Source: Cyanobium sp. Morenito 9A2 (lineage in GTDB: Bacteria; Cyanobacteriota; Cyanobacteriia; PCC-6307; Cyanobiaceae). From it: 64,000 bases of DNA. Positions 1-64,000 of the stretch are shown here, piece by piece; the first letter of the stretch is position 1, and each line of letters begins with the position of its first letter. The stretch is from contig NZ_JAGQBJ010000014.1 of the NCBI RefSeq assembly GCF_024345575.1, forward strand, positions 1-64,000. Direction: 5' to 3'. The notes beneath the pieces were generated by a model. The model was given only the letters and a program-made list of their open reading frames with translations. It had not been told where the DNA came from and made no database searches. Made by a program: the position numbers and the translations under genes.

Positions 1-101
1 CCGAACCAACCCACGTAGAGGCGGTTGTCGGTGGAGGTGACCCACTCACAGAACTGGTTCCACGGAGAAGCGCCGGAGCGCTGCTGAATGGTGGTGGTCA
101 T
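1..101 (-). CDS. psbA: Photosystem II D1 protein, 5' end only
   Basis: The reverse strand from 101 down reads [20 protein letters not shown], then [14 protein letters not shown]. This is the invariant N-terminus of the D1 reaction-centre protein of photosystem II, the core subunit that binds the special-pair chlorophylls, QB and the Mn cluster in the thylakoid membrane. Only about 33 of roughly 359 residues lie in the window, and the rest runs off the left edge. The ATG at 101 is fixed by the conserved MTTTIQ start. Cyanobacteria usually carry several psbA copies, and the isoform cannot be told from this fragment. Confidence 0.95.
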
Positions 102-180
102 AAGAGCGAGAGGTTGCCCCCGTAAGGGGACGGTTAGGTAGGACGGCACCCGGGACGGGCGCTGCCTGCAGAAGTGTAAC
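102..180 (-). promoter_or_regulatory. psbA 5' untranslated region and probable promoter
   Basis: On the minus strand a TACACT hexamer (plus-strand 173-178) is a plausible -10 element about 70 bp upstream of the psbA ATG. That would give a leader of roughly 60 nt. Within the leader, CCCC and GGGG at 117-129 can pair across CGTAA as a small hairpin close to the start codon. No convincing -35 box was found. Assignment is by eye only. Confidence 0.4.
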
Positions 181-483
181 GGAACGTTGCGCCCTGTGTG
201 GAAAGGTTGAGGGCGGGCCTCCGTGTGCGGAATCAGCGACGACTGGGCGCAGGCCCCGGGATCGGCGCTTAAGGTTGAGTACAGATTTGAACGTTCAAGC
301 AATGGTCCTGATCTGCTGGGAGCACCGCGGCCAACGGCTTCAGGAAACGGTGCCGGTGCACCGGGCCCGCCATCGCCGCCTCGAAGTCGAGCAGCTCGGT
401 GGCGTCGTGTATTGGAGTGAGCGTCTGTAGCCAACGGCCAAACGCCACTGCTAGGAGTGCAGGATCCCCCTGTGCCCCTTGCG
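181..483. other. Intergenic region between psbA and the first lipoprotein gene
   Basis: No convincing gene is seen here. The short open frames on the plus strand (for example from 223) are rich in Pro, Arg and Gly, lack a recognisable domain and look like GC-driven open frames. The segment presumably contains the upstream part of the psbA promoter on one side and the promoter of the gene at 484 on the other. Confidence 0.5.
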
Positions 484-816
484 ATGCGCCTGAGCCGTTC
501 CCCGTTTCCCGTTCGGTCGGTCCTCGCCCTGTCCTCCTTCGCCCTGGTTGGGATTGGACTAAGCGCTTGCCAGCCGAGCCGCGAGGCCCAGCGGCTTCAG
601 CAGCTGGAGCAGCGGGTGCAGCAACTCGAGCAGCGCCAGGTCACCCCCGATAACGCTGACGCGGCCGATCGCAAGGGGAAACCCCCGGCCGGGGTGGTCA
701 AGTCGCTCACCTTCCGCATCGGCAGCTCCGATGACCGCCTGCGCGTTTACTGGGCCGATGGCAGCCGCACCGATTTGCCTTGTACCAAGGAACAGGGCAC
801 CTGGGCCTGCGGTTGA
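484..816 (+). CDS. Small lipoprotein with a coiled-coil segment
   Basis: A protein of about 110 aa. The start chosen is the ATG at 484 (MRLSRSPFP), not the in-frame ATG at 457, because it places a basic n-region directly before a hydrophobic stretch and a lipobox (LSAC, Cys at about residue 23). It should therefore be exported and lipid-anchored. After the Cys comes a Gln/Leu/Glu-rich heptad-like segment ([14 protein letters not shown]) suggesting a short coiled coil. A compact C-terminal part follows with Cys-x(6)-Cys near the end ([13 protein letters not shown]). No known family was recognised. The next exported protein starts 40 bp downstream on the same strand, so the two may be co-transcribed. 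Confidence 0.7.
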
Positions 817-856
817 GACCGTCACCCGACCATCGATCACCCATTCCAAAGCCAGC

Positions 857-1207
857 ATGCGTCGCCTTCTTGCCCTCACCGCCGGCCTCGCCCTCTTCAC
901 GGCCCCACCCCTGTTGGCCCAGAGCGATTTCCCGTTCAACCTGCAACGCGCCACCAACGTGGCCCGGATGCGCGCCGAGAAGCTCAATGGGGGGCTTGGG
1001 GTCTACCGGCCGGACCGATGCATGTACGACCGCAAGGCCGGGAACTGCATCATTGACGCCAATGATCAAGGGATCCTGTTTCGATTTCTGGGTGGTCCTC
1101 CGGGATGGCAGCAGCTCAACCTCCCCCCAACGACGGAATCGGAGATCCGCATCTCGCCGGATGGCCGTGAGGTCCTCAGCGTGATTTACAACGGCAAGCC
1201 CCGCTGA
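857..1207 (+). CDS. Small exported protein of unknown function
   Basis: A 116-aa protein. The ATG at 857 gives MRRLLALTAGLALFTAPPLL followed by AQS, a classical signal peptide with a likely cleavage after LLAQ, so this start is preferred to the longer in-frame start at 731. The mature part holds an RMRAEKLNGGLGVYRPDRCM motif and a Cys pair (RCMYDRKAGNC). It resembles small exported proteins seen in picocyanobacteria, but I cannot name a family. It ends 2 bp before the end of the convergent aspartoacylase gene. Confidence 0.7.
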   Translation: MRRLLALTAGLALFTAPPLLAQSDFPFNLQRATNVARMRAEKLNGGLGVYRPDRCMYDRKAGNCIIDANDQGILFRFLGGPPGWQQLNLPPTTESEIRISPDGREVLSVIYNGKPR

Positions 1208-1208
1208 T

Positions 1209-2156
1209 TCAGTCGGCCAACAGCTCCACCAGCGCCGTGGCCCAGGCGCGCTCGCAGGGCCAGCGTTCCCTGCGGGTGAGGCTCAAGGCAATGCCCTTCT
1301 CTCCATAGGCCGCTTCGTTGATGAACACCGGCCAGAGCCGCTCATCGACTCCGTCGCACGCTGGCTGGTAGGGCACTGGTCTCCCGTCCGCTGAGCTGAA
1401 CATCGGATCCCCCGGCCGGATCGGCACCCAATCGCGGTGCTGACGCAGGGGGTGCAGGCAGGCCTCGGGAGCGCCATCAGCGCCGCGGGGCAGATCGAGG
1501 CTGCCCAGGTGCCGATGCACGGTGAGACCCACCGGCAAGCGCAGCGCCCCGGCGCGGGCCCGGGCCAGGGCGCCCAGGGCCGCGTCCAGGGCCAGCTGGC
1601 TCTGGCGGCAGATCTGGGCGGTGATCACCCCCTGGGGCACGGGCCCCACCTCGATCACCAGACCACAGGGCCAGCGCTCGATCAAAAAACCCGTCTGGGC
1701 CGTATCGGCCTCGTGCAGGTAGATCGGCAAGCCCAGATCGGCCTGGATCGCCGCCGCCAGGGCCAGGTCCGTGGGCCGGCGGCCGTAAACCACCAAGGCA
1801 TTACCCATGGCGGCGGTGGTGCTGTGCAGGTCGAGGGCGACAGCGCAGGGGCGCTCGCCCCCGGGGCCATGGAGCGCCAGCAGTTCCCGGGCCCGCCGCA
1901 CCTCCCGCTGCTGGCGTGCAGGGTCCGCCAGCAGCTCGAGGGCAAAGCTGCGGTTCAAGTCCTGATCGAGGTAGCGGCGGCGGGCGGCCCAGGCCTCAGG
2001 GTTGCCCAGGACCAGCTCCAGCTCCAGCCCCTGGCGCTCAAGAGTCTCAGGCTCAGCCTGCCAATGCCGCAGCAGCCAGGGGGCATTGCACTCATTGCCA
2101 TGGGTGCCCGCCACCACCAGCACCCTGGCCGAACCTCCGCCGCTGCCTGCCGCCAT
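1209..2156 (-). CDS. Aspartoacylase / succinylglutamate desuccinylase family zinc hydrolase
   Basis: A protein of about 315 aa of the AstE/AspA family, zinc carboxypeptidase-like amidohydrolases that release acyl groups from N-acyl amino acids such as N-acetylaspartate. Visible signatures are VAGTHGNE (zinc ligands His19 and Glu22 with the start used), NRSF after LDQDL, and DLHST (third zinc ligand). IEVGPVPQG provides the region of the catalytic Glu. An ATG at 2192 is also in frame, but the family usually begins only a few residues before the [12 protein letters not shown] strand, so 2156 is chosen. The natural substrate cannot be told from sequence. Confidence 0.88.
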
Positions 2157-2224
2157 CCGACCCGATCGCCTGGGTCGCCACGTTGGAGCCAACCTGGGGC
2201 AACGTCAAACGCCCCGTCCACGCC

Positions 2225-3193
2225 ATGCCTGTCCCGCCCCTGGTGGTCTCCAGCGTGCGCCGCTTCTGGCACTGTCAATGGCGTCAATTGATGGGCGGCC
2301 TGGGCCCTGCCGATGCAGGCGGCAATTACCGCCGCCCCACCGGGGCCTTCGCCGCCGCCCCGGAGCTGCCCGAAGACGCCGCCGAGCCCGGTCGCCACGT
2401 GCTGATCGTGGGCCGCAGCTGCCCCTGGGCCCACCGCACCTGGCTGGTCTGGAGCCTGCGCCAGCTCCAGACCAGCCTCGAGCGACTGGTGGTGGAACCC
2501 GACCCCGAGCGCGGCCGATGGCGTTTCGTCGAACCATTCGAGGGAGCCCGCGCCCTGATCGAGCTCTACCGCCGCTCCGGCAGCCCCGCAGGTGCCCGCG
2601 CCACCGTGCCGGCCCTCTATGACCGCCGCCAACGGCGCCTCGTGGCCAACGAAAGCGCCGTGCTGATCGATCTGCTCAACCGCTGGCCCGCCCCCGAGGG
2701 AGCCTCCGATCTGGCCCCCGCAGACCTGAGCGAACCGATCGCCCGCTGGCGCGAGCTTTTTCAGAACGCCGTCAACGACGGGGTCTATCGCTGCGGTTTC
2801 GCCCGCCACCAAGCCGCCTACGACCGGGCCGAGGCCGCGTTGTTCGCGGCCCTGGAGCTCGCTGAGGCGGAGCTGGCGGCCCGGGGCCCCTGGCTCTGTG
2901 GCGAGCGGCTGACCCTGGCCGATGTGGTGCTGTTTCCCACCCTGATCCGGTTGGAATCGGTCTATGCGCCCCTGTTCGGCTGCAGCCGCCGGCCCCTGTG
3001 GCAGTTCCCGGCCCTCTGGGCCTGGCGGGGGCGGCTGTTCGCCATCCCCGGCGTGGCCGAAAGCTGCGATGCGCCCGCCTGGCGCCGCGACTACTTCGGG
3101 GCCCTGTTTCCCCTGCAGCCCTCGGGCATCGTTCCGGCGGGTCCGGAGTTGGCCACACTGGTGAACGGATCACCGACCCCCGCCCCGCCATGA
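2225..3193 (+). CDS. Glutathione S-transferase, glutathionyl-hydroquinone reductase (omega/ECM4-like) type
   Basis: A 322-aa protein. The start at 2225 precedes the conserved GGNYRRP and RSCPWAHR motifs. Cys66 of CPWAHR is the catalytic cysteine of omega/xi-class GSTs, which reduce glutathionyl-quinones or dehalogenate. The N-terminal thioredoxin fold contains VPALYDRRQRRLVANESAVL, the glutathione-binding cis-Pro and NES element. The C-terminal helical domain has CGERLTLADVVLFPTLIRLE. An ORF open upstream to 1916 lies antisense to the aspartoacylase and is not counted. The stop overlaps the next start as ATGA, indicating an operon with the two following genes. Confidence 0.87.
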   Translation: MPVPPLVVSSVRRFWHCQWRQLMGGLGPADAGGNYRRPTGAFAAAPELPEDAAEPGRHVLIVGRSCPWAHRTWLVWSLRQLQTSLERLVVEPDPERGRWRFVEPFEGARALIELYRRSGSPAGARATVPALYDRRQRRLVANESAVLIDLLNRWPAPEGASDLAPADLSEPIARWRELFQNAVNDGVYRCGFARHQAAYDRAEAALFAALELAEAELAARGPWLCGERLTLADVVLFPTLIRLESVYAPLFGCSRRPLWQFPALWAWRGRLFAIPGVAESCDAPAWRRDYFGALFPLQPSGIVPAGPELATLVNGSPTPAPP

Positions 3194-3822
3194 CCGATCC
3201 CGTCTTCGAAGGGGCCTACGGCACCTTCACGATCACGGACCAGGACCGCCGCGAGGTGCTCAGTTACCGCCTCGCCCTGCTGACGGTGGCCGTCGCCGAA
3301 TCGGCGCTGCTGCTGCAGTGGACCACCCGGGGCCCCCAGGGGCTGTGGCCCTGGCTGCTGCTGATGGTGGCGGGGCTGGGGCTGGCCCTGCGCTGGATTC
3401 ACATTTATCTCAAGCCGCTGCACCGCACCCTGCAACTGTTCTGGCTGCTGGGTTCGATCGGGGGCCTGGTGCTGGCCTGGCGTCACGGCGCCGATGGGGT
3501 GCTAGGCGCCCTGGCCGCCGACGGGCGCTGGATCTGGGCCGTGGGCCCCTTCTTCGCCGCCCTGGCGGGGGTGGGCTTCAAGGAGTTCTTCTGCTTCCGC
3601 CGCCCCGAGGCGATCGGCGTCACCCTGCTGCTGCCGCTGGCCCTTCTGGGGCGGCTGACGGGGCTGCTGGGGGATCAGGCCACCGTCTCGCTACTGGCGC
3701 TGCAGGCGGCTCTGCTGCTGTTGCTCACCCTGCGCAAGTTCCCCATGGAGGCGGCGGCGGATGTCGGTGACAAGAGCGTGTTTGCTTACCTGGAGCAACA
3801 ACGACCCACTTCGATCGCGTGA
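3190..3822 (+). CDS. Integral membrane protein, DUF2301 type
   Basis: A 210-aa protein with about six hydrophobic segments (for example LWPWLLLMVAGLGLALRW and the AIGVTLLLPLALLGRLTGLL region). The central sequence VGPFFAALAGVGFKEFFCFR matches the motif I associate with DUF2301 proteins, which are widespread in cyanobacteria and proteobacteria and have no known function. The start overlaps the preceding GST gene by four bases (ATGA), and the stop overlaps the GTG start of the ABC-F gene in the same way. The three are probably translated from one message. Confidence 0.82.
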   Translation: MTDPVFEGAYGTFTITDQDRREVLSYRLALLTVAVAESALLLQWTTRGPQGLWPWLLLMVAGLGLALRWIHIYLKPLHRTLQLFWLLGSIGGLVLAWRHGADGVLGALAADGRWIWAVGPFFAALAGVGFKEFFCFRRPEAIGVTLLLPLALLGRLTGLLGDQATVSLLALQAALLLLLTLRKFPMEAAADVGDKSVFAYLEQQRPTSIA

Positions 3823-5789
3823 GCCTGATCAGCCTTCTGGGTGTCAGCAAGGATTTCGGCCTGCGCACCCTGTTCACCGGCCTCACCCTGCACGTCGCTG
3901 AAAAGGAGCGGCTGGGGCTGATCGGCCCGAACGGGGCCGGCAAGAGCACCCTGATGCGGATGCTGGCGGGGCAGGAGCCCCCCGATCAAGGGCAGCGGCG
4001 CTGCTCTGCGCAGTGGAAGGTGGTGCTGGTGGACCAGGACCCGGAACTGGACCCCGAGCGTACGGTGCTGGAGCAGGTGGTAGCCGGCTGCGGCGAGAAG
4101 CGGGAGTTGCTGCTGCGCTTCCTGGCGGTGAGCGAGGGCCTGGCGGAGCGGCCCGACGACGGGGGGCTACTGGCGGAGCTGGGCGAGCTCAGCGGCCGCA
4201 TGGACCAGTCCGGGGCCTGGGGTCTGGAGCACCAGTGCCACGAGGTGCTCGATCACCTCGGCATCACCGACACTCAGCGCAAGGTGGGAGAACTCTCCGG
4301 CGGCTACCGCAAGCGGCTGGCCCTGGCCTCGGCCCTGGTGGCGGAACCCGACGTGCTGCTGCTCGATGAGCCCACCAACCACCTCGATGCCGACTGCATC
4401 GAGTGGCTGCAAGGGCGACTGGAGCGCTTCGGCGGCGCCTTGGTGCTGATCACCCATGACCGCTACTTCCTTGATCGGGTGACGCGGCGGATCGTGGAGG
4501 TGGAGCGCGGCGAGGCCCGCAGCTACGCCGGCAACTACGCCACCTACCTCAAGCTCAAGGCCGAAGAAGACGCCTCCGAGGTGGCCAGCGCGGCCAAGTT
4601 CAAGGGCGCTCTGCGGCGTGAACTGGCTTGGCTGCGCCAGGGCCCCAAGGCCCGCAGCACCAAGCAGAAGGCCCGCATCCAGAGGATCGAAGCGATGCGC
4701 GAGGCCCCGGCCCGCCAGGCTCGCGCCGCGGTCAGCCTGGCCACCGCCAGCCGCCGGATCGGCAAGCGCGCCATCGACGCCGACAACCTTGGCCTGCAGG
4801 TGGGCGGACGCGTGCTGCTCGAGGGCTTCAGCTACGACTTCTCCCCCGAAGACCGGGTTGGGATCATCGGCCCCAACGGCAGCGGCAAATCAACGTTGCT
4901 CGATGCGATCGCCGGCCGGCGCAGCCCCGATGCCGGAACCGTGGAGCTAGGGGCGACGGTGAAGCTGGCCTATTTCGATCAGCAGGCCGAGGCCTTCCTC
5001 GCCGGCAAGGGCCTGGAGCGCAAGGTGATCGACTTCGTGCAGGAGTCCGCCAGCTCCATCGATCTCGGGGGAGAGAAGGTGAGCGCCTCCCAGCTGCTGG
5101 AGCGCTTTCTGTTCCCGCCGGCCCAGCAGCACAGTCCCATCGCCAAGCTCTCCGGCGGCGAGCGCCGGCGCCTCTACCTCTGCCGGCTGCTGATCGAAGC
5201 GCCGAACGTGCTGCTCCTCGATGAGCCCACCAACGACCTCGACGTGCACACGCTCACGGTGCTCGAAGACTTTCTCGAGGATTTCCGAGGCTGCGTGGTG
5301 GTGGTCTCCCACGACCGCTACTTCCTCGATCGGACCGTGGACCGGCTGTTTGGCTTCGAGGGCGGGCGTCTGCAGCGCTTCGAAGGCAACTACAGCGCCT
5401 ATCTGGAACGCCGCGCCGACGCGTCCAAAGCGGCGGCCACGCCCAAGGCGGCTGCAGCGCCAAAGGTTTCCGCCCTGGCGGGCAGCGGGGAAACCAAAGC
5501 CCCGGCAACGGCCCCAAGCGTTGGGGGGCCAAACGATGGGGACCGAAGCAAGGCCCCTGCCCAGCGCTCCCGGCGCCGGAGTTACAAGGAAACCAGGGAG
5601 CTCGAGCAGCTCGATGCCCACCTGCCTGACTGGGAGCAGCAGCGACTGAGCCTCGAGGATCAGCTTGCTGGCGGCAGGACCGGTAACTACTCCGATCTCG
5701 AGCGGCTCACCCACGAACTCTCCACGCTGGTGGAGCAGATCCACCGGGGCGAGGAACGCTGGCTGGAGCTCAGTGAACTGCCCGCCTGA
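3819..5789 (+). CDS. ABC-F family ATPase, Uup-like
   Basis: A 656-aa soluble protein with two ABC cassettes and no membrane domain, the layout of ABC-F proteins that act on the ribosome. Cassette 1 has GPNGAGKST, LSGGYRKRL and LLLDEPTNHLD. Cassette 2 has GPNGSGKST, LSGGERRRL and LLLDEPTNDLD. Between them sits the ABC-F linker with EEDASEVASAAKFKGALRRE. After cassette 2 there is an Ala/Pro/Lys-rich linker and a C-terminal coiled coil (ELEQLDAHLPDWEQQRLSLE), the Uup-type DNA- or RNA-binding tail. The GTG start at 3819 overlaps the upstream stop. Confidence 0.9.
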   Translation: MSLISLLGVSKDFGLRTLFTGLTLHVAEKERLGLIGPNGAGKSTLMRMLAGQEPPDQGQRRCSAQWKVVLVDQDPELDPERTVLEQVVAGCGEKRELLLRFLAVSEGLAERPDDGGLLAELGELSGRMDQSGAWGLEHQCHEVLDHLGITDTQRKVGELSGGYRKRLALASALVAEPDVLLLDEPTNHLDADCIEWLQGRLERFGGALVLITHDRYFLDRVTRRIVEVERGEARSYAGNYATYLKLKAEEDASEVASAAKFKGALRRELAWLRQGPKARSTKQKARIQRIEAMREAPARQARAAVSLATASRRIGKRAIDADNLGLQVGGRVLLEGFSYDFSPEDRVGIIGPNGSGKSTLLDAIAGRRSPDAGTVELGATVKLAYFDQQAEAFLAGKGLERKVIDFVQESASSIDLGGEKVSASQLLERFLFPPAQQHSPIAKLSGGERRRLYLCRLLIEAPNVLLLDEPTNDLDVHTLTVLEDFLEDFRGCVVVVSHDRYFLDRTVDRLFGFEGGRLQRFEGNYSAYLERRADASKAAATPKAAAAPKVSALAGSGETKAPATAPSVGGPNDGDRSKAPAQRSRRRSYKETRELEQLDAHLPDWEQQRLSLEDQLAGGRTGNYSDLERLTHELSTLVEQIHRGEERWLELSELPA

Positions 5790-5896
5790 GCGGGTGCGAG
5801 GCCCGAATCAGGGAGAGCCCACAATTGACGGCGGCCCCTCGCCAGGGCCCGTATGGTGGTATGGACGTCGGCCGGGGTCCGGACTCCGGAGCATTC

Positions 5897-6115
5897 ATGA
5901 ACACCATCGACGAGCACATCCTCAAAGACCTCAGCGAGCTCGAAGCCGCCCAGGTCGCTGGCGATGCAGCCAAACTCGGCCACCTCAAGGATGAACTCAA
6001 GGACCTTGTGGAGTACAAGGCCCACCACCCCGAAGAGACCCACGATCCGAGCGCCCTGGAGGTCTACTGCGATCTCAACCCGGAAGCCCCTGAGTGCCGC
6101 GTCTACGACGACTGA
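5897..6115 (+). CDS. cp12: CP12, redox regulator of the Calvin cycle
   Basis: A 72-aa protein. CP12 bridges GAPDH and phosphoribulokinase into an inactive complex in the dark. The C-terminal GAPDH-binding half is intact, [17 protein letters not shown] with Cys58 and Cys67, and the PRK-side helix ends in the charged [20 protein letters not shown] stretch. The N-terminal Cys pair of plant and many cyanobacterial CP12s is absent, as in the marine picocyanobacterial form I know. ATG at 5897 is the only start giving [12 protein letters not shown]. The final 13 bases overlap the end of the convergent obg gene. Confidence 0.93.
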
Positions 6116-7131
6116 GCCAAGGCCTCAGCCTCCACCTCCTTCCGTCGATCGAGCTCCCGCCATACCGCCCCCAGCAGGGGGTCCAAGCCTTGGGATGTGG
6201 CGGCAGACACCAGTAGGACCGGTTGCCCGCACTGGTCGGCAACCCGTTGCTGCAGTTCCGCCAGATCTTCGTCCAACAGCAATTCGATCTTGTTGAGCGC
6301 CACAATCCTTGGCCGCTCATTCAAGCCGTGGCCGTAGGCCGCCAACTCGCCCTCCACCACCGTGAGATCACGCAGCACGTCCTCGGTGCTGGCATCCACC
6401 AGGTGAATGAGCAAGCGGGTGCGCTCAATGTGGCGCAAAAAATCATGGCCAAGGCCCGCCCCCTGGGCCGCCCCAGCGATCAGGCCAGGGATGTCGGCAA
6501 ACACGGTGCCATCGCCGCTGGGACGGCGCACCACCCCCAGGTTGGGCACCAAGGTGGTGAAGGGGTAGTCGGCGATCTTGGGGCGAGCAGCGGAGAGCAC
6601 GCTGATCAGGGTGCTCTTGCCGGCATTGGGCAGGCCAATGATGCCCACCTCCGCCAGCAGCTTCAGCTCCATCTGCAGGTTCCAGACCTCCCCATCCCTG
6701 CCCTCGGTGTACTTTTCCGGTGCCCGGTTGCGGTTGCTGAGGTAGTGGGCATTCCCCAGGCCGCCGCGGCCACCGGCTGCCACCAGCAGCCGCTGGCCGT
6801 GCTCGGTGAGATCCCCCAGCAGGATCGTGGTGGCAAGATCGCGCACCTCCGTGCCACAGGGCACCTTGATGATCAAGGGCTGGCCGCTGGCACCGGTGGC
6901 GCGGTTGGGCCCCCCGCGGCGCCCCTCGGTGGCCACGAACTGGCGCTTGTATTTGAAGTCGAGCAGGGTCTGCAGGTTGGAATCGGCCTCCAGCCACACG
7001 TCGCCGCCGCGGCCGCCATCGCCCCCTGAGGGTCCACCGGCAGGCACGTACTTCTCCCGGCGGAAGGTGACGATGCCATCACCCCCACGGCCGGCCTGCA
7101 CGCCGATGCGTGCCTGATCAATGAACTGCAA
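6103..7131 (-). CDS. obg: Obg/CgtA GTPase
   Basis: A 342-aa ribosome-assembly and stress GTPase. The glycine-rich Obg domain ([20 protein letters not shown], then the [14 protein letters not shown] region) is followed by the G domain: G1 GLPNAGKS, G2 DYPFTT, G3 DIPGLI, G4 NKIE and G5 SAA. No ATG lies near the expected N-terminus. A TTG at 7131 gives the canonical (M)[13 protein letters not shown] start, and the long upstream open frame to 7566 is antisense to the next gene. A short Glu/Ala/Arg tail ends the protein, without the extended C-terminal OCT domain. Confidence 0.93.
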
Positions 7132-7170
7132 AGGGCTTGGGCCGGAGGGACTGGGTCGAGGCACCAACCC

Positions 7171-7176
7171 TAGGAT
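7171..7176 (+). promoter_or_regulatory. Possible -10 element for the ABC ATPase gene
   Basis: TAGGAT, 21 bp before the TTG start of the ABC gene and in the gap between two divergent genes. The hexamer is a reasonable -10 box of the form often seen upstream of picocyanobacterial genes. There is no good -35 and no other evidence. Confidence 0.25.
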
Positions 7177-7197
7177 CGGCCCGTCTGAGGGCCGGTT

Positions 7198-8436
7198 TTG
7201 GCAGAGGTTCGCTTCGAGCAGGTGAGCAAGGTGTTCCCGCCCCGGCGCGGATCGGCGCCTGTGCAGGTGCTCAACCAGCTCGACCTCACCATCGCCGACG
7301 GCGAGTTTCTCGTGTTGGTGGGTCCGTCGGGCTGCGGAAAGAGCACCCTGCTTCGGCTGCTGGCGGGCCTGGAGAACCCCAGCGCCGGTGAGGTTTACGT
7401 GGGCGAACGCTGCGTGACCCAGCTGCGGCCGGCCCAGCGCGATGTGGCGATGGTGTTCCAGAGCTACGCGCTCTACCCCCATCTGAGTGTGGCGGGCAAC
7501 ATCGGTTTCGGCCTGCGCCGCAGCCGCCCCCGCAGCCTGGCTCAGCAACTTCAGGACGCCCTGCACGAGGCGGGCAGAGGCCTCCCCGCAGGCTTGCAGG
7601 TGCCATCGCGCCGGGAAGATCGGATCGAGAGGCGCATCGCCGAGGTGGCCGAAACACTGGAACTCACACCCCTACTGGAGCGGCGGCCGAAGGAGCTCTC
7701 CGGCGGTCAGAAACAACGGGTGGCCCTCGGCCGGGCGATCGCCCGCGAGCCGGCAGTGTTCCTGATGGATGAGCCGCTCAGCAACCTGGATGCCAAGTTG
7801 CGCACGGGCACCCGCGCCCAGATCGTGGAGTTGCAGCGCCGCTTGGGCACCACCACGCTCTACGTCACCCACGACCAGGTGGAGGCGATGACCATGGGCC
7901 ACCGCATCGCCGTGCTCAACCAGGGACACCTGCAGCAGCTGGGAACGCCCCTGGAGCTCTACCAGTGGCCCTCGAACCTCTTCGTGGCCCAGTTCATCGG
8001 CAGCCCACCGATGAATCTGCTGCCCGTGCGGGCGGTGGGTGGCGCCCAGCTGCAACTCGGCCACAAGCGTTTCGTGGTGGATGAACCGCTCGCCTCCGCC
8101 CTGGCCGAGCGCGCCGGCGAGGAGCTCACTGCTGGCCTGCGGCCGGAGCATCTGGTTCTCGCCCCCGCCACCAACCGCAACCTGACCGCGGAGGTAACCC
8201 ACCTCGAGGCCCTGGGCAATGAGCTGCTGGTCAGCGCCCGCCTGCAGGAGGGCGACCACCTGGTGCAGCTGCGCGCCAGCCCCGACCAGCGCGTGGTGAC
8301 CGGCCAGACAATTCACCTGGAGGTGCTGGGGGCAGGCTGGCGCCTGTTCGATCATCAGGGGGAGGCCCTGAAACCTCCCTTGGGTGCCCCGCCGCTGGCG
8401 GCGATAGGGCTGCCGGTGCTGCCTGAGTTGGGGTGA
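7198..8436 (+). CDS. ABC transporter ATP-binding subunit, MalK/UgpC type
   Basis: A 412-aa ATPase of the carbohydrate-uptake (CUT1) class. Walker A is GPSGCGKST, the Q-loop is in [10 protein letters not shown], the signature is LSGGQKQRV, Walker B is [12 protein letters not shown] and the H-loop is YVTHDQ. A C-terminal TOBE/OB regulatory domain follows from about residue 240 ([12 protein letters not shown]). An extra segment of about 35 residues separates the Q-loop and the signature, which is unusual for MalK. The matching permeases and binding protein are not in the window, so the substrate is unknown. A glucosylglycerol or sugar importer (GgtA-like) is possible. The TTG start at 7198 gives (M)[13 protein letters not shown]. 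Confidence 0.88.
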
Positions 8437-8464
8437 GCGGCTCAGGCGGGTGCCTCGTTCCCAG

Positions 8465-10948
8465 CTACTTCACCCACACCACGCTGCAGCCCGCACCGCC
8501 GTCCCCTTTTTCGGCATCGGCCACGCGCTCCACATAGGCCACCCCCGCCAGCCACTCCCTGAGGCCGCGTTTGAGCCGACCGGTGCCGATACCGTGAATA
8601 ACCCACACGGGTCCGTTGGCGATCCGAAGCTGTTCTTCCACGGCCGCCTCGGCCTCATGCACCCGCAGACCGCGCACATCCACCGTGTTGCGCTCGGTGC
8701 GCACCGACGGGCCGGTGCCCAGTCCGGCGCGCACGCGCACCTGCACCTTCGGGACGGGGGGCTCTGGCGGAGCCGGCTTCTGGCCGCTCAGCGATTCCAC
8801 CCCTTCCAGGGGCAAGGACAGCCGCATCAGACCGCAGCGGACCGTGAGTTCGCGGCCAGCGGCGCCGATCTCCAACACCTCGGCGGCTTTCCCGAGGGAG
8901 AGCACCCGGATGCGCTCCCCCACCGCCGGGCTCCAGCCCCGGTGCTCACGCCGTTCGGGGACGGGCCGATGGTCCTCCTCCAGGCGTTTGAGCCGCTCCC
9001 CCGCCCGCCGGGTCGTCTCACCATCGGCCTGACCCTGGCGCAGGCGGCGGATGATCCGGCGCACCTCCTGCTGGCCCTCACGGATCGAGCTCTCCAGCCG
9101 GCGGCGCCGCTGCTCCTGCAAGTCCGCCGACTGCTCCTTCTGCTGCTCCCACCGCTCCAGCAACTCCTCATGCAGGAGCTCGGTGGTGGCCAGCAGGGCG
9201 GCGGCGTCCTCGGCGGCCTCCTGCTGGCGGCGGCGCTGGGCCTCCAGCCCCTGGATGACCTGGTTGAGCTCGCCTTCGCCGCGGGGGGCAAGCAGCGCCC
9301 GGGCCCGCTCCAGCACGCTCGGGTCCAGACCCAGCCGGGAGGCGATCGCCAGGGCGTTGCTGCGGCCGGGGATCCCCCACTGCAGGTGATAAGTGGGCGA
9401 AAGGGTCTGCTCGTCGAAGGCCACCGAAGCGTTCTCGAAGCGCGGGTCGCCGTACTTGAGCGCCTTCAGTTCGCCGAAGTGGGTGGTGGCGACCGTGAGC
9501 CGGGCCCGATCGGCCAGGTGCTGGAGCAGGGCAATCGCCAAGGCCGAGCCCTCAGTGGGATCGGTGCCGGCACCCACCTCGTCAAGCAGCACCAGAGAGG
9601 CCCCTGCCGCGGCAGCCGGGTGCTCGGGCAGCGCCTCCAGGATGCGGGCGATGCGGCGCACGTGACCGCTGAAGGTGGAGAGGTTCTGCTGCAGCGACTG
9701 CTCATCGCCGATGTCGGCGAGCACCTGGGCGCACCAGGGCAGCTGCGGGCTGCCGGCGCAGGGCACGAACAGGCCGGCGCGGGCCATCAACGCCGCCAGC
9801 CCCAGGCTCTTGAGTGTCACGGTCTTGCCGCCGGTGTTGGGGCCCGTGATCGCCACCACCCGAAGCTCGGCGCCCACCTTCACCGTCACCGGCACCACCT
9901 CCGGCCGTTGCGGGGTGGGGCGCAGGAGCGGATGGCGCAGGTTCTCCAGCACGAAGGGAGCAAGGGGATCACCCGAAAGCTCCGGCCGCACCGCCCCGAG
10001 GGCCAGGGCATAACGCGCCCGGGCCAGGGCGAAATCCAGGGCCACCAGCACCACCTGCAGACCCTCGAGGCTGCCGGCTTCCGCCGCCACCAGGGCGCTG
10101 AGCGCGGCGAGGACCTCCCGTTCAGCCTCCCGCTCACGGCCCTCCAGCTCCCGGAGCCGGTTGCCCAGGGCGATCACCGCCTGGGGTTCGATGAACACGG
10201 TGCTGCCGGAGGCGGAGCTGTCGTGCACCAGGCCGCTCACCTGGGAGGCGGCGCCCGCCTTCACCGCCAGCACGGGGCGGCCATTGCGCTCGGCAATCAC
10301 GGTGTCCTGGAGCAGCGGGGTGTAGCGGCGCAGCAGGTCCTGCAGGCGCTCGCGCCGTTCGCCACGGGCCGCCAGCAGTTGCCGGCGCAGCTCCGCCAAC
10401 ACAGGGCTGGCGCGGTCCGCCACCCGGCCCCCCTCCTCCAGGCAGAAATGCAGCCGCTGCTCCAGCTCCGGCAGGGTGCGCAACTCTGCCACCAGCGCGG
10501 AGGTGTGCGGGCGCAGCTCAGGGTCATCGATCTGGCGCCGCAGCCGCCGGGCCGCCGCCAGGGTGGTGGCCACCGCCAGCAACGCTTCGCCCCCCGCCAC
10601 ACCCCCCTTTTGGCAGTGGCGGAGGGTGGCGCTGAGGTCGGCCACCCCTTGGAAGCTCAAGCCCCCCTCGAGCAAGCCATCGAGGCCGATGAGTTCAGTG
10701 GTTTCCGCAAGCCGCGCCTGGCTCTGGACCAACGTTGGGGCCAGCGGCAAGGCCATGCAAAGGGCACGGCCGGCTGCGGTGGAGCCATGGGCGGCGAGGT
10801 CGGCCGCCAGCCGATCCCACTCGAGCAAGGAGCGGGTGTCCTGATCGATCGGCAGCGCCCCGTTCGGCCTCAGCCGATCAGCCGCGCTCTCCATCGCCGG
10901 CCCAGCTCGTTCGGCCTCGGGCCCGGAGGGCCCGTCGTCAAGCGACAT
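8465..10948 (-). CDS. mutS2: MutS2 / endonuclease with Smr domain
   Basis: An 827-aa protein. It lacks the mismatch-binding domain of MutS and carries the MutS core and ATPase (Walker A GPNTGGKTV, then STFSGHVRRI and LVLLDEVGAGTDPTEG). A long coiled coil follows (about residues 520-650), then a C-terminal Smr nuclease-like domain (TVDVRGLRVHEAEAAVE, IHGIGTGRLKRGLREWL). MutS2 proteins suppress homologous recombination or rescue collided ribosomes, depending on the species. The ATG at 10948 gives MSLDDGPSG. The long opposite-strand open frame across this locus is a shadow. The first bases overlap the end of the upstream VOC gene by 11 bp. Confidence 0.93.
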   Translation of the reverse strand: MSLDDGPSGPEAERAGPAMESAADRLRPNGALPIDQDTRSLLEWDRLAADLAAHGSTAAGRALCMALPLAPTLVQSQARLAETTELIGLDGLLEGGLSFQGVADLSATLRHCQKGGVAGGEALLAVATTLAAARRLRRQIDDPELRPHTSALVAELRTLPELEQRLHFCLEEGGRVADRASPVLAELRRQLLAARGERRERLQDLLRRYTPLLQDTVIAERNGRPVLAVKAGAASQVSGLVHDSSASGSTVFIEPQAVIALGNRLRELEGREREAEREVLAALSALVAAEAGSLEGLQVVLVALDFALARARYALALGAVRPELSGDPLAPFVLENLRHPLLRPTPQRPEVVPVTVKVGAELRVVAITGPNTGGKTVTLKSLGLAALMARAGLFVPCAGSPQLPWCAQVLADIGDEQSLQQNLSTFSGHVRRIARILEALPEHPAAAAGASLVLLDEVGAGTDPTEGSALAIALLQHLADRARLTVATTHFGELKALKYGDPRFENASVAFDEQTLSPTYHLQWGIPGRSNALAIASRLGLDPSVLERARALLAPRGEGELNQVIQGLEAQRRRQQEAAEDAAALLATTELLHEELLERWEQQKEQSADLQEQRRRRLESSIREGQQEVRRIIRRLRQGQADGETTRRAGERLKRLEEDHRPVPERREHRGWSPAVGERIRVLSLGKAAEVLEIGAAGRELTVRCGLMRLSLPLEGVESLSGQKPAPPEPPVPKVQVRVRAGLGTGPSVRTERNTVDVRGLRVHEAEAAVEEQLRIANGPVWVIHGIGTGRLKRGLREWLAGVAYVERVADAEKGDGGAGCSVVWVK

Positions 10949-11348
10949 GGCTGGCGATCCCTCCCCCAGGCTCGCAAAGCACCTCCAGCCAGTTGCCTTC
11001 CGGATCCTGCAGGTAGAACGACGCCGTCTGGTCACGGTGGTCATGGATGGCGCCCACCGACACCCCCTGGCCTTGGAGGTCGGCATGCACCGCAGCGAGG
11101 GCCTCCCGATCGCTCACATGAAACGCGAAGTGTGGCCCCGCGGCCCGATACTCGGGACCCAGCAGCGCCACCCCCTCACCGCCGCCGGGTAGCTGCATGT
11201 AGGACCAGTCGTTGGCCCCCCAGGTGAGTTCAAGGCCCAGGGCCGCATAAAACCTCTGGGCGCGCTCCATGTCCTGGACGCGCACCGCCACATGGCCCAG
11301 ACGCAGCGGGGAGGACGAGGACACGGCGGGACGTTGAACGGGATCCAT
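10938..11348 (-). CDS. VOC (glyoxalase/bleomycin resistance) superfamily protein
   Basis: A 136-aa single-module VOC protein. LRLGHVAVRVQDMERAQRFY is the typical beta-alpha-beta opening with His as a metal ligand. The second half contains HFAFHVSDREAL and FYLQDPEGNWLEVLCEP with the final Glu ligand. Such proteins act as glyoxalases, dioxygenases or resistance proteins, and the substrate is not predictable. The gene overlaps the mutS2 start by 11 bp and follows a small membrane protein and hemB, all on the minus strand. Confidence 0.85.
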   Translation of the reverse strand: MDPVQRPAVSSSSPLRLGHVAVRVQDMERAQRFYAALGLELTWGANDWSYMQLPGGGEGVALLGPEYRAAGPHFAFHVSDREALAAVHADLQGQGVSVGAIHDHRDQTASFYLQDPEGNWLEVLCEPGGGIASHVA

Positions 11349-11363
11349 TCTCGCCGCTGGCGC

Positions 11364-11576
11364 TCAGCGCCGCTGGGCCAGCTCCCAGGAGATCTTGCAG
11401 ACGCAGCCAATCGAAAAGCAGATCGCCGCACTGCCCAGCAGGACCCAGCCGGAGGTCTGCCAGTTGAAAGCAGCGATGGTCAAAAGCCACAGGGCCTGCA
11501 GCACCAGCAGCAGCGCGATGATCCAGGGGGCATGAACCCAAACCGGCGCCCTTCTGTGGGGAGGGCGCGCGGTCAT
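11364..11576 (-). CDS. Small two-helix membrane protein
   Basis: A 70-aa protein. The ATG at 11576 overlaps the hemB stop as ATGA and is preferred to the in-frame ATG at 11591. Two hydrophobic stretches are visible (APWIIALLLVLQALWLLTIA and GWVLLGSAAICFSIGCVC), with a short basic tail. I do not recognise a family. Translational coupling to hemB suggests that it is real. Confidence 0.65.
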   Translation of the reverse strand: MTARPPHRRAPVWVHAPWIIALLLVLQALWLLTIAAFNWQTSGWVLLGSAAICFSIGCVCKISWELAQRR

Positions 11577-12574
11577 GCCTGCCGGAGCCACTGCGCCGCA
11601 TCGCAGGCGTGGTAAGTGAGGATCAGATCCGCACCGGCCCGCTTGAAGCAGAGCAGGGTTTCGAGTACCACGGCGCGCTCGTCGATCCAGCCACGTTCGG
11701 CCGCTGCCTTCACCATCGAATACTCGCCACTGACGTTGTACGCGGCGATCGGCAGCTCGGTTTCGCCACGCAGGCGGTGAATGATGTCGAGGTAGGCCAG
11801 GCCGGGCTTGACCATGAGGATGTCGGCACCCTCCTGCTCGTCGAGCAGGGCTTCGGTGAGCGCCTCGCGGCCGTTGGCCGGATCCATCTGGTAGGTGCTC
11901 TTGTCGGCGGGGATCGGCTTGGTGGCGCCGGGGCGGGGGGCGGAATCGAGGGCCTCACGGAAGGGGCCGTAATAGGCGGAAGCGTATTTGGCTGTGTAGC
12001 TGATGATCCCCACGTGCTCGAAGCCCTCCTCATCGAGAGCCTCACGGATCGCGCCGACACGGCCATCCATCATGTCGCTGGGGCCGATCAGATCGGCGCC
12101 GGCCCGGGCCTGGGCCACGGCCTGGAGGCAGAGCTGCCCCACGGTTTCGTCATTGAGCACCACCCCCTCTTCGCTCACGATGCCGTCGTGGCCATCGCAG
12201 GAGTAGGGATCGAGGGCCACATCGGTCATGATCGCCATGCCTGGATGCTCCTGCTTGAGGCGACGGATCGCCCGTGGAATCAGGCCGCCTTCGTTGAAGC
12301 ACTCGGCGCCATCTTCGCTCTTGAGGCCATCGGCCACCTTCGGGAAGAGCACCACGCAGCGGATGCCCAGATCCCAGGCACGGCCCACCTCGCCCACGAG
12401 GCCCTCCAGGCTCCAACGCTGGGCACCGGGCATGGCGCCGATCGGCTCGTTGGTCACCCCCTCGTGCACGAACAGGGGGTAGATGAAATCGGCGGGGGAC
12501 AATTGGTACTCCCGCACCAGGGCGCGCAGGGCCGGCGTCCGCCGCAGCCGGCGGGGACGGTAGGTGAGTTCCAT
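11573..12574 (-). CDS. hemB: Delta-aminolevulinic acid dehydratase (porphobilinogen synthase)
   Basis: A 333-aa cytosolic enzyme that condenses two 5-aminolevulinate molecules to porphobilinogen, feeding haem, chlorophyll and bilin synthesis. Signatures are FIYPLFVHEG near the N-terminus, DVALDPYSCDGHDGI in the metal-binding region, and the two active-site lysine regions (ISYTAKYASAYYGPFR and DILMVKPGLAYLD). Length and architecture are normal. It is followed by a four-base-overlapping small membrane gene and preceded by the DnaJ-like gene on the same strand. Confidence 0.97.
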   Translation of the reverse strand: MELTYRPRRLRRTPALRALVREYQLSPADFIYPLFVHEGVTNEPIGAMPGAQRWSLEGLVGEVGRAWDLGIRCVVLFPKVADGLKSEDGAECFNEGGLIPRAIRRLKQEHPGMAIMTDVALDPYSCDGHDGIVSEEGVVLNDETVGQLCLQAVAQARAGADLIGPSDMMDGRVGAIREALDEEGFEHVGIISYTAKYASAYYGPFREALDSAPRPGATKPIPADKSTYQMDPANGREALTEALLDEQEGADILMVKPGLAYLDIIHRLRGETELPIAAYNVSGEYSMVKAAAERGWIDERAVVLETLLCFKRAGADLILTYHACDAAQWLRQA

Positions 12575-12620
12575 GCAGGGAAAAGCGCTGGGCGAATCCT
12601 ACGGAGGGGGAGGGGCCGGC

Positions 12621-13628
12621 CTAGAGCCGCGCCGCCGCCATCCACTCCCGCCGAGGGTCGCTGCTGCGCACGGCGCGGAGTTGATTGAGCAGCTCAAGCT
12701 CCGGCTCACTGAATTCCCGCGGCAGATTCAGGCTGAGGGTGAGCAGCAGATCGCCGCGGCCGTCCTTGAGGGGCCAGCCCTTGCCCTTGAGCCGCAGGGT
12801 GCGCCCTACCCCCATACCCGGGGGCACCTGCACGGTGGCCTCGCCGTCGGGGGTGGCGACGCGCACCTCAGCGCCGAGGCTGAGTTCATCGAGGCTGAGG
12901 GGCAGATCGGCCCGCAGCTGGTCGCCGTCGAGGGTCCAGATCGGGTGCTCCTGGATCTGAAGGCTGAGGTAGAGGTCGCCGCGGCGGCCGGTGCCGGGCT
13001 GGAGGTTGCCCTTGCTCTTGAGCCGCAAGCGGCTGCCCCCCTTGACCCCGGGGGGAATCCGCACCTGCACACGTTCGTCGTTGACCGAAAGGGTGCGCTC
13101 GCAGCCCCGGAAGGCTTCGGCGAGGGTGAGGCTGATGGTGGCTTCCGCATCCAAGTTGACCGGCTGGGGGCGGCCGGACTGGGCTCCGGCAAAACCGCCC
13201 GGGCCACCGAAGCCCCCCGGGAAGCCGGAGCTGAACCCGAAGCCCCCCGGCGCTCCGGAGAAGCCCCCGGCACCAGCACCGCCGCCGGGACCGCCAAAGC
13301 GTCCCAGCAGGTCATTGATGAAATCGTCGAAGTTGCCGTAGCGGCCGAAATCCACATCCACTCCAGCGCCGCCCCCACCCGAGGGCGCTCCGGCGGACCC
13401 CCAGTACTGGCCGAATTGCTCGTAGCGCCGACGCTTGTCGGGATCAGAGAGCACCTCGTAGGCCTCGCTGATCTCCTTGAACCTGGCCTCTGCGCCCGCA
13501 TCGCCGGGGTTCACATCCGGGTGGTACTGACGGGCCAGTTTGCGGAACGAACGCTTGACGGTCTCAGCGTCGGCACCGCGCTCCACTTGGAGCACCTTGA
13601 AGTAGTCGCGGTAGCCGTTGGCGCTCAT
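12621..13628 (-). CDS. DnaJ-like (type II, CbpA-like) co-chaperone
   Basis: A 335-aa Hsp40. The J-domain occupies residues 6-70 with the HPD motif in RQYHPDVNPGD. A Gly/Phe-rich linker follows (GGFSGAPGGFGFSSGFPGGF). No zinc-finger CxxCxGxG repeats are present, so it is type II. The C-terminal substrate-binding domains include VNLDAEATISLTLAEAFRGC and IPPGVKGGSRLRLKSKG. It would stimulate a DnaK partner not in this window. The ATG at 13628 gives MSANGYRDYFKVLQV. The in-frame extension to 13949 is antisense to the thioredoxin-like gene and is rejected. Confidence 0.92.
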   Translation of the reverse strand: MSANGYRDYFKVLQVERGADAETVKRSFRKLARQYHPDVNPGDAGAEARFKEISEAYEVLSDPDKRRRYEQFGQYWGSAGAPSGGGGAGVDVDFGRYGNFDDFINDLLGRFGGPGGGAGAGGFSGAPGGFGFSSGFPGGFGGPGGFAGAQSGRPQPVNLDAEATISLTLAEAFRGCERTLSVNDERVQVRIPPGVKGGSRLRLKSKGNLQPGTGRRGDLYLSLQIQEHPIWTLDGDQLRADLPLSLDELSLGAEVRVATPDGEATVQVPPGMGVGRTLRLKGKGWPLKDGRGDLLLTLSLNLPREFSEPELELLNQLRAVRSSDPRREWMAAARL

Positions 13629-13743
13629 CGCAGCGGGGAACGGTCGAGCGGACTTGAACAAGTCTCCCAGTTGGAGGGGCCCTTGCCAGGGGCGCCAGAG
13701 GGCGGAAATCCCCCTAGGTTCTCTCCAACCCACCTGCCCACCC

Positions 13744-14244
13744 ATGGCTTCCGATCGCTGCTCACGCCTCCGGCCTAGGTCCTTGCCCAGTGGCCGGCCT
13801 GGCCATCGGGTTGGCCACGGCAGATGGAGCCTGCTGCTGCTGGCCCTCAGCCTGGCCCTGGTGGGAACGGTCAGCCGGGCCAGCGCTGAAAACCCGCCCG
13901 AGGTGGCAAAGACGGCCGGAACCGGCATTGAGGCGGTGAGCCCCTCCACCCCAGCCCAGATCGCCCTGGCTGAGCATCTGCGCCTGAAGGGGGCGATCTT
14001 TTACGGCGCCTGGTGGTGCACCCACTGCTTCCACCAGAAAAACCTCTTTGGCACCGAAGGGGCGCGCAAGTTGCCGTACCTAGAATGCGACAAGGACGAC
14101 AACGGCCGCCAGAAGTGCGTCGCCGCAAAGATCAAAGCCTTTCCCACCTGGGTGATGGGCGGCGAGCGGCGTGAAGGTGTGCAGACCCTGGCGCAGTTGA
14201 GCGCCTGGAGTGACTTCAAGGGGACAACGAAGACCAGGAAGTGA
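13744..14244 (+). CDS. Exported or membrane-anchored thioredoxin-like protein
   Basis: A 166-aa protein with an N-terminal hydrophobic segment (WSLLLLALSLALVGTVSRAS, about residues 28-47) and then a thioredoxin-like fold. GAIFYGAWWCTHCFHQKNLF holds the CxxC redox pair (Cys92, Cys95), and IKAFPTWVMGGERREG contains the cis-Pro. The CTHC form and the HQKNLFG sequence resemble the thioredoxin domain fused to VKOR (LTO1-type) proteins. It may be a periplasmic or lumenal partner of VKOR in disulfide formation. ATG at 13744. A TAGGTT at 13715 may be part of its promoter. Confidence 0.8.
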   Translation: MASDRCSRLRPRSLPSGRPGHRVGHGRWSLLLLALSLALVGTVSRASAENPPEVAKTAGTGIEAVSPSTPAQIALAEHLRLKGAIFYGAWWCTHCFHQKNLFGTEGARKLPYLECDKDDNGRQKCVAAKIKAFPTWVMGGERREGVQTLAQLSAWSDFKGTTKTRK

Positions 14245-14649
14245 GCACCCAGGGTCAGCCGACCAAGTGACCAGACAAGGGGGCAATCTTCTAGCAGGAG
14301 GCCTCGTCAGTGGCCTTATTCAGACAGGCCCCCAGCACGCCATTGCGCTTCAACGTGCTGATCGAGAAATTGATTCTCCCGGCGGCGGCGGGCAGGGTGG
14401 GCGCCAGATTAAAGGCCTGCATTTCGCAGGGATCCCCTTAAAGGAAGGGGAAGTCACAACCGCTTTCGATGACGGACGGGCCACCAGCTGTTGGAGCTGG
14501 AGATTGGTCGCCTGCAGAGCATCGATCCGATTGGTCTCCAGTTGCTCATTGGCTCCATGGCTGCCGCGCAACGGCACAATCGTCGCGTTCGTGGCACGGG
14601 AAGCCGCGTTCAACACCTGGATCAGGCGTTCACTCACGCTCCCGGCCTC
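14245..14649. other. Non-coding or decayed stretch after the thioredoxin-like gene
   Basis: No convincing intact gene. A minus-strand frame from about 14637 to 14350 has a helical, Gln/Leu-rich middle (NEQLETNRIDALQATNLQLQ) that looks more protein-like than chance. It could be another remnant, but no family is recognised and its C-terminal part is low-complexity Pro/Arg. The base composition is less GC-rich than in the flanking genes. Confidence 0.4.
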
Positions 14650-15240
14650 AGTCGAACGGCAGACCCAGCAGATGCTTCAACTCGGAGACCGGGCGGGTTC
14701 CCAATCTCAGCGCTTCTTGCACCATGATGACGTGAACGAACCCACCAGCAGGGAAGCGACCACGGTGCGGAGCACCTAGCCGAGGATCGCGATCAGGTGG
14801 CCCCGGGTGTTGACAGCCACGGTGCGGCCCCGATGGCGGCGAGCCCCTGAACAACCCAGGTGAACAGGCTCAACGTGCCCTGGTCCACGCTCTCGGATGG
14901 GCGTCGTCGTTCCCATCGTTCCAGATCAGCCCCGACGGGCCGCGTCCTGGAACGGGAGGCCGAAGCGGTGGACCTTGAGGCGCTCAGGTGAAACGCAGAT
15001 GCACTTGAGGGCGACATCGAGCTGACCGTTCCCGGTGGCCTCCAGCATTGCCTTGATCGAGGACCACTCCGAAACCGATGGAGGGGATCGATTCGAGGGT
15101 GGCGATGCGGCTCCAGAGGTCCACGGCGACGCCATGCCAGCTGCCGCTTTCCTTGCCGCTACTGGACTTCGAGCCCTTCACCACCCCGACGCACAACACA
15201 CCCGCCCCTGAAGGCCGTGCCCACGCCCCAGAAGCGAACC
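14650..15240 (-). pseudogene. Decayed glutamate-receptor-like ligand-gated ion channel gene
   Basis: No intact frame exists, but reading the minus strand in pieces recovers parts of a bacterial solute-binding domain of the type fused to ion channels. SGSWHGVAVDLWSRIATLES lies around 15070-15150. After a frameshift comes MLEATGNGQLDVALKCICVS, then PERLKVHRFGLPFQDA, around 14940-15045. Then LFTWVVQGLAAIG appears, an in-frame-broken membrane-like segment (GHLIAILG, then a stop, then VLRTVVASLLVGSFTS), and VSELKHLLGLPFD. The DVALxxxxxSPERL pattern is characteristic of SBP family 3. Several frameshifts and stops show that it is dead. The identification rests on eye comparison only. Confidence 0.5.
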
Positions 15241-15331
15241 GAACGGCACGCTCAGCCCCAAAAGTGCACAGGCCAGCGGACCGTTGAGGCGCTTGCGGGG
15301 CGCCTGAGGCACCGTGCGGCGTCGGTGTCCC

Positions 15332-15348
15332 GGGGGGGGGGGGGGGGG
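15332..15348. repeat. Homopolymeric tract of 17 G
   Basis: A run of 17 consecutive G on the plus strand, about 75 bp beyond the 3' end of the convergent-facing GAP-family gene at 15424 and outside any intact coding sequence. Tracts of this length are unstable in replication and can form quadruplex structures. They are also a common place for assembly error. Confidence 0.9.
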
Positions 15349-15423
15349 ACAATCCTTGGTGGGATGGATGGACCCAAGGAAGCAGCCCCGGGGGACACAG
15401 CCAAACGGAGGGCCATTCTCCTT

Positions 15424-16128
15424 TCAAAGCCGGCCCAGTCCACTCCAGCCCAGCACCAGCGCAAACAAGAAACAGAGCGTCGCGTTGATGGAGCGCTGGT
15501 GGGCCTTGGTCCAGTCTCCCAGCTGCTTGAGGGCGAGGCGTCCAGGTGCCCCCGCCAGGGTCACAGCCATGGGAGGAGCCAGGGCAGGCAGGAGGGTGAT
15601 CAGACCCACCGCCAGGACCAGAGGCGCTTGAAGCCCCCTCGGCAGGCCGGAGCGGGCCAGGTCCTCGCTGGCGGGCAGCACCAGCACCAGGGAGGTGAGG
15701 TTGGCGGCCATGGTGCCCAGGCCCAGCAGGAAGGCCCGGCCCGGCGGGTGCCCGGAGGTGGAAGGCGTCTTCGCGGTGGGCGGCACCACGGGGCCGGTGC
15801 TCGGCCCCCCAGGGGACGCGGAGCGATTGAGGATCCAGACGCCGAGGGCCACCAGCACCAGGGCCAGCATCAGGCGCACCGCCGCCGACACCGGATCGGG
15901 CCCGGCGTGCCTCGGCGGCAGGACGCCGGCCACCAGGAGCCCCAGGCCAAGCCAGATCGTCACCACCACCGCTGAGCCTGCGGCAAAGCTCCAGCCCCGG
16001 CGCAGGCCGGCGCCGGGCTGGCTGAGGTTGAACAGTTGTCCCAGCAGCACCAGCGGACTCACCGCCGCCCCCAGGGCCAGGGGAAGCACCTCAAGGGCAA
16101 CGGCCGGAAAGCTGCTGGGGGTGGCCAT
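15424..16128 (-). CDS. GAP-family (LysE-like) integral membrane protein
   Basis: A 234-aa protein with about six hydrophobic segments. It opens with LEVLPLALGAAVSPLVLLGQ, the pattern of the GAP/Sap (SfLAP, LysE-like) family, in which an early Pro-containing helix is followed by a soluble loop. Here that loop is the Pro/Ser/Thr-rich stretch around residues 100-125. Members have been linked to export or peptidoglycolipid addressing in actinobacteria. The role in cyanobacteria is unknown. It lies 25 bp downstream of the Coq4-like gene on the same strand, so co-transcription is possible. Confidence 0.75.
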   Translation of the reverse strand: MATPSSFPAVALEVLPLALGAAVSPLVLLGQLFNLSQPGAGLRRGWSFAAGSAVVVTIWLGLGLLVAGVLPPRHAGPDPVSAAVRLMLALVLVALGVWILNRSASPGGPSTGPVVPPTAKTPSTSGHPPGRAFLLGLGTMAANLTSLVLVLPASEDLARSGLPRGLQAPLVLAVGLITLLPALAPPMAVTLAGAPGRLALKQLGDWTKAHQRSINATLCFLFALVLGWSGLGRL

Positions 16129-16152
16129 GGCGGTCCGCTGGGTGGGTCAGGG

Positions 16153-16815
16153 TCAGGCCAGGGGCGCCTGGGGCAACCCCAACTCCTTGCGCCAGTCGGC
16201 CAGGGGGCGCTCCCAGCCTTCCTCCAGCTTGACGCTGATCAGGCAGCGGGCCGCCAGACCGAGCTCGAACCCCCGGGCAAGGGCGCGCAGCAGCGGTTCA
16301 AGGGGCTCGTCCTCCTGGAGGTCGCTGAGCAGACCACCGAAGATCAGCAGCAGGGCCAGCGGTGAACGCACCTGGGCCAGGTTGAAGGCCTGGAGTCCCA
16401 GTTCCCCCGCACCGTCGACACCAAATCCGGTGAGCACATGAACGATGTCATGGGTCTCCCGCAGCCGGTGGGTGATGTACTCCACCGGCGTTGTGATCAG
16501 GCGGGAATCGATCAACGCCTCCGGCGTCAGCCCCTGGCTGCGGAGCTGCTCGGCATAGGTGCGACCCAGACTGCCTTCGGGCAGGACCGAGAGCTGATCC
16601 AGATCGATCGGGGCCGGCCGCCAGCGCGTGGCCACCAGTTCGGCCATCGTTGGGTTGGCGAGTAGGTGGCGCTGCATCTGGGTGGCCAGGGGGCTGCCCT
16701 GGAGGCTGCGGGCCACGGCGAAGATGCTCTCGAGATCTCCGGGTTTCTTGAGGAAGCCATCGAGGCTCGCCACCATCCGTAACGACCGCAGCCGTTGGTT
16801 GAGGTTGAACAGCAC
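16153..16815 (-). CDS. Coq4-like protein
   Basis: A 220-aa protein. The central motif THDIVHVLTGFGVDGAGELG fits the Coq4 HDxxH...E signature, a probable metal site conserved in the eukaryotic ubiquinone-biosynthesis scaffold Coq4 and its bacterial relatives. The N-terminal half is helical (LNQRLRSLRMVASLDGFLKK). Cyanobacteria make plastoquinone and not ubiquinone, so a role in quinone or carotenoid-like lipid metabolism is a guess. The start is a GTG at 16815, and no ATG lies nearby in frame. It is divergent from the next gene. Confidence 0.82.
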   Translation of the reverse strand: MLFNLNQRLRSLRMVASLDGFLKKPGDLESIFAVARSLQGSPLATQMQRHLLANPTMAELVATRWRPAPIDLDQLSVLPEGSLGRTYAEQLRSQGLTPEALIDSRLITTPVEYITHRLRETHDIVHVLTGFGVDGAGELGLQAFNLAQVRSPLALLLIFGGLLSDLQEDEPLEPLLRALARGFELGLAARCLISVKLEEGWERPLADWRKELGLPQAPLA

Positions 16816-16926
16816 CGTGCGGGCGAGCAGGATTGATCAGCCGATTCTCCGACGAGAATCCGACCCCGGGCCGGCCGAACCGCGATCCGTTGAAACGACC
16901 CGTACGCGCCACCATGAACCATTGAG

Positions 16927-17712
16927 ATGGGGCCAACTGCGATGGTGATCCGCCGCCTGGGCATGCTGTTGAAGCTGGTCCTGGTTCTGCTGCCCGTGGC
17001 GGTCCTCAAGACACTGGCCATGGCCCGGGGCTGGGAGGTGCTCGAGCCGACACCCCTGTTCGCTGGACTGATTACCTCCAACGTCTTTCTGATCGGCTTC
17101 TTGTTCAACGGCGTGCTGATCGATTACAAGGAAAGCGAGAAATGCCCCGCCCAGCTAGCCGAGACCCTGTTGAGCCTGGTGGCGGAGTTGCAGGCACTGG
17201 GCTGGGCACGGCCCGAGGCCCAGCCGGCGGCGGCCCTGGCCACGGTGGCTGAGCTGGGGCCTGGATTCCTGGGTTGGTTCCAGGGCACCACCCGCGCCAA
17301 GGAACTGCTCGATCTGATCGAGCGCCTCAATGGCGACCTCGCTCAGCTCCGCAGCACCTGCGAATCCCCCTGCATGGCTCGGTTGCTGCAGGAGCTGGCC
17401 TCCCTGCGGGGCCTGCTGCTGCGCATGGAGACGATCCGTTCGATTCCCTTCGTTCCCACGGTGTACTGGTTATCAGCCACCAGCACCACCCTGTTGTGTG
17501 CTGGTCTGGTGCTGACCCGCATGGACGATTTGGTGGAGATCTTCTTCTATCTCGGCGCCATCGCCTTCCTGATGGTATTCATCCTGCTGTTGATCTGGGA
17601 TCTGGACAATCCCTTCGGCCATGGCGAGTTCTCGTCCTGCGAGAACATCAGCCTGGCGCCCCTGGAGCGCACCATGGCCCGGATCACCCACCCCCGGAAT
17701 CCCGAGGGTTAA
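16927..17712 (+). CDS. Membrane protein of unknown function
   Basis: A 261-aa protein. Two N-terminal hydrophobic segments (LGMLLKLVLVLLPVAVLKTL and PLFAGLITSNVFLIGFLFNG) are followed by a conserved-looking IDYKESEKCPAQLAETLLSL stretch, a long helical soluble middle, and two C-terminal membrane segments (YWLSATSTTLLCAGLVLTRM and FFYLGAIAFLMVFILLLIWD). The layout (2 TM, cytoplasmic helices, 2 TM) recalls bestrophin-like or DUF4239 proteins, but no decisive motif is seen. It may start at ATG 16927 or at the second Met, 15 bases on. Confidence 0.72.
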   Translation: MGPTAMVIRRLGMLLKLVLVLLPVAVLKTLAMARGWEVLEPTPLFAGLITSNVFLIGFLFNGVLIDYKESEKCPAQLAETLLSLVAELQALGWARPEAQPAAALATVAELGPGFLGWFQGTTRAKELLDLIERLNGDLAQLRSTCESPCMARLLQELASLRGLLLRMETIRSIPFVPTVYWLSATSTTLLCAGLVLTRMDDLVEIFFYLGAIAFLMVFILLLIWDLDNPFGHGEFSSCENISLAPLERTMARITHPRNPEG

Positions 17713-17790
17713 GGGCTAACAGGCCGTGCCTCGGCAGCATGGCGTTCCGACCCTGGCTTGATGACCCCACGCCGCCACCGCCGTACGTTG

Positions 17791-17943
17791 ATGAACCGCC
17801 ATCCAATTGGCCGTAATCCCATCGGCCGTAATCCGTGGGCGCTACTGACGCTGCTGCTGCTCGGGTTGGGGTTGGCGGTGCAGGTGTTCCACGGGCCGAA
17901 GGGCACCCAGAGAGACCAGCGGCGGGAGTTGCGGAAGTTCTGA
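17791..17943 (+). CDS. Possible small single-span membrane protein
   Basis: A 50-aa frame beginning with ATG at 17791. The N-terminus contains an exact-looking short repeat (HPIGRNPIGRN), then one hydrophobic helix (WALLTLLLLGLGLAVQVF), then a charged tail. It could be a real small membrane protein. It is also open on the opposite strand and has no homologue that I recognise, so the call is weak. Confidence 0.3.
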   Translation: MNRHPIGRNPIGRNPWALLTLLLLGLGLAVQVFHGPKGTQRDQRRELRKF

Positions 17944-17999
17944 GGGCACGGAACAACCCCGAACGCTCAGCCACTCCATCCACCAGGACCCAGTCCGAG

Positions 18000-18025
18000 A
18001 ACGATGAAGGGGCCTTCCAGCCCCC
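18000..18025 (-). terminator. Probable terminator of the tmRNA transcript
   Basis: On the minus strand GGGGC (18024-18020) pairs with GCCCC (18013-18009) across a TGGAAG loop and is followed by TTCATCGTT. The stem is short and the T tract imperfect, but it lies where the permuted tmRNA should end. Confidence 0.4.
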
Positions 18026-18029
18026 ACGG

Positions 18030-18300
18030 ATCATTTGGGTGATAAGGCTGATCTACCCCATCTCCCTAACTAGGGTCAGGCGGCCACAGGGGCGGTCTGA
18101 CGGGAGAAACGAACGATGTTGTTCGCTGTTACGTGTGTGCTCTTACCGAGCAGGCTTCAGTCACCCTCCTGATACCCCGTCGAAACCATTGCAGCCCCGG
18201 GAAGGTCCCGCCACGGGAGCGGGAGGCATGGAGCTGAGCGGAATCGAACCGCTGTCCGAAGCATTGGTGTGAGCCACCTAGTCCGCCCAAGGACGGACCT
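18030..18300 (-). ncRNA. ssrA: Permuted two-piece tmRNA
   Basis: The minus strand encodes the trans-translation RNA in circularly permuted order, the form known from marine Synechococcus and Prochlorococcus. First comes the acceptor piece, about 18300-18229. It has the T arm AGCGG-TTCGATT-CCGCT and the 3' end AGCTCCA, with CCA not fully encoded. A spacer of about 30 nt follows and is presumably removed. The coding piece starts with GGGGCTGCAATGGTTTCGAC at 18198. GGGGCU pairs with AGCUCC and leaves the G3-U70 wobble used by alanyl-tRNA synthetase. The tag frame (18126-18076) reads ANNIVRFSRQTAPVAA then TGA, ending in the hydrophobic protease-recognition residues. Processed ends are estimated. 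Confidence 0.93.
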
Positions 18301-18351
18301 TGTCATTGTGGCAGCTGAACAGGGATCCAGGGAGGGGCATCGCGGGTGGGC

Positions 18352-19527
18352 ATGACCGAACCGTTCGAGGCCGTGGCGGTGCTGCCCCAGGGGCTGGAGG
18401 TCGAGGGGGCCGCCGAACTCAGCGTCCTGGGGGCGTTGAACGTGCGGCCCTTGCGGCGGGCCGCCAGCTTCCGCACCGATGGCGCCGGCTTCCTGCGCCT
18501 GCACCTGCGTGCCCGCCTGCCCTTTCGGCTGCTGCGCCAGCTGGCCACCTTCCCCTGCGCCGGGCCCCGGGAGCTCTACGGGGGCGTGCAGGCCGCCGCC
18601 GACTGGGACCGCTGGCTGCCGCCCTCCTCCAGCTTCCGGGTGGAGGTGAGCGGCTCGGCGCCGGGCCTGAGCCACAGCCACTACAGCGCCTTGCAGGTGA
18701 AAAATGCCCTGGTGGACCTGCAACGCCAGCGCTGGGGCGAGCGCTCGAGCATCGACCTGGACAACCCCGACCTCGCCCTGCATCTGCACCTGGGGGGCGG
18801 CCGGGCCGCCCTGAGCGTGGAGGGCTCCAGCTCAAGCCTGCACCGCCGCGGCTACCGGGCCGCCCTGGGCCTGGCGCCGCTCAAGGAGAACCTGGCCGCG
18901 GGCCTGATCGCGCTCACTGGCTGGGATGGCACCGTGCCTCTCGCCGATCCCCTCTGCGGCTCCGGCACCTTGCTGATCGAGGCGGCCTGCTGGGCGCTGG
19001 GGCGCGCCCCCGGGCTGCTTGAGCAGGCAGGCGGGGTTCCACGGGCCCGCTCCTTTGCCTTCGAGCGCTGGCCGGATTTCGATCCCGTGAGCTGGCGCGA
19101 TGAGCTCGCCGCCGCGATCGCCCTGCGCCGCGACACCCTGGCGGACGGCTCGGCGCCAGCGCCGATCGTGGGCTGGGAACGGGACCCCACCGTGCTGGAG
19201 CAGGCCCGCACCAACGCCCAGGCCGCCGGGGTGGCCCCCTGGCTGAAGCTGTGCCAGGGGGATGCCCGCGCTTTCGTGCCACCCGAGCGACCCGGCGTGC
19301 TGGTCTGCAACCCGCCCTACGGCGAGCGCCTCGGCGCCGAAGACGACCTCGAAGCCCTCTACGCCGACCTGGGCCAGGTGCTCAAGGAACGCTGCTCCGG
19401 CTGGAGTCTGTGGCTGCTGAGCGGCAACCCCACCCTCACGGGTGCCCTGCGCATGAAGGCGCGCCGCAAGGTGCCGGTGAGCAACGGCGGCCTCGATTGC
19501 CGCTGGTTGCACTACGAGATCCGCTGA
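18352..19527 (+). CDS. Class I SAM-dependent RNA methyltransferase with THUMP domain (RlmL/YpsC-like)
   Basis: A 391-aa protein. The N-terminal ferredoxin-like/THUMP part runs to about residue 160 (EAVAVLPQGLEVEGAAEL). The Rossmann methyltransferase follows, with PLADPLCGSGTLLIEA (SAM motif I) and the catalytic VCNPPYGERLG (motif IV, NPPY), typical of N2-guanine RNA methylation. This is the domain set of 23S rRNA m2G2445-type enzymes (RlmL N-terminal half, YpsC in Bacillus). The ATG at 18352 is preferred over the GTG at 18346. The 3' end overlaps the convergent kdpD-like gene by 16 bp. Confidence 0.9.
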   Translation: MTEPFEAVAVLPQGLEVEGAAELSVLGALNVRPLRRAASFRTDGAGFLRLHLRARLPFRLLRQLATFPCAGPRELYGGVQAAADWDRWLPPSSSFRVEVSGSAPGLSHSHYSALQVKNALVDLQRQRWGERSSIDLDNPDLALHLHLGGGRAALSVEGSSSSLHRRGYRAALGLAPLKENLAAGLIALTGWDGTVPLADPLCGSGTLLIEAACWALGRAPGLLEQAGGVPRARSFAFERWPDFDPVSWRDELAAAIALRRDTLADGSAPAPIVGWERDPTVLEQARTNAQAAGVAPWLKLCQGDARAFVPPERPGVLVCNPPYGERLGAEDDLEALYADLGQVLKERCSGWSLWLLSGNPTLTGALRMKARRKVPVSNGGLDCRWLHYEIR

Positions 19528-20642
19528 TCTCGCCCGCCCCTGGGATCCTCTGGCCACTCCGCCGGGGTGGAGGCGGCGTCGATCGAGATCAGGTGCAGGT
19601 CCACCGCCTGGCCCTTGAGGCGGTGCTGGAGCTTTTCCGAAAGCGTGCGCCGCAACAAGGCCTGGGGGCGGGAGCGCAGGGTCTGGCCAAGCACGATCTG
19701 GGTGATGCCACGTTCGCCGGCGATGCGCGCGATGGTGCCGAGGGCGTCGTCGCTGTCGATGCGCAGGAACTTGGCGCCGAAATCCCCACAGAGTCGGATC
19801 GACTCCTCCAGCCGCACCGCCTGCTCCTTGCTCAGAAAGCGGGCAGGGTCCTGAACGGTGAGCGCCAACAACGGCGCATCCATGAAGCCCGCCAGGCGGG
19901 CGGCGCGGCGCAGCAGCCGGTTCGATCCTGGGTAGGTGGAGAGGCACACCATCACCCGCTCCCGCAGCCCCCTGGCCGGCGGGCCGTCCTCCTCCACTCG
20001 GTCGGCCACCTCCCGAAGCGCCAGCTCCCGAAGGGCCACCAGGTGGGGGCGACGGAAGAAATGGGCCAGGGCCTGGTCCACCTTGTCGGCGGCGTAGACC
20101 TTGCCGTCCTGCAAGCGCTCCTGCAGGGTCTCGGGGGTGACATCCACCAGCACCACTTCCTGGGCCTGCTGCAGCACCCGATCGGGGAGGCGTTCGCGCA
20201 CCACCACACCGGTGAGCTGGGCCACCTGGTCGTTGAGGCTCTCCAGGTGCTGGATGTTGACCGTGGAATACACGTCGAGGCCGGCGGCCAGCAGCACCGC
20301 CACGTCCTGCCAGCGCTTGGGTCGCTCGCTGCCGGGCCCGTTGGTATGGGCCAGCTCATCCACCAGCACCAGCTGGGGGCGGCGGGCCAGGATCGCCCCA
20401 ACATCCAGTTCTTCAAGGGACACCCCCTGGTGCACCAGGCGGTGCCGGGGCACCTGCTCGAGCCCCTCCGCCTGGCGGGCCGTATCACGACGGCCATGGG
20501 TTTCGAGCACCCCGATCACCACATCAACCCCCTCCCGCTTGAGATCCTGGGCCTCCTGGAGCATGCGGAAGGTCTTGCCCACGCCGGGGGCCATGCCGAT
20601 GAACAGCTTGTGCCGCCCCGGGCCCCCGAGCATGCGGATCAC
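19512..20642 (-). CDS. kdpD: KdpD N-terminal domain protein without histidine kinase
   Basis: A 376-aa protein equal to the cytoplasmic N-terminal half of KdpD. The KdpD domain has Walker A GMAPGVGKT and Walker B LVLVDELAHTN, then GSERPKRWQDVAVLL and TVNIQHLESLND. It is followed by a UspA-like domain (about residues 235-360, RERVMVCLSTYPGSNRLLRR). The membrane segments, GAF domain and histidine kinase of E. coli KdpD are missing. Stand-alone short KdpD proteins are known in other cyanobacteria. The GTG start overlaps the kdpC stop by four bases, so it is the last gene of the kdp operon. Confidence 0.92.
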   Translation of the reverse strand: MIRMLGGPGRHKLFIGMAPGVGKTFRMLQEAQDLKREGVDVVIGVLETHGRRDTARQAEGLEQVPRHRLVHQGVSLEELDVGAILARRPQLVLVDELAHTNGPGSERPKRWQDVAVLLAAGLDVYSTVNIQHLESLNDQVAQLTGVVVRERLPDRVLQQAQEVVLVDVTPETLQERLQDGKVYAADKVDQALAHFFRRPHLVALRELALREVADRVEEDGPPARGLRERVMVCLSTYPGSNRLLRRAARLAGFMDAPLLALTVQDPARFLSKEQAVRLEESIRLCGDFGAKFLRIDSDDALGTIARIAGERGITQIVLGQTLRSRPQALLRRTLSEKLQHRLKGQAVDLHLISIDAASTPAEWPEDPRGGRDQRIS

Positions 20643-21217
20643 GGCTTGATCTGATCGAGGGCGTTGTTGAGAGTCAGCACGTTCACGCCCGACTCACCGA
20701 TGCACCCAAGGAACCGGCCCTGGGTGTGGCGCCGGATCAGCGGCTCCAGCCGCGCCGGTGGAAGGCCCCGGGCTGCGGCCAGCCTCGGAATCTGCTGACG
20801 CGCCGCTTCCGGAGAGATGTGGGGATCGAGACCCGAACCGGAGGCATAGAGCAGATCAGCGGCGGGCTTGGCGAGGCCCGCTTGGGCGTAGGTGGCGGCC
20901 GTGTCCTTGATCCGTTTCGCCAGATCAGGGTTGGTGGGGCCCAGGTTGCTGGGGGCGGAGGTCGGTGCCGCCTTGCCGGTGCTGTAGTCGACGGCGCTCG
21001 GACGACTCCAGACGTACCGATTGGAAGCGAACGGCTGGCCGATCAGGGTGGATCCGATCACCTGGCCGCCCTCGTTGCGCAGCAGGCTGCCATTGGCCTG
21101 GGCGGGGAACAGCCCCTGGCCCACCGCCAGCAGCGGCAGGGTGTAGAGCACCACGGTGAGCAGCCAGAGCACAACCGTGAGCCGCAGGGCCTTGAAGGCC
21201 TCTCGCAGAACGGACAT
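20639..21217 (-). CDS. kdpC: Potassium-transporting ATPase subunit C
   Basis: A 192-aa KdpC. One N-terminal membrane helix (LTVVLWLLTVVLYTLPLLAV) is followed by the conserved periplasmic part, with GSTLIGQPFASNRYVWSRPS and ASGSGLDPHISPEAARQQIP. KdpC is part of the KdpFABC K+ pump and promotes ATP binding to KdpB. It directly abuts the small upstream gene (shared base 21217) and overlaps kdpD, confirming a polycistronic unit. Confidence 0.96.
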   Translation of the reverse strand: MSVLREAFKALRLTVVLWLLTVVLYTLPLLAVGQGLFPAQANGSLLRNEGGQVIGSTLIGQPFASNRYVWSRPSAVDYSTGKAAPTSAPSNLGPTNPDLAKRIKDTAATYAQAGLAKPAADLLYASGSGLDPHISPEAARQQIPRLAAARGLPPARLEPLIRRHTQGRFLGCIGESGVNVLTLNNALDQIKP

Positions 21218-21417
21218 CAGAAGCGCTCCGGTTGAAAGATCACAACGAACAGGTAGCCCGAGAGCACCACGGTGCCGCTGAGCAGCAGGGCCAGGGCGTT
21301 GGACTGGAGCGGGCTGGGACTGGAGCTGAACAGCGGTGCGGCCAGGACGGTGCCCAGGACCAGTCCCAGGGGCAGCCAGAACAGCGGTTTACTCAGGAGA
21401 CCAGACGAAGAAGCCAT
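21217..21417 (-). CDS. KdpF/KdpG-like small subunit
   Basis: A 66-aa protein between kdpB and kdpC. Two hydrophobic segments are seen (PLFWLPLGLVLGTVLAAPLF and ALALLLSGTVVLSGYLFVVI). The second, ending in FQPERF, resembles the single helix of KdpF that stabilises the pump complex. The extra N-terminal helix and the position match the gene called kdpG in the Anabaena kdpABGCD operons. It ends at the kdpC start with a one-base overlap. Confidence 0.75.
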   Translation of the reverse strand: MASSSGLLSKPLFWLPLGLVLGTVLAAPLFSSSPSPLQSNALALLLSGTVVLSGYLFVVIFQPERF

Positions 21418-21507
21418 GGGTCGGGGAAGGTCGGGTGAGGATCGGGCGGGGAGTCAGAACAAAGGCACGGATCAGCCTGAGCGGAGCGGCCTGAATGGCG
21501 CGGCAGC

Positions 21508-23604
21508 TCAGACCAGTCGCAGGGCGGAGACGGCCAGATCAATCAGCTTGATGCCGATGAACGGCACCACCAAACCCCCCAGCCCATAGACGAGCAGGTT
21601 GCGCCGCAGCAGCTGATCGGCCGTGGACGGCCGGAAGGCCACCCCCTTGAGGGCCAGGGGCACCAGGGCGGGGATGATCAGGGCGTTGAACACCATCGCC
21701 GAGAGGATCGCCGACTGGGGGCTGGCCAGGCCCATCAGGTTCAGCGGCGCCAGGCCCGCCTTGCCGAACAGGGCCGGCAGGATCGCGAAGTACTTGGCCA
21801 CGTCGTTGGCGATCGAGAAGGTTGTGAGCGCCCCGCGGGTGATCAGCAGCTGCTTGCCGATCGTCACGATGTCGATCAGCTTGGTGGGATCGGAATCGAG
21901 ATCCACCATGTTGGCCGCCTCCTTGGCGGCCTGGGTGCCGGAGTTCATCGCCACCCCCACGTTCGCCTGAGCCAGGGCGGGGGCGTCGTTGGTGCCATCA
22001 CCGGTCATCGCCACCAGCCGACCAAGCCGTTGCTCCGCCTGGATCACGGCGATCTTGTCTTCCGGGGTGGCCTCGGCGATGAAGTCGTCGACGCCGGCCT
22101 CGCGGGCGATCACTCCGGCAGTGATGGCGTTGTCGCCCGTGAGCATCACGCTGCGGATGCCCATGCGCCGCAGCTGGTCGAAGCGTTCACGCATGCCGGG
22201 CTTGATGATGTCCTTGAGGTGGATCACCCCGAAGATCTCGGCGTTCCAGCACACCGCCAGGGGGGTGCCCCCGAGCCGTGACACGCGCTCGTAAGCCGCA
22301 TCGAGGTCGGCGGGCACCGTGCCGCCCCGGGAGCGCACGAACCCCTTGATCGCCTCGACGGCACCCTTGCGCAGCTCGTTGCCATCGGCCAGATCGGTGC
22401 CGCTCAAGCGCGTGCGCGCTGAGAATTCCAGCCCCGTGGCGGTGTCCATCGGCAGGGCCGTCACGGCATCGAGCTTCTCGGCCAGGCGCACGATCGACTT
22501 GCCCTCCGGCGTGGTGTCAAACCAGCTGGCGGCATGGGCGGTGGTGGCCAGCTCGCGCTCGCTGTGGCCGCCCACCGGCAGGAACTCCTCGGCCAGGCGG
22601 TTGCCGAGGGTGATCGTGCCGGTCTTGTCGAGCACCAGGGTGGTGATGTCGCCGCAGGCCTCCACAGCGCGCCCGGAGGTGGCGATCACGTTGAACTGGG
22701 CCACCCGGTCCATGCCGGCGATGCCGATGGCGCTGAGCAGGCCGCCGATCGTGGTGGGGATCAGCGCCACCAGCAGGGCCACCAGCACCACCACCGGCGT
22801 GGGGCTGTTGATATAGGCGGCCACCGGCGGCAGGGTGGCCACGGCGATCAGGAACACCTGGGTGAGCACCGCCAGCAGCACCGTCAGGGCGATCTCGTTG
22901 GGGGTCTTGCTGCGCTCGGCCCCCTCCACCAGGGCGATCATCCGATCGATGAAGCCCTTGCCCGGGTCGGCGGTGATGCGGATCAGAAGCTTGTCGGACA
23001 CCACCCGCGTGCCGCCCGTGACGGAACTGGCCCCATCGGAGCCCGCTTCCTTGAGCACGGGAGCCGATTCGCCGGTGATCGCCGATTCATCCACCGCCGC
23101 TACCCCATCGACCACCTCCCCGTCGGCGGGGATCATTTCGCCTTGGCTGACGCGCACCTGATCGCCCCGGCGCAGGGCACTGGAATCCACCAGCGCTTCG
23201 CTGCCATCGGGCAGCAGCCGCCTGGCCTGGGTGCTGGCCTGGGTGCGGCGCAGGGCATCGGCCTGGGCCTTCCCACGGCCTTCCGCCAACGCTTCGGCGA
23301 AGTTGGCGAACAGCAGCGTGGCCAGCAGGATCAGGCTGAGCAGGGCGTTGAAGCCCCGGCCCGGCGCCTCGGGGCTGAGCTCGAACAGGCGCGGCTCCAG
23401 CGTGGCGGCCAGGGTCACGAGCGTGCCGCACCAGACCACGAACATCACCGGATTGCGCGCGGTGAGGCGCGGGTCGAGCTTCACGAACGACTGCACCACG
23501 GCCCGGCCCAGCAGGCCATCGCTCCTGGGACGCTCGGTGTAGCGCCGCTGGTCGCGGCGGCCCCGCGGCATGCGGGGAAAGATCGGCGGTTGCAGGGTTG
23601 TCAT
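21508..23604 (-). CDS. kdpB: Potassium-transporting ATPase ATP-binding subunit B
   Basis: A 698-aa P-type ATPase that hydrolyses ATP to drive K+ import through KdpA. Seen are the TGES actuator loop ([14 protein letters not shown]), the phosphorylation motif DKTGT with Asp326, the GDG hinge ([20 protein letters not shown]), and the kdpB-specific [13 protein letters not shown]. The ATG at 23604 gives [10 protein letters not shown] and overlaps the kdpA stop (ATGA). The longer in-frame ORF to 23850 is antisense-like extension into kdpA and is not used. Confidence 0.98.
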
Positions 23605-25277
23605 GGGGCTCCTGTCAGCGAAAAGGCTTCGGCGATCGGCCCGAGGGCCAGCACCGGGAAAAACGTGAGCGCCCCCAGGATCAGGATCACCACCCCGGTC
23701 ACCACGGTGAACAGACCCGTGTCGGTGGCGAGGGTGCCGGGGCCGGGCGGCACCTTGGGCTTGCGGGCGAAACCAGCCGCCAGCAGCAGCAGGGCCGCGA
23801 TCGGCAGGTAGCGCCCCCCCAGCAGGCTGAGGATGGTGCTGAGGTTCCACCAGAGCGTTCCGTCACCCAGGCCTTCGAAGCCGCTGCCGTTGTTGGCCGA
23901 GGCCGAGGCGTACTCGTAGACCACCTGGCTGATGCCGTGGGACCCAGGGTTGCTGATGCCCGAGAGGGTGGGGGCGTCGGCGAGGGTGATCGCCGCCGGC
24001 ACCAGCACGAACAGTGGGTGGATCAGGAGGATCAGGCTGCTCCAGACGATCTCCCCCTTCTCCACCTTGCGGCCGAACAGCTCGGGGGTGCGCCCCACCA
24101 TCAGGCCGGTGAGGAACACGGTGAGGATCAGGAACACCAGCAGGTAGGCCACGCCGGTGCCCTGGCCGCCGAAGATCACCTGCAGGAACAGGTTGAACAG
24201 CGGCACCAGCCCCCCCAGAGGCAGCAGTGAATCCATGGCGCCGTTGACCGCGCCGGTCATCGAGCCGGTGGTGATCGTGGCGAACAGGGCGGTGATGCCG
24301 GCGCCGAAACGCACCTCCTTGCCCTCCAGGTTCGGGCCGCTGAGCCAGGCGGTCAGCAGGGGATTGCCCCCCTGCTCGGCTTTGATCGCCACCGCCGCCA
24401 GCGCCAGAAAGAGCACCGTCACGAGCAGCAGCAGCAACGTGGCCTGGCGACGGTTGCCAAGGAAGCGGCCGAAGGCATCGATCGTGGCGGCAGGGATGGC
24501 GAACATCGCCACCATCGCCAGCAGGTTGGTGAACGGGTTGGGGTTCTCGAACGGGTGGGCGGAGTTGGCGCCGAAGAAGCCACCGCCGTTCTCGCCGATC
24601 TGCTTGATCGCCTCGTAGCCCGCCACCGGGCCGCGCACCAGGATCTGATCGGCCCCCTCCAGGGTCCTGAGCATCACCGGGCCGGCCAGGGTCATCGGCG
24701 CACCGTTGACCAGCAACACCAGGGCGAACACGAAACTGAGCGGGATCAGCACCCGGGTGATGGCGCGGATCAGGTCGGTGTTGAAGTTGCCCAGGGGGCG
24801 GCCGCAGAGGCCGCGGATGAAGGCGAAGCCCACCGCCAGACCGGTGGCCGCCGAGGTGAAGAACAGGAACTGCAACGCCCCGAGCTGGCTCAGGTCACTG
24901 AGGCTCTGCTCCGGCGTGTAGTGCTGCTGATCGGTGTTGGTGAGAAACGAGATCGCCGTGTGCAGGGCCGTGTCCCAGCGCATCGGCGGCAGCCCCTGGG
25001 GATTGAGCCAGGGGGGCTGGGCCAGCAGAAAAGCCAGGGCCACCAGGCCGAAGAACAGGTTGCTGAACAGCAGGGGCCGCAGGTAATCCCAGGTCTGCTC
25101 AGCCGGGCGGCCGCGCTCACCGATGAAGCGCAGCACGCCGTTTTCCACAGGGATCAGCCAGCGATCCAAGCGGGGCTGGGGCTGGGCATCGAAGACCTGA
25201 AAGAGATGCAGGCCCAGCACAGGTGCCGTGGCCCAGACCAGGGCCACAAAGACGACGACCTGAAACCAGTCGGTCAT
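23601..25277 (-). CDS. kdpA: Potassium-transporting ATPase subunit A
   Basis: A 558-aa channel-like subunit with about ten membrane helices and four selectivity-filter-like repeats (for example [56 protein letters not shown]). It is the K+-translocating part of KdpFABC and is first in the operon A-B-small-C-D. The start is the ATG at 25277. The 74-bp gap to the divergent sensor kinase gene should hold both promoters. Confidence 0.97.
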
Positions 25278-25351
25278 GGGCGGTAGCGTCCGTTGCGGTG
25301 AACTCCGTCACTTTCCGCCGGGCGCTGGAGCGTCCGCATCTGCCGGTGGGT

Positions 25352-26440
25352 ATGAATCGGGCGAACGGGCCTCTACCCAGGGCTATAGGCCCCCTGGGAG
25401 CCGCCGGTGGCCAGGGGGCGGTGATGACGGCGGCGGTGATGACCATGGCCGCCGCCGTCCTGGAATTCGTCACGCCCCAGGACATCGTCTTCGGCATCCT
25501 CTACGTGATCCCGATGCTGCGCCTGGGCACGTCGGCCGCGGCGCGCACGCTCTGGGGTTACGCGCTCCTGGTCTGCGTGCTCACCTTGCTCAACCTGGTG
25601 CTGCCACCCCCGGTGACCCTGGAGGGCCCCGTCGTCGTCAACCGGCTGCTGGTCTGTGGCGCCCTGCTCGTCACCGCGGGCCAGTGCCTGCGGGTTCAGG
25701 CCCTGCAGCGCCAGCGGCTCGACCTTCAGGCCCGTCTCAGCGTCGAGGATCTGCGCAGCGACTTCGTCGCCACCCTGGCCCACGACCTCAAGACGCCGAT
25801 CCTCGGCACGATCGCCACCACGAAGCTGCTGGGGGAGCAGCAACGGCCCGATGGAGCGCTGCTGAGCCGGGCGATCGCCACGATCGAGCGCGGCCAGACC
25901 CGCGCCCTGCGCCAGATCCAGACCCTGCTGGAGGTCTACGGCAACGACGCCGAAGGGCTGAGGTTGTGCCCAGAGCGCCTGGATCTGAGCCAGCTGGTGG
26001 AAGAGGTGATCACAGAGGTGAGCGCCCTGGCGCAGGAACGGCAGCTGACGATTCGGCTGACCTTCATGGGCAGCGGCCAGCGCCAGGCGCACACCCTGGT
26101 CGGCGACCCCGTGCAACTGCGGCGGCTGGTGGAGAACCTGCTGCTCAATGCGATCCACCACAGCCTGCGTGGCGGCCAGATCCTGGTGACGCTGGCGGCC
26201 CTGGGCTCCGCCCACCGGCTCCTGGTGATCGACCACGGCCCGGGGGTTCCTGTAGAGGAGCTGCCGAACCTGTTTCGGCGCTTTCACCGGCTCTCAGCAG
26301 ACCGCCAGGGCAGTGGTCTGGGCCTCTACCTCTGCCGTCAGATCGTCAGCGCCCACGGCGGCACGATCGCCCTGCGCAACCGGACTGGGGGCGGGGCGGT
26401 GATCGAGGTGGACCTGCCCATCCAGGCCAAGGAGGCCTGA
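25352..26440 (+). CDS. Membrane sensor histidine kinase
   Basis: A 362-aa kinase. The N-terminal membrane part (about residues 20-115) includes an MASE/DUF4118-like run FVTPQDIVFGILYVIPMLRL. The dimerisation helix has the H-box TLAHDLKTPILG with His144. The HATPase part shows the N-box LLLNAIHHS, G1 DHGPGVP and G2 GSGLGLYL. It is divergent from kdpA and one base upstream of the response regulator, so the two form a pair. Because the kdpD protein nearby lacks a kinase, this pair may sense potassium or turgor (inference). The ATG at 25352 is chosen, and longer in-frame starts would extend toward kdpA. Confidence 0.88.
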   Translation: MNRANGPLPRAIGPLGAAGGQGAVMTAAVMTMAAAVLEFVTPQDIVFGILYVIPMLRLGTSAAARTLWGYALLVCVLTLLNLVLPPPVTLEGPVVVNRLLVCGALLVTAGQCLRVQALQRQRLDLQARLSVEDLRSDFVATLAHDLKTPILGTIATTKLLGEQQRPDGALLSRAIATIERGQTRALRQIQTLLEVYGNDAEGLRLCPERLDLSQLVEEVITEVSALAQERQLTIRLTFMGSGQRQAHTLVGDPVQLRRLVENLLLNAIHHSLRGGQILVTLAALGSAHRLLVIDHGPGVPVEELPNLFRRFHRLSADRQGSGLGLYLCRQIVSAHGGTIALRNRTGGGAVIEVDLPIQAKEA

Positions 26441-26441
26441 G

Positions 26442-27113
26442 ATGGCCCGTTGCCTGGTGGTCGAAGACGACGAGCTGTTTCGCCTGGGGCTGGAGATCAC
26501 CCTGGCCGGCTTCGAACGGATCGAGGGCGTGCTCACCGCCAGCGACGGCGAACAGGCCCTGGAACTGCTGCGCCGGCAGGCGGTGGAGGTGGTGCTGCTG
26601 GATCTGGGGCTGCCGGGACTGGGGGGACTCGAAACCTGCCGGCGGATCGCCAGCGATTACCCGGAGCTACCGGTGCTGGTGATCACCAGCCAGGAGGACC
26701 CTGCCGCCTGCCGGCGCTTGCTCCTGGCCGGCGCCCGCGGCTACGTGCGCAAGGGCGTGTCGGCCCACGACCTGCAACTGGCGATCGAAACCCTGCTACG
26801 GGGAGCGTCCTGGTGGGATGCCCAGGCCACGGCGGCTCTGCGGGACCTGGGTCAGCCGCCTGAGACAGCGGATCAACACCAGGCCACCGAGCCCAGGGGG
26901 CCCCAGCCCAGCAACAGCCCCGGCCTCGTCCGGCTCACCCCCCGCGAACGGGAGGTGCTGGAGGCGATGGCGCAGGGCTGGAGCAACCAACAGATCGCCG
27001 CAACCCTCGGCATCAGCCTCGGCACCGTGCGCGTGCACGGCCACGGAATCATGCAGAAGTTAGGGGTCACCAACCGCACCCAGGCGGTGCTGCGGCTGCT
27101 GGAAGGGCGCTGA
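26442..27113 (+). CDS. NarL/LuxR-family response regulator
   Basis: A 223-aa regulator. The receiver domain has acidic residues EDDE, the phospho-acceptor Asp54 in VLLDLGLPG, and Lys105 in YVRKG. A Pro/Gln-rich linker follows. The C-terminal LuxR-type helix-turn-helix reads LTPREREVLEAMAQGWSNQQ, then IAATLGISLGTVRVH. It starts one base after the kinase stop. E. coli KdpE is OmpR-type, so this is not an orthologous KdpE even if it controls kdp. Confidence 0.93.
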   Translation: MARCLVVEDDELFRLGLEITLAGFERIEGVLTASDGEQALELLRRQAVEVVLLDLGLPGLGGLETCRRIASDYPELPVLVITSQEDPAACRRLLLAGARGYVRKGVSAHDLQLAIETLLRGASWWDAQATAALRDLGQPPETADQHQATEPRGPQPSNSPGLVRLTPREREVLEAMAQGWSNQQIAATLGISLGTVRVHGHGIMQKLGVTNRTQAVLRLLEGR

Positions 27114-27190
27114 TCCAAGGCGATCAGCGCATCAATCGAGGCCCAATCTGATGCCAGCCAGCACCCCGACGCCACCAGCCCAAGCAGACC

Positions 27191-27395
27191 ATGCGCACCA
27201 CCGTCACCCTGGACGATCAGTTGCTGGCCCAGGCCAATGAACTCTCCGGTATTCCCGAACGCACCCAGCTGCTCCAGCAGGCCCTCTAGGCCCTGATTGA
27301 GGGGGAGAGTGCCCGGCGTCTGGCCTTGCGCGGCGGCACTGAACCCGAGCTGCAGCCGATCCCGAGGCGTCGCCCGATCCGGCCGCGATCCTGCC
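27191..27395 (+). pseudogene. Broken VapB-type antitoxin
   Basis: ATG at 27191 opens MRTTVTLDDQLLAQANELSG, the usual ribbon-helix-helix start of a VapB family 2 antitoxin. A TAG at 27287-27289 stops it after 32 residues. Reading past the stop in the same frame gives ALIEGESARRLALRGGTEPE and then LQPIPRRRP, which is the expected second half. A single nonsense change (or an unrecognised readthrough) therefore interrupts an otherwise normal antitoxin. Confidence 0.75.
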
Positions 27396-27714
27396 GTGAT
27401 CCTTGTGGACACCTCGCTCTGGGTGGGTCACCTGGGCAGCCAACATGGGCCGCTCTCCCTTGCGCTCGGCGATCAGCAGGTGTTGAGCCACCCCTTCGTG
27501 CTTGGCGAGCTGGCCTACGGGAACCTGCGCCAAGGGGCCTCAATCCTGCGTCTGCGGAAAGCCCTCCCTGCCGCGGGCATGGACAGCGCCTGGAAGTGAT
27601 TCAGGAGATCGACAACCACCAGCTGACCTGCTCAGCCAGGCCAGCCTCTGGAGCCTTGATCGGCGCCTGGCCGCCGTGGCCGAAGCGCCGGGGATCCGTT
27701 TTGACGCCCCTTAA
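27396..27714 (+). pseudogene. Broken VapC-type PIN-domain toxin
   Basis: GTG at 27396 opens VILVDTSLWVGHLGSQHGPL, the first PIN strand with its catalytic Asp, and continues through HPFVLGELAYGNLRQGASIL. The frame then ends at 27599 after GMDSAWK. The missing middle reappears in another frame (EVIQEIDNHQLTC), and the C-terminus in a third (SLWSLDRRLAAVAEAPGIRF, then DAP and stop at 27714). Frameshifts plus a probable internal deletion of the GxxDAHLLAS region have inactivated the ribonuclease. It follows the broken antitoxin directly. Confidence 0.78.
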
Positions 27715-28070
27715 TCCCGCCCCAGCACCGCCCGGGTGGTCTTGCTGAGGCCGGCGATCGTATCGGGCAAATAGGGGCCCTTGGTGAGCTGGCCGCCGAT
27801 GCGCAGGAACAGCCCCGCCACCACCAGATTGATCGCCCCCACCACCAAGGCGGCGGTGGTCCAATCCAGGCCCTTGGCACTGTGGAACCAGATCAGCAGG
27901 GCAGTTTCGGCGGCGATCAGCGACAGCAGCACCAGCACCAGGCCGCCACTGAGCAGCAGTGCCCCGGCGATCAGCCGCCGCTTCTCCCGGTCCACCTCCT
28001 GCAGGGCGATGCGCACATGGAGATCCATCACCGAGGCGACGATCGCCGTGACCCGGCCGGTGTTGCTCAT
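27711..28070 (-). CDS. Phage-holin-3_6 / YqjE-like membrane protein
   Basis: A 119-aa protein with two membrane hairpins (LIAGALLLSGGLVLVLLSLI and AALVVGAINLVVAGLFLRIG) flanked by charged ends (ALQEVDREKRR). This is the pattern of the PF07332-type holin-like or YqjE proteins that commonly accompany YqjD/ElaB proteins. It overlaps the upstream gene by four bases (ATGA) and ends inside the decayed vapC. Despite the family name, a stress or envelope role is more likely than lysis. Confidence 0.75.
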   Translation of the reverse strand: MSNTGRVTAIVASVMDLHVRIALQEVDREKRRLIAGALLLSGGLVLVLLSLIAAETALLIWFHSAKGLDWTTAALVVGAINLVVAGLFLRIGGQLTKGPYLPDTIAGLSKTTRAVLGRD

Positions 28071-28483
28071 GCGGAACGGCGGCCCGAGGCCAGCAGCAGA
28101 CCGGTGAGCAGCCCGACGCCGGCGGCGATGCCGAGGGCCAGCAGCGGCTTCTCGCGCACGGGCTTCTCGATCTTTGGCCGCAGGGTGGTGTTGAGCTCAT
28201 CGAGCAGGTGCTCCAGCTGGCGCTCCAGGGGTTCGAGGGTGTCGGCCAGGTGGCGACCATGGTCGCCGGCCACGTGCAGCAATTGCAGCAGCTGCTCCTG
28301 CACCCCGTGGGCGGTGCGCCCGGTCTGCTCAGTGATCACCGACACCACCTCATCGAAGCTGCCTCGGGTGGCCTCAAGGGTGTCACGGGCCACCTGGGGC
28401 CATTCCTTCTGAATCGTGGGCAGCAGCGTCTCGAAGCGCTCGCGGAAGCGGTCGTGGCTGCCCGTGGGAGTGTCCGTGGTCAT
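28067..28483 (-). CDS. YqjD/ElaB-like (DUF883-type) membrane-anchored protein
   Basis: A 138-aa protein. A long amphipathic helical region (EATRGSFDEVVSVITEQTGR to LEHLLDELNTTL) leads to the signature IEKPVREKPLLALGIAAGVG and a Gly-rich C-terminal helix (LLTGLLLASG). This matches the DUF883/YqjD layout, in which the C-terminal helix anchors the protein in the membrane, with ribosome association in E. coli. It is the first gene of a two-gene operon with the holin-like gene. Confidence 0.75.
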   Translation of the reverse strand: MTTDTPTGSHDRFRERFETLLPTIQKEWPQVARDTLEATRGSFDEVVSVITEQTGRTAHGVQEQLLQLLHVAGDHGRHLADTLEPLERQLEHLLDELNTTLRPKIEKPVREKPLLALGIAAGVGLLTGLLLASGRRSA

Positions 28484-28584
28484 GGGGAAGGGGGCGCGGG
28501 CGCGCAGGGTTCCCTCAAGGTAGGCAGCACCCTTGAGATTGTGAGCGCAGCCGCTACATTTGCCTCGCTCGGCGCACGGGCCTG

Positions 28585-31500
28585 TTGGTTCACATCAATC
28601 AGGTCGGTCTCACCCACTTCAAGTCCTTCGGCGGATCCCTGACGATTCCGTTGGACGAGGGTTTCACGGTGGTCACCGGGCCGAACGGCTCAGGCAAGAG
28701 CAACATCCTCGATGGTGTCCTGTTCTGCCTGGGCCTCGCCAACAGCCGCGGCATGCGCGCCGAGCGGCTCCCGGACCTGATCAACAGCGCCATGCTCCGC
28801 GAGGGCAAGGCCGCCGAAACGGTGGTGAGCGTGCGCTTCGATCTCAGCGACTGGGCACCGGACGAGGCCGAGGCGGGCCTGGAGCCCAGCGCTGATGGCC
28901 CCTGGATCAAGGCCGGCCAGACGGAATGGACGGTGACCCGGCGCCTGCGCGTCGCCCCGGGGGGCACCTACAGCAGCAGCTATGCCGCCGACGGCATCCC
29001 CTGCAACCTGCAGCAGCTCCAGACCCAGCTGCGGCGCCTGCGGGTGGATCCGGAGGGCAGCAACGTGGTGATGCAGGGGGACGTCACCCGCATCGTGTCG
29101 ATGGGGGCCCGGGACCGCCGCGGCCTGATCGATGAACTGGCCGGTGTGGCCCTGTTCGACAGCCGCATCGAGCAGAGCAGAGCCAAGCTCGAGGAGGTGC
29201 AGGAACGCGAAGAACGCTGCCGCATCGTCGAGCAGGAGTTGCTCGCCAACCGTCAGAAGCTTGAGCGCGACTGCGCCAAGGCACGCACTTATCAAGACCT
29301 GCGCCAGCGCCACCACCTGGGGCGCCTGCAGGAGCAGGTGCTGGTGGTGGAGGCGGCCCGGGGCCAGCTCCAGCAGCTCCAACGGCGCCAGACGGCCCTC
29401 GGCCAGCAGCAATTGAGCGAGCGCGAGGCTCTCGCCGCGGCCGAGCTGGAGTTGCAGCGCGCCAACCAGGAACTGGAGGCGCTGCAGAAAGACGTCAAGG
29501 CCCTTGGGGAAGACGCCCTGCTCGCGGTGCAATCGGAGCTGGCGGGGCTGGAGGCCAGCGGCCGGGAACTGGCCCGCCAGGGGGAAAAGCACCAGCAGAG
29601 CGCCGAAGCCTTCCAGCGCCAGCGCCGCCAGCTGGCCGAGCAGCAGGTGGAGCTGCGCAACCAACAGCGCAACCTCTACGAAAGCGACGACCCGGCCGCC
29701 CTTGAGCATGCCGAAGCGGCCTGCCGCGCCGGCGAGGCGGCCGTGGAACTCTCCCGCCGCCGGCTCGGGGAGGTGGCAGGGCGCTCGGGCACCTGGCTGC
29801 AGGAGCAGCAGCAGCGCAGCCGCGAGCGCCAGGAGCTCCAGGCCCGCAGCGGCCCGCTGCTGGCGGAGCAGCAGCAACGGGGAGAGCGCCTGCGCCAGGA
29901 ACAGGAACGCCTGGGGGAACTCGCGGAGGAATTGCAACAGGAGGCTGGGAGCAGCGCCAGCGTGCAGCAGGGGCTGGTGGCCCTGGAGTCGGAATGGCAA
30001 CAACTCCTGGAGGCGCTCAAAATGGACCAGACCCGGGCCCAGGAGCTGGCCGAAGCCCTGGCCCTCCAGCAGCGCACCCGCGCCCGGTTGGAGCAGGAGC
30101 AGACCCAGCTGGAGCGGGAGATCGCCCGGCTGGAGAGCCGCCGCGAGGCCCTGCAGGAGAGCCGCGGCACCGGCGCCCTGCGGATGCTGCTGGAGTCGGG
30201 GCTGGAGGGCCTTCACGGGCCCGTGGCCCAGCTGGCGGAGGTGGAGGAGCGCCACCGGTTGGCCCTGGAAGTGGCCGCCGGCGCCCGGCTCGGCCAGGTG
30301 GTGGTGGATGACGACCGCATCGCCGCCAGGGCGATCCAGCTGCTCAAGAGCCGCAAGGCGGGCCGGCTCACCTTCCTGCCCCTGAACAAGATCCGCGGCA
30401 CAGGCGGTGGCAGTGGTGGCGGAGCCGCCTTTGAGCGGGGCCGGGGCCCCGGCGACGGCTCTGGTGGCCTGGTGGGCCGTGCCGTCGAGTTGTTGCGCTG
30501 CGAGCCGGTCTACGCCGAAGTGTTCCGCTACGTCTTCGGCGACACCCTGGTGTTCAGCGACCTGGCCAGCGCCCGCGCCGAGCTGGGCCGTTGCCGGGCC
30601 GTGACCCTGGAAGGCGAGCTTCTTGAAAAAAGTGGGGCCATGACCGGCGGCAGCCTGCAGCTGCGCGCCGACCGGCTCAGCTTCGGCAGCGCCAGCGACC
30701 ACGACGAGGCCGAACCCCTGCGTCGGCGTCTGCTGGAGGTCGGTGAAACGCTCGTGGCCAGCCGCCGCCAGGAGGCCCAGCTGGGCCAGCGACTCGAGAC
30801 CCTGCGCCCCGAGTTGCAGCGCCAACAGCAGCGCCAGGCGGCCCTGGAGGCCGAGCGCCAGGCGGCCCGCAGGGCCCATGGACCGATGCTCCAACGGCAG
30901 CACAACCTCAGCGACCGCCGGCAACAGGCCGGTGCGGCCCTGGCGGAGCACAGCCAGCGACTGGCCGCTCTGGAAGCGGAACTGGCGCCGCTGCTGGAGC
31001 GCCTGGCGGCCCTGGAAGCGGCCGAGGCGGCCGCCCAGGGTTCCGCTGACAGCGGTCGCTGGCAGGGCCTGGAGCAGGAGCTCAGCAACGCCGATGGGGC
31101 CCTGGCCGAAGCCCGCCGGACCAGGGACGCCCTCCTGGCGGCCCGGCGGGAGAGGGGCCTGGCGATCGAGCGGCTGGGCAATCAGCTCGAAAGCCTCGGC
31201 GCCGATGAACGGCGGCTCAGCCAGGAGGTGCAGGCCCTGGCCCAGGAGCACGGCCTCTGGCGCACGCAGCAGAAGCAGGAACAGGAGCGCCGGTCCGCGC
31301 TTGAGGCCCAGCAGCAGGAGCTGCAACAACGCTTCGGGGAGCGCCGCCGGGCCCGGGATGGCGCCGAAGCCCAGGTGTCCGCCCAGCGCCAGGCCCTGCA
31401 GCAGCGCCAGTGGGAGCTCCAGAGGCTGGGGGAAGAGCTGCTGGCCCTGGCCGAGCAGGAACGTAGCGAGGGCCTGCGGCTGGAGCAACTGGAGCGGGAC

Positions 31501-32193
31501 CTGCCCGACCCCCTGCCGGAGCTGAGCGATGAGCTGCGGGAGGCCGGACTGGAGTCCCTGCAACTGGAGCTGCGCAGGCTGCAGCAACGCATGGAGGCCC
31601 TGGAGCCGGTCAACATGCTCGCCCTGGAGGAACTCGAACAGTTGGAGCAGCGGCTTGCGGAGCTGGAGGCGCGGCTGGAGGTGCTCTGCAAGGAGCGCGA
31701 AGAGCTTCTGCTGCGCATCGAAACCGTGGCCACCTTGCGCCAGGAGGCCTTCATGGAGGCTTTCACGGCGGTGGATCGCCACTTCCGCGAGATCTTCGCG
31801 GGTCTGTCCGAGGGCGAAGGCCACCTGCAGCTGGAGAACCCCGAGGCGCCTTTGGAGGGGGGGCTCACGCTGGTGGCCCATCCCAAAGGAAAGGCGGTGC
31901 GGCGGCTGGCCTCGATGTCGGGGGGGGAGAAATCGCTGACGGCCCTCAGCTTCCTGTTCGCCCTGCAGCGTTTCCGCCCCTCACCCTTCTATGCCCTCGA
32001 TGAGGTGGACAGCTTTCTGGACGGGGTGAACGTGGAGCGGCTGGCGGCGCTGATCGCCCAACAGGCGGGCCAGGCGCAGTTCATGGTGGTGAGCCACCGG
32101 CGGCCGATGATCGCCGCCGCCACCCGCACCATCGGTGTCACCCAGGCCCGCGGCGCCCACACCCAGGTGGTCGGGTTACCTCCGGCGGCGTAG
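28585..32193 (+). CDS. smc: Chromosome segregation protein SMC
   Basis: A 1202-aa condensin ATPase. The N-terminal head has FKSFGGSLTIPLDEGF and Walker A TGPNGSGKSN (about residue 31-40). Long heptad-rich coiled coils run roughly 165-500 and 680-1050, with the hinge domain between them (about 520-660, including FLPLNKIRG). The C-terminal head has the ABC signature SMSGGEKSLTALS (about 1110) and Walker B YALDEVDSFLD. The minus-strand long open frame through it is a shadow. The start is a TTG at 28585 giving (M)VHINQVGLTHFKSF. Confidence 0.97.
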   Translation: MVHINQVGLTHFKSFGGSLTIPLDEGFTVVTGPNGSGKSNILDGVLFCLGLANSRGMRAERLPDLINSAMLREGKAAETVVSVRFDLSDWAPDEAEAGLEPSADGPWIKAGQTEWTVTRRLRVAPGGTYSSSYAADGIPCNLQQLQTQLRRLRVDPEGSNVVMQGDVTRIVSMGARDRRGLIDELAGVALFDSRIEQSRAKLEEVQEREERCRIVEQELLANRQKLERDCAKARTYQDLRQRHHLGRLQEQVLVVEAARGQLQQLQRRQTALGQQQLSEREALAAAELELQRANQELEALQKDVKALGEDALLAVQSELAGLEASGRELARQGEKHQQSAEAFQRQRRQLAEQQVELRNQQRNLYESDDPAALEHAEAACRAGEAAVELSRRRLGEVAGRSGTWLQEQQQRSRERQELQARSGPLLAEQQQRGERLRQEQERLGELAEELQQEAGSSASVQQGLVALESEWQQLLEALKMDQTRAQELAEALALQQRTRARLEQEQTQLEREIARLESRREALQESRGTGALRMLLESGLEGLHGPVAQLAEVEERHRLALEVAAGARLGQVVVDDDRIAARAIQLLKSRKAGRLTFLPLNKIRGTGGGSGGGAAFERGRGPGDGSGGLVGRAVELLRCEPVYAEVFRYVFGDTLVFSDLASARAELGRCRAVTLEGELLEKSGAMTGGSLQLRADRLSFGSASDHDEAEPLRRRLLEVGETLVASRRQEAQLGQRLETLRPELQRQQQRQAALEAERQAARRAHGPMLQRQHNLSDRRQQAGAALAEHSQRLAALEAELAPLLERLAALEAAEAAAQGSADSGRWQGLEQELSNADGALAEARRTRDALLAARRERGLAIERLGNQLESLGADERRLSQEVQALAQEHGLWRTQQKQEQERRSALEAQQQELQQRFGERRRARDGAEAQVSAQRQALQQRQWELQRLGEELLALAEQERSEGLRLEQLERDLPDPLPELSDELREAGLESLQLELRRLQQRMEALEPVNMLALEELEQLEQRLAELEARLEVLCKEREELLLRIETVATLRQEAFMEAFTAVDRHFREIFAGLSEGEGHLQLENPEAPLEGGLTLVAHPKGKAVRRLASMSGGEKSLTALSFLFALQRFRPSPFYALDEVDSFLDGVNVERLAALIAQQAGQAQFMVVSHRRPMIAAATRTIGVTQARGAHTQVVGLPPAA

Positions 32194-32212
32194 CCCGCAC
32201 TGGTGGGCCACA

Positions 32213-33502
32213 ATGAAGCGGATGGCAAGCCTTCCCCCTTCCGCCGACCCCGTCGGCGCCGCCCCCAGCGACCGCCTCTGGCTGCGCTCCGAGCTGATGG
32301 GCACCCAGGTGATCACCCGCGACACCGGGCGCCGGCTGGGGGTGGTGGGTGAAGTGGTGGTGGACATCGACCGTCGCGAAGTGGTGGCCCTGGGGCTGCG
32401 CGACAACCCCCTCACCCGCTTCCTGCCAGGCCTGCCCCGCTGGATGCCCCTGGACCGGATCCGTCAGGTCGGTGATGTGATCCTGGTGGACTCGGCGGAC
32501 TCGCTCACCGAGGGCTTCAACCCAGAGCGTTTCAGCAAGGTGATCAATTGCCAGGTGATCACCGAAGCCGGAGAGCAGCTGGGGAGGGTCCTGGGCTTCA
32601 GCTTCGACATCGAAACCGGCGATCTCACGACCCTGGTGCTGGGCGCCCTGGGCTTGCCGCTGCTGGGGGAGGGGGTGCTGAGCACCTGGGAGCTGGCGGT
32701 GGGGGAGATCGTCAGTAGCGGGCCTGACCGGATCATTGTCTATGAGGGCGCCGAGGAGAAGCTCAAGCAACTGGGCACCGGTCTGCTGGAGAAGCTGGGC
32801 ATCGGGGGCCCGGGCTGGGACCAGGAGGAACGGGACCGCTACCGGCTCAACATGGTGCCGGTGGAGAACCAGCTGGCGGCCGGGCAGGCCACTGAGCCCT
32901 CCCAGCGCCGCATCCAGCCGGCCACCACGCGCAGCTTCGAGCCCGAACCTGAACTGGAGTATGTCGAGCTGGAAGGTCGCCAGCAGGAACCCCTGCGCCA
33001 GCGCCGCTACCTCGATGAGGAAGATCGCTACGGCGACGGAAGCTCCGCCGAGCGCGATCCCTACGAACGCCCCCGCACCCATGGTCGCGACCAGGAGCCC
33101 ACCCGTAGCGAGCGGCCGAGAGTTGAGCGTTATGGCTACGACGACGACCGCGATCGACCGTCCCCGCGGGAGCGCTACGGCGAACCCAGCTTCTCCTCCG
33201 AGCCCAGGGCTGCGCTCGATGAGCCCCTCAACGAACGCCCTCCGCTACGCCGTGCTGCGCGCAGCCCCGAACCCTTCGATGACCGCCGCCCCACCCGAGG
33301 TGCCGATCGTGGAGAAGGTCACGGGGCTGTTCGCGATGACGTCCCCCCGCCAAGAGAGTTGCCGATCAAACCCCGCACCCCGAGCCGCCAGCCCCCCCTC
33401 CAGGAGCCGTTGGATGTGGAGGCGGAACCGTTGGATGACACCGAAGGGTTCGGGGGCCGGCCCAGCGAAGGGCGCAGCTCCCCCATCGACGACCCCTGGT
33501 GA
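32213..33502 (+). CDS. PRC-barrel domain protein with a charged disordered tail
   Basis: A protein of about 429 aa. Two PRC-barrel-like modules are visible: WLRSELMGTQVITRDTGRRL to DVILVDSADS (about residues 20-90), and VINCQVITEAGEQLGRVLGF to PDRIIVYEGAEEKLK (about 105-185). From residue 230 onward the chain is rich in Arg, Asp, Glu and Pro with DRYGDGS-type segments, probably disordered. PRC barrels bind RNA or protein partners (RimM, photosynthetic reaction-centre H subunit). The function here is unknown. Either ATG 32213 or ATG 32222 may start it. It lies 19 bp after smc. Confidence 0.78.
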   Translation: MKRMASLPPSADPVGAAPSDRLWLRSELMGTQVITRDTGRRLGVVGEVVVDIDRREVVALGLRDNPLTRFLPGLPRWMPLDRIRQVGDVILVDSADSLTEGFNPERFSKVINCQVITEAGEQLGRVLGFSFDIETGDLTTLVLGALGLPLLGEGVLSTWELAVGEIVSSGPDRIIVYEGAEEKLKQLGTGLLEKLGIGGPGWDQEERDRYRLNMVPVENQLAAGQATEPSQRRIQPATTRSFEPEPELEYVELEGRQQEPLRQRRYLDEEDRYGDGSSAERDPYERPRTHGRDQEPTRSERPRVERYGYDDDRDRPSPRERYGEPSFSSEPRAALDEPLNERPPLRRAARSPEPFDDRRPTRGADRGEGHGAVRDDVPPPRELPIKPRTPSRQPPLQEPLDVEAEPLDDTEGFGGRPSEGRSSPIDDPW

Positions 33503-33530
33503 GCTGAGCCCGAACGGCCCCAGGATCGCC

Positions 33531-33995
33531 TCAGCCCAGCCCCGCTCGACGGTCCTGAAAGTCCAAAGAGGCCGAATTGACGCAGTAGCGCTCCCCTGTG
33601 GGCCGGGGCCCATCGGGGAACACGTGCCCCAGGTGGGCGTCGCAGCTGGCGCAGCGGATCTCCGTACGGGCCATGCCGTGGCTGCGGTCTTCAAGGCGGG
33701 TGATGGCCCCCGGGGTCGCCCCATCCCAGAAACTGGGCCAGCCGGTGCCCGACTCGAACTTGGTGGCGGAATCAAACAACTCCGCCCCGCAGCAGATGCA
33801 GCGGTACATCCCCTCGCCCTTGTGGTTCCAGTAGCGGCCTGTGAAGGCACGCTCGGTGCCACCCCGGCGGGCCACCTGGAACTGTTCTGGCGTCAGGCGT
33901 TCGCGCCAGGCCTCCTCGGAGCGCTCGTCACGGGCCAGGCCGGAGGGCAGGGAGCAAGGGGCAGGGCTGAGGGGATCTGAACCGGAAACCGACAT
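33531..33995 (-). CDS. msrB: Peptide-methionine (R)-S-oxide reductase MsrB
   Basis: A 154-aa repair enzyme reducing methionine-R-sulfoxide. Seen are the zinc pairs Cys66/Cys69 (CICC) and Cys115/Cys118 (CASC), FESGTGWPSFW, HLGHVFPDGP and the catalytic Cys138 in RYCVNSASL. About 30 N-terminal residues precede the domain (SEEAWRERLTPEQFQVAR) and have no clear transit or signal character. Normal length. Same strand as the glycosyltransferase gene upstream. Confidence 0.95.
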   Translation of the reverse strand: MSVSGSDPLSPAPCSLPSGLARDERSEEAWRERLTPEQFQVARRGGTERAFTGRYWNHKGEGMYRCICCGAELFDSATKFESGTGWPSFWDGATPGAITRLEDRSHGMARTEIRCASCDAHLGHVFPDGPRPTGERYCVNSASLDFQDRRAGLG

Positions 33996-34022
33996 CGGAG
34001 CGGTGGAGAGCGTGCCGCCAGG

Positions 34023-35342
34023 CTAGGCAGCTCCGGGAGCCGGCAGCAGCTCCCGCACCAGCCGTGCCAGGGCCGCCACGGCCCCGGGATGGCCCCGCAG
34101 GCTGCGCAGGTCCTCGCGTACGCCTTCCAGGCGCTGGGGGTGCTCCAGCCAATCGGCGGCCTCGGCGGCGATCTCCGCCGGCGTGATCGCGCCCACCCGC
34201 TCGGGCACCACCAACCGGCCCGCGGAGATGTTCGGCCAGGCCAGAAACCCCCGCTGGCGCATACGCCAGGCGGTGAGTGCCACCCCCAGCAGCCAGCGCA
34301 GCAGCGGCAGCCGGGCCAGGAGCCCCAGCCAGCCGTCCCAGGCCTGCATCACCTGGAGATGCTGGGTGGGCACCAACACCAGCATCGGCACCGCCAGGGC
34401 CCCCAGCTCGGCGGTGTTGGCACCCACGGTGGTGAGGGCGAGGGCGCACTGGCTGAGGACGCTGTGGGCTGGCTGCACCTCCACCAGGCGAATCAGCGTT
34501 CCGGCGGGGGTCTCCAGCCAGCGCTCCCCCGCCAGCTCCCGCGACCACGGCGCCCCCTGGCCGTAATGCCGTTGCAGCGGGTTGTCCGGGCCGCCGTAGC
34601 GCAGCAATTCCTCGACGTTGGTGGTGGGGGCCACCGGCAACAGGAAGCGGCAGCCGGGACGCCGCGCCCGCAGGCGATCGGCTGTCTCCAGCAGAAAGGG
34701 CACCCCCACCTGCAATTTGGCCCGCTTGGAGCCTGGCAGCAGCGCCACCCATTCCCCCGCCGGCAGGGGGGCCTCACTGCGCGCCGATTCGGAGAGGTCC
34801 GCCATCAGATCCCCCACCACCTCGCAGCGCTGGCGCCAGCGCGGAGCCAGACGGCCGGCGGCCTGGGGCCCCATGGCGGCAATGCGGTCGTTCCAACGGG
34901 GCCAGCGGGCCACCCACTCGGCGTAGGTGAGGTGGCGGTAACCCAGACGCCAGGAGAGCAGCACCGTCCAGAACTGGTCACCGCCCAGGAACACCACCAC
35001 CCCCTGCTTGGGCCAGGGGCCATGGCGCCGGGGCCGCAGCAGGAGCCACCAGAAACGCCCGGCGGGCAGCACCCGGCTGAACAGACCCGTGGCCCGGGCC
35101 ACCGGCGCCTCACTGCCGGTGGCATTGGGGCACGGCACCAGCACCAGCAGCATGTCGATGGGCGCCTTCGGCTCCCGGGGCCTCAAGGGCAACTCCCCAT
35201 GCAGGCGCTGGGCGAGGGGCCGGACCCAGGTGGCCAGTTCACCGGGGCCGTTGCTGACCAGAACGATCGCAGCCTCGGCATCGACGCCGGAGGCGGGGGC
35301 GGAAGTGCCGTTGAGACCCGGACCCGGCTGTGCAGCTGTCAC
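34023..35342 (-). CDS. LpxB-like lipid-A-disaccharide synthase related glycosyltransferase
   Basis: A protein of about 439 aa. IVLVSNGPGELATWVRPLAQ is the opening of cyanobacterial LpxB-related proteins. The second Rossmann half has VALLPGSKRAKLQVGVPFLL, VAPTTNVEEL and the donor-site GANTAELGALAVPMLVLVPT. Genuine LpxB joins UDP-diacylglucosamine and lipid X. Picocyanobacteria make atypical or no lipid A, so the acceptor is uncertain. A GTG at 35342 is the best start, because the upstream in-frame ATG at 35411 would begin inside the tRNA gene. Confidence 0.83.
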   Translation of the reverse strand: MTAAQPGPGLNGTSAPASGVDAEAAIVLVSNGPGELATWVRPLAQRLHGELPLRPREPKAPIDMLLVLVPCPNATGSEAPVARATGLFSRVLPAGRFWWLLLRPRRHGPWPKQGVVVFLGGDQFWTVLLSWRLGYRHLTYAEWVARWPRWNDRIAAMGPQAAGRLAPRWRQRCEVVGDLMADLSESARSEAPLPAGEWVALLPGSKRAKLQVGVPFLLETADRLRARRPGCRFLLPVAPTTNVEELLRYGGPDNPLQRHYGQGAPWSRELAGERWLETPAGTLIRLVEVQPAHSVLSQCALALTTVGANTAELGALAVPMLVLVPTQHLQVMQAWDGWLGLLARLPLLRWLLGVALTAWRMRQRGFLAWPNISAGRLVVPERVGAITPAEIAAEAADWLEHPQRLEGVREDLRSLRGHPGAVAALARLVRELLPAPGAA

Positions 35343-35372
35343 GGAGGGCGGCCGAGTTTTGGAAAAGAAAAA

Positions 35373-35454
35373 TGCGGATGACGAGACTTGAACTCGTAAA
35401 GCCGAAGCCACACGCCCCTCAAACGTGCGTGTCTACCAATTCCACCACATCCGC
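35373..35454 (-). tRNA. tRNA-Leu (anticodon GAG)
   Basis: On the minus strand GCGGATG at 35454-35448 pairs with CATCCGC at 35380-35374. The D arm contains GGAATTGGTAGAC. The anticodon stem CACGT/GCGTG encloses the loop TTGAGGG, so the anticodon is GAG. A variable arm (GGCTTCGGCTTT) and a T arm (ACGAG-TTCAAGT-CTCGT) are present. Length is 82 nt with no encoded CCA. It reads CUC and CUU codons. Confidence 0.95.
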
Positions 35455-35562
35455 GTGGCCGGCTGGCTCCGAAAAGCCCCCCGGATGAGCAATATACCCA
35501 TCAGCTTCCCCACGCGGCGCTGATACAGTCCGCAGCGGCCTGCCCTCCCACTGCCGCTTCGG

Positions 35563-36924
35563 ATGCCCATCGGCAAATTGCTGATCGCCAACCGCGGCGA
35601 GATCGCACTCCGGATCCTGCGCAGCTGTCGCGAGCTCGGCATCCCAACCGTCGCGGTCTACAGCACGGTCGATCGCAACGCCCTGCACGTGCAATTGGCC
35701 GATGAGGCCGTCTGCGTGGGCGAAGCCCCCAGTTCCAAGAGCTACCTGAACATCCCGAACATCATTGCGGCGGCCACCTCCCGCGGCGCCGATGCGATCC
35801 ATCCGGGCTACGGCTTCCTGGCCGAGAACGACCGCTTCGCCGAAATCTGCGCCGCCCATGGGCTCAGCTTCGTCGGGCCCTCCCCCGAGGCGATCCGGGC
35901 GATGGGCGATAAATCCACTGCCAAGGCGACCATGCAGCGGGTGGGCGTGCCCACCATCCCCGGCAGCGAGGGGCTGCTGAGCAGCCCTCAGGCGGCGGCG
36001 AAGCTGGCAGGCGCCATGGGCTACCCCGTGATGATCAAGGCCACCGCCGGTGGCGGCGGCCGCGGCATGCGGCTGGTGAGCGAGGCCGAGCAGCTCGACG
36101 GCCTGTTCAAGGCGGCCCAGGGGGAGGCCGAAGCAGCCTTCGGCAACCCGGGCCTTTACCTGGAGAAGTTCATCGACCGGCCCCGCCATGTCGAGGTCCA
36201 GATCCTGGCGGACCGCCACGGCCACGTGGTGCACCTGGGTGAGCGCGACTGCTCGATCCAGCGACGCCACCAGAAACTTCTCGAAGAAGCCCCCAGCCCA
36301 GCCCTCGATCCGGAATTGCGCCGGCGCATGGGAGACGCCGCCGTGGCCGCCGCCCGAAGCATCACCTATGAGGGCGCCGGCACCGTGGAGTTCCTGGTGG
36401 ATCGCAGCGGCAATTTCTATTTCATGGAGATGAACACGCGCATCCAGGTGGAGCATCCGGTCACAGAGATGGTCACGGGGATCGACCTGATCGCCGAGCA
36501 GATCCGCATCGCCGCCGGTGAGCCCCTGAGCTTTTGCCAGGAAGATGTGCAATTGCGCGGCCATGCGATCGAGTGCCGCATCAACGCCGAGGACCCCCGC
36601 CAGAATTTCCGCCCTGCTCCTGGCAAGATCACCGGCTGGCTACCCCCCGGTGGTCCGGGGGTGCGGGTCGACAGCCACGTCTACACGGGCTACGAGATTC
36701 CGCCCTTCTACGACTCATTGATCGGCAAAATCATTGTCTGGGGAACCGACCGGGACCATGCCCTGCGGCGTCTCCGCCGGGCGCTCTCGGAATGCGCCGT
36801 CACCGGAATCCCCACCACGATCGAGTTCCACCTGGCGCTGCTCGATCGACCCGAGTTCCAACAGGGCGACGTGCACACCAAATTTGTGGAACACGACATG
36901 CTCCCGCCTACCGCTGGGCGTTAG
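35563..36924 (+). CDS. accC: Biotin carboxylase subunit of acetyl-CoA carboxylase
   Basis: A 453-aa enzyme that carboxylates biotin on AccB with ATP and bicarbonate, the first step of fatty-acid synthesis. [20 protein letters not shown] is the canonical N-terminus. The ATP-grasp loop is [14 protein letters not shown], the catalytic region includes [20 protein letters not shown], and the C-terminal part has [13 protein letters not shown]. Length is normal. ATG at 35563 lies 108 bp downstream of the divergently transcribed tRNA-Leu. Confidence 0.98.
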
Positions 36925-36942
36925 ACGAGGGCGATCCGGCTG

Positions 36943-37293
36943 TTAAGCGCTCGAGGCGAGGGCCTGGGCGCGCATCAAGGCCTGGGTGATCAGCCCCTGC
37001 TGACCCACCAGCAGTTCCCGCAGAAGGCTCATCAGCCCCACCCAGATCACCGGTGTGACGTCGACCCCGCCGATCGGGGGCACCAGCCGACGGGTGAGGG
37101 CCAGCAGCGGCTCAGTGGGCCAGCCCACCAGAGCCATCAACCCGCGGCTGAGGTCCACCTGGGGATACCAGGTGAGCACGATGCGAAACAGAAACAGCAG
37201 CGTCCAAGCGGCCAGCAGCAGCCCAAGGGCCAGATTCAGCCCCGGAAGCACGGCCAGAAACAGCTCGAGAGGCAGGGGGGTCGCACCCGTCAC
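36943..37293 (-). CDS. YggT family (Ycf19-like) membrane protein
   Basis: A 116-aa protein with a YggT module. One helix ([20 protein letters not shown]) leads into the conserved [20 protein letters not shown], then [20 protein letters not shown] and a second membrane helix. YggT/Ycf19 proteins are universal in cyanobacteria and plastids and have been tied to thylakoid or nucleoid organisation. Convergent with accC. Confidence 0.9.
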
Positions 37294-37343
37294 AAAGCCC
37301 TAAGAACAGGGGAACAGCATCGTAGGAAGTCGCCCTGGCTGCC

Positions 37344-37349
37344 TAGGAT
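37344..37349 (+). promoter_or_regulatory. Possible -10 element for psbX
   Basis: TAGGAT at 37344, 22 bp upstream of the psbX ATG and between divergent genes. Same hexamer as upstream of the ABC ATPase at 7171. No clear -35 box. Confidence 0.3.
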
Positions 37350-37371
37350 CACCGCCGAAGCTGAGCGTGCC

Positions 37372-37494
37372 ATGACCCCATCCCTCGCCAATTTCCTCAA
37401 CAGCCTCGCCTGGGGCGCTGCGATCGTGGTCGTGCCCATCGCCGTCGCGCTTGTGTTCATCAGCCAGAAGGATCAGGTCGACCGCAAGCTCTGA
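37372..37494 (+). CDS. psbX: Photosystem II protein PsbX
   Basis: A 40-aa single-span thylakoid protein too short for a usual ORF cutoff. It reads [20 protein letters not shown] and then [20 protein letters not shown], the typical PsbX sequence, with a lumenal-side N-terminus, one helix and the SQxD(x)VxR tail. PsbX sits near cytochrome b559 and the QB site in photosystem II. It is followed by hairpins and then ycf66. Confidence 0.93.
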
Positions 37495-37508
37495 TGCACC
37501 TGGCTCAT

Positions 37509-37535
37509 GGGACCAAGGTCCCTAAAGTGTTTTAA
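37509..37535 (+). terminator. Probable terminator after psbX
   Basis: GGGAC (37509-37513) pairs with GTCCC (37518-37522) around a CAAG loop and is followed by TAAAGTGTTTTAA. It lies 15 bp after the psbX stop. The U tract is discontinuous. Confidence 0.5.
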
Positions 37536-37538
37536 CGG

Positions 37539-37556
37539 GTTCTCCTGAGGGAGAAC
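37539..37556 (+). promoter_or_regulatory. Second perfect hairpin, in the ycf66 leader
   Basis: GTTCTCC and GGAGAAC form a perfect 7-bp stem around TGAG, 33 bp before the ycf66 start. It could be a second terminator arm for psbX or a leader structure for ycf66. No T tract follows, which argues for the latter. Confidence 0.4.
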
Positions 37557-37589
37557 GTGGTCATGCGATCTGCCTGAGGAGCTTCAGCT

Positions 37590-38573
37590 GTGGTCAATGC
37601 CAGCCTGAATTGGGCCAGCATCGTCGGCATCGTGCTGGCGGTGGGAGGCGCGCTGCTCTATTTCATGCGCAGTTTCAAGCCAGCCCTCGCCCGCGACTAT
37701 GACGTCTTCTTCGCCGCCATCGGGCTGCTCTGCGGCGGCATCCTCTTCTTCCAAGGCTGGCGGCTGGACCCGATTCTGCAGTTCGGCCAGTTTCTGCTGG
37801 CCGGCACCACCGTCTTTTTCGCCTACGAAAGCGTGCGCCTGCGGGGGGTGACCACCGAACAGGCGCGTCGTTCCTCCTACTTCGACGATGAGGAGCCGGG
37901 GCCCCGCCCCCGCGTAGGGGGTGGCCGGGACCAGTGGGGCACCGACAATGATCGCTTCGACGAACCGGAGCCCCTGCGCCGTCGCATCCGCTCCCGCGGT
38001 GAGGAGCTCACCGACGACCATGACGATCTGTACCGCCCCCGCCGACCGGCACGCACTGCCATCCCGGAGCGGGCGGCCAGCCGTGGGGCGCGTCCCGCCG
38101 ATGAGTGGGACAGCCCCAGCAGCCCAGGCGGCCGGCCCTCTCCGCGATCCGAACCCAGCTACGATCCCCGCGCCGGCCGCTACGGCGCCCCGGCAGACAA
38201 CTCCCCTCCAGCAGCTGGCACCAGCCCTGGGGCCTTCTCCTTTGGGGCCCGTCGCCGCGATCGGGACGAGCCACGCCGCGGCAGCCGCCCTGTGGCCAGT
38301 GCCGACAACCTGCCCCGCTCCAGCCGCCGCAGCGGCCCTGGTGCTGAACCCATGGCCGATCGCGGCCCAGTCCTGGGCACCTCCGGTGTCCCCCAGGGCT
38401 CTCCGATCAGCGATGCCGACTTCACGCCGGTGCGTTCGGGCTCCCGCCCCAGCGCCGGGTGGCCCGATGCCCCCGCACCACGCCCAGGCTCCGGCCCCAG
38501 CGGGCCAGCCCCCCGCAGCACAGAGCCACCCACCGGCGGACCGCGCGACAACTCCTCACGCTTCGACAACTGA
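37590..38573 (+). CDS. ycf66: Ycf66 family protein
   Basis: A 327-aa protein. The N-terminal about 95 residues are the Ycf66 domain with three membrane helices (WASIVGIVLAVGGALLYFMR; YDVFFAAIGLLCGGILFFQG; FGQFLLAGTTVFFAYESVRL). The remaining 230 residues are a Pro/Arg/Ser/Gly-rich, probably disordered tail. The function of Ycf66 is unknown, though it is retained in some plastids. The start is a GTG at 37590 preceded by a TGAGGAG ribosome site at 37574. Confidence 0.88.
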   Translation: MVNASLNWASIVGIVLAVGGALLYFMRSFKPALARDYDVFFAAIGLLCGGILFFQGWRLDPILQFGQFLLAGTTVFFAYESVRLRGVTTEQARRSSYFDDEEPGPRPRVGGGRDQWGTDNDRFDEPEPLRRRIRSRGEELTDDHDDLYRPRRPARTAIPERAASRGARPADEWDSPSSPGGRPSPRSEPSYDPRAGRYGAPADNSPPAAGTSPGAFSFGARRRDRDEPRRGSRPVASADNLPRSSRRSGPGAEPMADRGPVLGTSGVPQGSPISDADFTPVRSGSRPSAGWPDAPAPRPGSGPSGPAPRSTEPPTGGPRDNSSRFDN

Positions 38574-38577
38574 ATCC

Positions 38578-39153
38578 CTGCAGGCACCGCGGCCGCTCCG
38601 GGCCGCCGCCGGTCTCCTGCTGTGGGCCCTGGCAATTGGCCTTTCTGGCTGCGGGCTTCTGGGAGGTGTGCAGCGCCAGGCGGCGGCGCCGTTGGGGCTG
38701 GGAATTGAAGGCCGCGAAGACCCCGCCCTCAGCGGCGATGGCCGCTACCTGGCGAGCGTGGTGGAACGCGGGGGCCGTCGCACGGTGCTGCTGCAGGAAC
38801 GCCAGAGCGGCCGATTGTTGTCCCTGCGCCACCTGGGCGGCCAGCAGCCCCATAGCTCCCCGTCCTTGAGCTGGAACGGCCGCTATCTCGCGGTGGTGGT
38901 GCAGCAGGGCACCAGGCGCCTGGCCCTGATTGAAGACCGGGCAACCGGTGCGCGCCATCCGCTCTATTTGCCCGGCGACCTGGAGCCAGAGCGCCTTAGC
39001 CTGGCCCCCGATGGCCGCCGCATCGCCCTGGAACTTCTGGACCAGGGACGGTCGCAGGTGGAGGTCTTCGATCTCAGCGCCCTGCTGGAGCCGGATCTGG
39101 CTCCGGGCCAGGCCCTGGGTGGGCCGTCTTCTCCAGGAGCTGGGCGGCCTTGA
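38578..39153 (+). CDS. TolB-like lipoprotein, start uncertain
   Basis: A lipoprotein of about 190 aa. The signal segment RAAAGLLLWALAIGLSGCGL has the lipobox LSGC. The mature part has beta-propeller-like repeats (DPALSGDGRYLASVVERGGR; SPSLSWNGRYLAVVVQQGTR; LSLAPDGRRIALELLDQGRS). No ATG, GTG or TTG lies close before the signal peptide. A CTG at 38578 or the in-frame ATG at 38467, inside ycf66, must be used, and the coordinate given is the CTG. The stop overlaps the next TTG start. Confidence 0.72.
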   Translation: MQAPRPLRAAAGLLLWALAIGLSGCGLLGGVQRQAAAPLGLGIEGREDPALSGDGRYLASVVERGGRRTVLLQERQSGRLLSLRHLGGQQPHSSPSLSWNGRYLAVVVQQGTRRLALIEDRATGARHPLYLPGDLEPERLSLAPDGRRIALELLDQGRSQVEVFDLSALLEPDLAPGQALGGPSSPGAGRP

Positions 39154-39641
39154 AACGGGCCCACAGCAGCTCAGCCCTGGCGACCATGGCACTGGTGGTG
39201 CTGCTGGCGGGCTGCGGTGGCGCACCGCTCCAGCCCATGGGTGGCCTCAATGGCCAACTGCAGCGGGCCGGTAGCGGCCGCAGCCCTTCCCTGGGCCTCG
39301 ACTGGCTGGCGTGGATCAGCGGCCGCGCCGGCCGCGAGCGGGTGGAGCTGGTGGACCTCAGCCGCGGGGCACCTGTGCCCCTGCCGGGGCTCAACCGTCC
39401 CGACGCCCAGCCCCTGAGTGTCAGCGTCGATGGCCGCGGCGAACGTCTGGCGCTCGTGCGCCAGCTCGATGGGCGCACCGAGCTGGTGCTCTATCGCCGC
39501 AGCGTGCAGGCCCTGCAGCCCATACCCATGGAGCCGGCGGGGGTGCCCCGCCAGGTGCAGCTCAATGGCGACGGGCGCCTGCTTGCGGTGCAGGTGAGTC
39601 GAGGTGGACTTTGGCAGGTGGACCTGATCGAGCTGCCCTGA
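39150..39641 (+). CDS. Second TolB-like lipoprotein
   Basis: A 163-aa lipoprotein with signal SALATMALVVLLAGCGG (lipobox LAGC). Short propeller-like repeats match the neighbour upstream (GRSPSLGLDWLAWISGRAGR; LSVSVDGRGERLALVRQLDG; VQLNGDGRLLAVQVSRGGLW). It is probably a tandem relative of the preceding gene, each giving part of a beta-propeller. The TTG start at 39150 overlaps the upstream stop by four bases. Confidence 0.77.
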   Translation: MKRAHSSSALATMALVVLLAGCGGAPLQPMGGLNGQLQRAGSGRSPSLGLDWLAWISGRAGRERVELVDLSRGAPVPLPGLNRPDAQPLSVSVDGRGERLALVRQLDGRTELVLYRRSVQALQPIPMEPAGVPRQVQLNGDGRLLAVQVSRGGLWQVDLIELP

Positions 39642-39662
39642 GCAGGGACCTGGTGGCCCTGG

Positions 39663-39881
39663 TCAGGAAGGCACCAGGCCCGCCCAGCGCAGGAAACTCT
39701 GATGACTGAGGGCTTCAATCACCAGCACGGCCGCGAAACCGAGCATGGCAAAACGACCGTTGACACGCTCGGCGTAGGCACTCCAGCCGAAGGCGGGCAC
39801 ATCGTCGGTGGTGGCACTGGTGAGCGGGGGCTCCGGAGAGGTGGGGGAAGGCTCGGATGCCGATCGAGGGGAGAAACTCAT
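39663..39881 (-). CDS. hli: High-light-inducible protein (Hlip, one-helix LHC-like)
   Basis: A 72-aa protein. A Ser/Pro/Thr-rich N-terminus leads to the chlorophyll-binding helix motif ERVNGRFAMLGFAAVLVIEA, with the Glu/Asn/Arg ligands of the LHC superfamily, and then a short tail. Hlips bind chlorophyll and carotenoid and protect nascent photosystems under stress. The gene is 6 bp downstream of the ABC exporter gene on the same strand, so it may be co-transcribed with it. Confidence 0.93.
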   Translation of the reverse strand: MSFSPRSASEPSPTSPEPPLTSATTDDVPAFGWSAYAERVNGRFAMLGFAAVLVIEALSHQSFLRWAGLVPS

Positions 39882-39887
39882 GGGGGG

Positions 39888-41879
39888 TCAGGTTTGGGTG
39901 AAGTCATGGTCGGCGGCGGGCACCAGCTTCCAGCCGCCACTGCCGTCGAGGGCGAGCACGCGGCTGTGGAAATCGGCCAGGGTAGGGCGGTGACCCACAC
40001 TCACGAAGGCCATTTCCCGCTCCCTGAGCAGGGCGTAGAGGTGGCGCTCGGTGTTGACATCCAGGGCGCTGGTCGCCTCATCAAGCACCACGAAGCGGGG
40101 GGAGTTCAGCAGCAGGCGGGCGAAGGCCAGACGCTGTTGCTCCCCCAGCGAGAGCAGGCGCGGCCAATCCAGCTTGATGTCGAGGTTGGGATACCGGCTC
40201 ACCAGCTCGCCCAGCCGCACCTCCTCGAGCACGTTCCGCAGGTGATCGTCGCTGAACCGTTCCGGATTGAGCGGATAGCAGAGCTGCTCCCGCAGGCTGC
40301 CCAGGATCATGTACGGCTTCTGAGGAATGAACAGCAGATCGGCCTGGGGCGGCCGCTGGACGCTGCCCGCCGCCGGTACCCACAGACCGCTCACCAGCCT
40401 CAGGAAGGACGTCTTGCCGCAGCCACTGGGCCCCACCACCAACAGCCGTTCCCGTGGGGTCACCTCAACGCTCAAATCGTGGATCAGCACCCGGCCGCTG
40501 CCAGGGGGGACCAGGTCCACGTGCTGAACCACGATCGCGTCAGCAGGTGGGCCAGCGGAGGCGGCTGCCAGGGCCGTGGCCGCCTCACTGCCCGAACGGG
40601 AGGCGATCTCCTCGACCTTGCCCTGGAAGCCCTCGAGGCGGCTGATGCTGGCGGAGAAGGCCGCGAGTCGATCAACGTTGTTGACGATGTAGCTGACCGA
40701 GAACAGCACCTGGGAGAAGGCGATGCTGGCCTGGCCAAAAACACCGAAATCCACCTCCTTGGCGAAGTAGATCGGAGCGATCACGAGCCAGGGCAAAAAG
40801 CGAGAGAAGTAGTCGTAGGAGCGCTGGATCACCTGGATCATCGCTTCCCAGATGATCAAGCTGTTGTAGTTACGGATCGCTCCACCCAGCCGCCTTTCCG
40901 CCTCCTGGCCCTCCTGCTGTTCGCCGCGGTAGAAAGCAATCGATTCAGCGTTGTCACGGATGTGGACAAGGCCGTAGCGAAAATCGGCCTCCAACTTCAG
41001 CTGCAGGAAATTGAGATTCACCAGCTTGCGGCTGGCGAACACCACCAATCCTGTTCCGAGCACTGAGTAGGCCAGGAGCAAGAGCGCGAGCTTGGAGTTG
41101 ATACTCCAGAGCACGATGATGAAGCTGAAGAAAGTCAGCAGAGCGGAGAGGATCTCCACCGTGACACTGAGTGAGGTACTTGTGAAACTGGCCGTGTCCT
41201 GGGAGATCCGCTGGTCGGGATTGTCGATCTCCGAGAACGACTCGTCGTTCGGATTGAGAACATAGTAGGCGCGGTTCGAGAGGTAACGAACCAGCAGTCG
41301 CCCGCTCAACCACTCCCGCCAGAGCAGACCGAGCTTGGGGATCAGGTAGCTCTGAATCGCTCGGATCGGCAGGGCCAGCACCAGGCAGAAGGCGTAGATC
41401 GCCACCGTCTTCCAGAAGCCGTCCTGGTCGTAGGCCACCAGGGTGTTGTCGACGTTGCGGGCGATGAAACTGATGCCGACGTTGATGCCGTTGATCACCA
41501 GGATCAACAAGGTGATCACCGCCAGCAGCACCCAAGGCAGCCAGCGTCCCTGGCGCAATTTGGCCCGCTGGGTGCCGAACACCAGCCAACCGGCCACGAA
41601 GGCCACGGAGACTCCTGGGCCAATCGGGCCGGACCAGAGGGCGGCCACCTGCTGGGGTACACCCGGCAGGAAACGGTCGCGCAGGCCTGGAATCAAAACA
41701 CCGCTGAGTGCCACGGTGCCCGTGAGCAGCAGCAGGGTGAGACCCACCACCACCGCCAGCAGAGCGAGCACCAGGAGCAGGAACTGCCAGGGGCTGGTGT
41801 CCTCCACCGGAAGGAAATAGGGCTGGGCCAGGCGCCGCAGTTTGCCGAGCTGGTCGCGGAAGGCTTTCAGGGGACCCAT
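39888..41879 (-). CDS. SbmA/BacA-like ABC transporter (fused permease and ATPase)
   Basis: A 663-aa half-transporter of the ABC_membrane_2 (ABCD/YddA) class. It has an N-terminal membrane domain with about six helices and the EEA-like region FSEIDNPDQRISQDTASFTS (about 235). The ATPase has Walker A GPSGCGKTS, the ADLLFIPQKPYMILGSLREQ Q-loop region, a degenerate signature LLSLGEQQRLAFAR and Walker B FVVLDEATSALD. Related proteins move peptides, vitamin B12 or acyl-CoA. The substrate here is unknown. Confidence 0.88.
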   Translation of the reverse strand: MGPLKAFRDQLGKLRRLAQPYFLPVEDTSPWQFLLLVLALLAVVVGLTLLLLTGTVALSGVLIPGLRDRFLPGVPQQVAALWSGPIGPGVSVAFVAGWLVFGTQRAKLRQGRWLPWVLLAVITLLILVINGINVGISFIARNVDNTLVAYDQDGFWKTVAIYAFCLVLALPIRAIQSYLIPKLGLLWREWLSGRLLVRYLSNRAYYVLNPNDESFSEIDNPDQRISQDTASFTSTSLSVTVEILSALLTFFSFIIVLWSINSKLALLLLAYSVLGTGLVVFASRKLVNLNFLQLKLEADFRYGLVHIRDNAESIAFYRGEQQEGQEAERRLGGAIRNYNSLIIWEAMIQVIQRSYDYFSRFLPWLVIAPIYFAKEVDFGVFGQASIAFSQVLFSVSYIVNNVDRLAAFSASISRLEGFQGKVEEIASRSGSEAATALAAASAGPPADAIVVQHVDLVPPGSGRVLIHDLSVEVTPRERLLVVGPSGCGKTSFLRLVSGLWVPAAGSVQRPPQADLLFIPQKPYMILGSLREQLCYPLNPERFSDDHLRNVLEEVRLGELVSRYPNLDIKLDWPRLLSLGEQQRLAFARLLLNSPRFVVLDEATSALDVNTERHLYALLREREMAFVSVGHRPTLADFHSRVLALDGSGGWKLVPAADHDFTQT

Positions 41880-41937
41880 GGACCGGTGCAGGTCGGGCCA
41901 TTGTCGCCGCTAGAGGTGCACCACGGAGCGACCCGCG

Positions 41938-42309
41938 CTACCCCGGCGGCCAGGCCAGGGGGCGGCCACCGATCACGTGCACGTGCAGATGAAACACGGT
42001 CTGGCCCGCCTCGACGCCACTGTTGATCACCGTGCGCCAGCCGCCCAGCCCCTCGGCGCTGGCCACCTTCGCCGCCACCAGCAAAAGATGCCCCAGCAGG
42101 GGGGCGTCGGCGCCGGTAGCCTCCGCCAGGTTCACCAGTGGCTTGCGCGGGATCACCAGCACGTGGACGGGTGCCTGGGGGTTCACATCGCGGAAGGCCA
42201 GGCACAGCTCATCGCTGTGGACCGGATCGCAGGGGATCTCGCCGCGCAGGATGCGGCCGAAGATCGTGTCCGCTGGAGCGTTCTCAGGGGTGGAGCTGGG
42301 GTCGGCCAT
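41938..42309 (-). CDS. HIT family (histidine triad, HINT-like) protein
   Basis: A 123-aa nucleotide-binding hydrolase. DTIFGRILRGEIPCDPVHSD is the typical PKCI/HINT opening. INSGVEAGQTVFHLHVHVIG contains the HxHxH triad (about residues 105-110). HINT proteins hydrolyse AMP-lysine-type phosphoramidates. The ATG at 42309 is chosen because the in-frame extension to 42372 lacks family similarity. Divergent from comM. Confidence 0.93.
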   Translation of the reverse strand: MADPSSTPENAPADTIFGRILRGEIPCDPVHSDELCLAFRDVNPQAPVHVLVIPRKPLVNLAEATGADAPLLGHLLLVAAKVASAEGLGGWRTVINSGVEAGQTVFHLHVHVIGGRPLAWPPG

Positions 42310-42375
42310 GGCGCCGGGGCGGCGGGCGGTGGGACAGGTGGGGGAACTGACGGGGTGTTCCCTCTTGATCAATCG

Positions 42376-43920
42376 ATGCTGGCACGGTGCAGCGGAGCCG
42401 CCCTCCAGGGCCTCGACGGGGTCGAGGTGAGCGTGGAGGTGGACATCGCCCCAGGGCTGCCGGGGCTGTCGATCGTGGGGCTGGCGGATGTGGCCGTGCA
42501 GGAATCACGAGAGCGGGTGCGGGCCGCCCTGCGTAACGGCGGTTTCCGGGTGCCCCTCACCCGGGTGGTGGTGAACCTGGCGCCGGCGGATCTGCGCAAG
42601 GAGGGCCCGGCCTTCGATCTGCCCATAGCCCTGGGGCTGATGGTGGCCAGCGCCCAGCTGCCGCCGGAGCAGCTGGGGGGGATCTGGTGTGCGGGCGAAC
42701 TGGGCCTCGATGGGCGCCTGCGGCCCGTGCGTGGGGCCCTGGCCCTCGCCCTGGCCGCCCGGCGCTGCGGGGCCCGGGCCCTGGTGCTGCCAGCCGCCAA
42801 CGGCGCCGAGGCCACCCTGGTGAAGGGGCTCAAGGTGTGGTGCGCCGAGAGCCTGGCCCAGGTGGTGGCGCTGCTGGCGGATCCCGCCCGGGCCAGCCCC
42901 TGCAGGCCCCTGCCGGCCCTGGGGGGGCCGCCGCCCCTGGATCTGGTCGATGTGAAAGGCCAGCCCCACGGCCGCCGGGCCCTGGAGATCGCCGCCGCGG
43001 GGGGCCATCACCTGCTGCTCGTTGGCCCGCCAGGGAGCGGCAAGACCATGCTGGCCCGGCGACTGCCGGGGCTGCTGCCGCCCCTGGAACAGCAGGAGAT
43101 GCTCGAGCTGACCCAGCTCTATTCCGTGGCGGGGCTGCTGGGCGGCCATGGCAGCCTGCTGCGCCAGCGGCCCTTTCGCGCTCCTCACCACGGCTGCTCC
43201 GGGGCGGCCCTGATTGGCGGTGGTGTCATCCCCCGGCCTGGGGAACTGTCGCTGGCCCACCACGGGGTGCTGTTCCTCGATGAGCTGGCGGAGTTCCGCC
43301 GCGATGTGCTCGACCAGCTACGTCAGCCCCTCGAGGAAGGGGAGGTGTGGATCAGCCGCACCCGCCAGCGCAGCCGCTTCCCGGCTCAGGTGGCCCTGGT
43401 GGCGGCCACGAACCCTTGCCCCTGCGGCTGGTTCGGGGACCCGGAGCGCCCCTGCCGCTGCGGGGAAGAGCGGCGCCTGCGCTACTGGTCGCGGTTGTCG
43501 GGGCCGCTGCTGGATCGGATCGATCTGCAGGTGATTGTGCGCCGGCTTGCCGCGGAGCAACTGGTGGCCGACTTTGGATCCCGCAAGCGCTCGGCAGGGG
43601 GCGCGTCACCACTCCAGAACGAAGCCACGCAAGCGGTGGCCGAACGCGTGCAGAGGGCGCGCGCACGCATGGCCGAGCGCAACCCTGGTGGCTGCGCCAA
43701 CAGCCAGTTAGGCGGCGCTGACCTTCGCCGCCACAGCCGCTTGGCCCCCCAGGCCCTGGGGCTATGGGAGGGGGCGATCCGTCAGCGACGCCTCAGCGCC
43801 CGCGCCGCCGAGCGCTTGCTGCGGGTGGCGCGCACGATCGCTGATCTCAGGGGCGAGGCCAGCATCCAAGCGGAAGCAGTGGGCGAAGCCCTCACCTTCC
43901 GCTCCTTCGATCGCCTCTGA
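42376..43920 (+). CDS. comM: ComM/YifB family Mg-chelatase-like AAA+ ATPase
   Basis: A 514-aa protein. The N-terminal Lon-protease-like fold (VEVDIAPGLPGLSIVGLADV, then ESRERVRAAL) is followed by an AAA+ core with Walker A GPPGSGKTM and Walker B GVLFLDELAEF, NPCPCGWFGDP with a Cys-rich zinc-like element (CPCG, CRCG), and a C-terminal Mg-chelatase C domain. ComM is a branch-migration helicase that helps integrate transformed DNA. Start ATG 42376; a longer frame from 41977 is antisense to the HIT gene. Confidence 0.94.
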   Translation: MLARCSGAALQGLDGVEVSVEVDIAPGLPGLSIVGLADVAVQESRERVRAALRNGGFRVPLTRVVVNLAPADLRKEGPAFDLPIALGLMVASAQLPPEQLGGIWCAGELGLDGRLRPVRGALALALAARRCGARALVLPAANGAEATLVKGLKVWCAESLAQVVALLADPARASPCRPLPALGGPPPLDLVDVKGQPHGRRALEIAAAGGHHLLLVGPPGSGKTMLARRLPGLLPPLEQQEMLELTQLYSVAGLLGGHGSLLRQRPFRAPHHGCSGAALIGGGVIPRPGELSLAHHGVLFLDELAEFRRDVLDQLRQPLEEGEVWISRTRQRSRFPAQVALVAATNPCPCGWFGDPERPCRCGEERRLRYWSRLSGPLLDRIDLQVIVRRLAAEQLVADFGSRKRSAGGASPLQNEATQAVAERVQRARARMAERNPGGCANSQLGGADLRRHSRLAPQALGLWEGAIRQRRLSARAAERLLRVARTIADLRGEASIQAEAVGEALTFRSFDRL

Positions 43921-43952
43921 GCGGCCCGCCCTGGGACGATTCAGGGGTGGGC

Positions 43953-44093
43953 TCAGGGACGGCTGGGATGGTCGCGGTAGGGCTGAACCCCCACCAACGG
44001 CGGTGGTGGTGTTTCCCGGGGGTGGGGCTGACCGAAGGTGTAGCCCATGGCGGCCGCCCACCAGCTGGTGAGGTCGCGAAAGAAATGACGCAT
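43953..44093 (-). CDS. Small protein of unknown function
   Basis: A 46-aa frame from ATG at 44093: MRHFFRDLTSWWAAAMGYTF followed by GQPHPRETPPPPLVGVQPYR and DHPSRP. The Trp-rich amphipathic N-terminus and Pro-rich tail look like a genuine small conserved protein more than a chance frame. I cannot name a family. It lies downstream of rpsU on the same strand. Other frames across the same bases are less protein-like. Confidence 0.5.
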   Translation of the reverse strand: MRHFFRDLTSWWAAAMGYTFGQPHPRETPPPPLVGVQPYRDHPSRP

Positions 44094-44200
44094 GGCGAGG
44101 CCCCAGGGGACACCTCCATGCTGCTCGCGCCAGACCCTTGTAGGGATGGGTGCAAACACTTGTTCGCAGCAGAGGGAATGTCCGGAAAGGCCAGCTGGAT

Positions 44201-44371
44201 TCAGCGGCGACGACGGCGCTGCTGGGCTTTGCGCTTGTACTTCTCGACGGGCGTCTCGTGGTGACGTAGGCGCTTGAGGTCGGCGAAGATACCCGCCTTC
44301 GACACCTGGCGCTTGAAGCGGCGCAGGGCGGATTCGATTCCTTCGTTTTCGCCGACGGTGACCTGGGTCAT
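44201..44371 (-). CDS. rpsU: 30S ribosomal protein S21
   Basis: A 56-aa protein, below common ORF cutoffs: [56 protein letters not shown]. This is bacterial S21 with its basic C-terminal tail, which binds near the 16S anti-Shine-Dalgarno end. It is monocistronic or linked to the small gene downstream. Confidence 0.96.
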
Positions 44372-44425
44372 GAAGCAGGAATAAGGCCTGGAGGAACGAT
44401 GGTAGCAAGTGCCCTTCCGGGGCCC

Positions 44426-45214
44426 TCAGCTGGCGGGGAGGCTGGGGGGCACAGGTGCTTGCTGGGGCTGCTGGGTGAGCGCTTCGCTGGGCCAGGAGTC
44501 GCGGTAGACATAGACGTGGCCGAGGGCGCGGGTGCCGAAGTGCCGACGCATCACTTTCCAGCCGGGCTCAGGCACCAACAACAGGAAGCCGGAACCAGCG
44601 CCGCCGGTGCGCGCCACCACCATCTCAGGCCCTGGATTGGATTTGGTCGGGGAGGCGATCAGCAACGTGTCGTTGGCCTGGCGCACCACGCCCAGGCGGT
44701 AGACGGTGCCCAGATCGCTGCCGCCGACGCGCAGAGAATAGCCGTTGCCGTCGATGTAGCGGTTGCAGATGCCGGTGAAATCAAACCGGCCCAACAGCGG
44801 ATCCACCTGGGCGGGGGAGGCCCCGACGGTGACGTAGCAGGGACGACGGTTGCTGACCTGCTCATAGATGTTCAGTTGGGCGCGCTCTCCCTTGCCGATC
44901 GGCGCCGCCACCAGGATGAAGCGGTCCTGTATGACCTCACGGGCATCGAACATGGCCCCCTGGGAGACGGCCACCGGCGGGGTTTTCACCGTTGGGGGAG
45001 CGGCCTCCAAGGCGGCTTGAGGCGCAGCGGTGGACAGTGGCTTGGCAGGGGCAGGGGCCTTGGCGGCAGGCAGCGCAGGGGAGGGAGCCGAAACGGCAGG
45101 AGCTGACCCCTGGGCAGGCTGAGCCTGGGCCGTCGGGACGCCAGAGCCGGCGAATCCGGCCGCCAGAACGGCCGTGGCCAGGGCGAGGCGTGGGGAATGA
45201 ACGGTGTACTTCAC
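44426..45214 (-). CDS. Exported DUF3747-type protein
   Basis: A 262-aa protein with a signal peptide (MKYTVHSPRLALATAVLAAG, then FAGSGVPTAQA). A Pro/Ala-rich linker of about 55 residues follows. The conserved domain includes FILVAAPIGKGERAQLNIYE, then RRPCYVT, FDFTGICNRYIDGNGYSLRV and FLLLVPEPGWKV. Two cysteines (in RRPCYV and TGICNR) may form a disulfide. I associate this pattern with DUF3747, a cyanobacterial exported domain of unknown function. Confidence 0.8.
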   Translation of the reverse strand: MKYTVHSPRLALATAVLAAGFAGSGVPTAQAQPAQGSAPAVSAPSPALPAAKAPAPAKPLSTAAPQAALEAAPPTVKTPPVAVSQGAMFDAREVIQDRFILVAAPIGKGERAQLNIYEQVSNRRPCYVTVGASPAQVDPLLGRFDFTGICNRYIDGNGYSLRVGGSDLGTVYRLGVVRQANDTLLIASPTKSNPGPEMVVARTGGAGSGFLLLVPEPGWKVMRRHFGTRALGHVYVYRDSWPSEALTQQPQQAPVPPSLPAS

Positions 45215-45272
45215 GACAACAGCGATGGCATTGGGGAGATCGTAGAAGTGCTCCCGCCAGGCGCCAGGGGGG

Positions 45273-45470
45273 TCAGGCCGGCTTGTTGAGACGAATTGCG
45301 ACCAGCAGGCTGAGGGCCGTGCCGGGAAGGCTGAGTCCCAGGATCAAACGGGTCAGGTTGACCCCCAGATCCGGATCGCCGTAGGCCAGCTCAAACACCG
45401 ATCCGGTGGCGGCGATGCCGAGCACGCAGGCCAGGGCCAGAAACAACCCAGCCAGGGGATTCATCGGCAT
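45273..45470 (-). CDS. Small two-span membrane protein
   Basis: A 65-aa protein. Helix 1 is LAGLFLALACVLGIAATGSV and helix 2 is LILGLSLPGTALSLLVAIRL, linked by FELAYGDPDLGVNLT. The GDPDLG loop looks conserved, but I do not recognise a family. It starts 6 bp after the def stop on the same strand and is probably co-transcribed. Confidence 0.7.
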   Translation of the reverse strand: MPMNPLAGLFLALACVLGIAATGSVFELAYGDPDLGVNLTRLILGLSLPGTALSLLVAIRLNKPA

Positions 45471-45476
45471 GGGATC

Positions 45477-46082
45477 TCAGCGAAGGGAGCGCACATGGGC
45501 GCGATCGAAACCCTTCTGCTGCAATTCCTCATTGAGGCTCAGCTCATCGGTGACGCGATCGACGAACAGCACCCCGGTGAGGTGGTCCATCTCGTGGAGA
45601 ATGCAGCGGGCCAGCAGCCCGTCGGTCTTGAGGCGACGGGGGCGGCCCTGCTCATCGCGGAAGCTGACCTCCACGGCAGCCGGACGGACGACGTTGAGGT
45701 AAACCCCAGGAATACTGAGGCAACCTTCCTCATAGGTTTCGAGCGCGGCGCTGGCGGCGGTGATCTCGGGGTTGATCAGCACCAGGGGAGGGGTGGCGGC
45801 ATTCTCCAGATCCAGATCGATCACCAGCAGTTGCTTGTTGACACCCACCTGGGGGGCGGCCAGGCCGATGCCGCGGGCGGCGTACATGCTCAGCAACATG
45901 TCCCTGGTCAGCTCCCGTACCGCGTCATCCACCTTGCTGATGCGCCTGGCGGGGGCGCGCAGGGCCTGATCACCAAGGGTGTGGATGCGCAGGGGCGGGG
46001 TGTCGAGGGGTTCTTTGGACACCTGCACGCCCCGGTTGGTCTGCTCCGCGGTGCGGGCCATCTGGGCGAAGAGGCTGGCCAC
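45477..46082 (-). CDS. def: Peptide deformylase
   Basis: A 201-aa metalloenzyme that removes formyl from nascent chains. All three motifs are present: GIGLAAPQVG, EEGCLSIPG and CILHEMDHLTG (HExDH metal site). Picocyanobacterial form with an N-terminal extension of about 30 residues before PLRIHTLGDQALRAPA. The best start is a GTG at 46082 giving (M)ASLFAQMARTA. The long upstream frame is antisense to the S9 peptidase and is discarded. Confidence 0.95.
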   Translation of the reverse strand: MASLFAQMARTAEQTNRGVQVSKEPLDTPPLRIHTLGDQALRAPARRISKVDDAVRELTRDMLLSMYAARGIGLAAPQVGVNKQLLVIDLDLENAATPPLVLINPEITAASAALETYEEGCLSIPGVYLNVVRPAAVEVSFRDEQGRPRRLKTDGLLARCILHEMDHLTGVLFVDRVTDELSLNEELQQKGFDRAHVRSLR

Positions 46083-46118
46083 GACACCACCTGAAACGAT
46101 GGGTCGATTGTAGGAGCC

Positions 46119-48140
46119 ATGCCGGAGGGCCAGTTGAGCGATGCGGCCAGGCCAGCGGCCACCTCCCGTGCTGCGCTGGCGCCCCTGCCGGCGGAACGCG
46201 TGGTGGGAAGCGACCCTGCACTCAAGGAACCCCGTTGGCACGCGGGTCGGCTGTTCTGGTTGGAGCAACGGCCCCAGGAGCAGGGACGCACCACCCTGCT
46301 GACCCGAGGGTGCCCCGGCGCCGAGCCGCTGGAGCTGACCCCGGGAGAGTGGAACCTGCGCAGCCGCGTCCATGACTACGGCGGCGGGGTGTACGCACTC
46401 GGCGAGGGGAGGGGAGGCGGCGGAAAGCCAGAGCCCTTGCTGGTGTTCGTCCACGACGGCGACCGCTGCCTCTGGCGCCTGGATCTGGGCCCAGCCTCCA
46501 GGGGCGGTCCCGTTGCGGGCCAGGTCCAGCCGGCCCCAGAGCCCCGACGGCTCACCGCGCCGGGCGCGCGCGCCTTCGCCGATGGCCTGATCGATGGCGC
46601 CCGTCGGCGCTGGATCGGTGTGATGGAGTCCGGGGGGCGCGATCGGCTGGTGGCGGTGGACCTGGCGGGGGGCGAACCGGTGCCGCTGCATGCGCCCGCC
46701 GACTTCTGTGGGTACGCGGTGCTCAGCCCCTCCGGCCGGCAGCTGGCGTGGGTGGAGTGGCAGCAACCGTTCATGCCCTGGGAGCGCAGCCAGCTTTGGC
46801 TGGGCCGATTCGAAGCCAGCGGCGCCCTGGTGGAGGCCCGTGTGATCGCTGGATCGGGTTCGGCGGACCCCCAGGGGGTGTCCGTGTTCCAGCCCCTGTG
46901 GCTGCCCAACGGGGATCTGGTGGTGGCCAACGACCGCAGCGGCTGGTGGAACCTGGAACGGCTGGCGGAGGCCGACCAACGGAAGGTGGGACACACCCCA
47001 TGGCAGCGGCTGCTGCCGCTGGAAGCTGAGTTCGCCCTGCCCCAGTGGGTCTACGGCATGGCCACCACCGCCTGGGACGGGGAGCATCTGGTGGCCGCCG
47101 CCTGCCGGCAGGGCCGCTGGGAGCTGGGGCGCCTTGCGCTGCCCGAAGACCCCGGGGCGGATGGCCTCTGGCAGCCCCTCAATCTGCCCTTCGACGACCT
47201 GGGCCAAGTCGTCGCCGAAGAAGGCCGACTGGCCTGCCTCGCCAGCGGCCCCACGGTGGGCCAGGGCCTGCTGGAGCTGGAGCTGGCCACGGGCCGCTGG
47301 AGCCACTGCCCCGTGGCGGTCGAGGTCTTGCCGGCGGAACTGATCAGCCCACCCGAGCCCCTCTGGTTCGCGGGCTACGGCAACGCGCCCACCCACGCCT
47401 GGTACCACCCGCCCATCGGGGGCGCCCAGCCCAGTACACCGCTGCTGGTGAGGGGGCACAGCGGCCCCACGGCCATGGCGCGCACGGGCCTGAACCCCGT
47501 GATCCCCTACTGGACGTCGCGGGGGTGGGGAGTGGTGGATGTGAACTACGGCGGCTCAACGGGCTTCGGGCGCGCCTACCGCGAGCGGCTCGATGGCCAA
47601 TGGGGCGTGGTGGATGTGGCCGACTGCGCCGCCGCCGCCCTGGCCCTGGTGGCGGCGGGCAAGGCCGACCCTGAGCGGATCGCCATCGAAGGCGGCAGCG
47701 CGGCGGGCTTCACGGTGCTGGCGGCCCTCTGCTTCACCGACGTGTTCCGGGCCGGGGCCTGCCGCTACGCCGTGGCTGATCTGACGGCGATGGCCACGGA
47801 GACACACCGCTTCGAGGCGCGCTATCTCGATGGGTTGGTGGGCCCCTGGCCGGAATCGCAGGCCCTGTACCTGCAGCGCTCACCCCTGGAGCACGCGGAT
47901 CGCATCGGCTGCCCTGTGATCTTCTTCCAAGGTCTCAACGATCAGGTGGTTCCCCCCGCGCAGACCGAGCGCATGGCCGCCGCTTTGCGGGCGAACGGCA
48001 TCAGGGCGGAGGTGCACCTGTTTCCTGAAGAGGGCCACGGCTTCCGCAGCGGTGGGGTGCAACGCCAGGTGCTGGTGGCCACCGAAGCCTTCTTCCGCCG
48101 TCAGTTCAACCTCCTTCCGCTCGACCTTCCCGGCCTTTGA
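46119..48140 (+). CDS. S9 family serine peptidase (acylaminoacyl/dipeptidyl peptidase type)
   Basis: A 673-aa protein. An N-terminal beta-propeller domain (about residues 30-400) gates a C-terminal alpha/beta hydrolase. The nucleophile Ser is in IEGGSAAGFTVLA (about 526), the Asp in GLNDQVVPP (about 608) and the His in PEEGHGF (about 640). WTSRGWGVVDVNYGGSTGFG is typical of the family. Probably cytoplasmic, as no signal peptide is seen. The stop overlaps the ATG of the gltS-like gene. Confidence 0.9.
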   Translation: MPEGQLSDAARPAATSRAALAPLPAERVVGSDPALKEPRWHAGRLFWLEQRPQEQGRTTLLTRGCPGAEPLELTPGEWNLRSRVHDYGGGVYALGEGRGGGGKPEPLLVFVHDGDRCLWRLDLGPASRGGPVAGQVQPAPEPRRLTAPGARAFADGLIDGARRRWIGVMESGGRDRLVAVDLAGGEPVPLHAPADFCGYAVLSPSGRQLAWVEWQQPFMPWERSQLWLGRFEASGALVEARVIAGSGSADPQGVSVFQPLWLPNGDLVVANDRSGWWNLERLAEADQRKVGHTPWQRLLPLEAEFALPQWVYGMATTAWDGEHLVAAACRQGRWELGRLALPEDPGADGLWQPLNLPFDDLGQVVAEEGRLACLASGPTVGQGLLELELATGRWSHCPVAVEVLPAELISPPEPLWFAGYGNAPTHAWYHPPIGGAQPSTPLLVRGHSGPTAMARTGLNPVIPYWTSRGWGVVDVNYGGSTGFGRAYRERLDGQWGVVDVADCAAAALALVAAGKADPERIAIEGGSAAGFTVLAALCFTDVFRAGACRYAVADLTAMATETHRFEARYLDGLVGPWPESQALYLQRSPLEHADRIGCPVIFFQGLNDQVVPPAQTERMAAALRANGIRAEVHLFPEEGHGFRSGGVQRQVLVATEAFFRRQFNLLPLDLPGL

Positions 48141-49555
48141 TGAACGATCTCGCCCCGATGCTCCTGGCGCTCTGGCACGACTGGGGGGTCACCGTGCTGG
48201 TGGCGGTGGCCGGGCTGGCCGGGCTCCTGGCGCTGGGGCGGCTGCTGGGCAACGCCTTGGGGTTGCATCTGCTGGGCATCCCCGAGGCCCTGCTGGCCGG
48301 AACGATCGGGCTGGCGGTGGCCCCCACGGGCCTGGTGCCGCTGGTGCCCGAGCCCGTGATTGCCCTGTGGGCGGAGCTGCCCACGGCGCTGCTCACACTG
48401 GTGTTCGCCTGCCTGCTGCTGGGCAAGCCGCTGCCCAACCCAGGCGGATTGTGGCGGCCGCTGTCGGCCCAGGTGCTGATGGCGCTCACGATCGCCTTTG
48501 GCCAGTACCTGGTGGCGGGCCTGGCGGTGCTGCTGCTGCTGCAACCCTGGCTGGGGGTGCATCCGCTGATGGGGGTGCTGATCGAGGTGGCCTACGAGGG
48601 CGGCCACGGCTCGGCGGCGGCAATGGGGCCGATCTATGCCGACCTTGGCTTCCCCGGGGGAGAGGCCCTGGGGCTGGCGCTGTCCACGGTGGGGCTGCTG
48701 GCGGCCACGGTGGTGGGCGGGCTGGTAGTGGTGCTGGGGCGCGGCCGGGGCTGGCTGCTGGCGGACCGGCAGGAGCCCATGGAACCAGGGGTGGCGGCAG
48801 GCGCGGCGCCGACCCCAGGATGGGCGCCGGAGCCCCCAGAGCCGGCCCCGCCAGCGCCGCACGCCACACCTTTCAAAGGACCGGCCGAGCGCTGGGCCGT
48901 GAACCTGGCCCTCACCGGGGTGGCGGTGGTCGTGGGTTATTCGCTCTGGGCCTCCCTGGGCTGGCTGGCGGATCAGCTGGGGGGTGGCTTCAAGCTGGTG
49001 ATCGATGCCCTGCCGGTGTTCCCGCTGGCTCTGGCGGGTTCGCTGCTGGTGCGGCTGGTGCTGGAGAAGACGGGCAAGGGGCACTGGACCTCCGCGCCGA
49101 TTCAGAGCCTGGTGAGCACCCTGGCGGCGGATCTGTTGATCACGGCGGCCACCGCCTGCCTTGACCTCTCGCTGTTGCGCCACGACTGGCTGCCGCTGAC
49201 AGTGTTGGCGGCGGCGGGGCTGCTCTGGAACCTCGGGGTGCTGCTGCTGCTGGCGCCACGGATCCTGCCGGCCCCCTGGTTCGAGCGCGGGATTGTGGAG
49301 TTCGGCCAGGGCACGGGGGTAGCCGCGAGCGGATTGTTGCTGCTGCGCATGTCCGACCCCGCCGATGCCTCCGACGCCCTGCCGGCGTTCTCGATCAAGC
49401 AGCTGATCCTGCAGCCCCTGATCGCCGGAGGCGTGATCACCGTGGGGGCACCGCTGGCGGTGATGAACATCGGGCTGCCGGCCTGGACGGCCCTCTGCCT
49501 GGTGCTGGTGCTGATCTGGATCAGCCTGGGGCTGTGGCTGGCCCGACGGGCCTGA
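48140..49555 (+). CDS. Sodium/glutamate symporter GltS-like
   Basis: A 471-aa carrier with about ten or eleven membrane helices in two inverted halves. EALLAGTIGLAVAPTG and GVLIEVAYEGGHGSAAAMGP (the GGHGxAA loop of GltS) lie in half 1. FERGIVEFGQGTGVAASGLL lies in half 2. The central loop is Pro/Ala-rich. It likely imports glutamate with Na+. The ATG at 48140 overlaps the peptidase stop (TGATG), so peptidase and carrier may act together in peptide or amino-acid use. Confidence 0.8.
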   Translation: MNDLAPMLLALWHDWGVTVLVAVAGLAGLLALGRLLGNALGLHLLGIPEALLAGTIGLAVAPTGLVPLVPEPVIALWAELPTALLTLVFACLLLGKPLPNPGGLWRPLSAQVLMALTIAFGQYLVAGLAVLLLLQPWLGVHPLMGVLIEVAYEGGHGSAAAMGPIYADLGFPGGEALGLALSTVGLLAATVVGGLVVVLGRGRGWLLADRQEPMEPGVAAGAAPTPGWAPEPPEPAPPAPHATPFKGPAERWAVNLALTGVAVVVGYSLWASLGWLADQLGGGFKLVIDALPVFPLALAGSLLVRLVLEKTGKGHWTSAPIQSLVSTLAADLLITAATACLDLSLLRHDWLPLTVLAAAGLLWNLGVLLLLAPRILPAPWFERGIVEFGQGTGVAASGLLLLRMSDPADASDALPAFSIKQLILQPLIAGGVITVGAPLAVMNIGLPAWTALCLVLVLIWISLGLWLARRA

Positions 49556-49577
49556 GGGCGCCCGCGGTTGCTTGCGT

Positions 49578-51674
49578 TCAACGAACCATCGCCGCCACGT
49601 TGCCGCCATCGACGGTGAGCAGGGCGCCGGTGGTGCGCTCCATACGGGCCAAAGCCACGAAGGCGCCTGCCACATCGCTGGCGCGCACCTCCTGGCCGAG
49701 CAGATTGCCGCCCATGTAGGCCTCCTCCGTAAGGCCGCGGGCGGCGGCGCGTTCTTGAATCATGGTGTCGTCGAGCAGGCCGGAGCGGATGCGATCGGCG
49801 TTGAGGCCGTTGGCGCGGATCCCCTGGGATCCGCCCTCCAGGGAGTACTGGCGCATGAGGGCCAGCAGGGCCGCCTTGGCGATGCCGTAGGCACCGAACG
49901 CGGGGCCCGGGTTGAGGGCCTGCTTGGAGACATTGAACAAGAGCTGGCCGCCGAAGCCCTGGGCTTCGAACACCGCCACCGCCGCCTGGGCCACATGCTG
50001 ATGGGCAAAGAAATTCAGCTCGAAGCTGGCGCGCAGGTCGGCGTCTGGGAGCTGGGCGATCGGGCCACTCCAGGCGGCACCGGCGTTGGAGACAACGATG
50101 TCGAGGCCACCGAAGTGGGCGCAGGCCGCGGCAATGGCGGCGCGCACCGCCACCGGATCGGTGACATCACACCCCAGGCCCAGGGCCAGCGGCCCGCAGG
50201 CGGCCGCCGTGGCTCCTGCCCCTTCGCCATCGAGGTCAAGCACCACCAGATCGGCCCCCTGGGCCGCGAAGGCCCGGGCGGTGGCGGCGCCGATGCCGCC
50301 GGCCCCGCCGGTGACCAGCACCACCTGGCGGGCCAGGGGTTTTTCGGAGCCCGTGCCGAGCTTGGCCTGCTCCAGGCTCCAGTACTCCATGTCGAAGGTG
50401 TCGTCTTCGCCCACGGGCCGAAAAGAGCCCAAGGCTTCGGCGGCCAGCAGGGTGGCGGCCCAGGCGCCGGCGATGTCGGCGGTGACGGAGGCGGCGACGG
50501 CGCTGGCCCCCACCCCGATCAGACCCAGCCCCGGCAGGGCCAGCACCCGCGGCAGGGGATCGAGCGCCTTTTTGATCCCGCCGACGCGGGCGTTCTGGCG
50601 CGCGAAGTAAGCCTGATATTCCGAGATGTAGGCGGCCAAGGCCTGCTCGGCGGCGGCGGCCCAGGCGCTAAGAGCTTCCGCATCTCCGGCGGGCGGTGCG
50701 GGCGGCAGCACCAGGGGGCGGGCCTTGGTGCGGATCACGTGGTCGGGGGTGGCGACGCCCCGGCTGGCCCAATCCGCCAGGCGCTGGTCGTTGACCACAG
50801 CCAGCGCGGGCCCATCGGCGCGCAGATCCAGCAGCCAACGGCAGGCAAGACCCTGGGCCCCGGCGGCCCGGCCGAGGGCCCCTCGCAAGAGCGGGAGCAA
50901 CGCCGCCGCAGGCGCGGCGGGGCTCGGCAGGGGACGTGGCTGGAACGAGCGCTCCACCTGGTCCAGGGCGCGCTCGGCCTCCCCCACCAGCGCGATCATC
51001 CGCCCGTAGCTCTGCTTCGCCGTGGCTCCAAAGGAGAAGAGTCCGTGCTGGAGCAGCACCATCCCCTCCAGCTCCAGGCCGCGGGCGGCAGCCCGGGCCG
51101 CGGACGCTTCGTAGGCCTCCGCGGCCGCCTTGGCCAGGGCGAAACCGGGCATCACGTAGGGCACGATCGCCACCCGATCGCCGTAGATCCGCCGGCAGAC
51201 CGCTTCGGCGTCGGGTTGATCGGCGAGTGCCAGCAGGGCAATCGAGTGGGTGTGGTCGACGAAGGGGTGGGGCAGGAAGGCATGCAGCAGCGCCTCCACC
51301 GAGGGGTTGGGGGCGGCCGGATCGATCAGGTTCTGGCGCTGGGCGGCCACCATGTCCTCATCGCTCAGGGCCGCCAGGGCGCGCAGGGCCACGAGGGGCT
51401 CCAGGCGCACGGCGGGATGGCCGGGGGGCTCGATCGTGGCCAGGTCCCAGCCGGAGCCTTTGACGCACAGCACCGGAATCGCTTCCCCCAGCAGCCCCGA
51501 GACGCTCGTTTTCACCGAGGTGTTGCCGCCGCCGTGCAGTACCAGATCCGGATCGGACCCCAGCAGCCGCGCCGTGTAGGTGCGCAGGGCCAGGGCCTCG
51601 GAGACACCGGCGGCGCCATAGCGCTCAACGGCGGTAGCGGCGCCGGCGTCCGACCAGAGGTTACGGGCGGGCAT
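49578..51674 (-). CDS. Bifunctional class II aldolase / short-chain dehydrogenase
   Basis: A 698-aa fusion. Residues 1 to about 430 are a class II aldolase/adducin domain (DPDLVLHGGGNTSVKTSVSG, with the HPF/HTHS metal region FLPHPFVDHTHSIALLAL). From about 447 an SDR domain follows with VVLVTGGAGGIGAATARAFA, the SNAGAA motif and YGIAK (YxxxK). This is the layout of bifunctional rhamnulose-1-phosphate aldolase/lactaldehyde dehydrogenase. The true sugar in this host is unknown. Same strand as the CoA-transferase. Confidence 0.88.
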   Translation of the reverse strand: MPARNLWSDAGAATAVERYGAAGVSEALALRTYTARLLGSDPDLVLHGGGNTSVKTSVSGLLGEAIPVLCVKGSGWDLATIEPPGHPAVRLEPLVALRALAALSDEDMVAAQRQNLIDPAAPNPSVEALLHAFLPHPFVDHTHSIALLALADQPDAEAVCRRIYGDRVAIVPYVMPGFALAKAAAEAYEASAARAAARGLELEGMVLLQHGLFSFGATAKQSYGRMIALVGEAERALDQVERSFQPRPLPSPAAPAAALLPLLRGALGRAAGAQGLACRWLLDLRADGPALAVVNDQRLADWASRGVATPDHVIRTKARPLVLPPAPPAGDAEALSAWAAAAEQALAAYISEYQAYFARQNARVGGIKKALDPLPRVLALPGLGLIGVGASAVAASVTADIAGAWAATLLAAEALGSFRPVGEDDTFDMEYWSLEQAKLGTGSEKPLARQVVLVTGGAGGIGAATARAFAAQGADLVVLDLDGEGAGATAAACGPLALGLGCDVTDPVAVRAAIAAACAHFGGLDIVVSNAGAAWSGPIAQLPDADLRASFELNFFAHQHVAQAAVAVFEAQGFGGQLLFNVSKQALNPGPAFGAYGIAKAALLALMRQYSLEGGSQGIRANGLNADRIRSGLLDDTMIQERAAARGLTEEAYMGGNLLGQEVRASDVAGAFVALARMERTTGALLTVDGGNVAAMVR

Positions 51675-51744
51675 GGGCGCAGGGTTGACAGCGGCGCCTG
51701 GAGGCTACGGGGGCGTGGGGTGCTGGAGAGACGAAGCCGGGGGT

Positions 51745-53190
51745 CTAGCCCCAGCTGAGGGGGGAGGAGCCCAGCGGTTGGGGCCCACGCTCGAAGCCGG
51801 GACGCAGGTCGGGCATCTCGATCAGGCTGGGCAGATAGGTGATCTCGCCGAAGGGGCTGTCGATGCTGGCCAGGGGCAAATCGCTCTGACAGACCAGATC
51901 GGCCCAGGCCTTGGAGCCCTCCAGGGCGGCCGCGTCGAGCAGACCGACCTCCTGGGCCCACATCGCCATGCGCGTGAGCGAGACGCGCACCTGGTAGCTG
52001 CCGCCTTCGTCGGCCCGCCGCAGCAGGGCCGAGGCCACGGCGGCCGCACCGACGTAGCCCGCGAGGTAGTCGGCGAAGATCGCCTGGACCGGCATCATCG
52101 GAGCGTCGACCGCCCCCTCCACGTCGACATAGCCAGACACCGCGACGGCAAGCATGTCGAAGCCACGGAAATTGGCCCACTCACCTTCGAAATCAAAGCA
52201 GCGCAGTTCGTGGGCGATGATCCCCGGACGACTCTCCGCCAGGGTTCGCGGTGAGATGCCCTTCTGGTCGAGATTCAGATAGGAGCAGGTGAACACATCC
52301 GCATCCTGCAGCAGGCGCGCGAACTGCTGGTGATCGTCGGTGTTGCGGAAATCGCAGTAGGCGGCCCGCTTGCCGATGTCCGTTTCCATGCGCCAGTTCA
52401 TGTGATCCGGGTAGTCAACGCGGGACAGGTGCAGCACATCGGCGCCGAACTCCGCCAGGGTGCGGGCGGTGATCGGTCCACCGATGACATGGGTGGAATC
52501 CAGCACCTTGATCCCAGCCAGGGGCCTGCCGTTGCTTGGCAAGCCAGCGGGCAAAGGGATCGGGTCGCTCTCACCGATCTTGGTCAGCTCGACGACGGGC
52601 TTGGCCGCCAGTCGGGCGCCTACGGGGTGGGCACGCCACACATCTGGAGAGCGAACAACGCCGACGGCACCGCCCTCCTCGCGGATCGCACGCTCCAGGT
52701 CCTCGGCGTTCCACTGCATCACCGCGGCCTCCACAGCCCGCTGGGTGGGGCCACAGCGGAGGGTGCGGTAGACCGCATCGCGCAGGCGGGGATACAACAA
52801 CTCAAACTTAATGAAGTGACCATCCCTAGTGGGATAGAACTCGCCTCCAACGGCATCATCAAAACTCACAGGACTTCCATAATCCGTGAATCCGATCTGG
52901 TGGCCGTTCTGGCGTAGAAAGGCGATGCCGTGGTGCTGGTGCACGGCGTGCTCCACATCGGTGGTGACGCTCTGGGGCTGACCACCGCGGGCCACCCAGA
53001 TGTCGCCAAGGGCCATGCCGAGCGAGGCCTGGGCAGCGGCCATCAGCTCCCCGAAACGGTGACGCGAGGCAAGGATGGGATCTTGGCCCTTGATCGTGAC
53101 CGGGGCGCCGTAATGGTCTTCCCGACGACCCAGGGCCAACTGGATCATGTCCAGGGCCTTCTGGGTCGAAGCCACATCAACGTTGGCCAT
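51745..53190 (-). CDS. CoA-transferase family III (CaiB/BaiF) protein
   Basis: A 481-aa protein. The class III CoA-transferase core begins around residue 225 (RPLAGIKVLDSTHVIGGPIT, then ARTLAEFGADVLHL) with IGKRAAYCDFRN and the catalytic-Asp region ADVFTCSYLNLDQKG. The first 220 residues form a diverged additional lobe (MANVDVASTQKALDMIQLAL). Members move CoA between carboxylic acids. Substrates are not predictable. The ATG at 53190 is used, with a TTG two codons upstream as an alternative. It is the last host gene before the integron. Confidence 0.85.
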   Translation of the reverse strand: MANVDVASTQKALDMIQLALGRREDHYGAPVTIKGQDPILASRHRFGELMAAAQASLGMALGDIWVARGGQPQSVTTDVEHAVHQHHGIAFLRQNGHQIGFTDYGSPVSFDDAVGGEFYPTRDGHFIKFELLYPRLRDAVYRTLRCGPTQRAVEAAVMQWNAEDLERAIREEGGAVGVVRSPDVWRAHPVGARLAAKPVVELTKIGESDPIPLPAGLPSNGRPLAGIKVLDSTHVIGGPITARTLAEFGADVLHLSRVDYPDHMNWRMETDIGKRAAYCDFRNTDDHQQFARLLQDADVFTCSYLNLDQKGISPRTLAESRPGIIAHELRCFDFEGEWANFRGFDMLAVAVSGYVDVEGAVDAPMMPVQAIFADYLAGYVGAAAVASALLRRADEGGSYQVRVSLTRMAMWAQEVGLLDAAALEGSKAWADLVCQSDLPLASIDSPFGEITYLPSLIEMPDLRPGFERGPQPLGSSPLSWG

Positions 53191-53478
53191 GGTCAATCGG
53201 AATCAATGAGCTGCCAGAGGAATCTAGGCGGATGCAGAACAAAGGGCAAAGCAATGACAAACAGATCAAGCCAGAACACAGGTCTTGAGACCCAATCAGG
53301 AGCACCAGAGGTGATCATTATGCACATGAATGTCAACAAAGATGTGGCACGCCCCAACGATCTCATCCGTGACATCCAACAGAAGCGACGGCAGGATCAG
53401 AGCGGTGGAACCGACCCAACGGCGAAAGGGCCCAGGTACCGGCCATGGGAACACTGAGGTCAACTTCAATCAGAGCTG
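53191..53478. other. Gap between the CoA-transferase and integrase genes
   Basis: A 288-bp region between divergent genes with visibly lower GC than the upstream genes. It must hold the intI promoter and probably that of the CoA-transferase. A 60-codon minus-strand frame (53375-53193) with one hydrophobic stretch ends at the CoA-transferase start, and a 67-codon plus-strand frame (53254-53457) also exists. Neither is convincing. No clear operator was found. Confidence 0.5.
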
Positions 53479-54450
53479 ATGACCTCAAACCCTCCGATCC
53501 GGCTGATGGACCGCTACCGGGAAGAGCTGGTTGTGCGTCATTACGCCAGGCGCACCATACAAAGCTATTCCCACTGGGTGAAACGGTTTCTTCACTTTCA
53601 TGGTCTCCGCCATCCGCGGGAGATGGGAGCAGTCGAGATCAATGCCTTCCTCAGCCATCTGGCCACCGAAGGTCAGGTCAGCGCCTCAACACAGAACCAA
53701 GCACTTTCAGCCCTGCTGTTTCTCTACCGCCATGTGATGGGTGTTGAGGACGTGGACCTGAAGGGCCTGGTAAGGGCCCGCCGACGGCAGCGATTGCCGG
53801 TGGTGCTGACGCTGGAGGAGGTGCGCCAGGTGCTCGATCATTTGGAGGGGAGCAATCAATTGATTGCCAAACTGCTCTATGGCAGCGGTCTGCGCCTGAT
53901 GGAGGCACTGAGACTGCGCATCAAAGACTTGGACTTCCAACAGCGGCAGCTATCCGTGCGGGATGGAAAGGGTGGCAAGGACCGGGTAACAATGATTCCC
54001 GAACGATTGATCAGACCCCTTCAGGAACACCTCAAGCGGGTGAAGGAGATCCACCGAGCGGATCTAGAGCGCGGCTGGGGGGCCGTTGAGATGCCCCAGG
54101 CGCTGGAGATGAAGTACACCAACGCCTCACGGGAATGGAGCTGGCAGTGGGTCTTCCCACAAGCACAACGCTGGAAGGACCGGACAAGCGGTCGACAGGG
54201 ACGCCACCACATCGACCCCTCAATCGTGCAACGGGCGATGCACACAGCCGTGAGGACAGCAGAACTGAGCAAACCGGCCACTTGTCACACGCTGCGGCAT
54301 TCATTTGCCACCCATCTGCTCGAACGGGGTCAGGACATTCGCACAATCCAAGAACTGTTGGGTCATAGCGATGTCAAGACGACAATGATTTACACGCATG
54401 TCCTCAATCGAGGGCCGACGGGGGTACTGAGCCCGGCGGACCTGCTCTGA
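53479..54450 (+). CDS. intI: Integron integrase (tyrosine recombinase)
   Basis: A 323-aa site-specific recombinase that captures and excises cassettes by attI x attC and attC x attC exchange. The N-terminal SAM-like domain ([20 protein letters not shown]) is followed by the catalytic domain with Arg139 ([14 protein letters not shown]), Lys164 region (RDGKGGKDR), His270/Arg273 ([14 protein letters not shown]), His296 ([16 protein letters not shown]) and nucleophile Tyr305. The integron-specific extra helix is present: [20 protein letters not shown] (208-227), the diagnostic IntI patch absent from XerC/D. It is transcribed toward the cassettes, opposite to the class 1 layout. Confidence 0.97.
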
Positions 54451-54624
54451 ACATGACGGTGGAGATAGGCTGACAGTGTCATGCATGTATTCTCAGCTAA
54501 ATGCCTACCGATAAACCAGTGCTAGAGAGCCAAAACCAATGAATAAAGTACAATGGCAAGAGTGATGGGCTGAAGGAGTGGATGGGCTTGGCAGGATGGT
54601 CGTACCGCCGAAACAGCGTTAGGT
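54451..54624 (+). other. attI region with recombination core GTTAGGT
   Basis: A 168-bp non-coding stretch between the intI stop and the first cassette. The exchange point is the G of GTTAGGT at 54618-54624, the same core as at the start of cassettes 3 and 5. No paired RYYYAAC arm sits 80-90 bp upstream, which is what separates attI from attC. A cassette promoter might lie here (TACAAT at 54548 is -10-like) but is unproven. Reverse-strand open frames across it are not convincing. Confidence 0.75.
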
Positions 54625-54628
54625 GCTG

Positions 54629-55243
54629 ATGAAGAGCCAGGATGAGGCCGTAGCAGCTCTGGTAAGCGCATGGCCAGCGATCGTTGAAGAGACACGTCTT
54701 GTACTTGGCTCTGAGTTGCACTACCAGGCAATGGTTTATCACTGTCTCCGGCTTTACGGATCAATCCCTCTTAGCCAAATTGGAATGAACGTAAAAATGT
54801 GGATTTCTGACCCATCCACTGAGCTTTTCCGGGAGCTGGATAAGCGCAAGAAAGTAGAGTACCACGGTGGGTTTGAGCCAATTCCGGATGTGTGTGTTTT
54901 CTCGGAGGCAGTCGCTGGAGACTGGCGTCGCAGAAACCATGAATTGACGATGGAGTCCTTGCTGCTCGCTATTGAGCTCAAAGCTTCGGAGAGAGCTGGT
55001 GGGCGACTTGGGCCAGGTGAGATCATTGGAGACATCTTGAAGCTGCAGGCTCACAGAGAAGAATCACGCGGACGGGGAGGTGACTTCATCCCAGTCATGA
55101 TGGTCATAGATACTGCACCCTTTCTTGAAGAGCGAATGACGCTCAAATCTCTAGAAAAGACCAGGTTGGTTGCTCGTGATGCCAAGGTGGAATTTCTTTA
55201 TGTCTCTCAGGAGACCCAGGTATGCTCGTTGACTGGCACCTAA
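54629..55243 (+). CDS. Cassette 1: PD-(D/E)XK-like protein of unknown function
   Basis: A protein of 204-206 aa. The start may be ATG 54629 or GTG 54623. The GTG is formed by the recombination core GTTAGGTG itself. The fold signals of the PD-(D/E)XK nuclease superfamily are seen: Glu31 with a Gln shortly after (SELHYQ), PDVCVF with Asp89, then AIELKAS with Glu118 and Lys120, followed by a helix DILKLQAHRE (numbering from the GTG). These are the usual catalytic positions of restriction-type nucleases, but many domain members are regulatory. The stop TAA lies within the R'' core of attC1. No partner gene is in the cassette. Confidence 0.7.
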   Translation: MKSQDEAVAALVSAWPAIVEETRLVLGSELHYQAMVYHCLRLYGSIPLSQIGMNVKMWISDPSTELFRELDKRKKVEYHGGFEPIPDVCVFSEAVAGDWRRRNHELTMESLLLAIELKASERAGGRLGPGEIIGDILKLQAHREESRGRGGDFIPVMMVIDTAPFLEERMTLKSLEKTRLVARDAKVEFLYVSQETQVCSLTGT

Positions 55244-55327
55244 CATCACCATGCACCTGTGCCGCCGCCGCATGAAGGCCGTGATAAGCACAATCTCCTT
55301 GCGGCCAGGTGATGGTGAGCGTTAGAT
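55238..55327 (+). other. attC site 1 (end of cassette 1)
   Basis: A 90-bp site. R'' is ACCTAAC at 55238 and R' is GTTAGAT at 55321. Inner arms ATCACCATGCACCTG and CAGGTGATGGTGAGC pair imperfectly, with GCCGCC opposite GCGGCC nearer the centre. R'' exactly complements GTTAGGT at 54618, the opening of the same cassette. Sites 1, 4 and 5 share almost the same arms. Confidence 0.92.
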
Positions 55328-55360
55328 TGACAGTAATGGTTTGCTCGCGAGTGATGTGAC

Positions 55361-56605
55361 ATGAAGCCATGGGAGCGCAGACTGATAGATCTTTCTAGTA
55401 TTTTGTCGGATTGTTGCCAAAACTACTATGATCCAGACAAATTCAGAATAAGCAGTAATCAGTATTTGCAGACGTCAAGGACTATAACTTTTATTATTCA
55501 AAAGAATAAGGCGTCGATTTCTAATTTTGAGGCTTGGTACGATTCATGTGTCATTAAACCATGGAAGACCGACGAATTGATGACGTGGGCCAAAGATTCC
55601 CGAAACAAGATCGAGAAGGAAGGCGACCTAGAAACATTTAGCACACTAGAAGCAGTACTTCTCTTTTCTTACCTAGAAGAACAGGACTTGGTAATTAGGT
55701 TTAGACGAAAAGAGCTTCTTACGGCTGGAATCAAGAAATTGGTTCGGCTTTCCGAGAAGAGTCTTCCAACCGGTGTATCTGATGCGGCCGTCATTCGCAT
55801 AGAAAGACAGTGGATTGCAAACTCTCTACAGGAATGGGAGATGTTGAATGCATTTGTCTATATTTATAATCAAGTGTACAGAAGCTGCCAAGCTCTTGCG
55901 GAGCATATTGGTTCGCAGCTTCCTGGTGATGTTCCTAGTCCTTCAAGCATGTCTGCGCTAAGGGAGAATGCGATCTTGCCTCAGTATATCAAGCTTAGAG
56001 ATCGGAAGTCTCGTAGATTTATGCACCAAAGCTATGAACAGCCTGCTGACTACTCCCCACCAGATGAGTTCCGAATTTCCATTCAGCAAGCGAAAGAGTC
56101 TGGACAAAAACCAAGTAATCTAGGCGAGGCAGTGCAATGGTATTCGCGTTTCGCCAAGGCTATGTTTGAAAGCCAAGGGAATCATGTCTTTCTTCTTCTC
56201 TTGTTTGATGCAACCTGGAGACCGCTTGATATTACCGGTGTCCATTTTGAGGATCAAGCAGATAAGTATATATTCTGGAGGCGCTTGGCAGACAAGGTCT
56301 CTGCTGTAAAGCCGGCTGGATTGATTTTCATTGGAGAGCTCTGGGTTAGGAAAATCCAGAATTTTGCAATAGATGCAATTAGGGAAATGCCAATTATTGA
56401 CGAATGTCTTCAGGTGATCGGAGTCGACTCATCGGGGAAGATAGAGGATGTGACGTGGAGAATCTTGAGAGCGTCTGAGGATTCTTTGCCGACTCTCCAG
56501 TTGCTTACTAAAGGCTATGACAAGCCAGCACAGCAGACTCCAAACTTCCTTGTACCTGTTCTAAGAGCCATGGAATGTCAAGACATCAATCTGGGTCCCG
56601 GTTAA
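55361..56605 (+). CDS. Cassette 2: unrecognised 414-aa protein
   Basis: Start ATG at 55361, stop 7 bp before attC2. The gene is clearly AT-richer than the host, with codon use rich in AAA, ATT and AGA. Soluble, no membrane helix. The N-terminal half is helical with several charged clusters (WKTDELMTWAKDSRNKIEKE). The C-terminal half has alternating hydrophobic strands (GNHVFLLLLFDATWRPLDIT and KPAGLIFIGELWVRK), reminiscent of a core with a buried acidic residue. I cannot assign a family or active site. It is the longest cassette gene with no domain call and fills cassette 2 alone. Confidence 0.75.
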   Translation: MKPWERRLIDLSSILSDCCQNYYDPDKFRISSNQYLQTSRTITFIIQKNKASISNFEAWYDSCVIKPWKTDELMTWAKDSRNKIEKEGDLETFSTLEAVLLFSYLEEQDLVIRFRRKELLTAGIKKLVRLSEKSLPTGVSDAAVIRIERQWIANSLQEWEMLNAFVYIYNQVYRSCQALAEHIGSQLPGDVPSPSSMSALRENAILPQYIKLRDRKSRRFMHQSYEQPADYSPPDEFRISIQQAKESGQKPSNLGEAVQWYSRFAKAMFESQGNHVFLLLLFDATWRPLDITGVHFEDQADKYIFWRRLADKVSAVKPAGLIFIGELWVRKIQNFAIDAIREMPIIDECLQVIGVDSSGKIEDVTWRILRASEDSLPTLQLLTKGYDKPAQQTPNFLVPVLRAMECQDINLGPG

Positions 56606-56611
56606 GATGCA

Positions 56612-56700
56612 ATCTAACAACCAGATTCAGAAGGCGGGATACAGTATTGCGTGTGATTCAGCAGCGGGCGCATACCCGCTTCTGATCTGGAGCGTTAGGT
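56612..56700 (+). other. attC site 2 (end of cassette 2)
   Basis: An 89-bp site. R'' ATCTAAC at 56612, R' GTTAGGT at 56694. Inner arms CCAGATTCAGAAG-GCGGG and CCCGC-TTCTGATCTGG pair well. R'' is the exact complement of GTTAGAT at 55321, which opens cassette 2. The arms are unlike attC1, 4 and 5 but are close to those of attC6. Confidence 0.92.
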
Positions 56701-56780
56701 GGGCCGCCCAAGGCAGCTTGGCAGAGCCGAGAGTCAATCGCTAAACTGTGTACAAACGGCCATTTGGATACGCACAGAAA

Positions 56781-58097
56781 ATGAACATCTATCAAGAATG
56801 GGGATTTGTCGATTCACCATTCCAAGTAACCCCGCTTCCACCCTCTGAGTTAGGAGAGAATCTGCTCATTGGGCGAGAGAAAGAACTCGCAAGCCTCTCA
56901 AGAAAACTGTTCAATCCGCCCAAGATTGCGACTGTTGAAGGTCTGAATGGTGTCGGCAAGACAAGCCTCGTCAATGTAGCTGCATTCAAGGCGTATCACA
57001 ATTGCTTGTCAGGATGGAATGGCCCTTTGCTTATCCCATGCAACAAGGTTTTCCAGCTGGACACTATCAAGGGGGCTGATGAGTTTATTGACGAGGTCTT
57101 GATGGCAGTGGCCCAGACTCTGATTGATCGGGCCAAGGCAATTCAAGGCTTAGGAGTCTCGATCAAGACTGGGCCTATTGACAAGTGGTTGAACTCACCT
57201 CAGATCAGTACATTGCAAGGAGGTTTTTCGATAGCAGGGAATGGAGCAAATATCGGTGGGAATTCAGAATCGAATACTTCATCTGGTTTTGAGCGCAGTG
57301 GTTTTCGAAAGGAAATTGAGTTGTGGCTCCAGCAGTTGTTTCCCACTCAGAATGATGGCGGAGTCATCTGTGTAATCGATAATCTGGAGCTTTTGCAAAC
57401 CTCAGATAAGGTCCGTCAACTGCTTGAGCAACTTAGGGACAGGCTTTTAGTCTTGCCAGGTCTTCGCTGGGTTTTGTGTGGAGCTCTCGGGATCGTCTTA
57501 GGAACTGTTTCCTCTCCAAGGCTTGAGGGATTCCTTCATGCACCAATTGAAGTTGGCGGTGTTGATGATGCCTTGTCTGCGCAGATATACCATTCACGCC
57601 TTACTGCTTATGCCGGCTCGGAGGGCAAAGATCTTTATATGCCATTGTGCTTGGAAGATTTTGAGACTTTATACATTATATTGCATCGCAACCTTCGTAG
57701 CACGCTGGGAAGGGCAGATAATTTTTGTCAATGGGTGGCTGAACATAGAATTCCACAAACTCTCGACGAAAAGCGCAGAGTATTTAGTGAGTGGTTAAAC
57801 GCAGAAGCGCTAGCTGCACTCACTGCCGCAGAGTCGGTACTAAAACCACGTGCTTGGGAAGTTTTTTCTGTTGCGATTGATCTTGGTGGCGTCTTCTCTC
57901 CTAGTGACTTTCAAGAGTTTAATTTCAATAGCTCAATGGCCCTGCGTCCGCACGTTAAAGACCTAGAGGATTCTGGGCTACTTGTTAGCACACAAGACGA
58001 AGGCGATAAGCGACGAAAGACAATTCAAGTAACCCCTAAAGGGTGGCTTGTGAAATACGCGAAAGATCATTCGGACACATTTAATAATGCCACCTAA
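56781..58097 (+). CDS. Cassette 3: P-loop ATPase with probable C-terminal winged helix
   Basis: A protein of 438 aa from ATG 56781; a GTG at 56748 would add 11 residues. MNIYQEWGFVDSPFQVTPLP leads to an IGREKEL box, the entry of ORC/STAND-like AAA ATPases. Walker A is EGLNGVGKTS (about 53-62) and Walker B is VICVIDNLELL (about 195-205). PGLRWVLCGALG is a sensor-1-like strand. The last 100 residues, with LKPRAWEVFSVAIDLGGVFS and LRPHVKDLEDSGLLV, look like a winged helix. No effector domain is fused. It could be a regulator or one half of a defence system. The stop TAA sits in the attC3 core. Confidence 0.75.
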   Translation: MNIYQEWGFVDSPFQVTPLPPSELGENLLIGREKELASLSRKLFNPPKIATVEGLNGVGKTSLVNVAAFKAYHNCLSGWNGPLLIPCNKVFQLDTIKGADEFIDEVLMAVAQTLIDRAKAIQGLGVSIKTGPIDKWLNSPQISTLQGGFSIAGNGANIGGNSESNTSSGFERSGFRKEIELWLQQLFPTQNDGGVICVIDNLELLQTSDKVRQLLEQLRDRLLVLPGLRWVLCGALGIVLGTVSSPRLEGFLHAPIEVGGVDDALSAQIYHSRLTAYAGSEGKDLYMPLCLEDFETLYIILHRNLRSTLGRADNFCQWVAEHRIPQTLDEKRRVFSEWLNAEALAALTAAESVLKPRAWEVFSVAIDLGGVFSPSDFQEFNFNSSMALRPHVKDLEDSGLLVSTQDEGDKRRKTIQVTPKGWLVKYAKDHSDTFNNAT

Positions 58098-58179
58098 CAT
58101 CAAGATACAGCGGATGGAGGCCAAGTGATTCTGATATTTCCGTTTACATCCTTCCCACCGCTGATCTTGAGCGTTAGAT
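58092..58179 (+). other. attC site 3 (end of cassette 3)
   Basis: An 88-bp site. R'' ACCTAAC at 58092, R' GTTAGAT at 58173. Inner arms CAAGATACAGCGG and CCGCTGATCTTG pair, with GATGGAGG opposite a short TCCTTCCC region. R'' exactly complements GTTAGGT at 56694. The arms form a third sequence type within the array. Confidence 0.92.
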
Positions 58180-58186
58180 TGACCCC

Positions 58187-58837
58187 ATGGATACCAACTT
58201 GCTAATTGAGCAGGCGCAAAGAATTGTCGCCGTCATTGAAGAAAGGCTTGTTTCATCCATTCGTGAGGATCCAGCCGCATCTCAGGGCTATGTGACAGAG
58301 GCTGCTGAGTTTCTTAGAGTCTATGCCGGGGAGAAGAGCGAGTTCTTCACTAGCTTGAAGCAGTGCTTGGATGGAAAGCATAATGGTGAGTATCTTGGCA
58401 AGCTGGCAAATGAGAGCTTGACTGGATTCGTCAGATATCTTAAGGCAGGTCTTCATGAAGGAACTACGCCTACACGCCAGGCACAGCTTGATACAGTATC
58501 TGACATTTTGGATCAAGCAAGACTACTACTTGAACAGCAGAAGGTTCACCCAGCAGCGCCAGCAGTCCTGATTGGCGCGGCGCTTGAGGAGTTTCTTAGG
58601 ACTTGGCTCGAAAATGCCAACATCAGTCTTGGGAACAAGAAACCGTCTCTTGACTCATATTCGCAACTTCTTAAGGAGAATGATCTGATTACAAAACAAG
58701 ACACTAAAGATATCTCTTCATGGGGAGGGCTTCGTAATCACGCCGCTCATGGAGAGTGGGATCAAGTGGAAGACAGAAAGCGGATAAATATGATGCTTGA
58801 AGCTGTGGGCCTCTTTATGCGTAGGTATGGTGGCTGA
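58187..58837 (+). CDS. Cassette 4: protein with HEPN-like C-terminal motif
   Basis: A 216-aa protein with ATG at 58187, only 8 bp after the attC3 core. The N-terminal helices (LIEQAQRIVAVIEERLVSSI) resemble a coiled four-helix region. The C-terminal part AAPAVLIGAALEEFLRTWLE, then WGGLRNHAAHGEWDQVEDRK, contains RNHAAH, an R-x4-H motif with a following Gly as in HEPN ribonucleases and DUF4145-like or Abi proteins. This suggests an RNase-type or structural HEPN fold, a class common in toxin and abortive-infection systems. No cognate antitoxin is in the cassette. Confidence 0.68.
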   Translation: MDTNLLIEQAQRIVAVIEERLVSSIREDPAASQGYVTEAAEFLRVYAGEKSEFFTSLKQCLDGKHNGEYLGKLANESLTGFVRYLKAGLHEGTTPTRQAQLDTVSDILDQARLLLEQQKVHPAAPAVLIGAALEEFLRTWLENANISLGNKKPSLDSYSQLLKENDLITKQDTKDISSWGGLRNHAAHGEWDQVEDRKRINMMLEAVGLFMRRYGG

Positions 58838-58842
58838 AAGCA

Positions 58843-58932
58843 ATCTAACATCGCCATTCACCTGAGCCGCCCCCAAATGATTTCTGAATGCACCTTTAGA
58901 ACACTGCGGCCAGGTGATGGCGAGCGTTAGGT
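58843..58932 (+). other. attC site 4 (end of cassette 4)
   Basis: A 90-bp site. R'' ATCTAAC at 58843, R' GTTAGGT at 58926. Arms ATCGCCATTCACCTG and CAGGTGATGGCGAGC are almost the same as in attC1 and attC5. R'' is the exact complement of GTTAGAT at 58173, which opens cassette 4. Confidence 0.93.
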
Positions 58933-59578
58933 GCTTGAGGAAGGCTTAATGATTGATGTCAAAAGAGCAGAAGAACTGTTTAGAATCCTCGCTGAAGTGA
59001 CTGATCAGCCCCTCTATGAGGAGTCTGCGCGAATTGAGCTGAGTGCCACGCTCGCAAACACAGCTCTTGAAATTGCACGATCGGTGAGAATCCTGTGTTC
59101 AGCCGACCAGCTACTCGGAGCAACGGTTTGCCTTCGTAGCCAATTCGAGTCTCTTGTCAGAAGTGTGTGGACTTTGCACTGCGCAAGTGAGAATGAAATC
59201 AAACGTCTATCCATAAAGAGTCTTACGGCTGAGACGGCGCAAGGCGCAAAAAATATTCCCCTTGCTGCAAAAATGCTTAAAGATCTGGAAGAGATTCCCA
59301 GTTTGAGGAATCTGATGGTCGCTCTAAATGAATTCAAGGGCTCGGCATGGCGTCCACTTAATTCATTCGTACATGCTGGTCTTCACGCAGTGGTTCACAC
59401 GAAGTTCGGGTGGCCACCAGAGCTCGTCGACCAAACATTTCGAATGAGCAACGGGCTTTGCGTGCTTGCCTTTACGCAGATCGGCTTACTCAACGGAACA
59501 CCAGGGGTTCAAGGAGAGATCATTGCTTTAGCAGCTAGCTTCTCCAGTGTTCTTCCAAAGTATCGTGATAGCACCTAA
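58931..59578 (+). CDS. Cassette 5: protein of unknown function, possibly DUF6988-like
   Basis: A protein of 215 aa from GTG 58931, which is part of the core GTTAGGTG, or 209 aa from ATG 58949. All-helical look. IELSATLANTALEIARSVRI, LRSQFESLVRSVWTLHCASE and RPLNSFVHAGLHAVV resemble a helical family I recall as DUF6988, found in accessory regions, but I am not certain. The SFVHAGLHAV histidines could be functional. The stop TAA lies in the attC5 R'' core, so the gene fills the cassette from edge to edge. Confidence 0.65.
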   Translation: MLEEGLMIDVKRAEELFRILAEVTDQPLYEESARIELSATLANTALEIARSVRILCSADQLLGATVCLRSQFESLVRSVWTLHCASENEIKRLSIKSLTAETAQGAKNIPLAAKMLKDLEEIPSLRNLMVALNEFKGSAWRPLNSFVHAGLHAVVHTKFGWPPELVDQTFRMSNGLCVLAFTQIGLLNGTPGVQGEIIALAASFSSVLPKYRDST

Positions 59579-59661
59579 CATCGCCATTCACCTGAGCCGC
59601 CGCCACATGAGCATTGGATGTCCCAATCTCTCCTTGCGGCCAGGTGATGGCAGCGTTCGGT
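59573..59661 (+). other. attC site 5 (end of cassette 5)
   Basis: An 89-bp site. R'' ACCTAAC at 59573, R' GTTCGGT at 59655. Arms as in attC1 and attC4 (ATCGCCATTCACCTGAGCC and GGCCAGGTGATGG), with one base lost before AGCGTT. R'' exactly complements GTTAGGT at 58926. The next cassette therefore opens with TTCGGT, a different core. Confidence 0.92.
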
Positions 59662-59791
59662 GGGCCAGATGACGCTCTATCTGCACTGATCTGAGATCTT
59701 CTTACTGTTATCTGAAAACACACTCGCTCAAGGGAGATAACCATCTCAAACAACCACTGCAATGATTACTTCAATCTGCTGACACTCCATC

Positions 59792-62287
59792 GTGGTCTCA
59801 TCTCCAGGTCGCTCCAGAGACTGCATCTTCATCAGCTACCGCCGTGATGACGCCCGTGGTGCCAGCGGGCGGGTGTGGGACTGGTTGCGGATCGGCTTCG
59901 GGAGAGAGCGGGTTTTCCGCGATGTCGCCAGCATTGGGGCCGGCAAGTGGCGAGAGAAGATCGATCTGGCCCTGGCGGCCAGCACCGCCTGCGTGGCGGT
60001 GATCGGTAGCCGCTGGGCCGATGACACCAATCTTCCGAGGCTCAACGATCCAACCGACATGGTCCGTTATGAGCTGGAGACGGCACTTGCGGGCGGGGAG
60101 CGCCAGGAGATGACAGTGGTGCCGGTTCTGGTGGAGGAAGCACAGCTCAGGGCGATCCACACAGCTCAGCTTCCTGCTGTGCTGCAGCCTCTCCTGGGTG
60201 AATGGAATGTGCTTGAGCTCAGTGAAAGTGGCTGGGATGACGACACCCGGCGCTTGATCGAGGCGATCGCGGAGGCAACGGGGCTTGCAGCACAGCCAGA
60301 TCTGGAAGAGTGGCTGTCGCGGATGGCAGGAGCTAAGCGAGGCCTGGCGGCAACGGCCAAGGGCCAAGATCTCTCGACCGTAGGCAAAGCGGGGGAACAG
60401 CAAGCCCTAGATGCAATGTTGAGCAGGGTTGCAGAAGCTCCTTCCAACGAGCGGGCTGGCCTGAAAGCAGCCTTTGAGGCCTTGGCAGAAGGCAACAGCC
60501 TTCTTGCGGAAGAGGAGTTTGAGCGTGAGGTGGAGAGCAGCGAGCGGCTCATCGACGCGGCTTCTCAACTACTGGCAGCAGAACAAAAAAAGATGGGAGA
60601 ATCGGCTCGCAACGTCGCCAGCCTGGCGGTGGCGCGGGGTGATCTTAGAAAGGCGGTGGTATTTTTCAACAAAGCACTTGATGCCTTGCCCGATGATTTT
60701 TCGGCAGCTCTCCAACTAGGTGATGCCTGGATCAGGCTTGGTTCACTGGATAAGGCCAGTGAAATATTTGGCAATGTGATCACCCAGGCTAGTGAGCAGC
60801 GCGAGCAGACGTTCGAAGCGTTGGGATACAACGGCCTGGGTTATGTGTTGAAGGCGCGGGGTGACAGCCAAAGGGCACTAGAGGCTTATCAGCAGGGCCT
60901 GTCGATCACAAAGGCCCTTATTGAACGGGATCCGGCCAACACCCAGTGGCGACTCTATCACTCGATGAGCCAAAGCAATATAGCTGATGTCCTTATAGCG
61001 CAGGGCAACACCCCAGGAGGGCTCAGCTCATACCAAGCCGCCCTCGCGATCACCGAAGACCTCGCGAGGCGTGATTCGACCAACACGCAACTGCAGCGTG
61101 AACTCGCCATATGCCAAGAGCGGATCGGTGATGTGCTGCAGCAACAGGGCGAAGACACTAGAGCGATGGTGTCACATCAGGCGAGCCTGGCGATCAGGGA
61201 GACCCTTGCGCAGCAGAATCCAACCAACACAGAGTGGCAGCACGATCTCTTTGTAAGCAAGCTCAAGATCGGTGATGTATTCCTGAGAGCAGGCGACAAC
61301 ATCGGAGCACGCATGTTATACCAAGCCGCCCTGAAGATTGCCGAGGATCTTGCTAGGTATGATTCCGCCAACACGCAATGGCAGAGCGGACTTTCTGCGA
61401 TTCACGAGCGGATCGGAAGTGTGCTGTTGACGCAGGGCGACAACGTCGGTTCGCTCAGCGCATACCAAGCCGCATTGAAGATTACCGAAGCCTTGGCTGA
61501 TCAGGATTCGACCAATACGCAATGGCTGAACAGTCTGTCGGTAATCCACAGAAAGATCGGTAATGCGCAGTTGGCTCAGAGCGAAGATCCTAAGGCGCTG
61601 AAGGCATACCAGCAGGGCCTCTCGATTACAAGGACCCTTGTGGAAAGTGATCCCGCCAACGCAGAGTGGCAGCGCGATCTCTTCATCAGCCAAAGCTTGG
61701 TTGCCGATGTCCAATTCAAGCTGGGCAATATCCCTGCAGCACTAAAGACTTATCAGCAAGTAATAGAAACAAACGAAGCCCTAGCAGCACGAGATCAGTA
61801 CAACATGCAGCTGCAGAGCGATCTAGCCATAAGCCAAGAGCGGCTCGGTGATGTGCTGATGAAGCTAGGTGATTCAAGCAAAGCGCTGACAGCTTACCGG
61901 GCAGGCTTAGTGATCACAAAGGCCCTTGCGCTGCAGAATCCAACTAACACACAGTGGCGGCACCAATTTTTCGTTAGCAACAGGAACATCGGTTACGCGC
62001 TGTTGGAACAGGGTGACAAGCAAGGGGCACTACGCTCCTATCAAGCAGCTCTGGAGATTGCCGAAGATCTTACGCAGCAGGATTCGACGAGCACCCAATG
62101 GCAAGTGGACATTGCTGTCTGCTGCAGAAAAGTGAGCTCTCTGGATTCCTTGCTATCGATTAGCGATCGAAGGGAGTATCTACTCCGTGGTCGTCAGGTT
62201 CTCCTTGATCTGAAGAAAGCTGACAGGTTACTTGCATCACAGGACGGGATTGGTTGGTTCGACCAGGCACTTATAGATTTAGAATGA
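59792..62287 (+). CDS. Cassette 6: TIR-domain protein with long TPR array
   Basis: An 831-aa protein from GTG 59792, about 130 bp inside the cassette. Residues 9-165 are a TIR_2 domain: CIFISYRRDDARGASGRVWD, then VFRDVASIGAGKWREKID, VAVIGSRWADD and VRYELETAL. In enzymatic TIR domains a Glu in this last helix is the NADase residue (here Glu94 or Glu96, inferred). After a helical linker, about ten tetratricopeptide-like repeats of about 47 residues run from 290 to 790, each with a variant of ALKAYQQGLSI, then ALxxxDPxNTQWQ and ISxxxIGDVL. TIR-TPR proteins are candidates for NAD-depleting immunity or signalling. Confidence 0.85.
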   Translation: MVSSPGRSRDCIFISYRRDDARGASGRVWDWLRIGFGRERVFRDVASIGAGKWREKIDLALAASTACVAVIGSRWADDTNLPRLNDPTDMVRYELETALAGGERQEMTVVPVLVEEAQLRAIHTAQLPAVLQPLLGEWNVLELSESGWDDDTRRLIEAIAEATGLAAQPDLEEWLSRMAGAKRGLAATAKGQDLSTVGKAGEQQALDAMLSRVAEAPSNERAGLKAAFEALAEGNSLLAEEEFEREVESSERLIDAASQLLAAEQKKMGESARNVASLAVARGDLRKAVVFFNKALDALPDDFSAALQLGDAWIRLGSLDKASEIFGNVITQASEQREQTFEALGYNGLGYVLKARGDSQRALEAYQQGLSITKALIERDPANTQWRLYHSMSQSNIADVLIAQGNTPGGLSSYQAALAITEDLARRDSTNTQLQRELAICQERIGDVLQQQGEDTRAMVSHQASLAIRETLAQQNPTNTEWQHDLFVSKLKIGDVFLRAGDNIGARMLYQAALKIAEDLARYDSANTQWQSGLSAIHERIGSVLLTQGDNVGSLSAYQAALKITEALADQDSTNTQWLNSLSVIHRKIGNAQLAQSEDPKALKAYQQGLSITRTLVESDPANAEWQRDLFISQSLVADVQFKLGNIPAALKTYQQVIETNEALAARDQYNMQLQSDLAISQERLGDVLMKLGDSSKALTAYRAGLVITKALALQNPTNTQWRHQFFVSNRNIGYALLEQGDKQGALRSYQAALEIAEDLTQQDSTSTQWQVDIAVCCRKVSSLDSLLSISDRREYLLRGRQVLLDLKKADRLLASQDGIGWFDQALIDLE

Positions 62288-62324
62288 CAAAACATCAGAT
62301 TGATTCTGAGCATAGGCAAAGGCC

Positions 62325-62409
62325 GCCGAACATCCAGATGCAGAAGACGAGAGCCTACGCTAGTTTCTTGCCCAACATCTCGGCCCGCTTCTGATCTGGA
62401 GCGTTCGAC
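62325..62409 (+). other. attC site 6 (end of cassette 6)
   Basis: An 85-bp site. R'' GCCGAAC at 62325, R' GTTCGAC at 62403. Arms ATCCAGATGCAGAAG and CTTCTGATCTGGAGC pair, as in attC2. R'' complements GTTCGGT at 59655 except for one base, so cassette 6 also closes on its own opening core. This explains its unusual C/G core bases. Confidence 0.9.
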
Positions 62410-62515
62410 GGCACTGCGATTGATCCCGTGCCCCCTCCTGAAAGCGGTAGGGTAGTGCGGTGTTGCCAACGGGGCTTGAATACAATGCTGATTACCCATG
62501 GTAGTGAGTCAATCC

Positions 62516-63646
62516 ATGACAAATGAAACTTCCATCATTCCTGATGACCAGCAAGAAGATGAGGGTGATATTCATCAGCATATCTCTTTCAAAGATGCAG
62601 TTGTTCTTAGCGCGGACTGGACGATTGAGACTATCAACTCTCAGATACTGAAGGGGAACATTGATCTTCAGCCTGGATTCCAGAGACGTGTCGCATGGGA
62701 CGATGTACGCAAGAGCCGCCTTATTGAGTCAATTATTGTCGGCCTGCCGGTACCTAACATCGTTCTCGCCGATAACCGGGTCCATCGTGGCCGGTTTATC
62801 GTGATTGATGGAAAGCAGAGACTCGTCTCCATTAACCAGTTCATCACAAACAGCTTTACTCTCAAGGGACTCGACATCAGACCCGAGTTAAATGGCATCT
62901 CCTTCGATAGCCTTCCTTCTGAAGATCGGGAGTACCTAGAGAATGCGACACTACGATCAACACTTATTCGAAATTGGACTGACGATAACTTTTTATATGC
63001 AGCATTCTTTCGGCTAAACAGTGGCAGCTTGCCTTTGTCGCCTCAAGAACTCAGAAAGGCATTAGTGGGAAGCAACTTACTCGACGCCATTGAAGAATAC
63101 TTGCTTGCGAGTACTGCATTCAAAGTGATCTTTGGAGACAAGCTCGATAAGCGTATGCGAGACTCTGAACTGGTTTTGCGCTTCATAGCATTTGACAGGA
63201 GCCTATCTGATTATCGTGGCAACTTCAAAGAGTTATTGGACAATACAACTCAGTATTTTGAAGATGATTGGACGACTCGTCAGGGCGAGGCATTGGAAGC
63301 CCTAGCTCGACTCGACATGGCGTTGAACACCGCGCACTCCATCTTCGGGACTGACACTTTCAAGAAATGGCTTGGTGATAGGTATGAGCGTGTCATCAAT
63401 CGAGCCATCTTTGATTGTATTGTTCGGTTCTTTGCTACTCGAGCAGTGGTGGATGCTTCGACTGGCAAGGAACTTGCAATTGTCGAAGCATTTAAGATGA
63501 CATGTCAAGATAGGGATTTTCGAGATGTTATCGAGAAGACGACCAAGTCCGTTCACGCAACATTGCAGCGGATAGATCGCTGGGGTGAAGCCCTGTGTGA
63601 ATCGATCGGTCTCAGTTATGACAAGGAAGCGCATAAGGTTGTCTAG
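62516..63646 (+). CDS. Cassette 7, gene 1: DUF262 (GmrSD/ParB-like nuclease fold) protein
   Basis: A protein of 376 aa from ATG 62516; an in-frame ATG at 62498 would add six residues. The DUF262 core is clear: SRLIESIIVGLPVPNIVLAD, then RFIVIDGKQRLVSINQFIT, where DGKQRL is the family's DGQQR motif used in GmrSD and related systems for NTP or DNA cleavage. The C-terminal half is helical (KRMRDSELVLRFIAFDRSLS) without the DUF1524 HNH domain of full-length GmrSD. About 90 bp precede the start inside the cassette. The next gene begins 2 bp after the stop. Confidence 0.88.
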   Translation: MTNETSIIPDDQQEDEGDIHQHISFKDAVVLSADWTIETINSQILKGNIDLQPGFQRRVAWDDVRKSRLIESIIVGLPVPNIVLADNRVHRGRFIVIDGKQRLVSINQFITNSFTLKGLDIRPELNGISFDSLPSEDREYLENATLRSTLIRNWTDDNFLYAAFFRLNSGSLPLSPQELRKALVGSNLLDAIEEYLLASTAFKVIFGDKLDKRMRDSELVLRFIAFDRSLSDYRGNFKELLDNTTQYFEDDWTTRQGEALEALARLDMALNTAHSIFGTDTFKKWLGDRYERVINRAIFDCIVRFFATRAVVDASTGKELAIVEAFKMTCQDRDFRDVIEKTTKSVHATLQRIDRWGEALCESIGLSYDKEAHKVV

Positions 63647-63648
63647 CA

Positions 63649-64000
63649 ATGCCGAAGAGCTGTGCGCACTTCAAGCACCTAAGCGAGCGAGTTGAGGCTC
63701 TTTCACAGAAGTTTGTCGACGATCAAGTTGCAAGCGAGCTCGCTGACCCGATTACGTTTCAGCCCGATCTAGATCGGCTAGCGGCATTTCGCCTTCTCGT
63801 TCATGCAGAGATTGAGCAGTTTCTCGAAGCGAAAGCGACCGAGAATATTTCAGAGATTGAAGCTATGGCGCGCGGCTCTACAGTTTGGATGCGTTCAAAG
63901 CCGGCACTTCTACTGCTTGCAGTAGCATTAAGCAGGCCACTCCCATCTGGCGAGAGTTTAGATGTCAGCAAATTCTGTCTGTTTGTACGCGAGCTAGCCT
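63649..64000 (+). CDS. Cassette 7, gene 2: probable HEPN-type partner, truncated by the window end
   Basis: ATG at 63649 follows the DUF262 stop after 2 bp. The 117 visible residues start MPKSCAHFKHLSERVEALSQ and contain FRLLVHAEIEQFLEAKATEN and MRSKPALLLLAVALSRPLP. The helix FRLLVHAEIEQFLE resembles the first core helix of MAE_28990-like or RiboL-PSP HEPN proteins, which are often paired with DUF262 proteins. The diagnostic R-x4-6-H part would lie beyond the window, so the family is provisional. The tight spacing shows a two-gene cassette. Confidence 0.65.
   Translation, partial: MPKSCAHFKHLSERVEALSQKFVDDQVASELADPITFQPDLDRLAAFRLLVHAEIEQFLEAKATENISEIEAMARGSTVWMRSKPALLLLAVALSRPLPSGESLDVSKFCLFVRELA

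Follow-up and report, generated by a model that had tools for sequence, protein, structure and literature searches.

A DUF262 gene and a HEPN-like gene paired in one integron cassette of Cyanobium sp. Morenito 9A2

The genome of Cyanobium sp. Morenito 9A2 (3.10 Mb, 26 contigs) carries, in an integron array, a cassette of two genes, of which the first (gene 1) encodes a DUF262 protein and the second (gene 2) a HEPN-like protein. The two genes are strictly paired and co-inherited and constitute a unit. Because they share one cassette and are found next to each other in bacteria of many kinds, they are probably a phage-defence or toxin-antitoxin module. By analogy with related systems, the reading preferred here, with a probability of roughly 0.6, is a two-component anti-phage module carried as a single integron cassette, in which the DUF262 protein would regulate and the HEPN protein would cut RNA. 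From the families to which the proteins belong, we infer that the HEPN protein would be an active RNase, serving in defence or as a toxin, and that both products would be required.

Anatomy of the cassette and its integron array

The window (the whole stretch of DNA that was analysed, 64,000 nucleotides) comprises positions 1-64000 of contig C6, which continues to position 71,997, so that gene 2, although it runs past the end of the window, can be read whole. The features are:

53506..54441, + strand, intI, the integron integrase gene belonging to this array (TIGR02249, 465.9 bits against a cut-off of 265; Pfam Phage_integrase, 9.8e-36)
62325..62409, + strand, opening attC, which ends the preceding cassette (R''/L''/L'/R' layout; 68.7 bits by an attC model for which it was one of the 11 training sites)
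62403-62409, + strand, R' core GTTCGAC of the opening attC, the 5' boundary of the DUF262-HEPN cassette
62498..63646, + strand, gene 1, DUF262 protein of predicted GmrS-type ParB/Srx fold, 382 aa from the first ATG (open frame; alternative ATG at 62516)
C6:63649-64260 (63649..64000 inside the window), + strand, gene 2, HEPN-like protein, 203 aa (open reading frame, complete in the contig)
C6:64278-64364, past the window end, closing attC, starting 17 bp after gene 2 (R''/L''/L'/R' layout; attC model)

Genes 1 and 2 are the sole genes between the two attC sites, and only 2 bp separate the stop of gene 1 (63646) from the start of gene 2 (63649), as the earlier note had stated. The R'' core that it had predicted for the closing site, GTCGAAC, is present there and pairs with the opening R' core GTTCGAC without a mismatch (complementary at 7/7 bases). 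The bottom strand of the opening attC has a single-strand DNA fold z of -3.25. The attC covariance model, built from the 11 layout-scan sites of this array only, finds 13 distinct sites in the window and its extension, 11 of them its own training set. In an unfiltered scan with this model (locus L002, 300-2500), the opening and closing sites scored 68.6 and 68.5 bits, no attC was found between gene 1 and gene 2, and nothing else exceeded 9.9 bits, which bears out the reading of both genes as one cassette.

The R'/R'' chain over the 11 attC sites matches on 7/7 bases in eight of ten consecutive pairs, one of the two mismatches passing over an attC site at 59573. The R' core of that site (59573-59661), GTTCGGT, is one base off the complement (GTTCGGC) of the next R'', which breaks the chain. 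The second break runs from 68698 to 70397 (L002 6698 to 8397; GTTCGGC versus GTTCGAA), and the model finds no further attC inside it. The integrase gene lies on the + strand and thus points the same way as the attC sites of the array, an arrangement that is unusual compared with mobile integrons.

Two-gene cassettes, which had been taken for exceptions, are not exceptional here, since other cassettes of the array also carry gene pairs (HicB/HicA-type and RelE/HigA-type frames), two of which were checked for domains (HicA, 3.5e-12; HI1420-type antidote, 4.4e-30). Two RelE/HigA-type pairs of the same array (L002 3052-3662 and 7733-8343) are very similar by eye in translation. Conflict-type genes are abundant in the array (window 56748-62287; L002 2438-4744): a HicA toxin and an antidote pair of HigA type occur there together with a Mrr restriction enzyme, a TIR-TPR protein and a protein that matches AAA_16 weakly. 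A single-gene cassette at 58187-58837 encodes a product of 216 aa with RNHAAH (R-x4-H) near its end, possibly another HEPN-like protein, for which there is no Pfam match at E <= 0.01.

It is highly improbable that the cassette now does nothing in this cyanobacterium and is carried along without selection or in decay. A simple scan (L002 280-2500) found no sigma-70 site on the strand of the genes and one on the opposite strand (2.6 expected by shuffles), and six attC sites, the opening one included, lie between intI and the cassette, as might be the case for a passenger; however, neither frame is interrupted, each retains the residues that are invariant in its family, and both attC sites and their 7-base core match are intact as well.

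The two proteins and their folds

Gene 1 matches the Pfam family GmrSD_N (DUF262, E = 1.3e-23) and contains the motif DGKQRL, with no DUF1524/HNH family among its Pfam matches at E <= 10; the earlier description of a DUF262 protein with this motif and no HNH domain thus holds. DUF1524 is likewise absent from the matches of gene 2 at E <= 10. Among PADLOC models, gene 1 matches NsnA (8.3e-72) and PD-T4-2_A (2.1e-32). All 42 gene 1 proteins compared have DGxQR, 39 of them in the form DGKQRL, and D104-G-K-Q-R108 of gene 1 is invariant across the 42-row alignment. The best Foldseek rows of the predicted structure (pLDDT 88.2) include BrxU, Noc/ParB, SspE and sulfiredoxin (top E = 0.0039, probability 0.99), with no row at E <= 0.001. 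Structural alignment gave Z of 8.7 and 8.5 for BrxU and 6.1-6.3 for SspE; since the better BrxU alignment covers 265 residues at an rmsd of 14.7 A, the two proteins share domain order and not exact arrangement. The gene 1 profile found one row among PDB sequences, at chance level (E = 0.64). The folds point to a predicted BrxU/ParB-type DUF262 protein without HNH.

Gene 2 carries R164-x4-H169 (RGDVAH) beyond position 64000, where the earlier note had expected a motif of the R-x4-6-H type, and the motif does not vary in any of the 41 relatives that were aligned. R-x4-6-H is frequent by chance, a second copy being found in many of the relatives, and the weight therefore lies on the invariance of R-x4-H at one alignment position. 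The residues that never vary among the 41 sequences are H52, A53, E56, E60, N127, G129, G143, G161, R164, A168 and H169, and the protein of the window keeps all of them. The earlier note had held that a second gene without a HEPN motif, or an attC between the genes, would speak against it; as the motif lies beyond position 64000 and no attC separates the genes, its observation is confirmed, and its interpretation as a toxin-antitoxin or defence module is supported.

The match of gene 2 to the Pfam family RiboL-PSP-HEPN (PF18735) is below the cut-off (14.5 bits against 28.4; E = 0.035), and all 17 family members in the phylum, including that of the window, match this model at E <= 1 (best 1.1e-11). 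PADLOC models match gene 2 weakly (PD-T4-2_B, 0.0057; no match to NsnB), and the 17 family members of the phylum gave weak matches only (HEase in four, PD-T4-2_B in two at E <= 1, Cas13c in one; best 0.0017). The sole NCBIfam match, to a phytoene synthase model, was weak and was rejected.

The structure of gene 2 was modelled on the orthologue of locus L022 in place of the window's own protein. This model is all-helical (pLDDT 88.5), with R-x4-H at the end of the predicted helix 151-169, which is the position given in the available text of the HEPN survey (Anantharaman 2013, PMC3710099). Foldseek found nothing in the PDB at E <= 0.001, nor did the gene 2 profile match any PDB sequence. When 973 chains were realigned to the model, the nine best rows had Z of 8.9-10.8, a range in which, by the aligner's own caution (Z under about 13), helical bundles of any kind may look alike; a designed protein came next, with Z of 7.7. 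Six of the nine are HEPN/HepT toxin-antitoxin entries by title, with MNT-HEPN toxins among them, and the other three (5yep, 1jog and 1ufb) we take to be HEPN-type. Titles among the structural rows also name HEPN mutants at R102 and H107, which have the same R-x4-H spacing. The top rows of HEPN type, although below Foldseek significance, and the invariant motif point to a HEPN-like gene 2, of which the product is likely to be a HEPN RNA-cutting enzyme.

In an alternative arrangement, which is improbable, the DUF262 protein would itself be the nuclease, through nicking of the ParB/Srx kind or through a cryptic site, and the HEPN protein would be a subunit without catalysis that serves structure or nucleotide binding, so that the pair would be a DNA-targeting enzyme resembling type IV restriction. 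The available texts describe the closest folds, BrxU and SspE, as acting on DNA, list some HEPN families as inactive (PMC3710099) and cite DNA nicking by ParB/Srx (a 2026 BREX paper). The invariance of R-x4-H in 41 of 41 relatives is, however, what is expected of a catalytic site, and gene 1 has no match to DUF1524, which the sources at hand give as the cutting domain of BrxU and GmrSD. A regulatory DUF262 protein with a HEPN RNase remains the preferred assignment.

Pairing, inheritance and origin

The pair, for which the earlier note had suggested a search elsewhere, recurs in other genomes. A search with gene 2 only recovered 41 loci in eight phyla (Pseudomonadota, Cyanobacteriota, Verrucomicrobiota, Acidobacteriota, Actinomycetota, Chloroflexota, Bacteroidota and Planctomycetota), and in all 41 a DUF262 gene lies directly upstream on the same strand, with gaps of -128 to +147 bp when the longest starts are taken. 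Protein distances of gene 1 and gene 2 are strongly correlated (Mantel r = 0.942, n = 42, reached by 0 of 2000 permutations).

Among 386 genomes of the phylum there are 18 gene 2 matches (the genome's own included), every one after a DUF262 gene, which is broken in one case (L017). A 19th match (L021) is a methyltransferase by sequence and was removed from the counts. Starting from the other gene, a DUF262 match at E <= 1e-20 occurs in 89 of the 386 genomes, and 19 matches exceed 500 bits. In 17 of these 19, that of the window included, the neighbouring HEPN frame keeps R-x4-H (in one of the 17, L018, the frame has an altered start and a gap of 147 bp); of the remaining two, one has a shortened HEPN frame without R-x4-H (L082) and the other lies at a contig end (L079). 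The phylum set (17) and the set of 41 loci overlap (G235 and L027, for example), and their counts are not additive.

Two damaged copies bear on whether the pair is a strict toxin-antitoxin system, in which a constitutive HEPN RNase toxin would be countered by a DUF262 antitoxin, with prevention of the loss of the cassette array as its main job. In genome G262 (L082 2737-3105), the HEPN relative is reduced to 122 aa, its centre including R-x4-H being lost, and the adjoining DUF262 gene is still open, which speaks for this reading. The gene order (putative antitoxin first, gap of 2 bp), the two toxin-antitoxin-type cassettes nearby (HicA and the HI1420-type antidote above) and the MNT-HEPN toxins among the best structural rows of gene 2 also agree with this reading. 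In genome G237 (L017, L085), however, DUF262 is split by stops beside a HEPN frame of 192 aa that has an altered 3' end and keeps R-x4-H (RSQIAH), a state hardly compatible with a potent free toxin, although this is one case; the break in its DUF262 gene kept L017 out of two alignments (A1 and A2). Furthermore, the nucleotide-pocket motif of all 42 DUF262 proteins and their resemblance to enzymes that sense phage DNA exceed the needs of a simple antitoxin, and the attC model of this array finds no integron site in 39 of the 41 relatives. A strict toxin-antitoxin system is thus rather unlikely, and an anti-phage module with a regulatory DUF262 protein is the reading retained.

The attC model, scanned over the 41 loci, found a site near the pair in Halomonas alkalisoli (L028; 33.9 bits, 29 bp after gene 2), of which R'' matches an upstream GTTAACA, and a weak site without a matching downstream core in L035 (E = 0.03). 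The other 39 have none at E <= 1 by this model, which derives from one array only and which distant attC types could escape. The R'/R'' chain finder gave nothing on the loci of the relatives, L028 included. L028 (5669-5746 and 8896-8954), where the same pair is followed by an attC, is a second probable integron-borne copy.

By eye, and among the neighbours listed, the genes next to the 41 relatives are mostly ordinary-looking, and hence no defence-island argument is made. In all five Microcystis loci (L027, L033, L036, L042 and L054), a gene of C5 DNA methyltransferase type, identified by motif, follows the pair on the same strand. With gene 2 as the query, tblastn found no match at E <= 1e-3 among plasmids (72,556 records) and none at E <= 1e-2 among phages (50,697 records). 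A profile search, however, found gene 2 relatives adjoining plasmid DUF262 genes in L096 and L097; of 86 plasmid records with a DUF262 match, five were examined. On a Bradyrhizobium plasmid, a related DUF262-HEPN pair of another branch adjoins an N-6 DNA methylase.

The DUF262 proteins fall into clades according to their partners. Of ten weaker DUF262 loci (L086-L095, among the matches listed), five are followed by another RiboL-PSP HEPN that scores above the Pfam cut-off. In four the next gene encodes an ATPase of NsnB type (E below 1e-119), and one has no frame of at least 90 aa on its strand within 600 bp. In a 50-row DUF262 tree, unrooted and with the near-copies L027, L031, L033, L036, L038, L042, L045 and L047 dropped, the proteins that belong to this HEPN pair form one clade (100/100), in which the two plasmid rows with a gene 2 relative (L096 and L097) are included. 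The four NsnB-linked proteins form a separate clade (98/97), in which L094, on a long branch, is possibly a false join, and the remaining HEPN-linked proteins, including a PD-T4-2-like one, lie outside the clade of the cassette. The places of L101, L099, L100 and L094 in the tree are unsure because of their long branches.

The closest homologues of both genes are proteobacterial, with 73% identity for gene 1 and 63% for gene 2 in the alignment (65% by tblastn) in the case of L022. In a tree other than the 50-row one, the copy of the window falls inside a proteobacterial group (99/98 and 100/100), and 15 further copies from cyanobacteria group apart in a clade of their own. The array's own attC model finds no attC in the nearest relatives, L022 and L023. 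On a plain reading of the sequences, the cassette was acquired by lateral transfer and is of apparent proteobacterial origin. Tentatively, the clade may represent a DUF262 defence lineage separate from Menshen and PD-T4-2, with its own HEPN branch, spread over eight phyla and traded between Proteobacteria and Cyanobacteria as an integron cassette; this HEPN branch is without a good model in PADLOC 2023. If such a lineage exists, DUF262 would be a sensor that can change partners, its effector being in some systems an HNH DNase, in others an ATPase of AAA/OLD type or a HEPN RNase.

Proposed function and comparison with known systems

In the proposed mechanism, modelled on the families of the two proteins, gene 1 would be a DUF262 regulator with a nucleotide (NTP) bound in a ParB/Srx-type pocket, and would probably change state when it recognises nucleic acid that is foreign or modified, as BrxU and SspE do. 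It would do so without the HNH nuclease of BrxU and SspE, gene 2 being the dedicated HEPN effector with R-x4-H as its putative active site, either held inactive by gene 1 or in complex with it. On infection, gene 2 would cut RNA, and growth or phage production would stop. The cassette offers a compact, sequence-complete, two-gene test case of how the DUF262 sensor family may control different effectors, and would add a cyanobacterial array to the integrons that are seen as carrying phage defence.

The model that gene 1 matches best is NsnA, which like NsnB we take to be a Menshen gene, but the cassette has neither an NsnB ATPase nor a third gene, and its partner is a HEPN protein. With GmrSD, BrxU and SspE, gene 1 shares the DUF262 domain and fold; unlike them, it has no DUF1524/HNH match, and a separate HEPN gene takes that place. 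According to the available text of Machnicka 2015, the surroundings of GmrSD genes are enriched in a few domains, and the integrase domain typical of integrons is one of the most frequent there.

The accessible part of the HEPN survey (Anantharaman 2013, PMC3710099) lists RiboL-PSP-HEPN as "operon with ParB" and proposes that HEPN domains in integron cassettes are dormancy-inducing RNases. The present pair resembles these operons in its Pfam HEPN family and in its partner gene of ParB/Srx fold, but that part of the survey gives RiboL-PSP-HEPN no integron setting, and its "integron cassette HEPN" is a different family (PDB 3jrt). Defence cassettes of integrons (Darracq 2025, Kieffer 2025 and Getz 2025, as described in the text available of PMC12409362 and PMC12444791) are from Vibrio and mobile integrons; the present cassette is likewise a probable defence module borne as a gene cassette, and differs in belonging to a cyanobacterial array. 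DUF262 is not named in the accessible text of DefensePredictor (PMC13092281), and among the titles and abstract openings listed by a search of the open-access literature, with subscription papers and preprints largely outside it, none describes the pair as an integron cassette.

By analogy, PD-T4-2 is a validated precedent for the DUF262-HEPN architecture. It consists of DUF262 and HEPN, and by the available text of Vassallo 2022 (PMC9519451) it protects E. coli against T4 in both the native strain and K-12, its deletion from ECOR65 having raised T4 plaquing; a review places it under both DUF262 and HEPN in the part at hand (PMC10952713). The likeness lies in the gene order (DUF262, then HEPN), in the gap (also 2 bp in the PD-T4-2_B-like locus L101) and in the first protein, the gene 1 profile matching the PD-T4-2 DUF262 at 99.7%. 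For the second protein, in contrast, the gene 2 profile matches a PD-T4-2_B-like protein with a probability of only 16.9%, with R-x4-H aligned, and the DUF262 protein of L101 lies outside the clade of the cassette, on a very long branch. A search for PD-T4-2_B in 321 genomes of the class to which the Halomonas genome belongs found one, too few for a profile. The pairing of DUF262 with HEPN is thus already known, and what is new is that a cyanobacterium carries a copy in an integron, that this copy nests within those of proteobacteria, and that its HEPN branch is matched only weakly by PADLOC; the finding is of value for its complete two-gene cassette, for the strictness of the pairing and for the structure of the clades.
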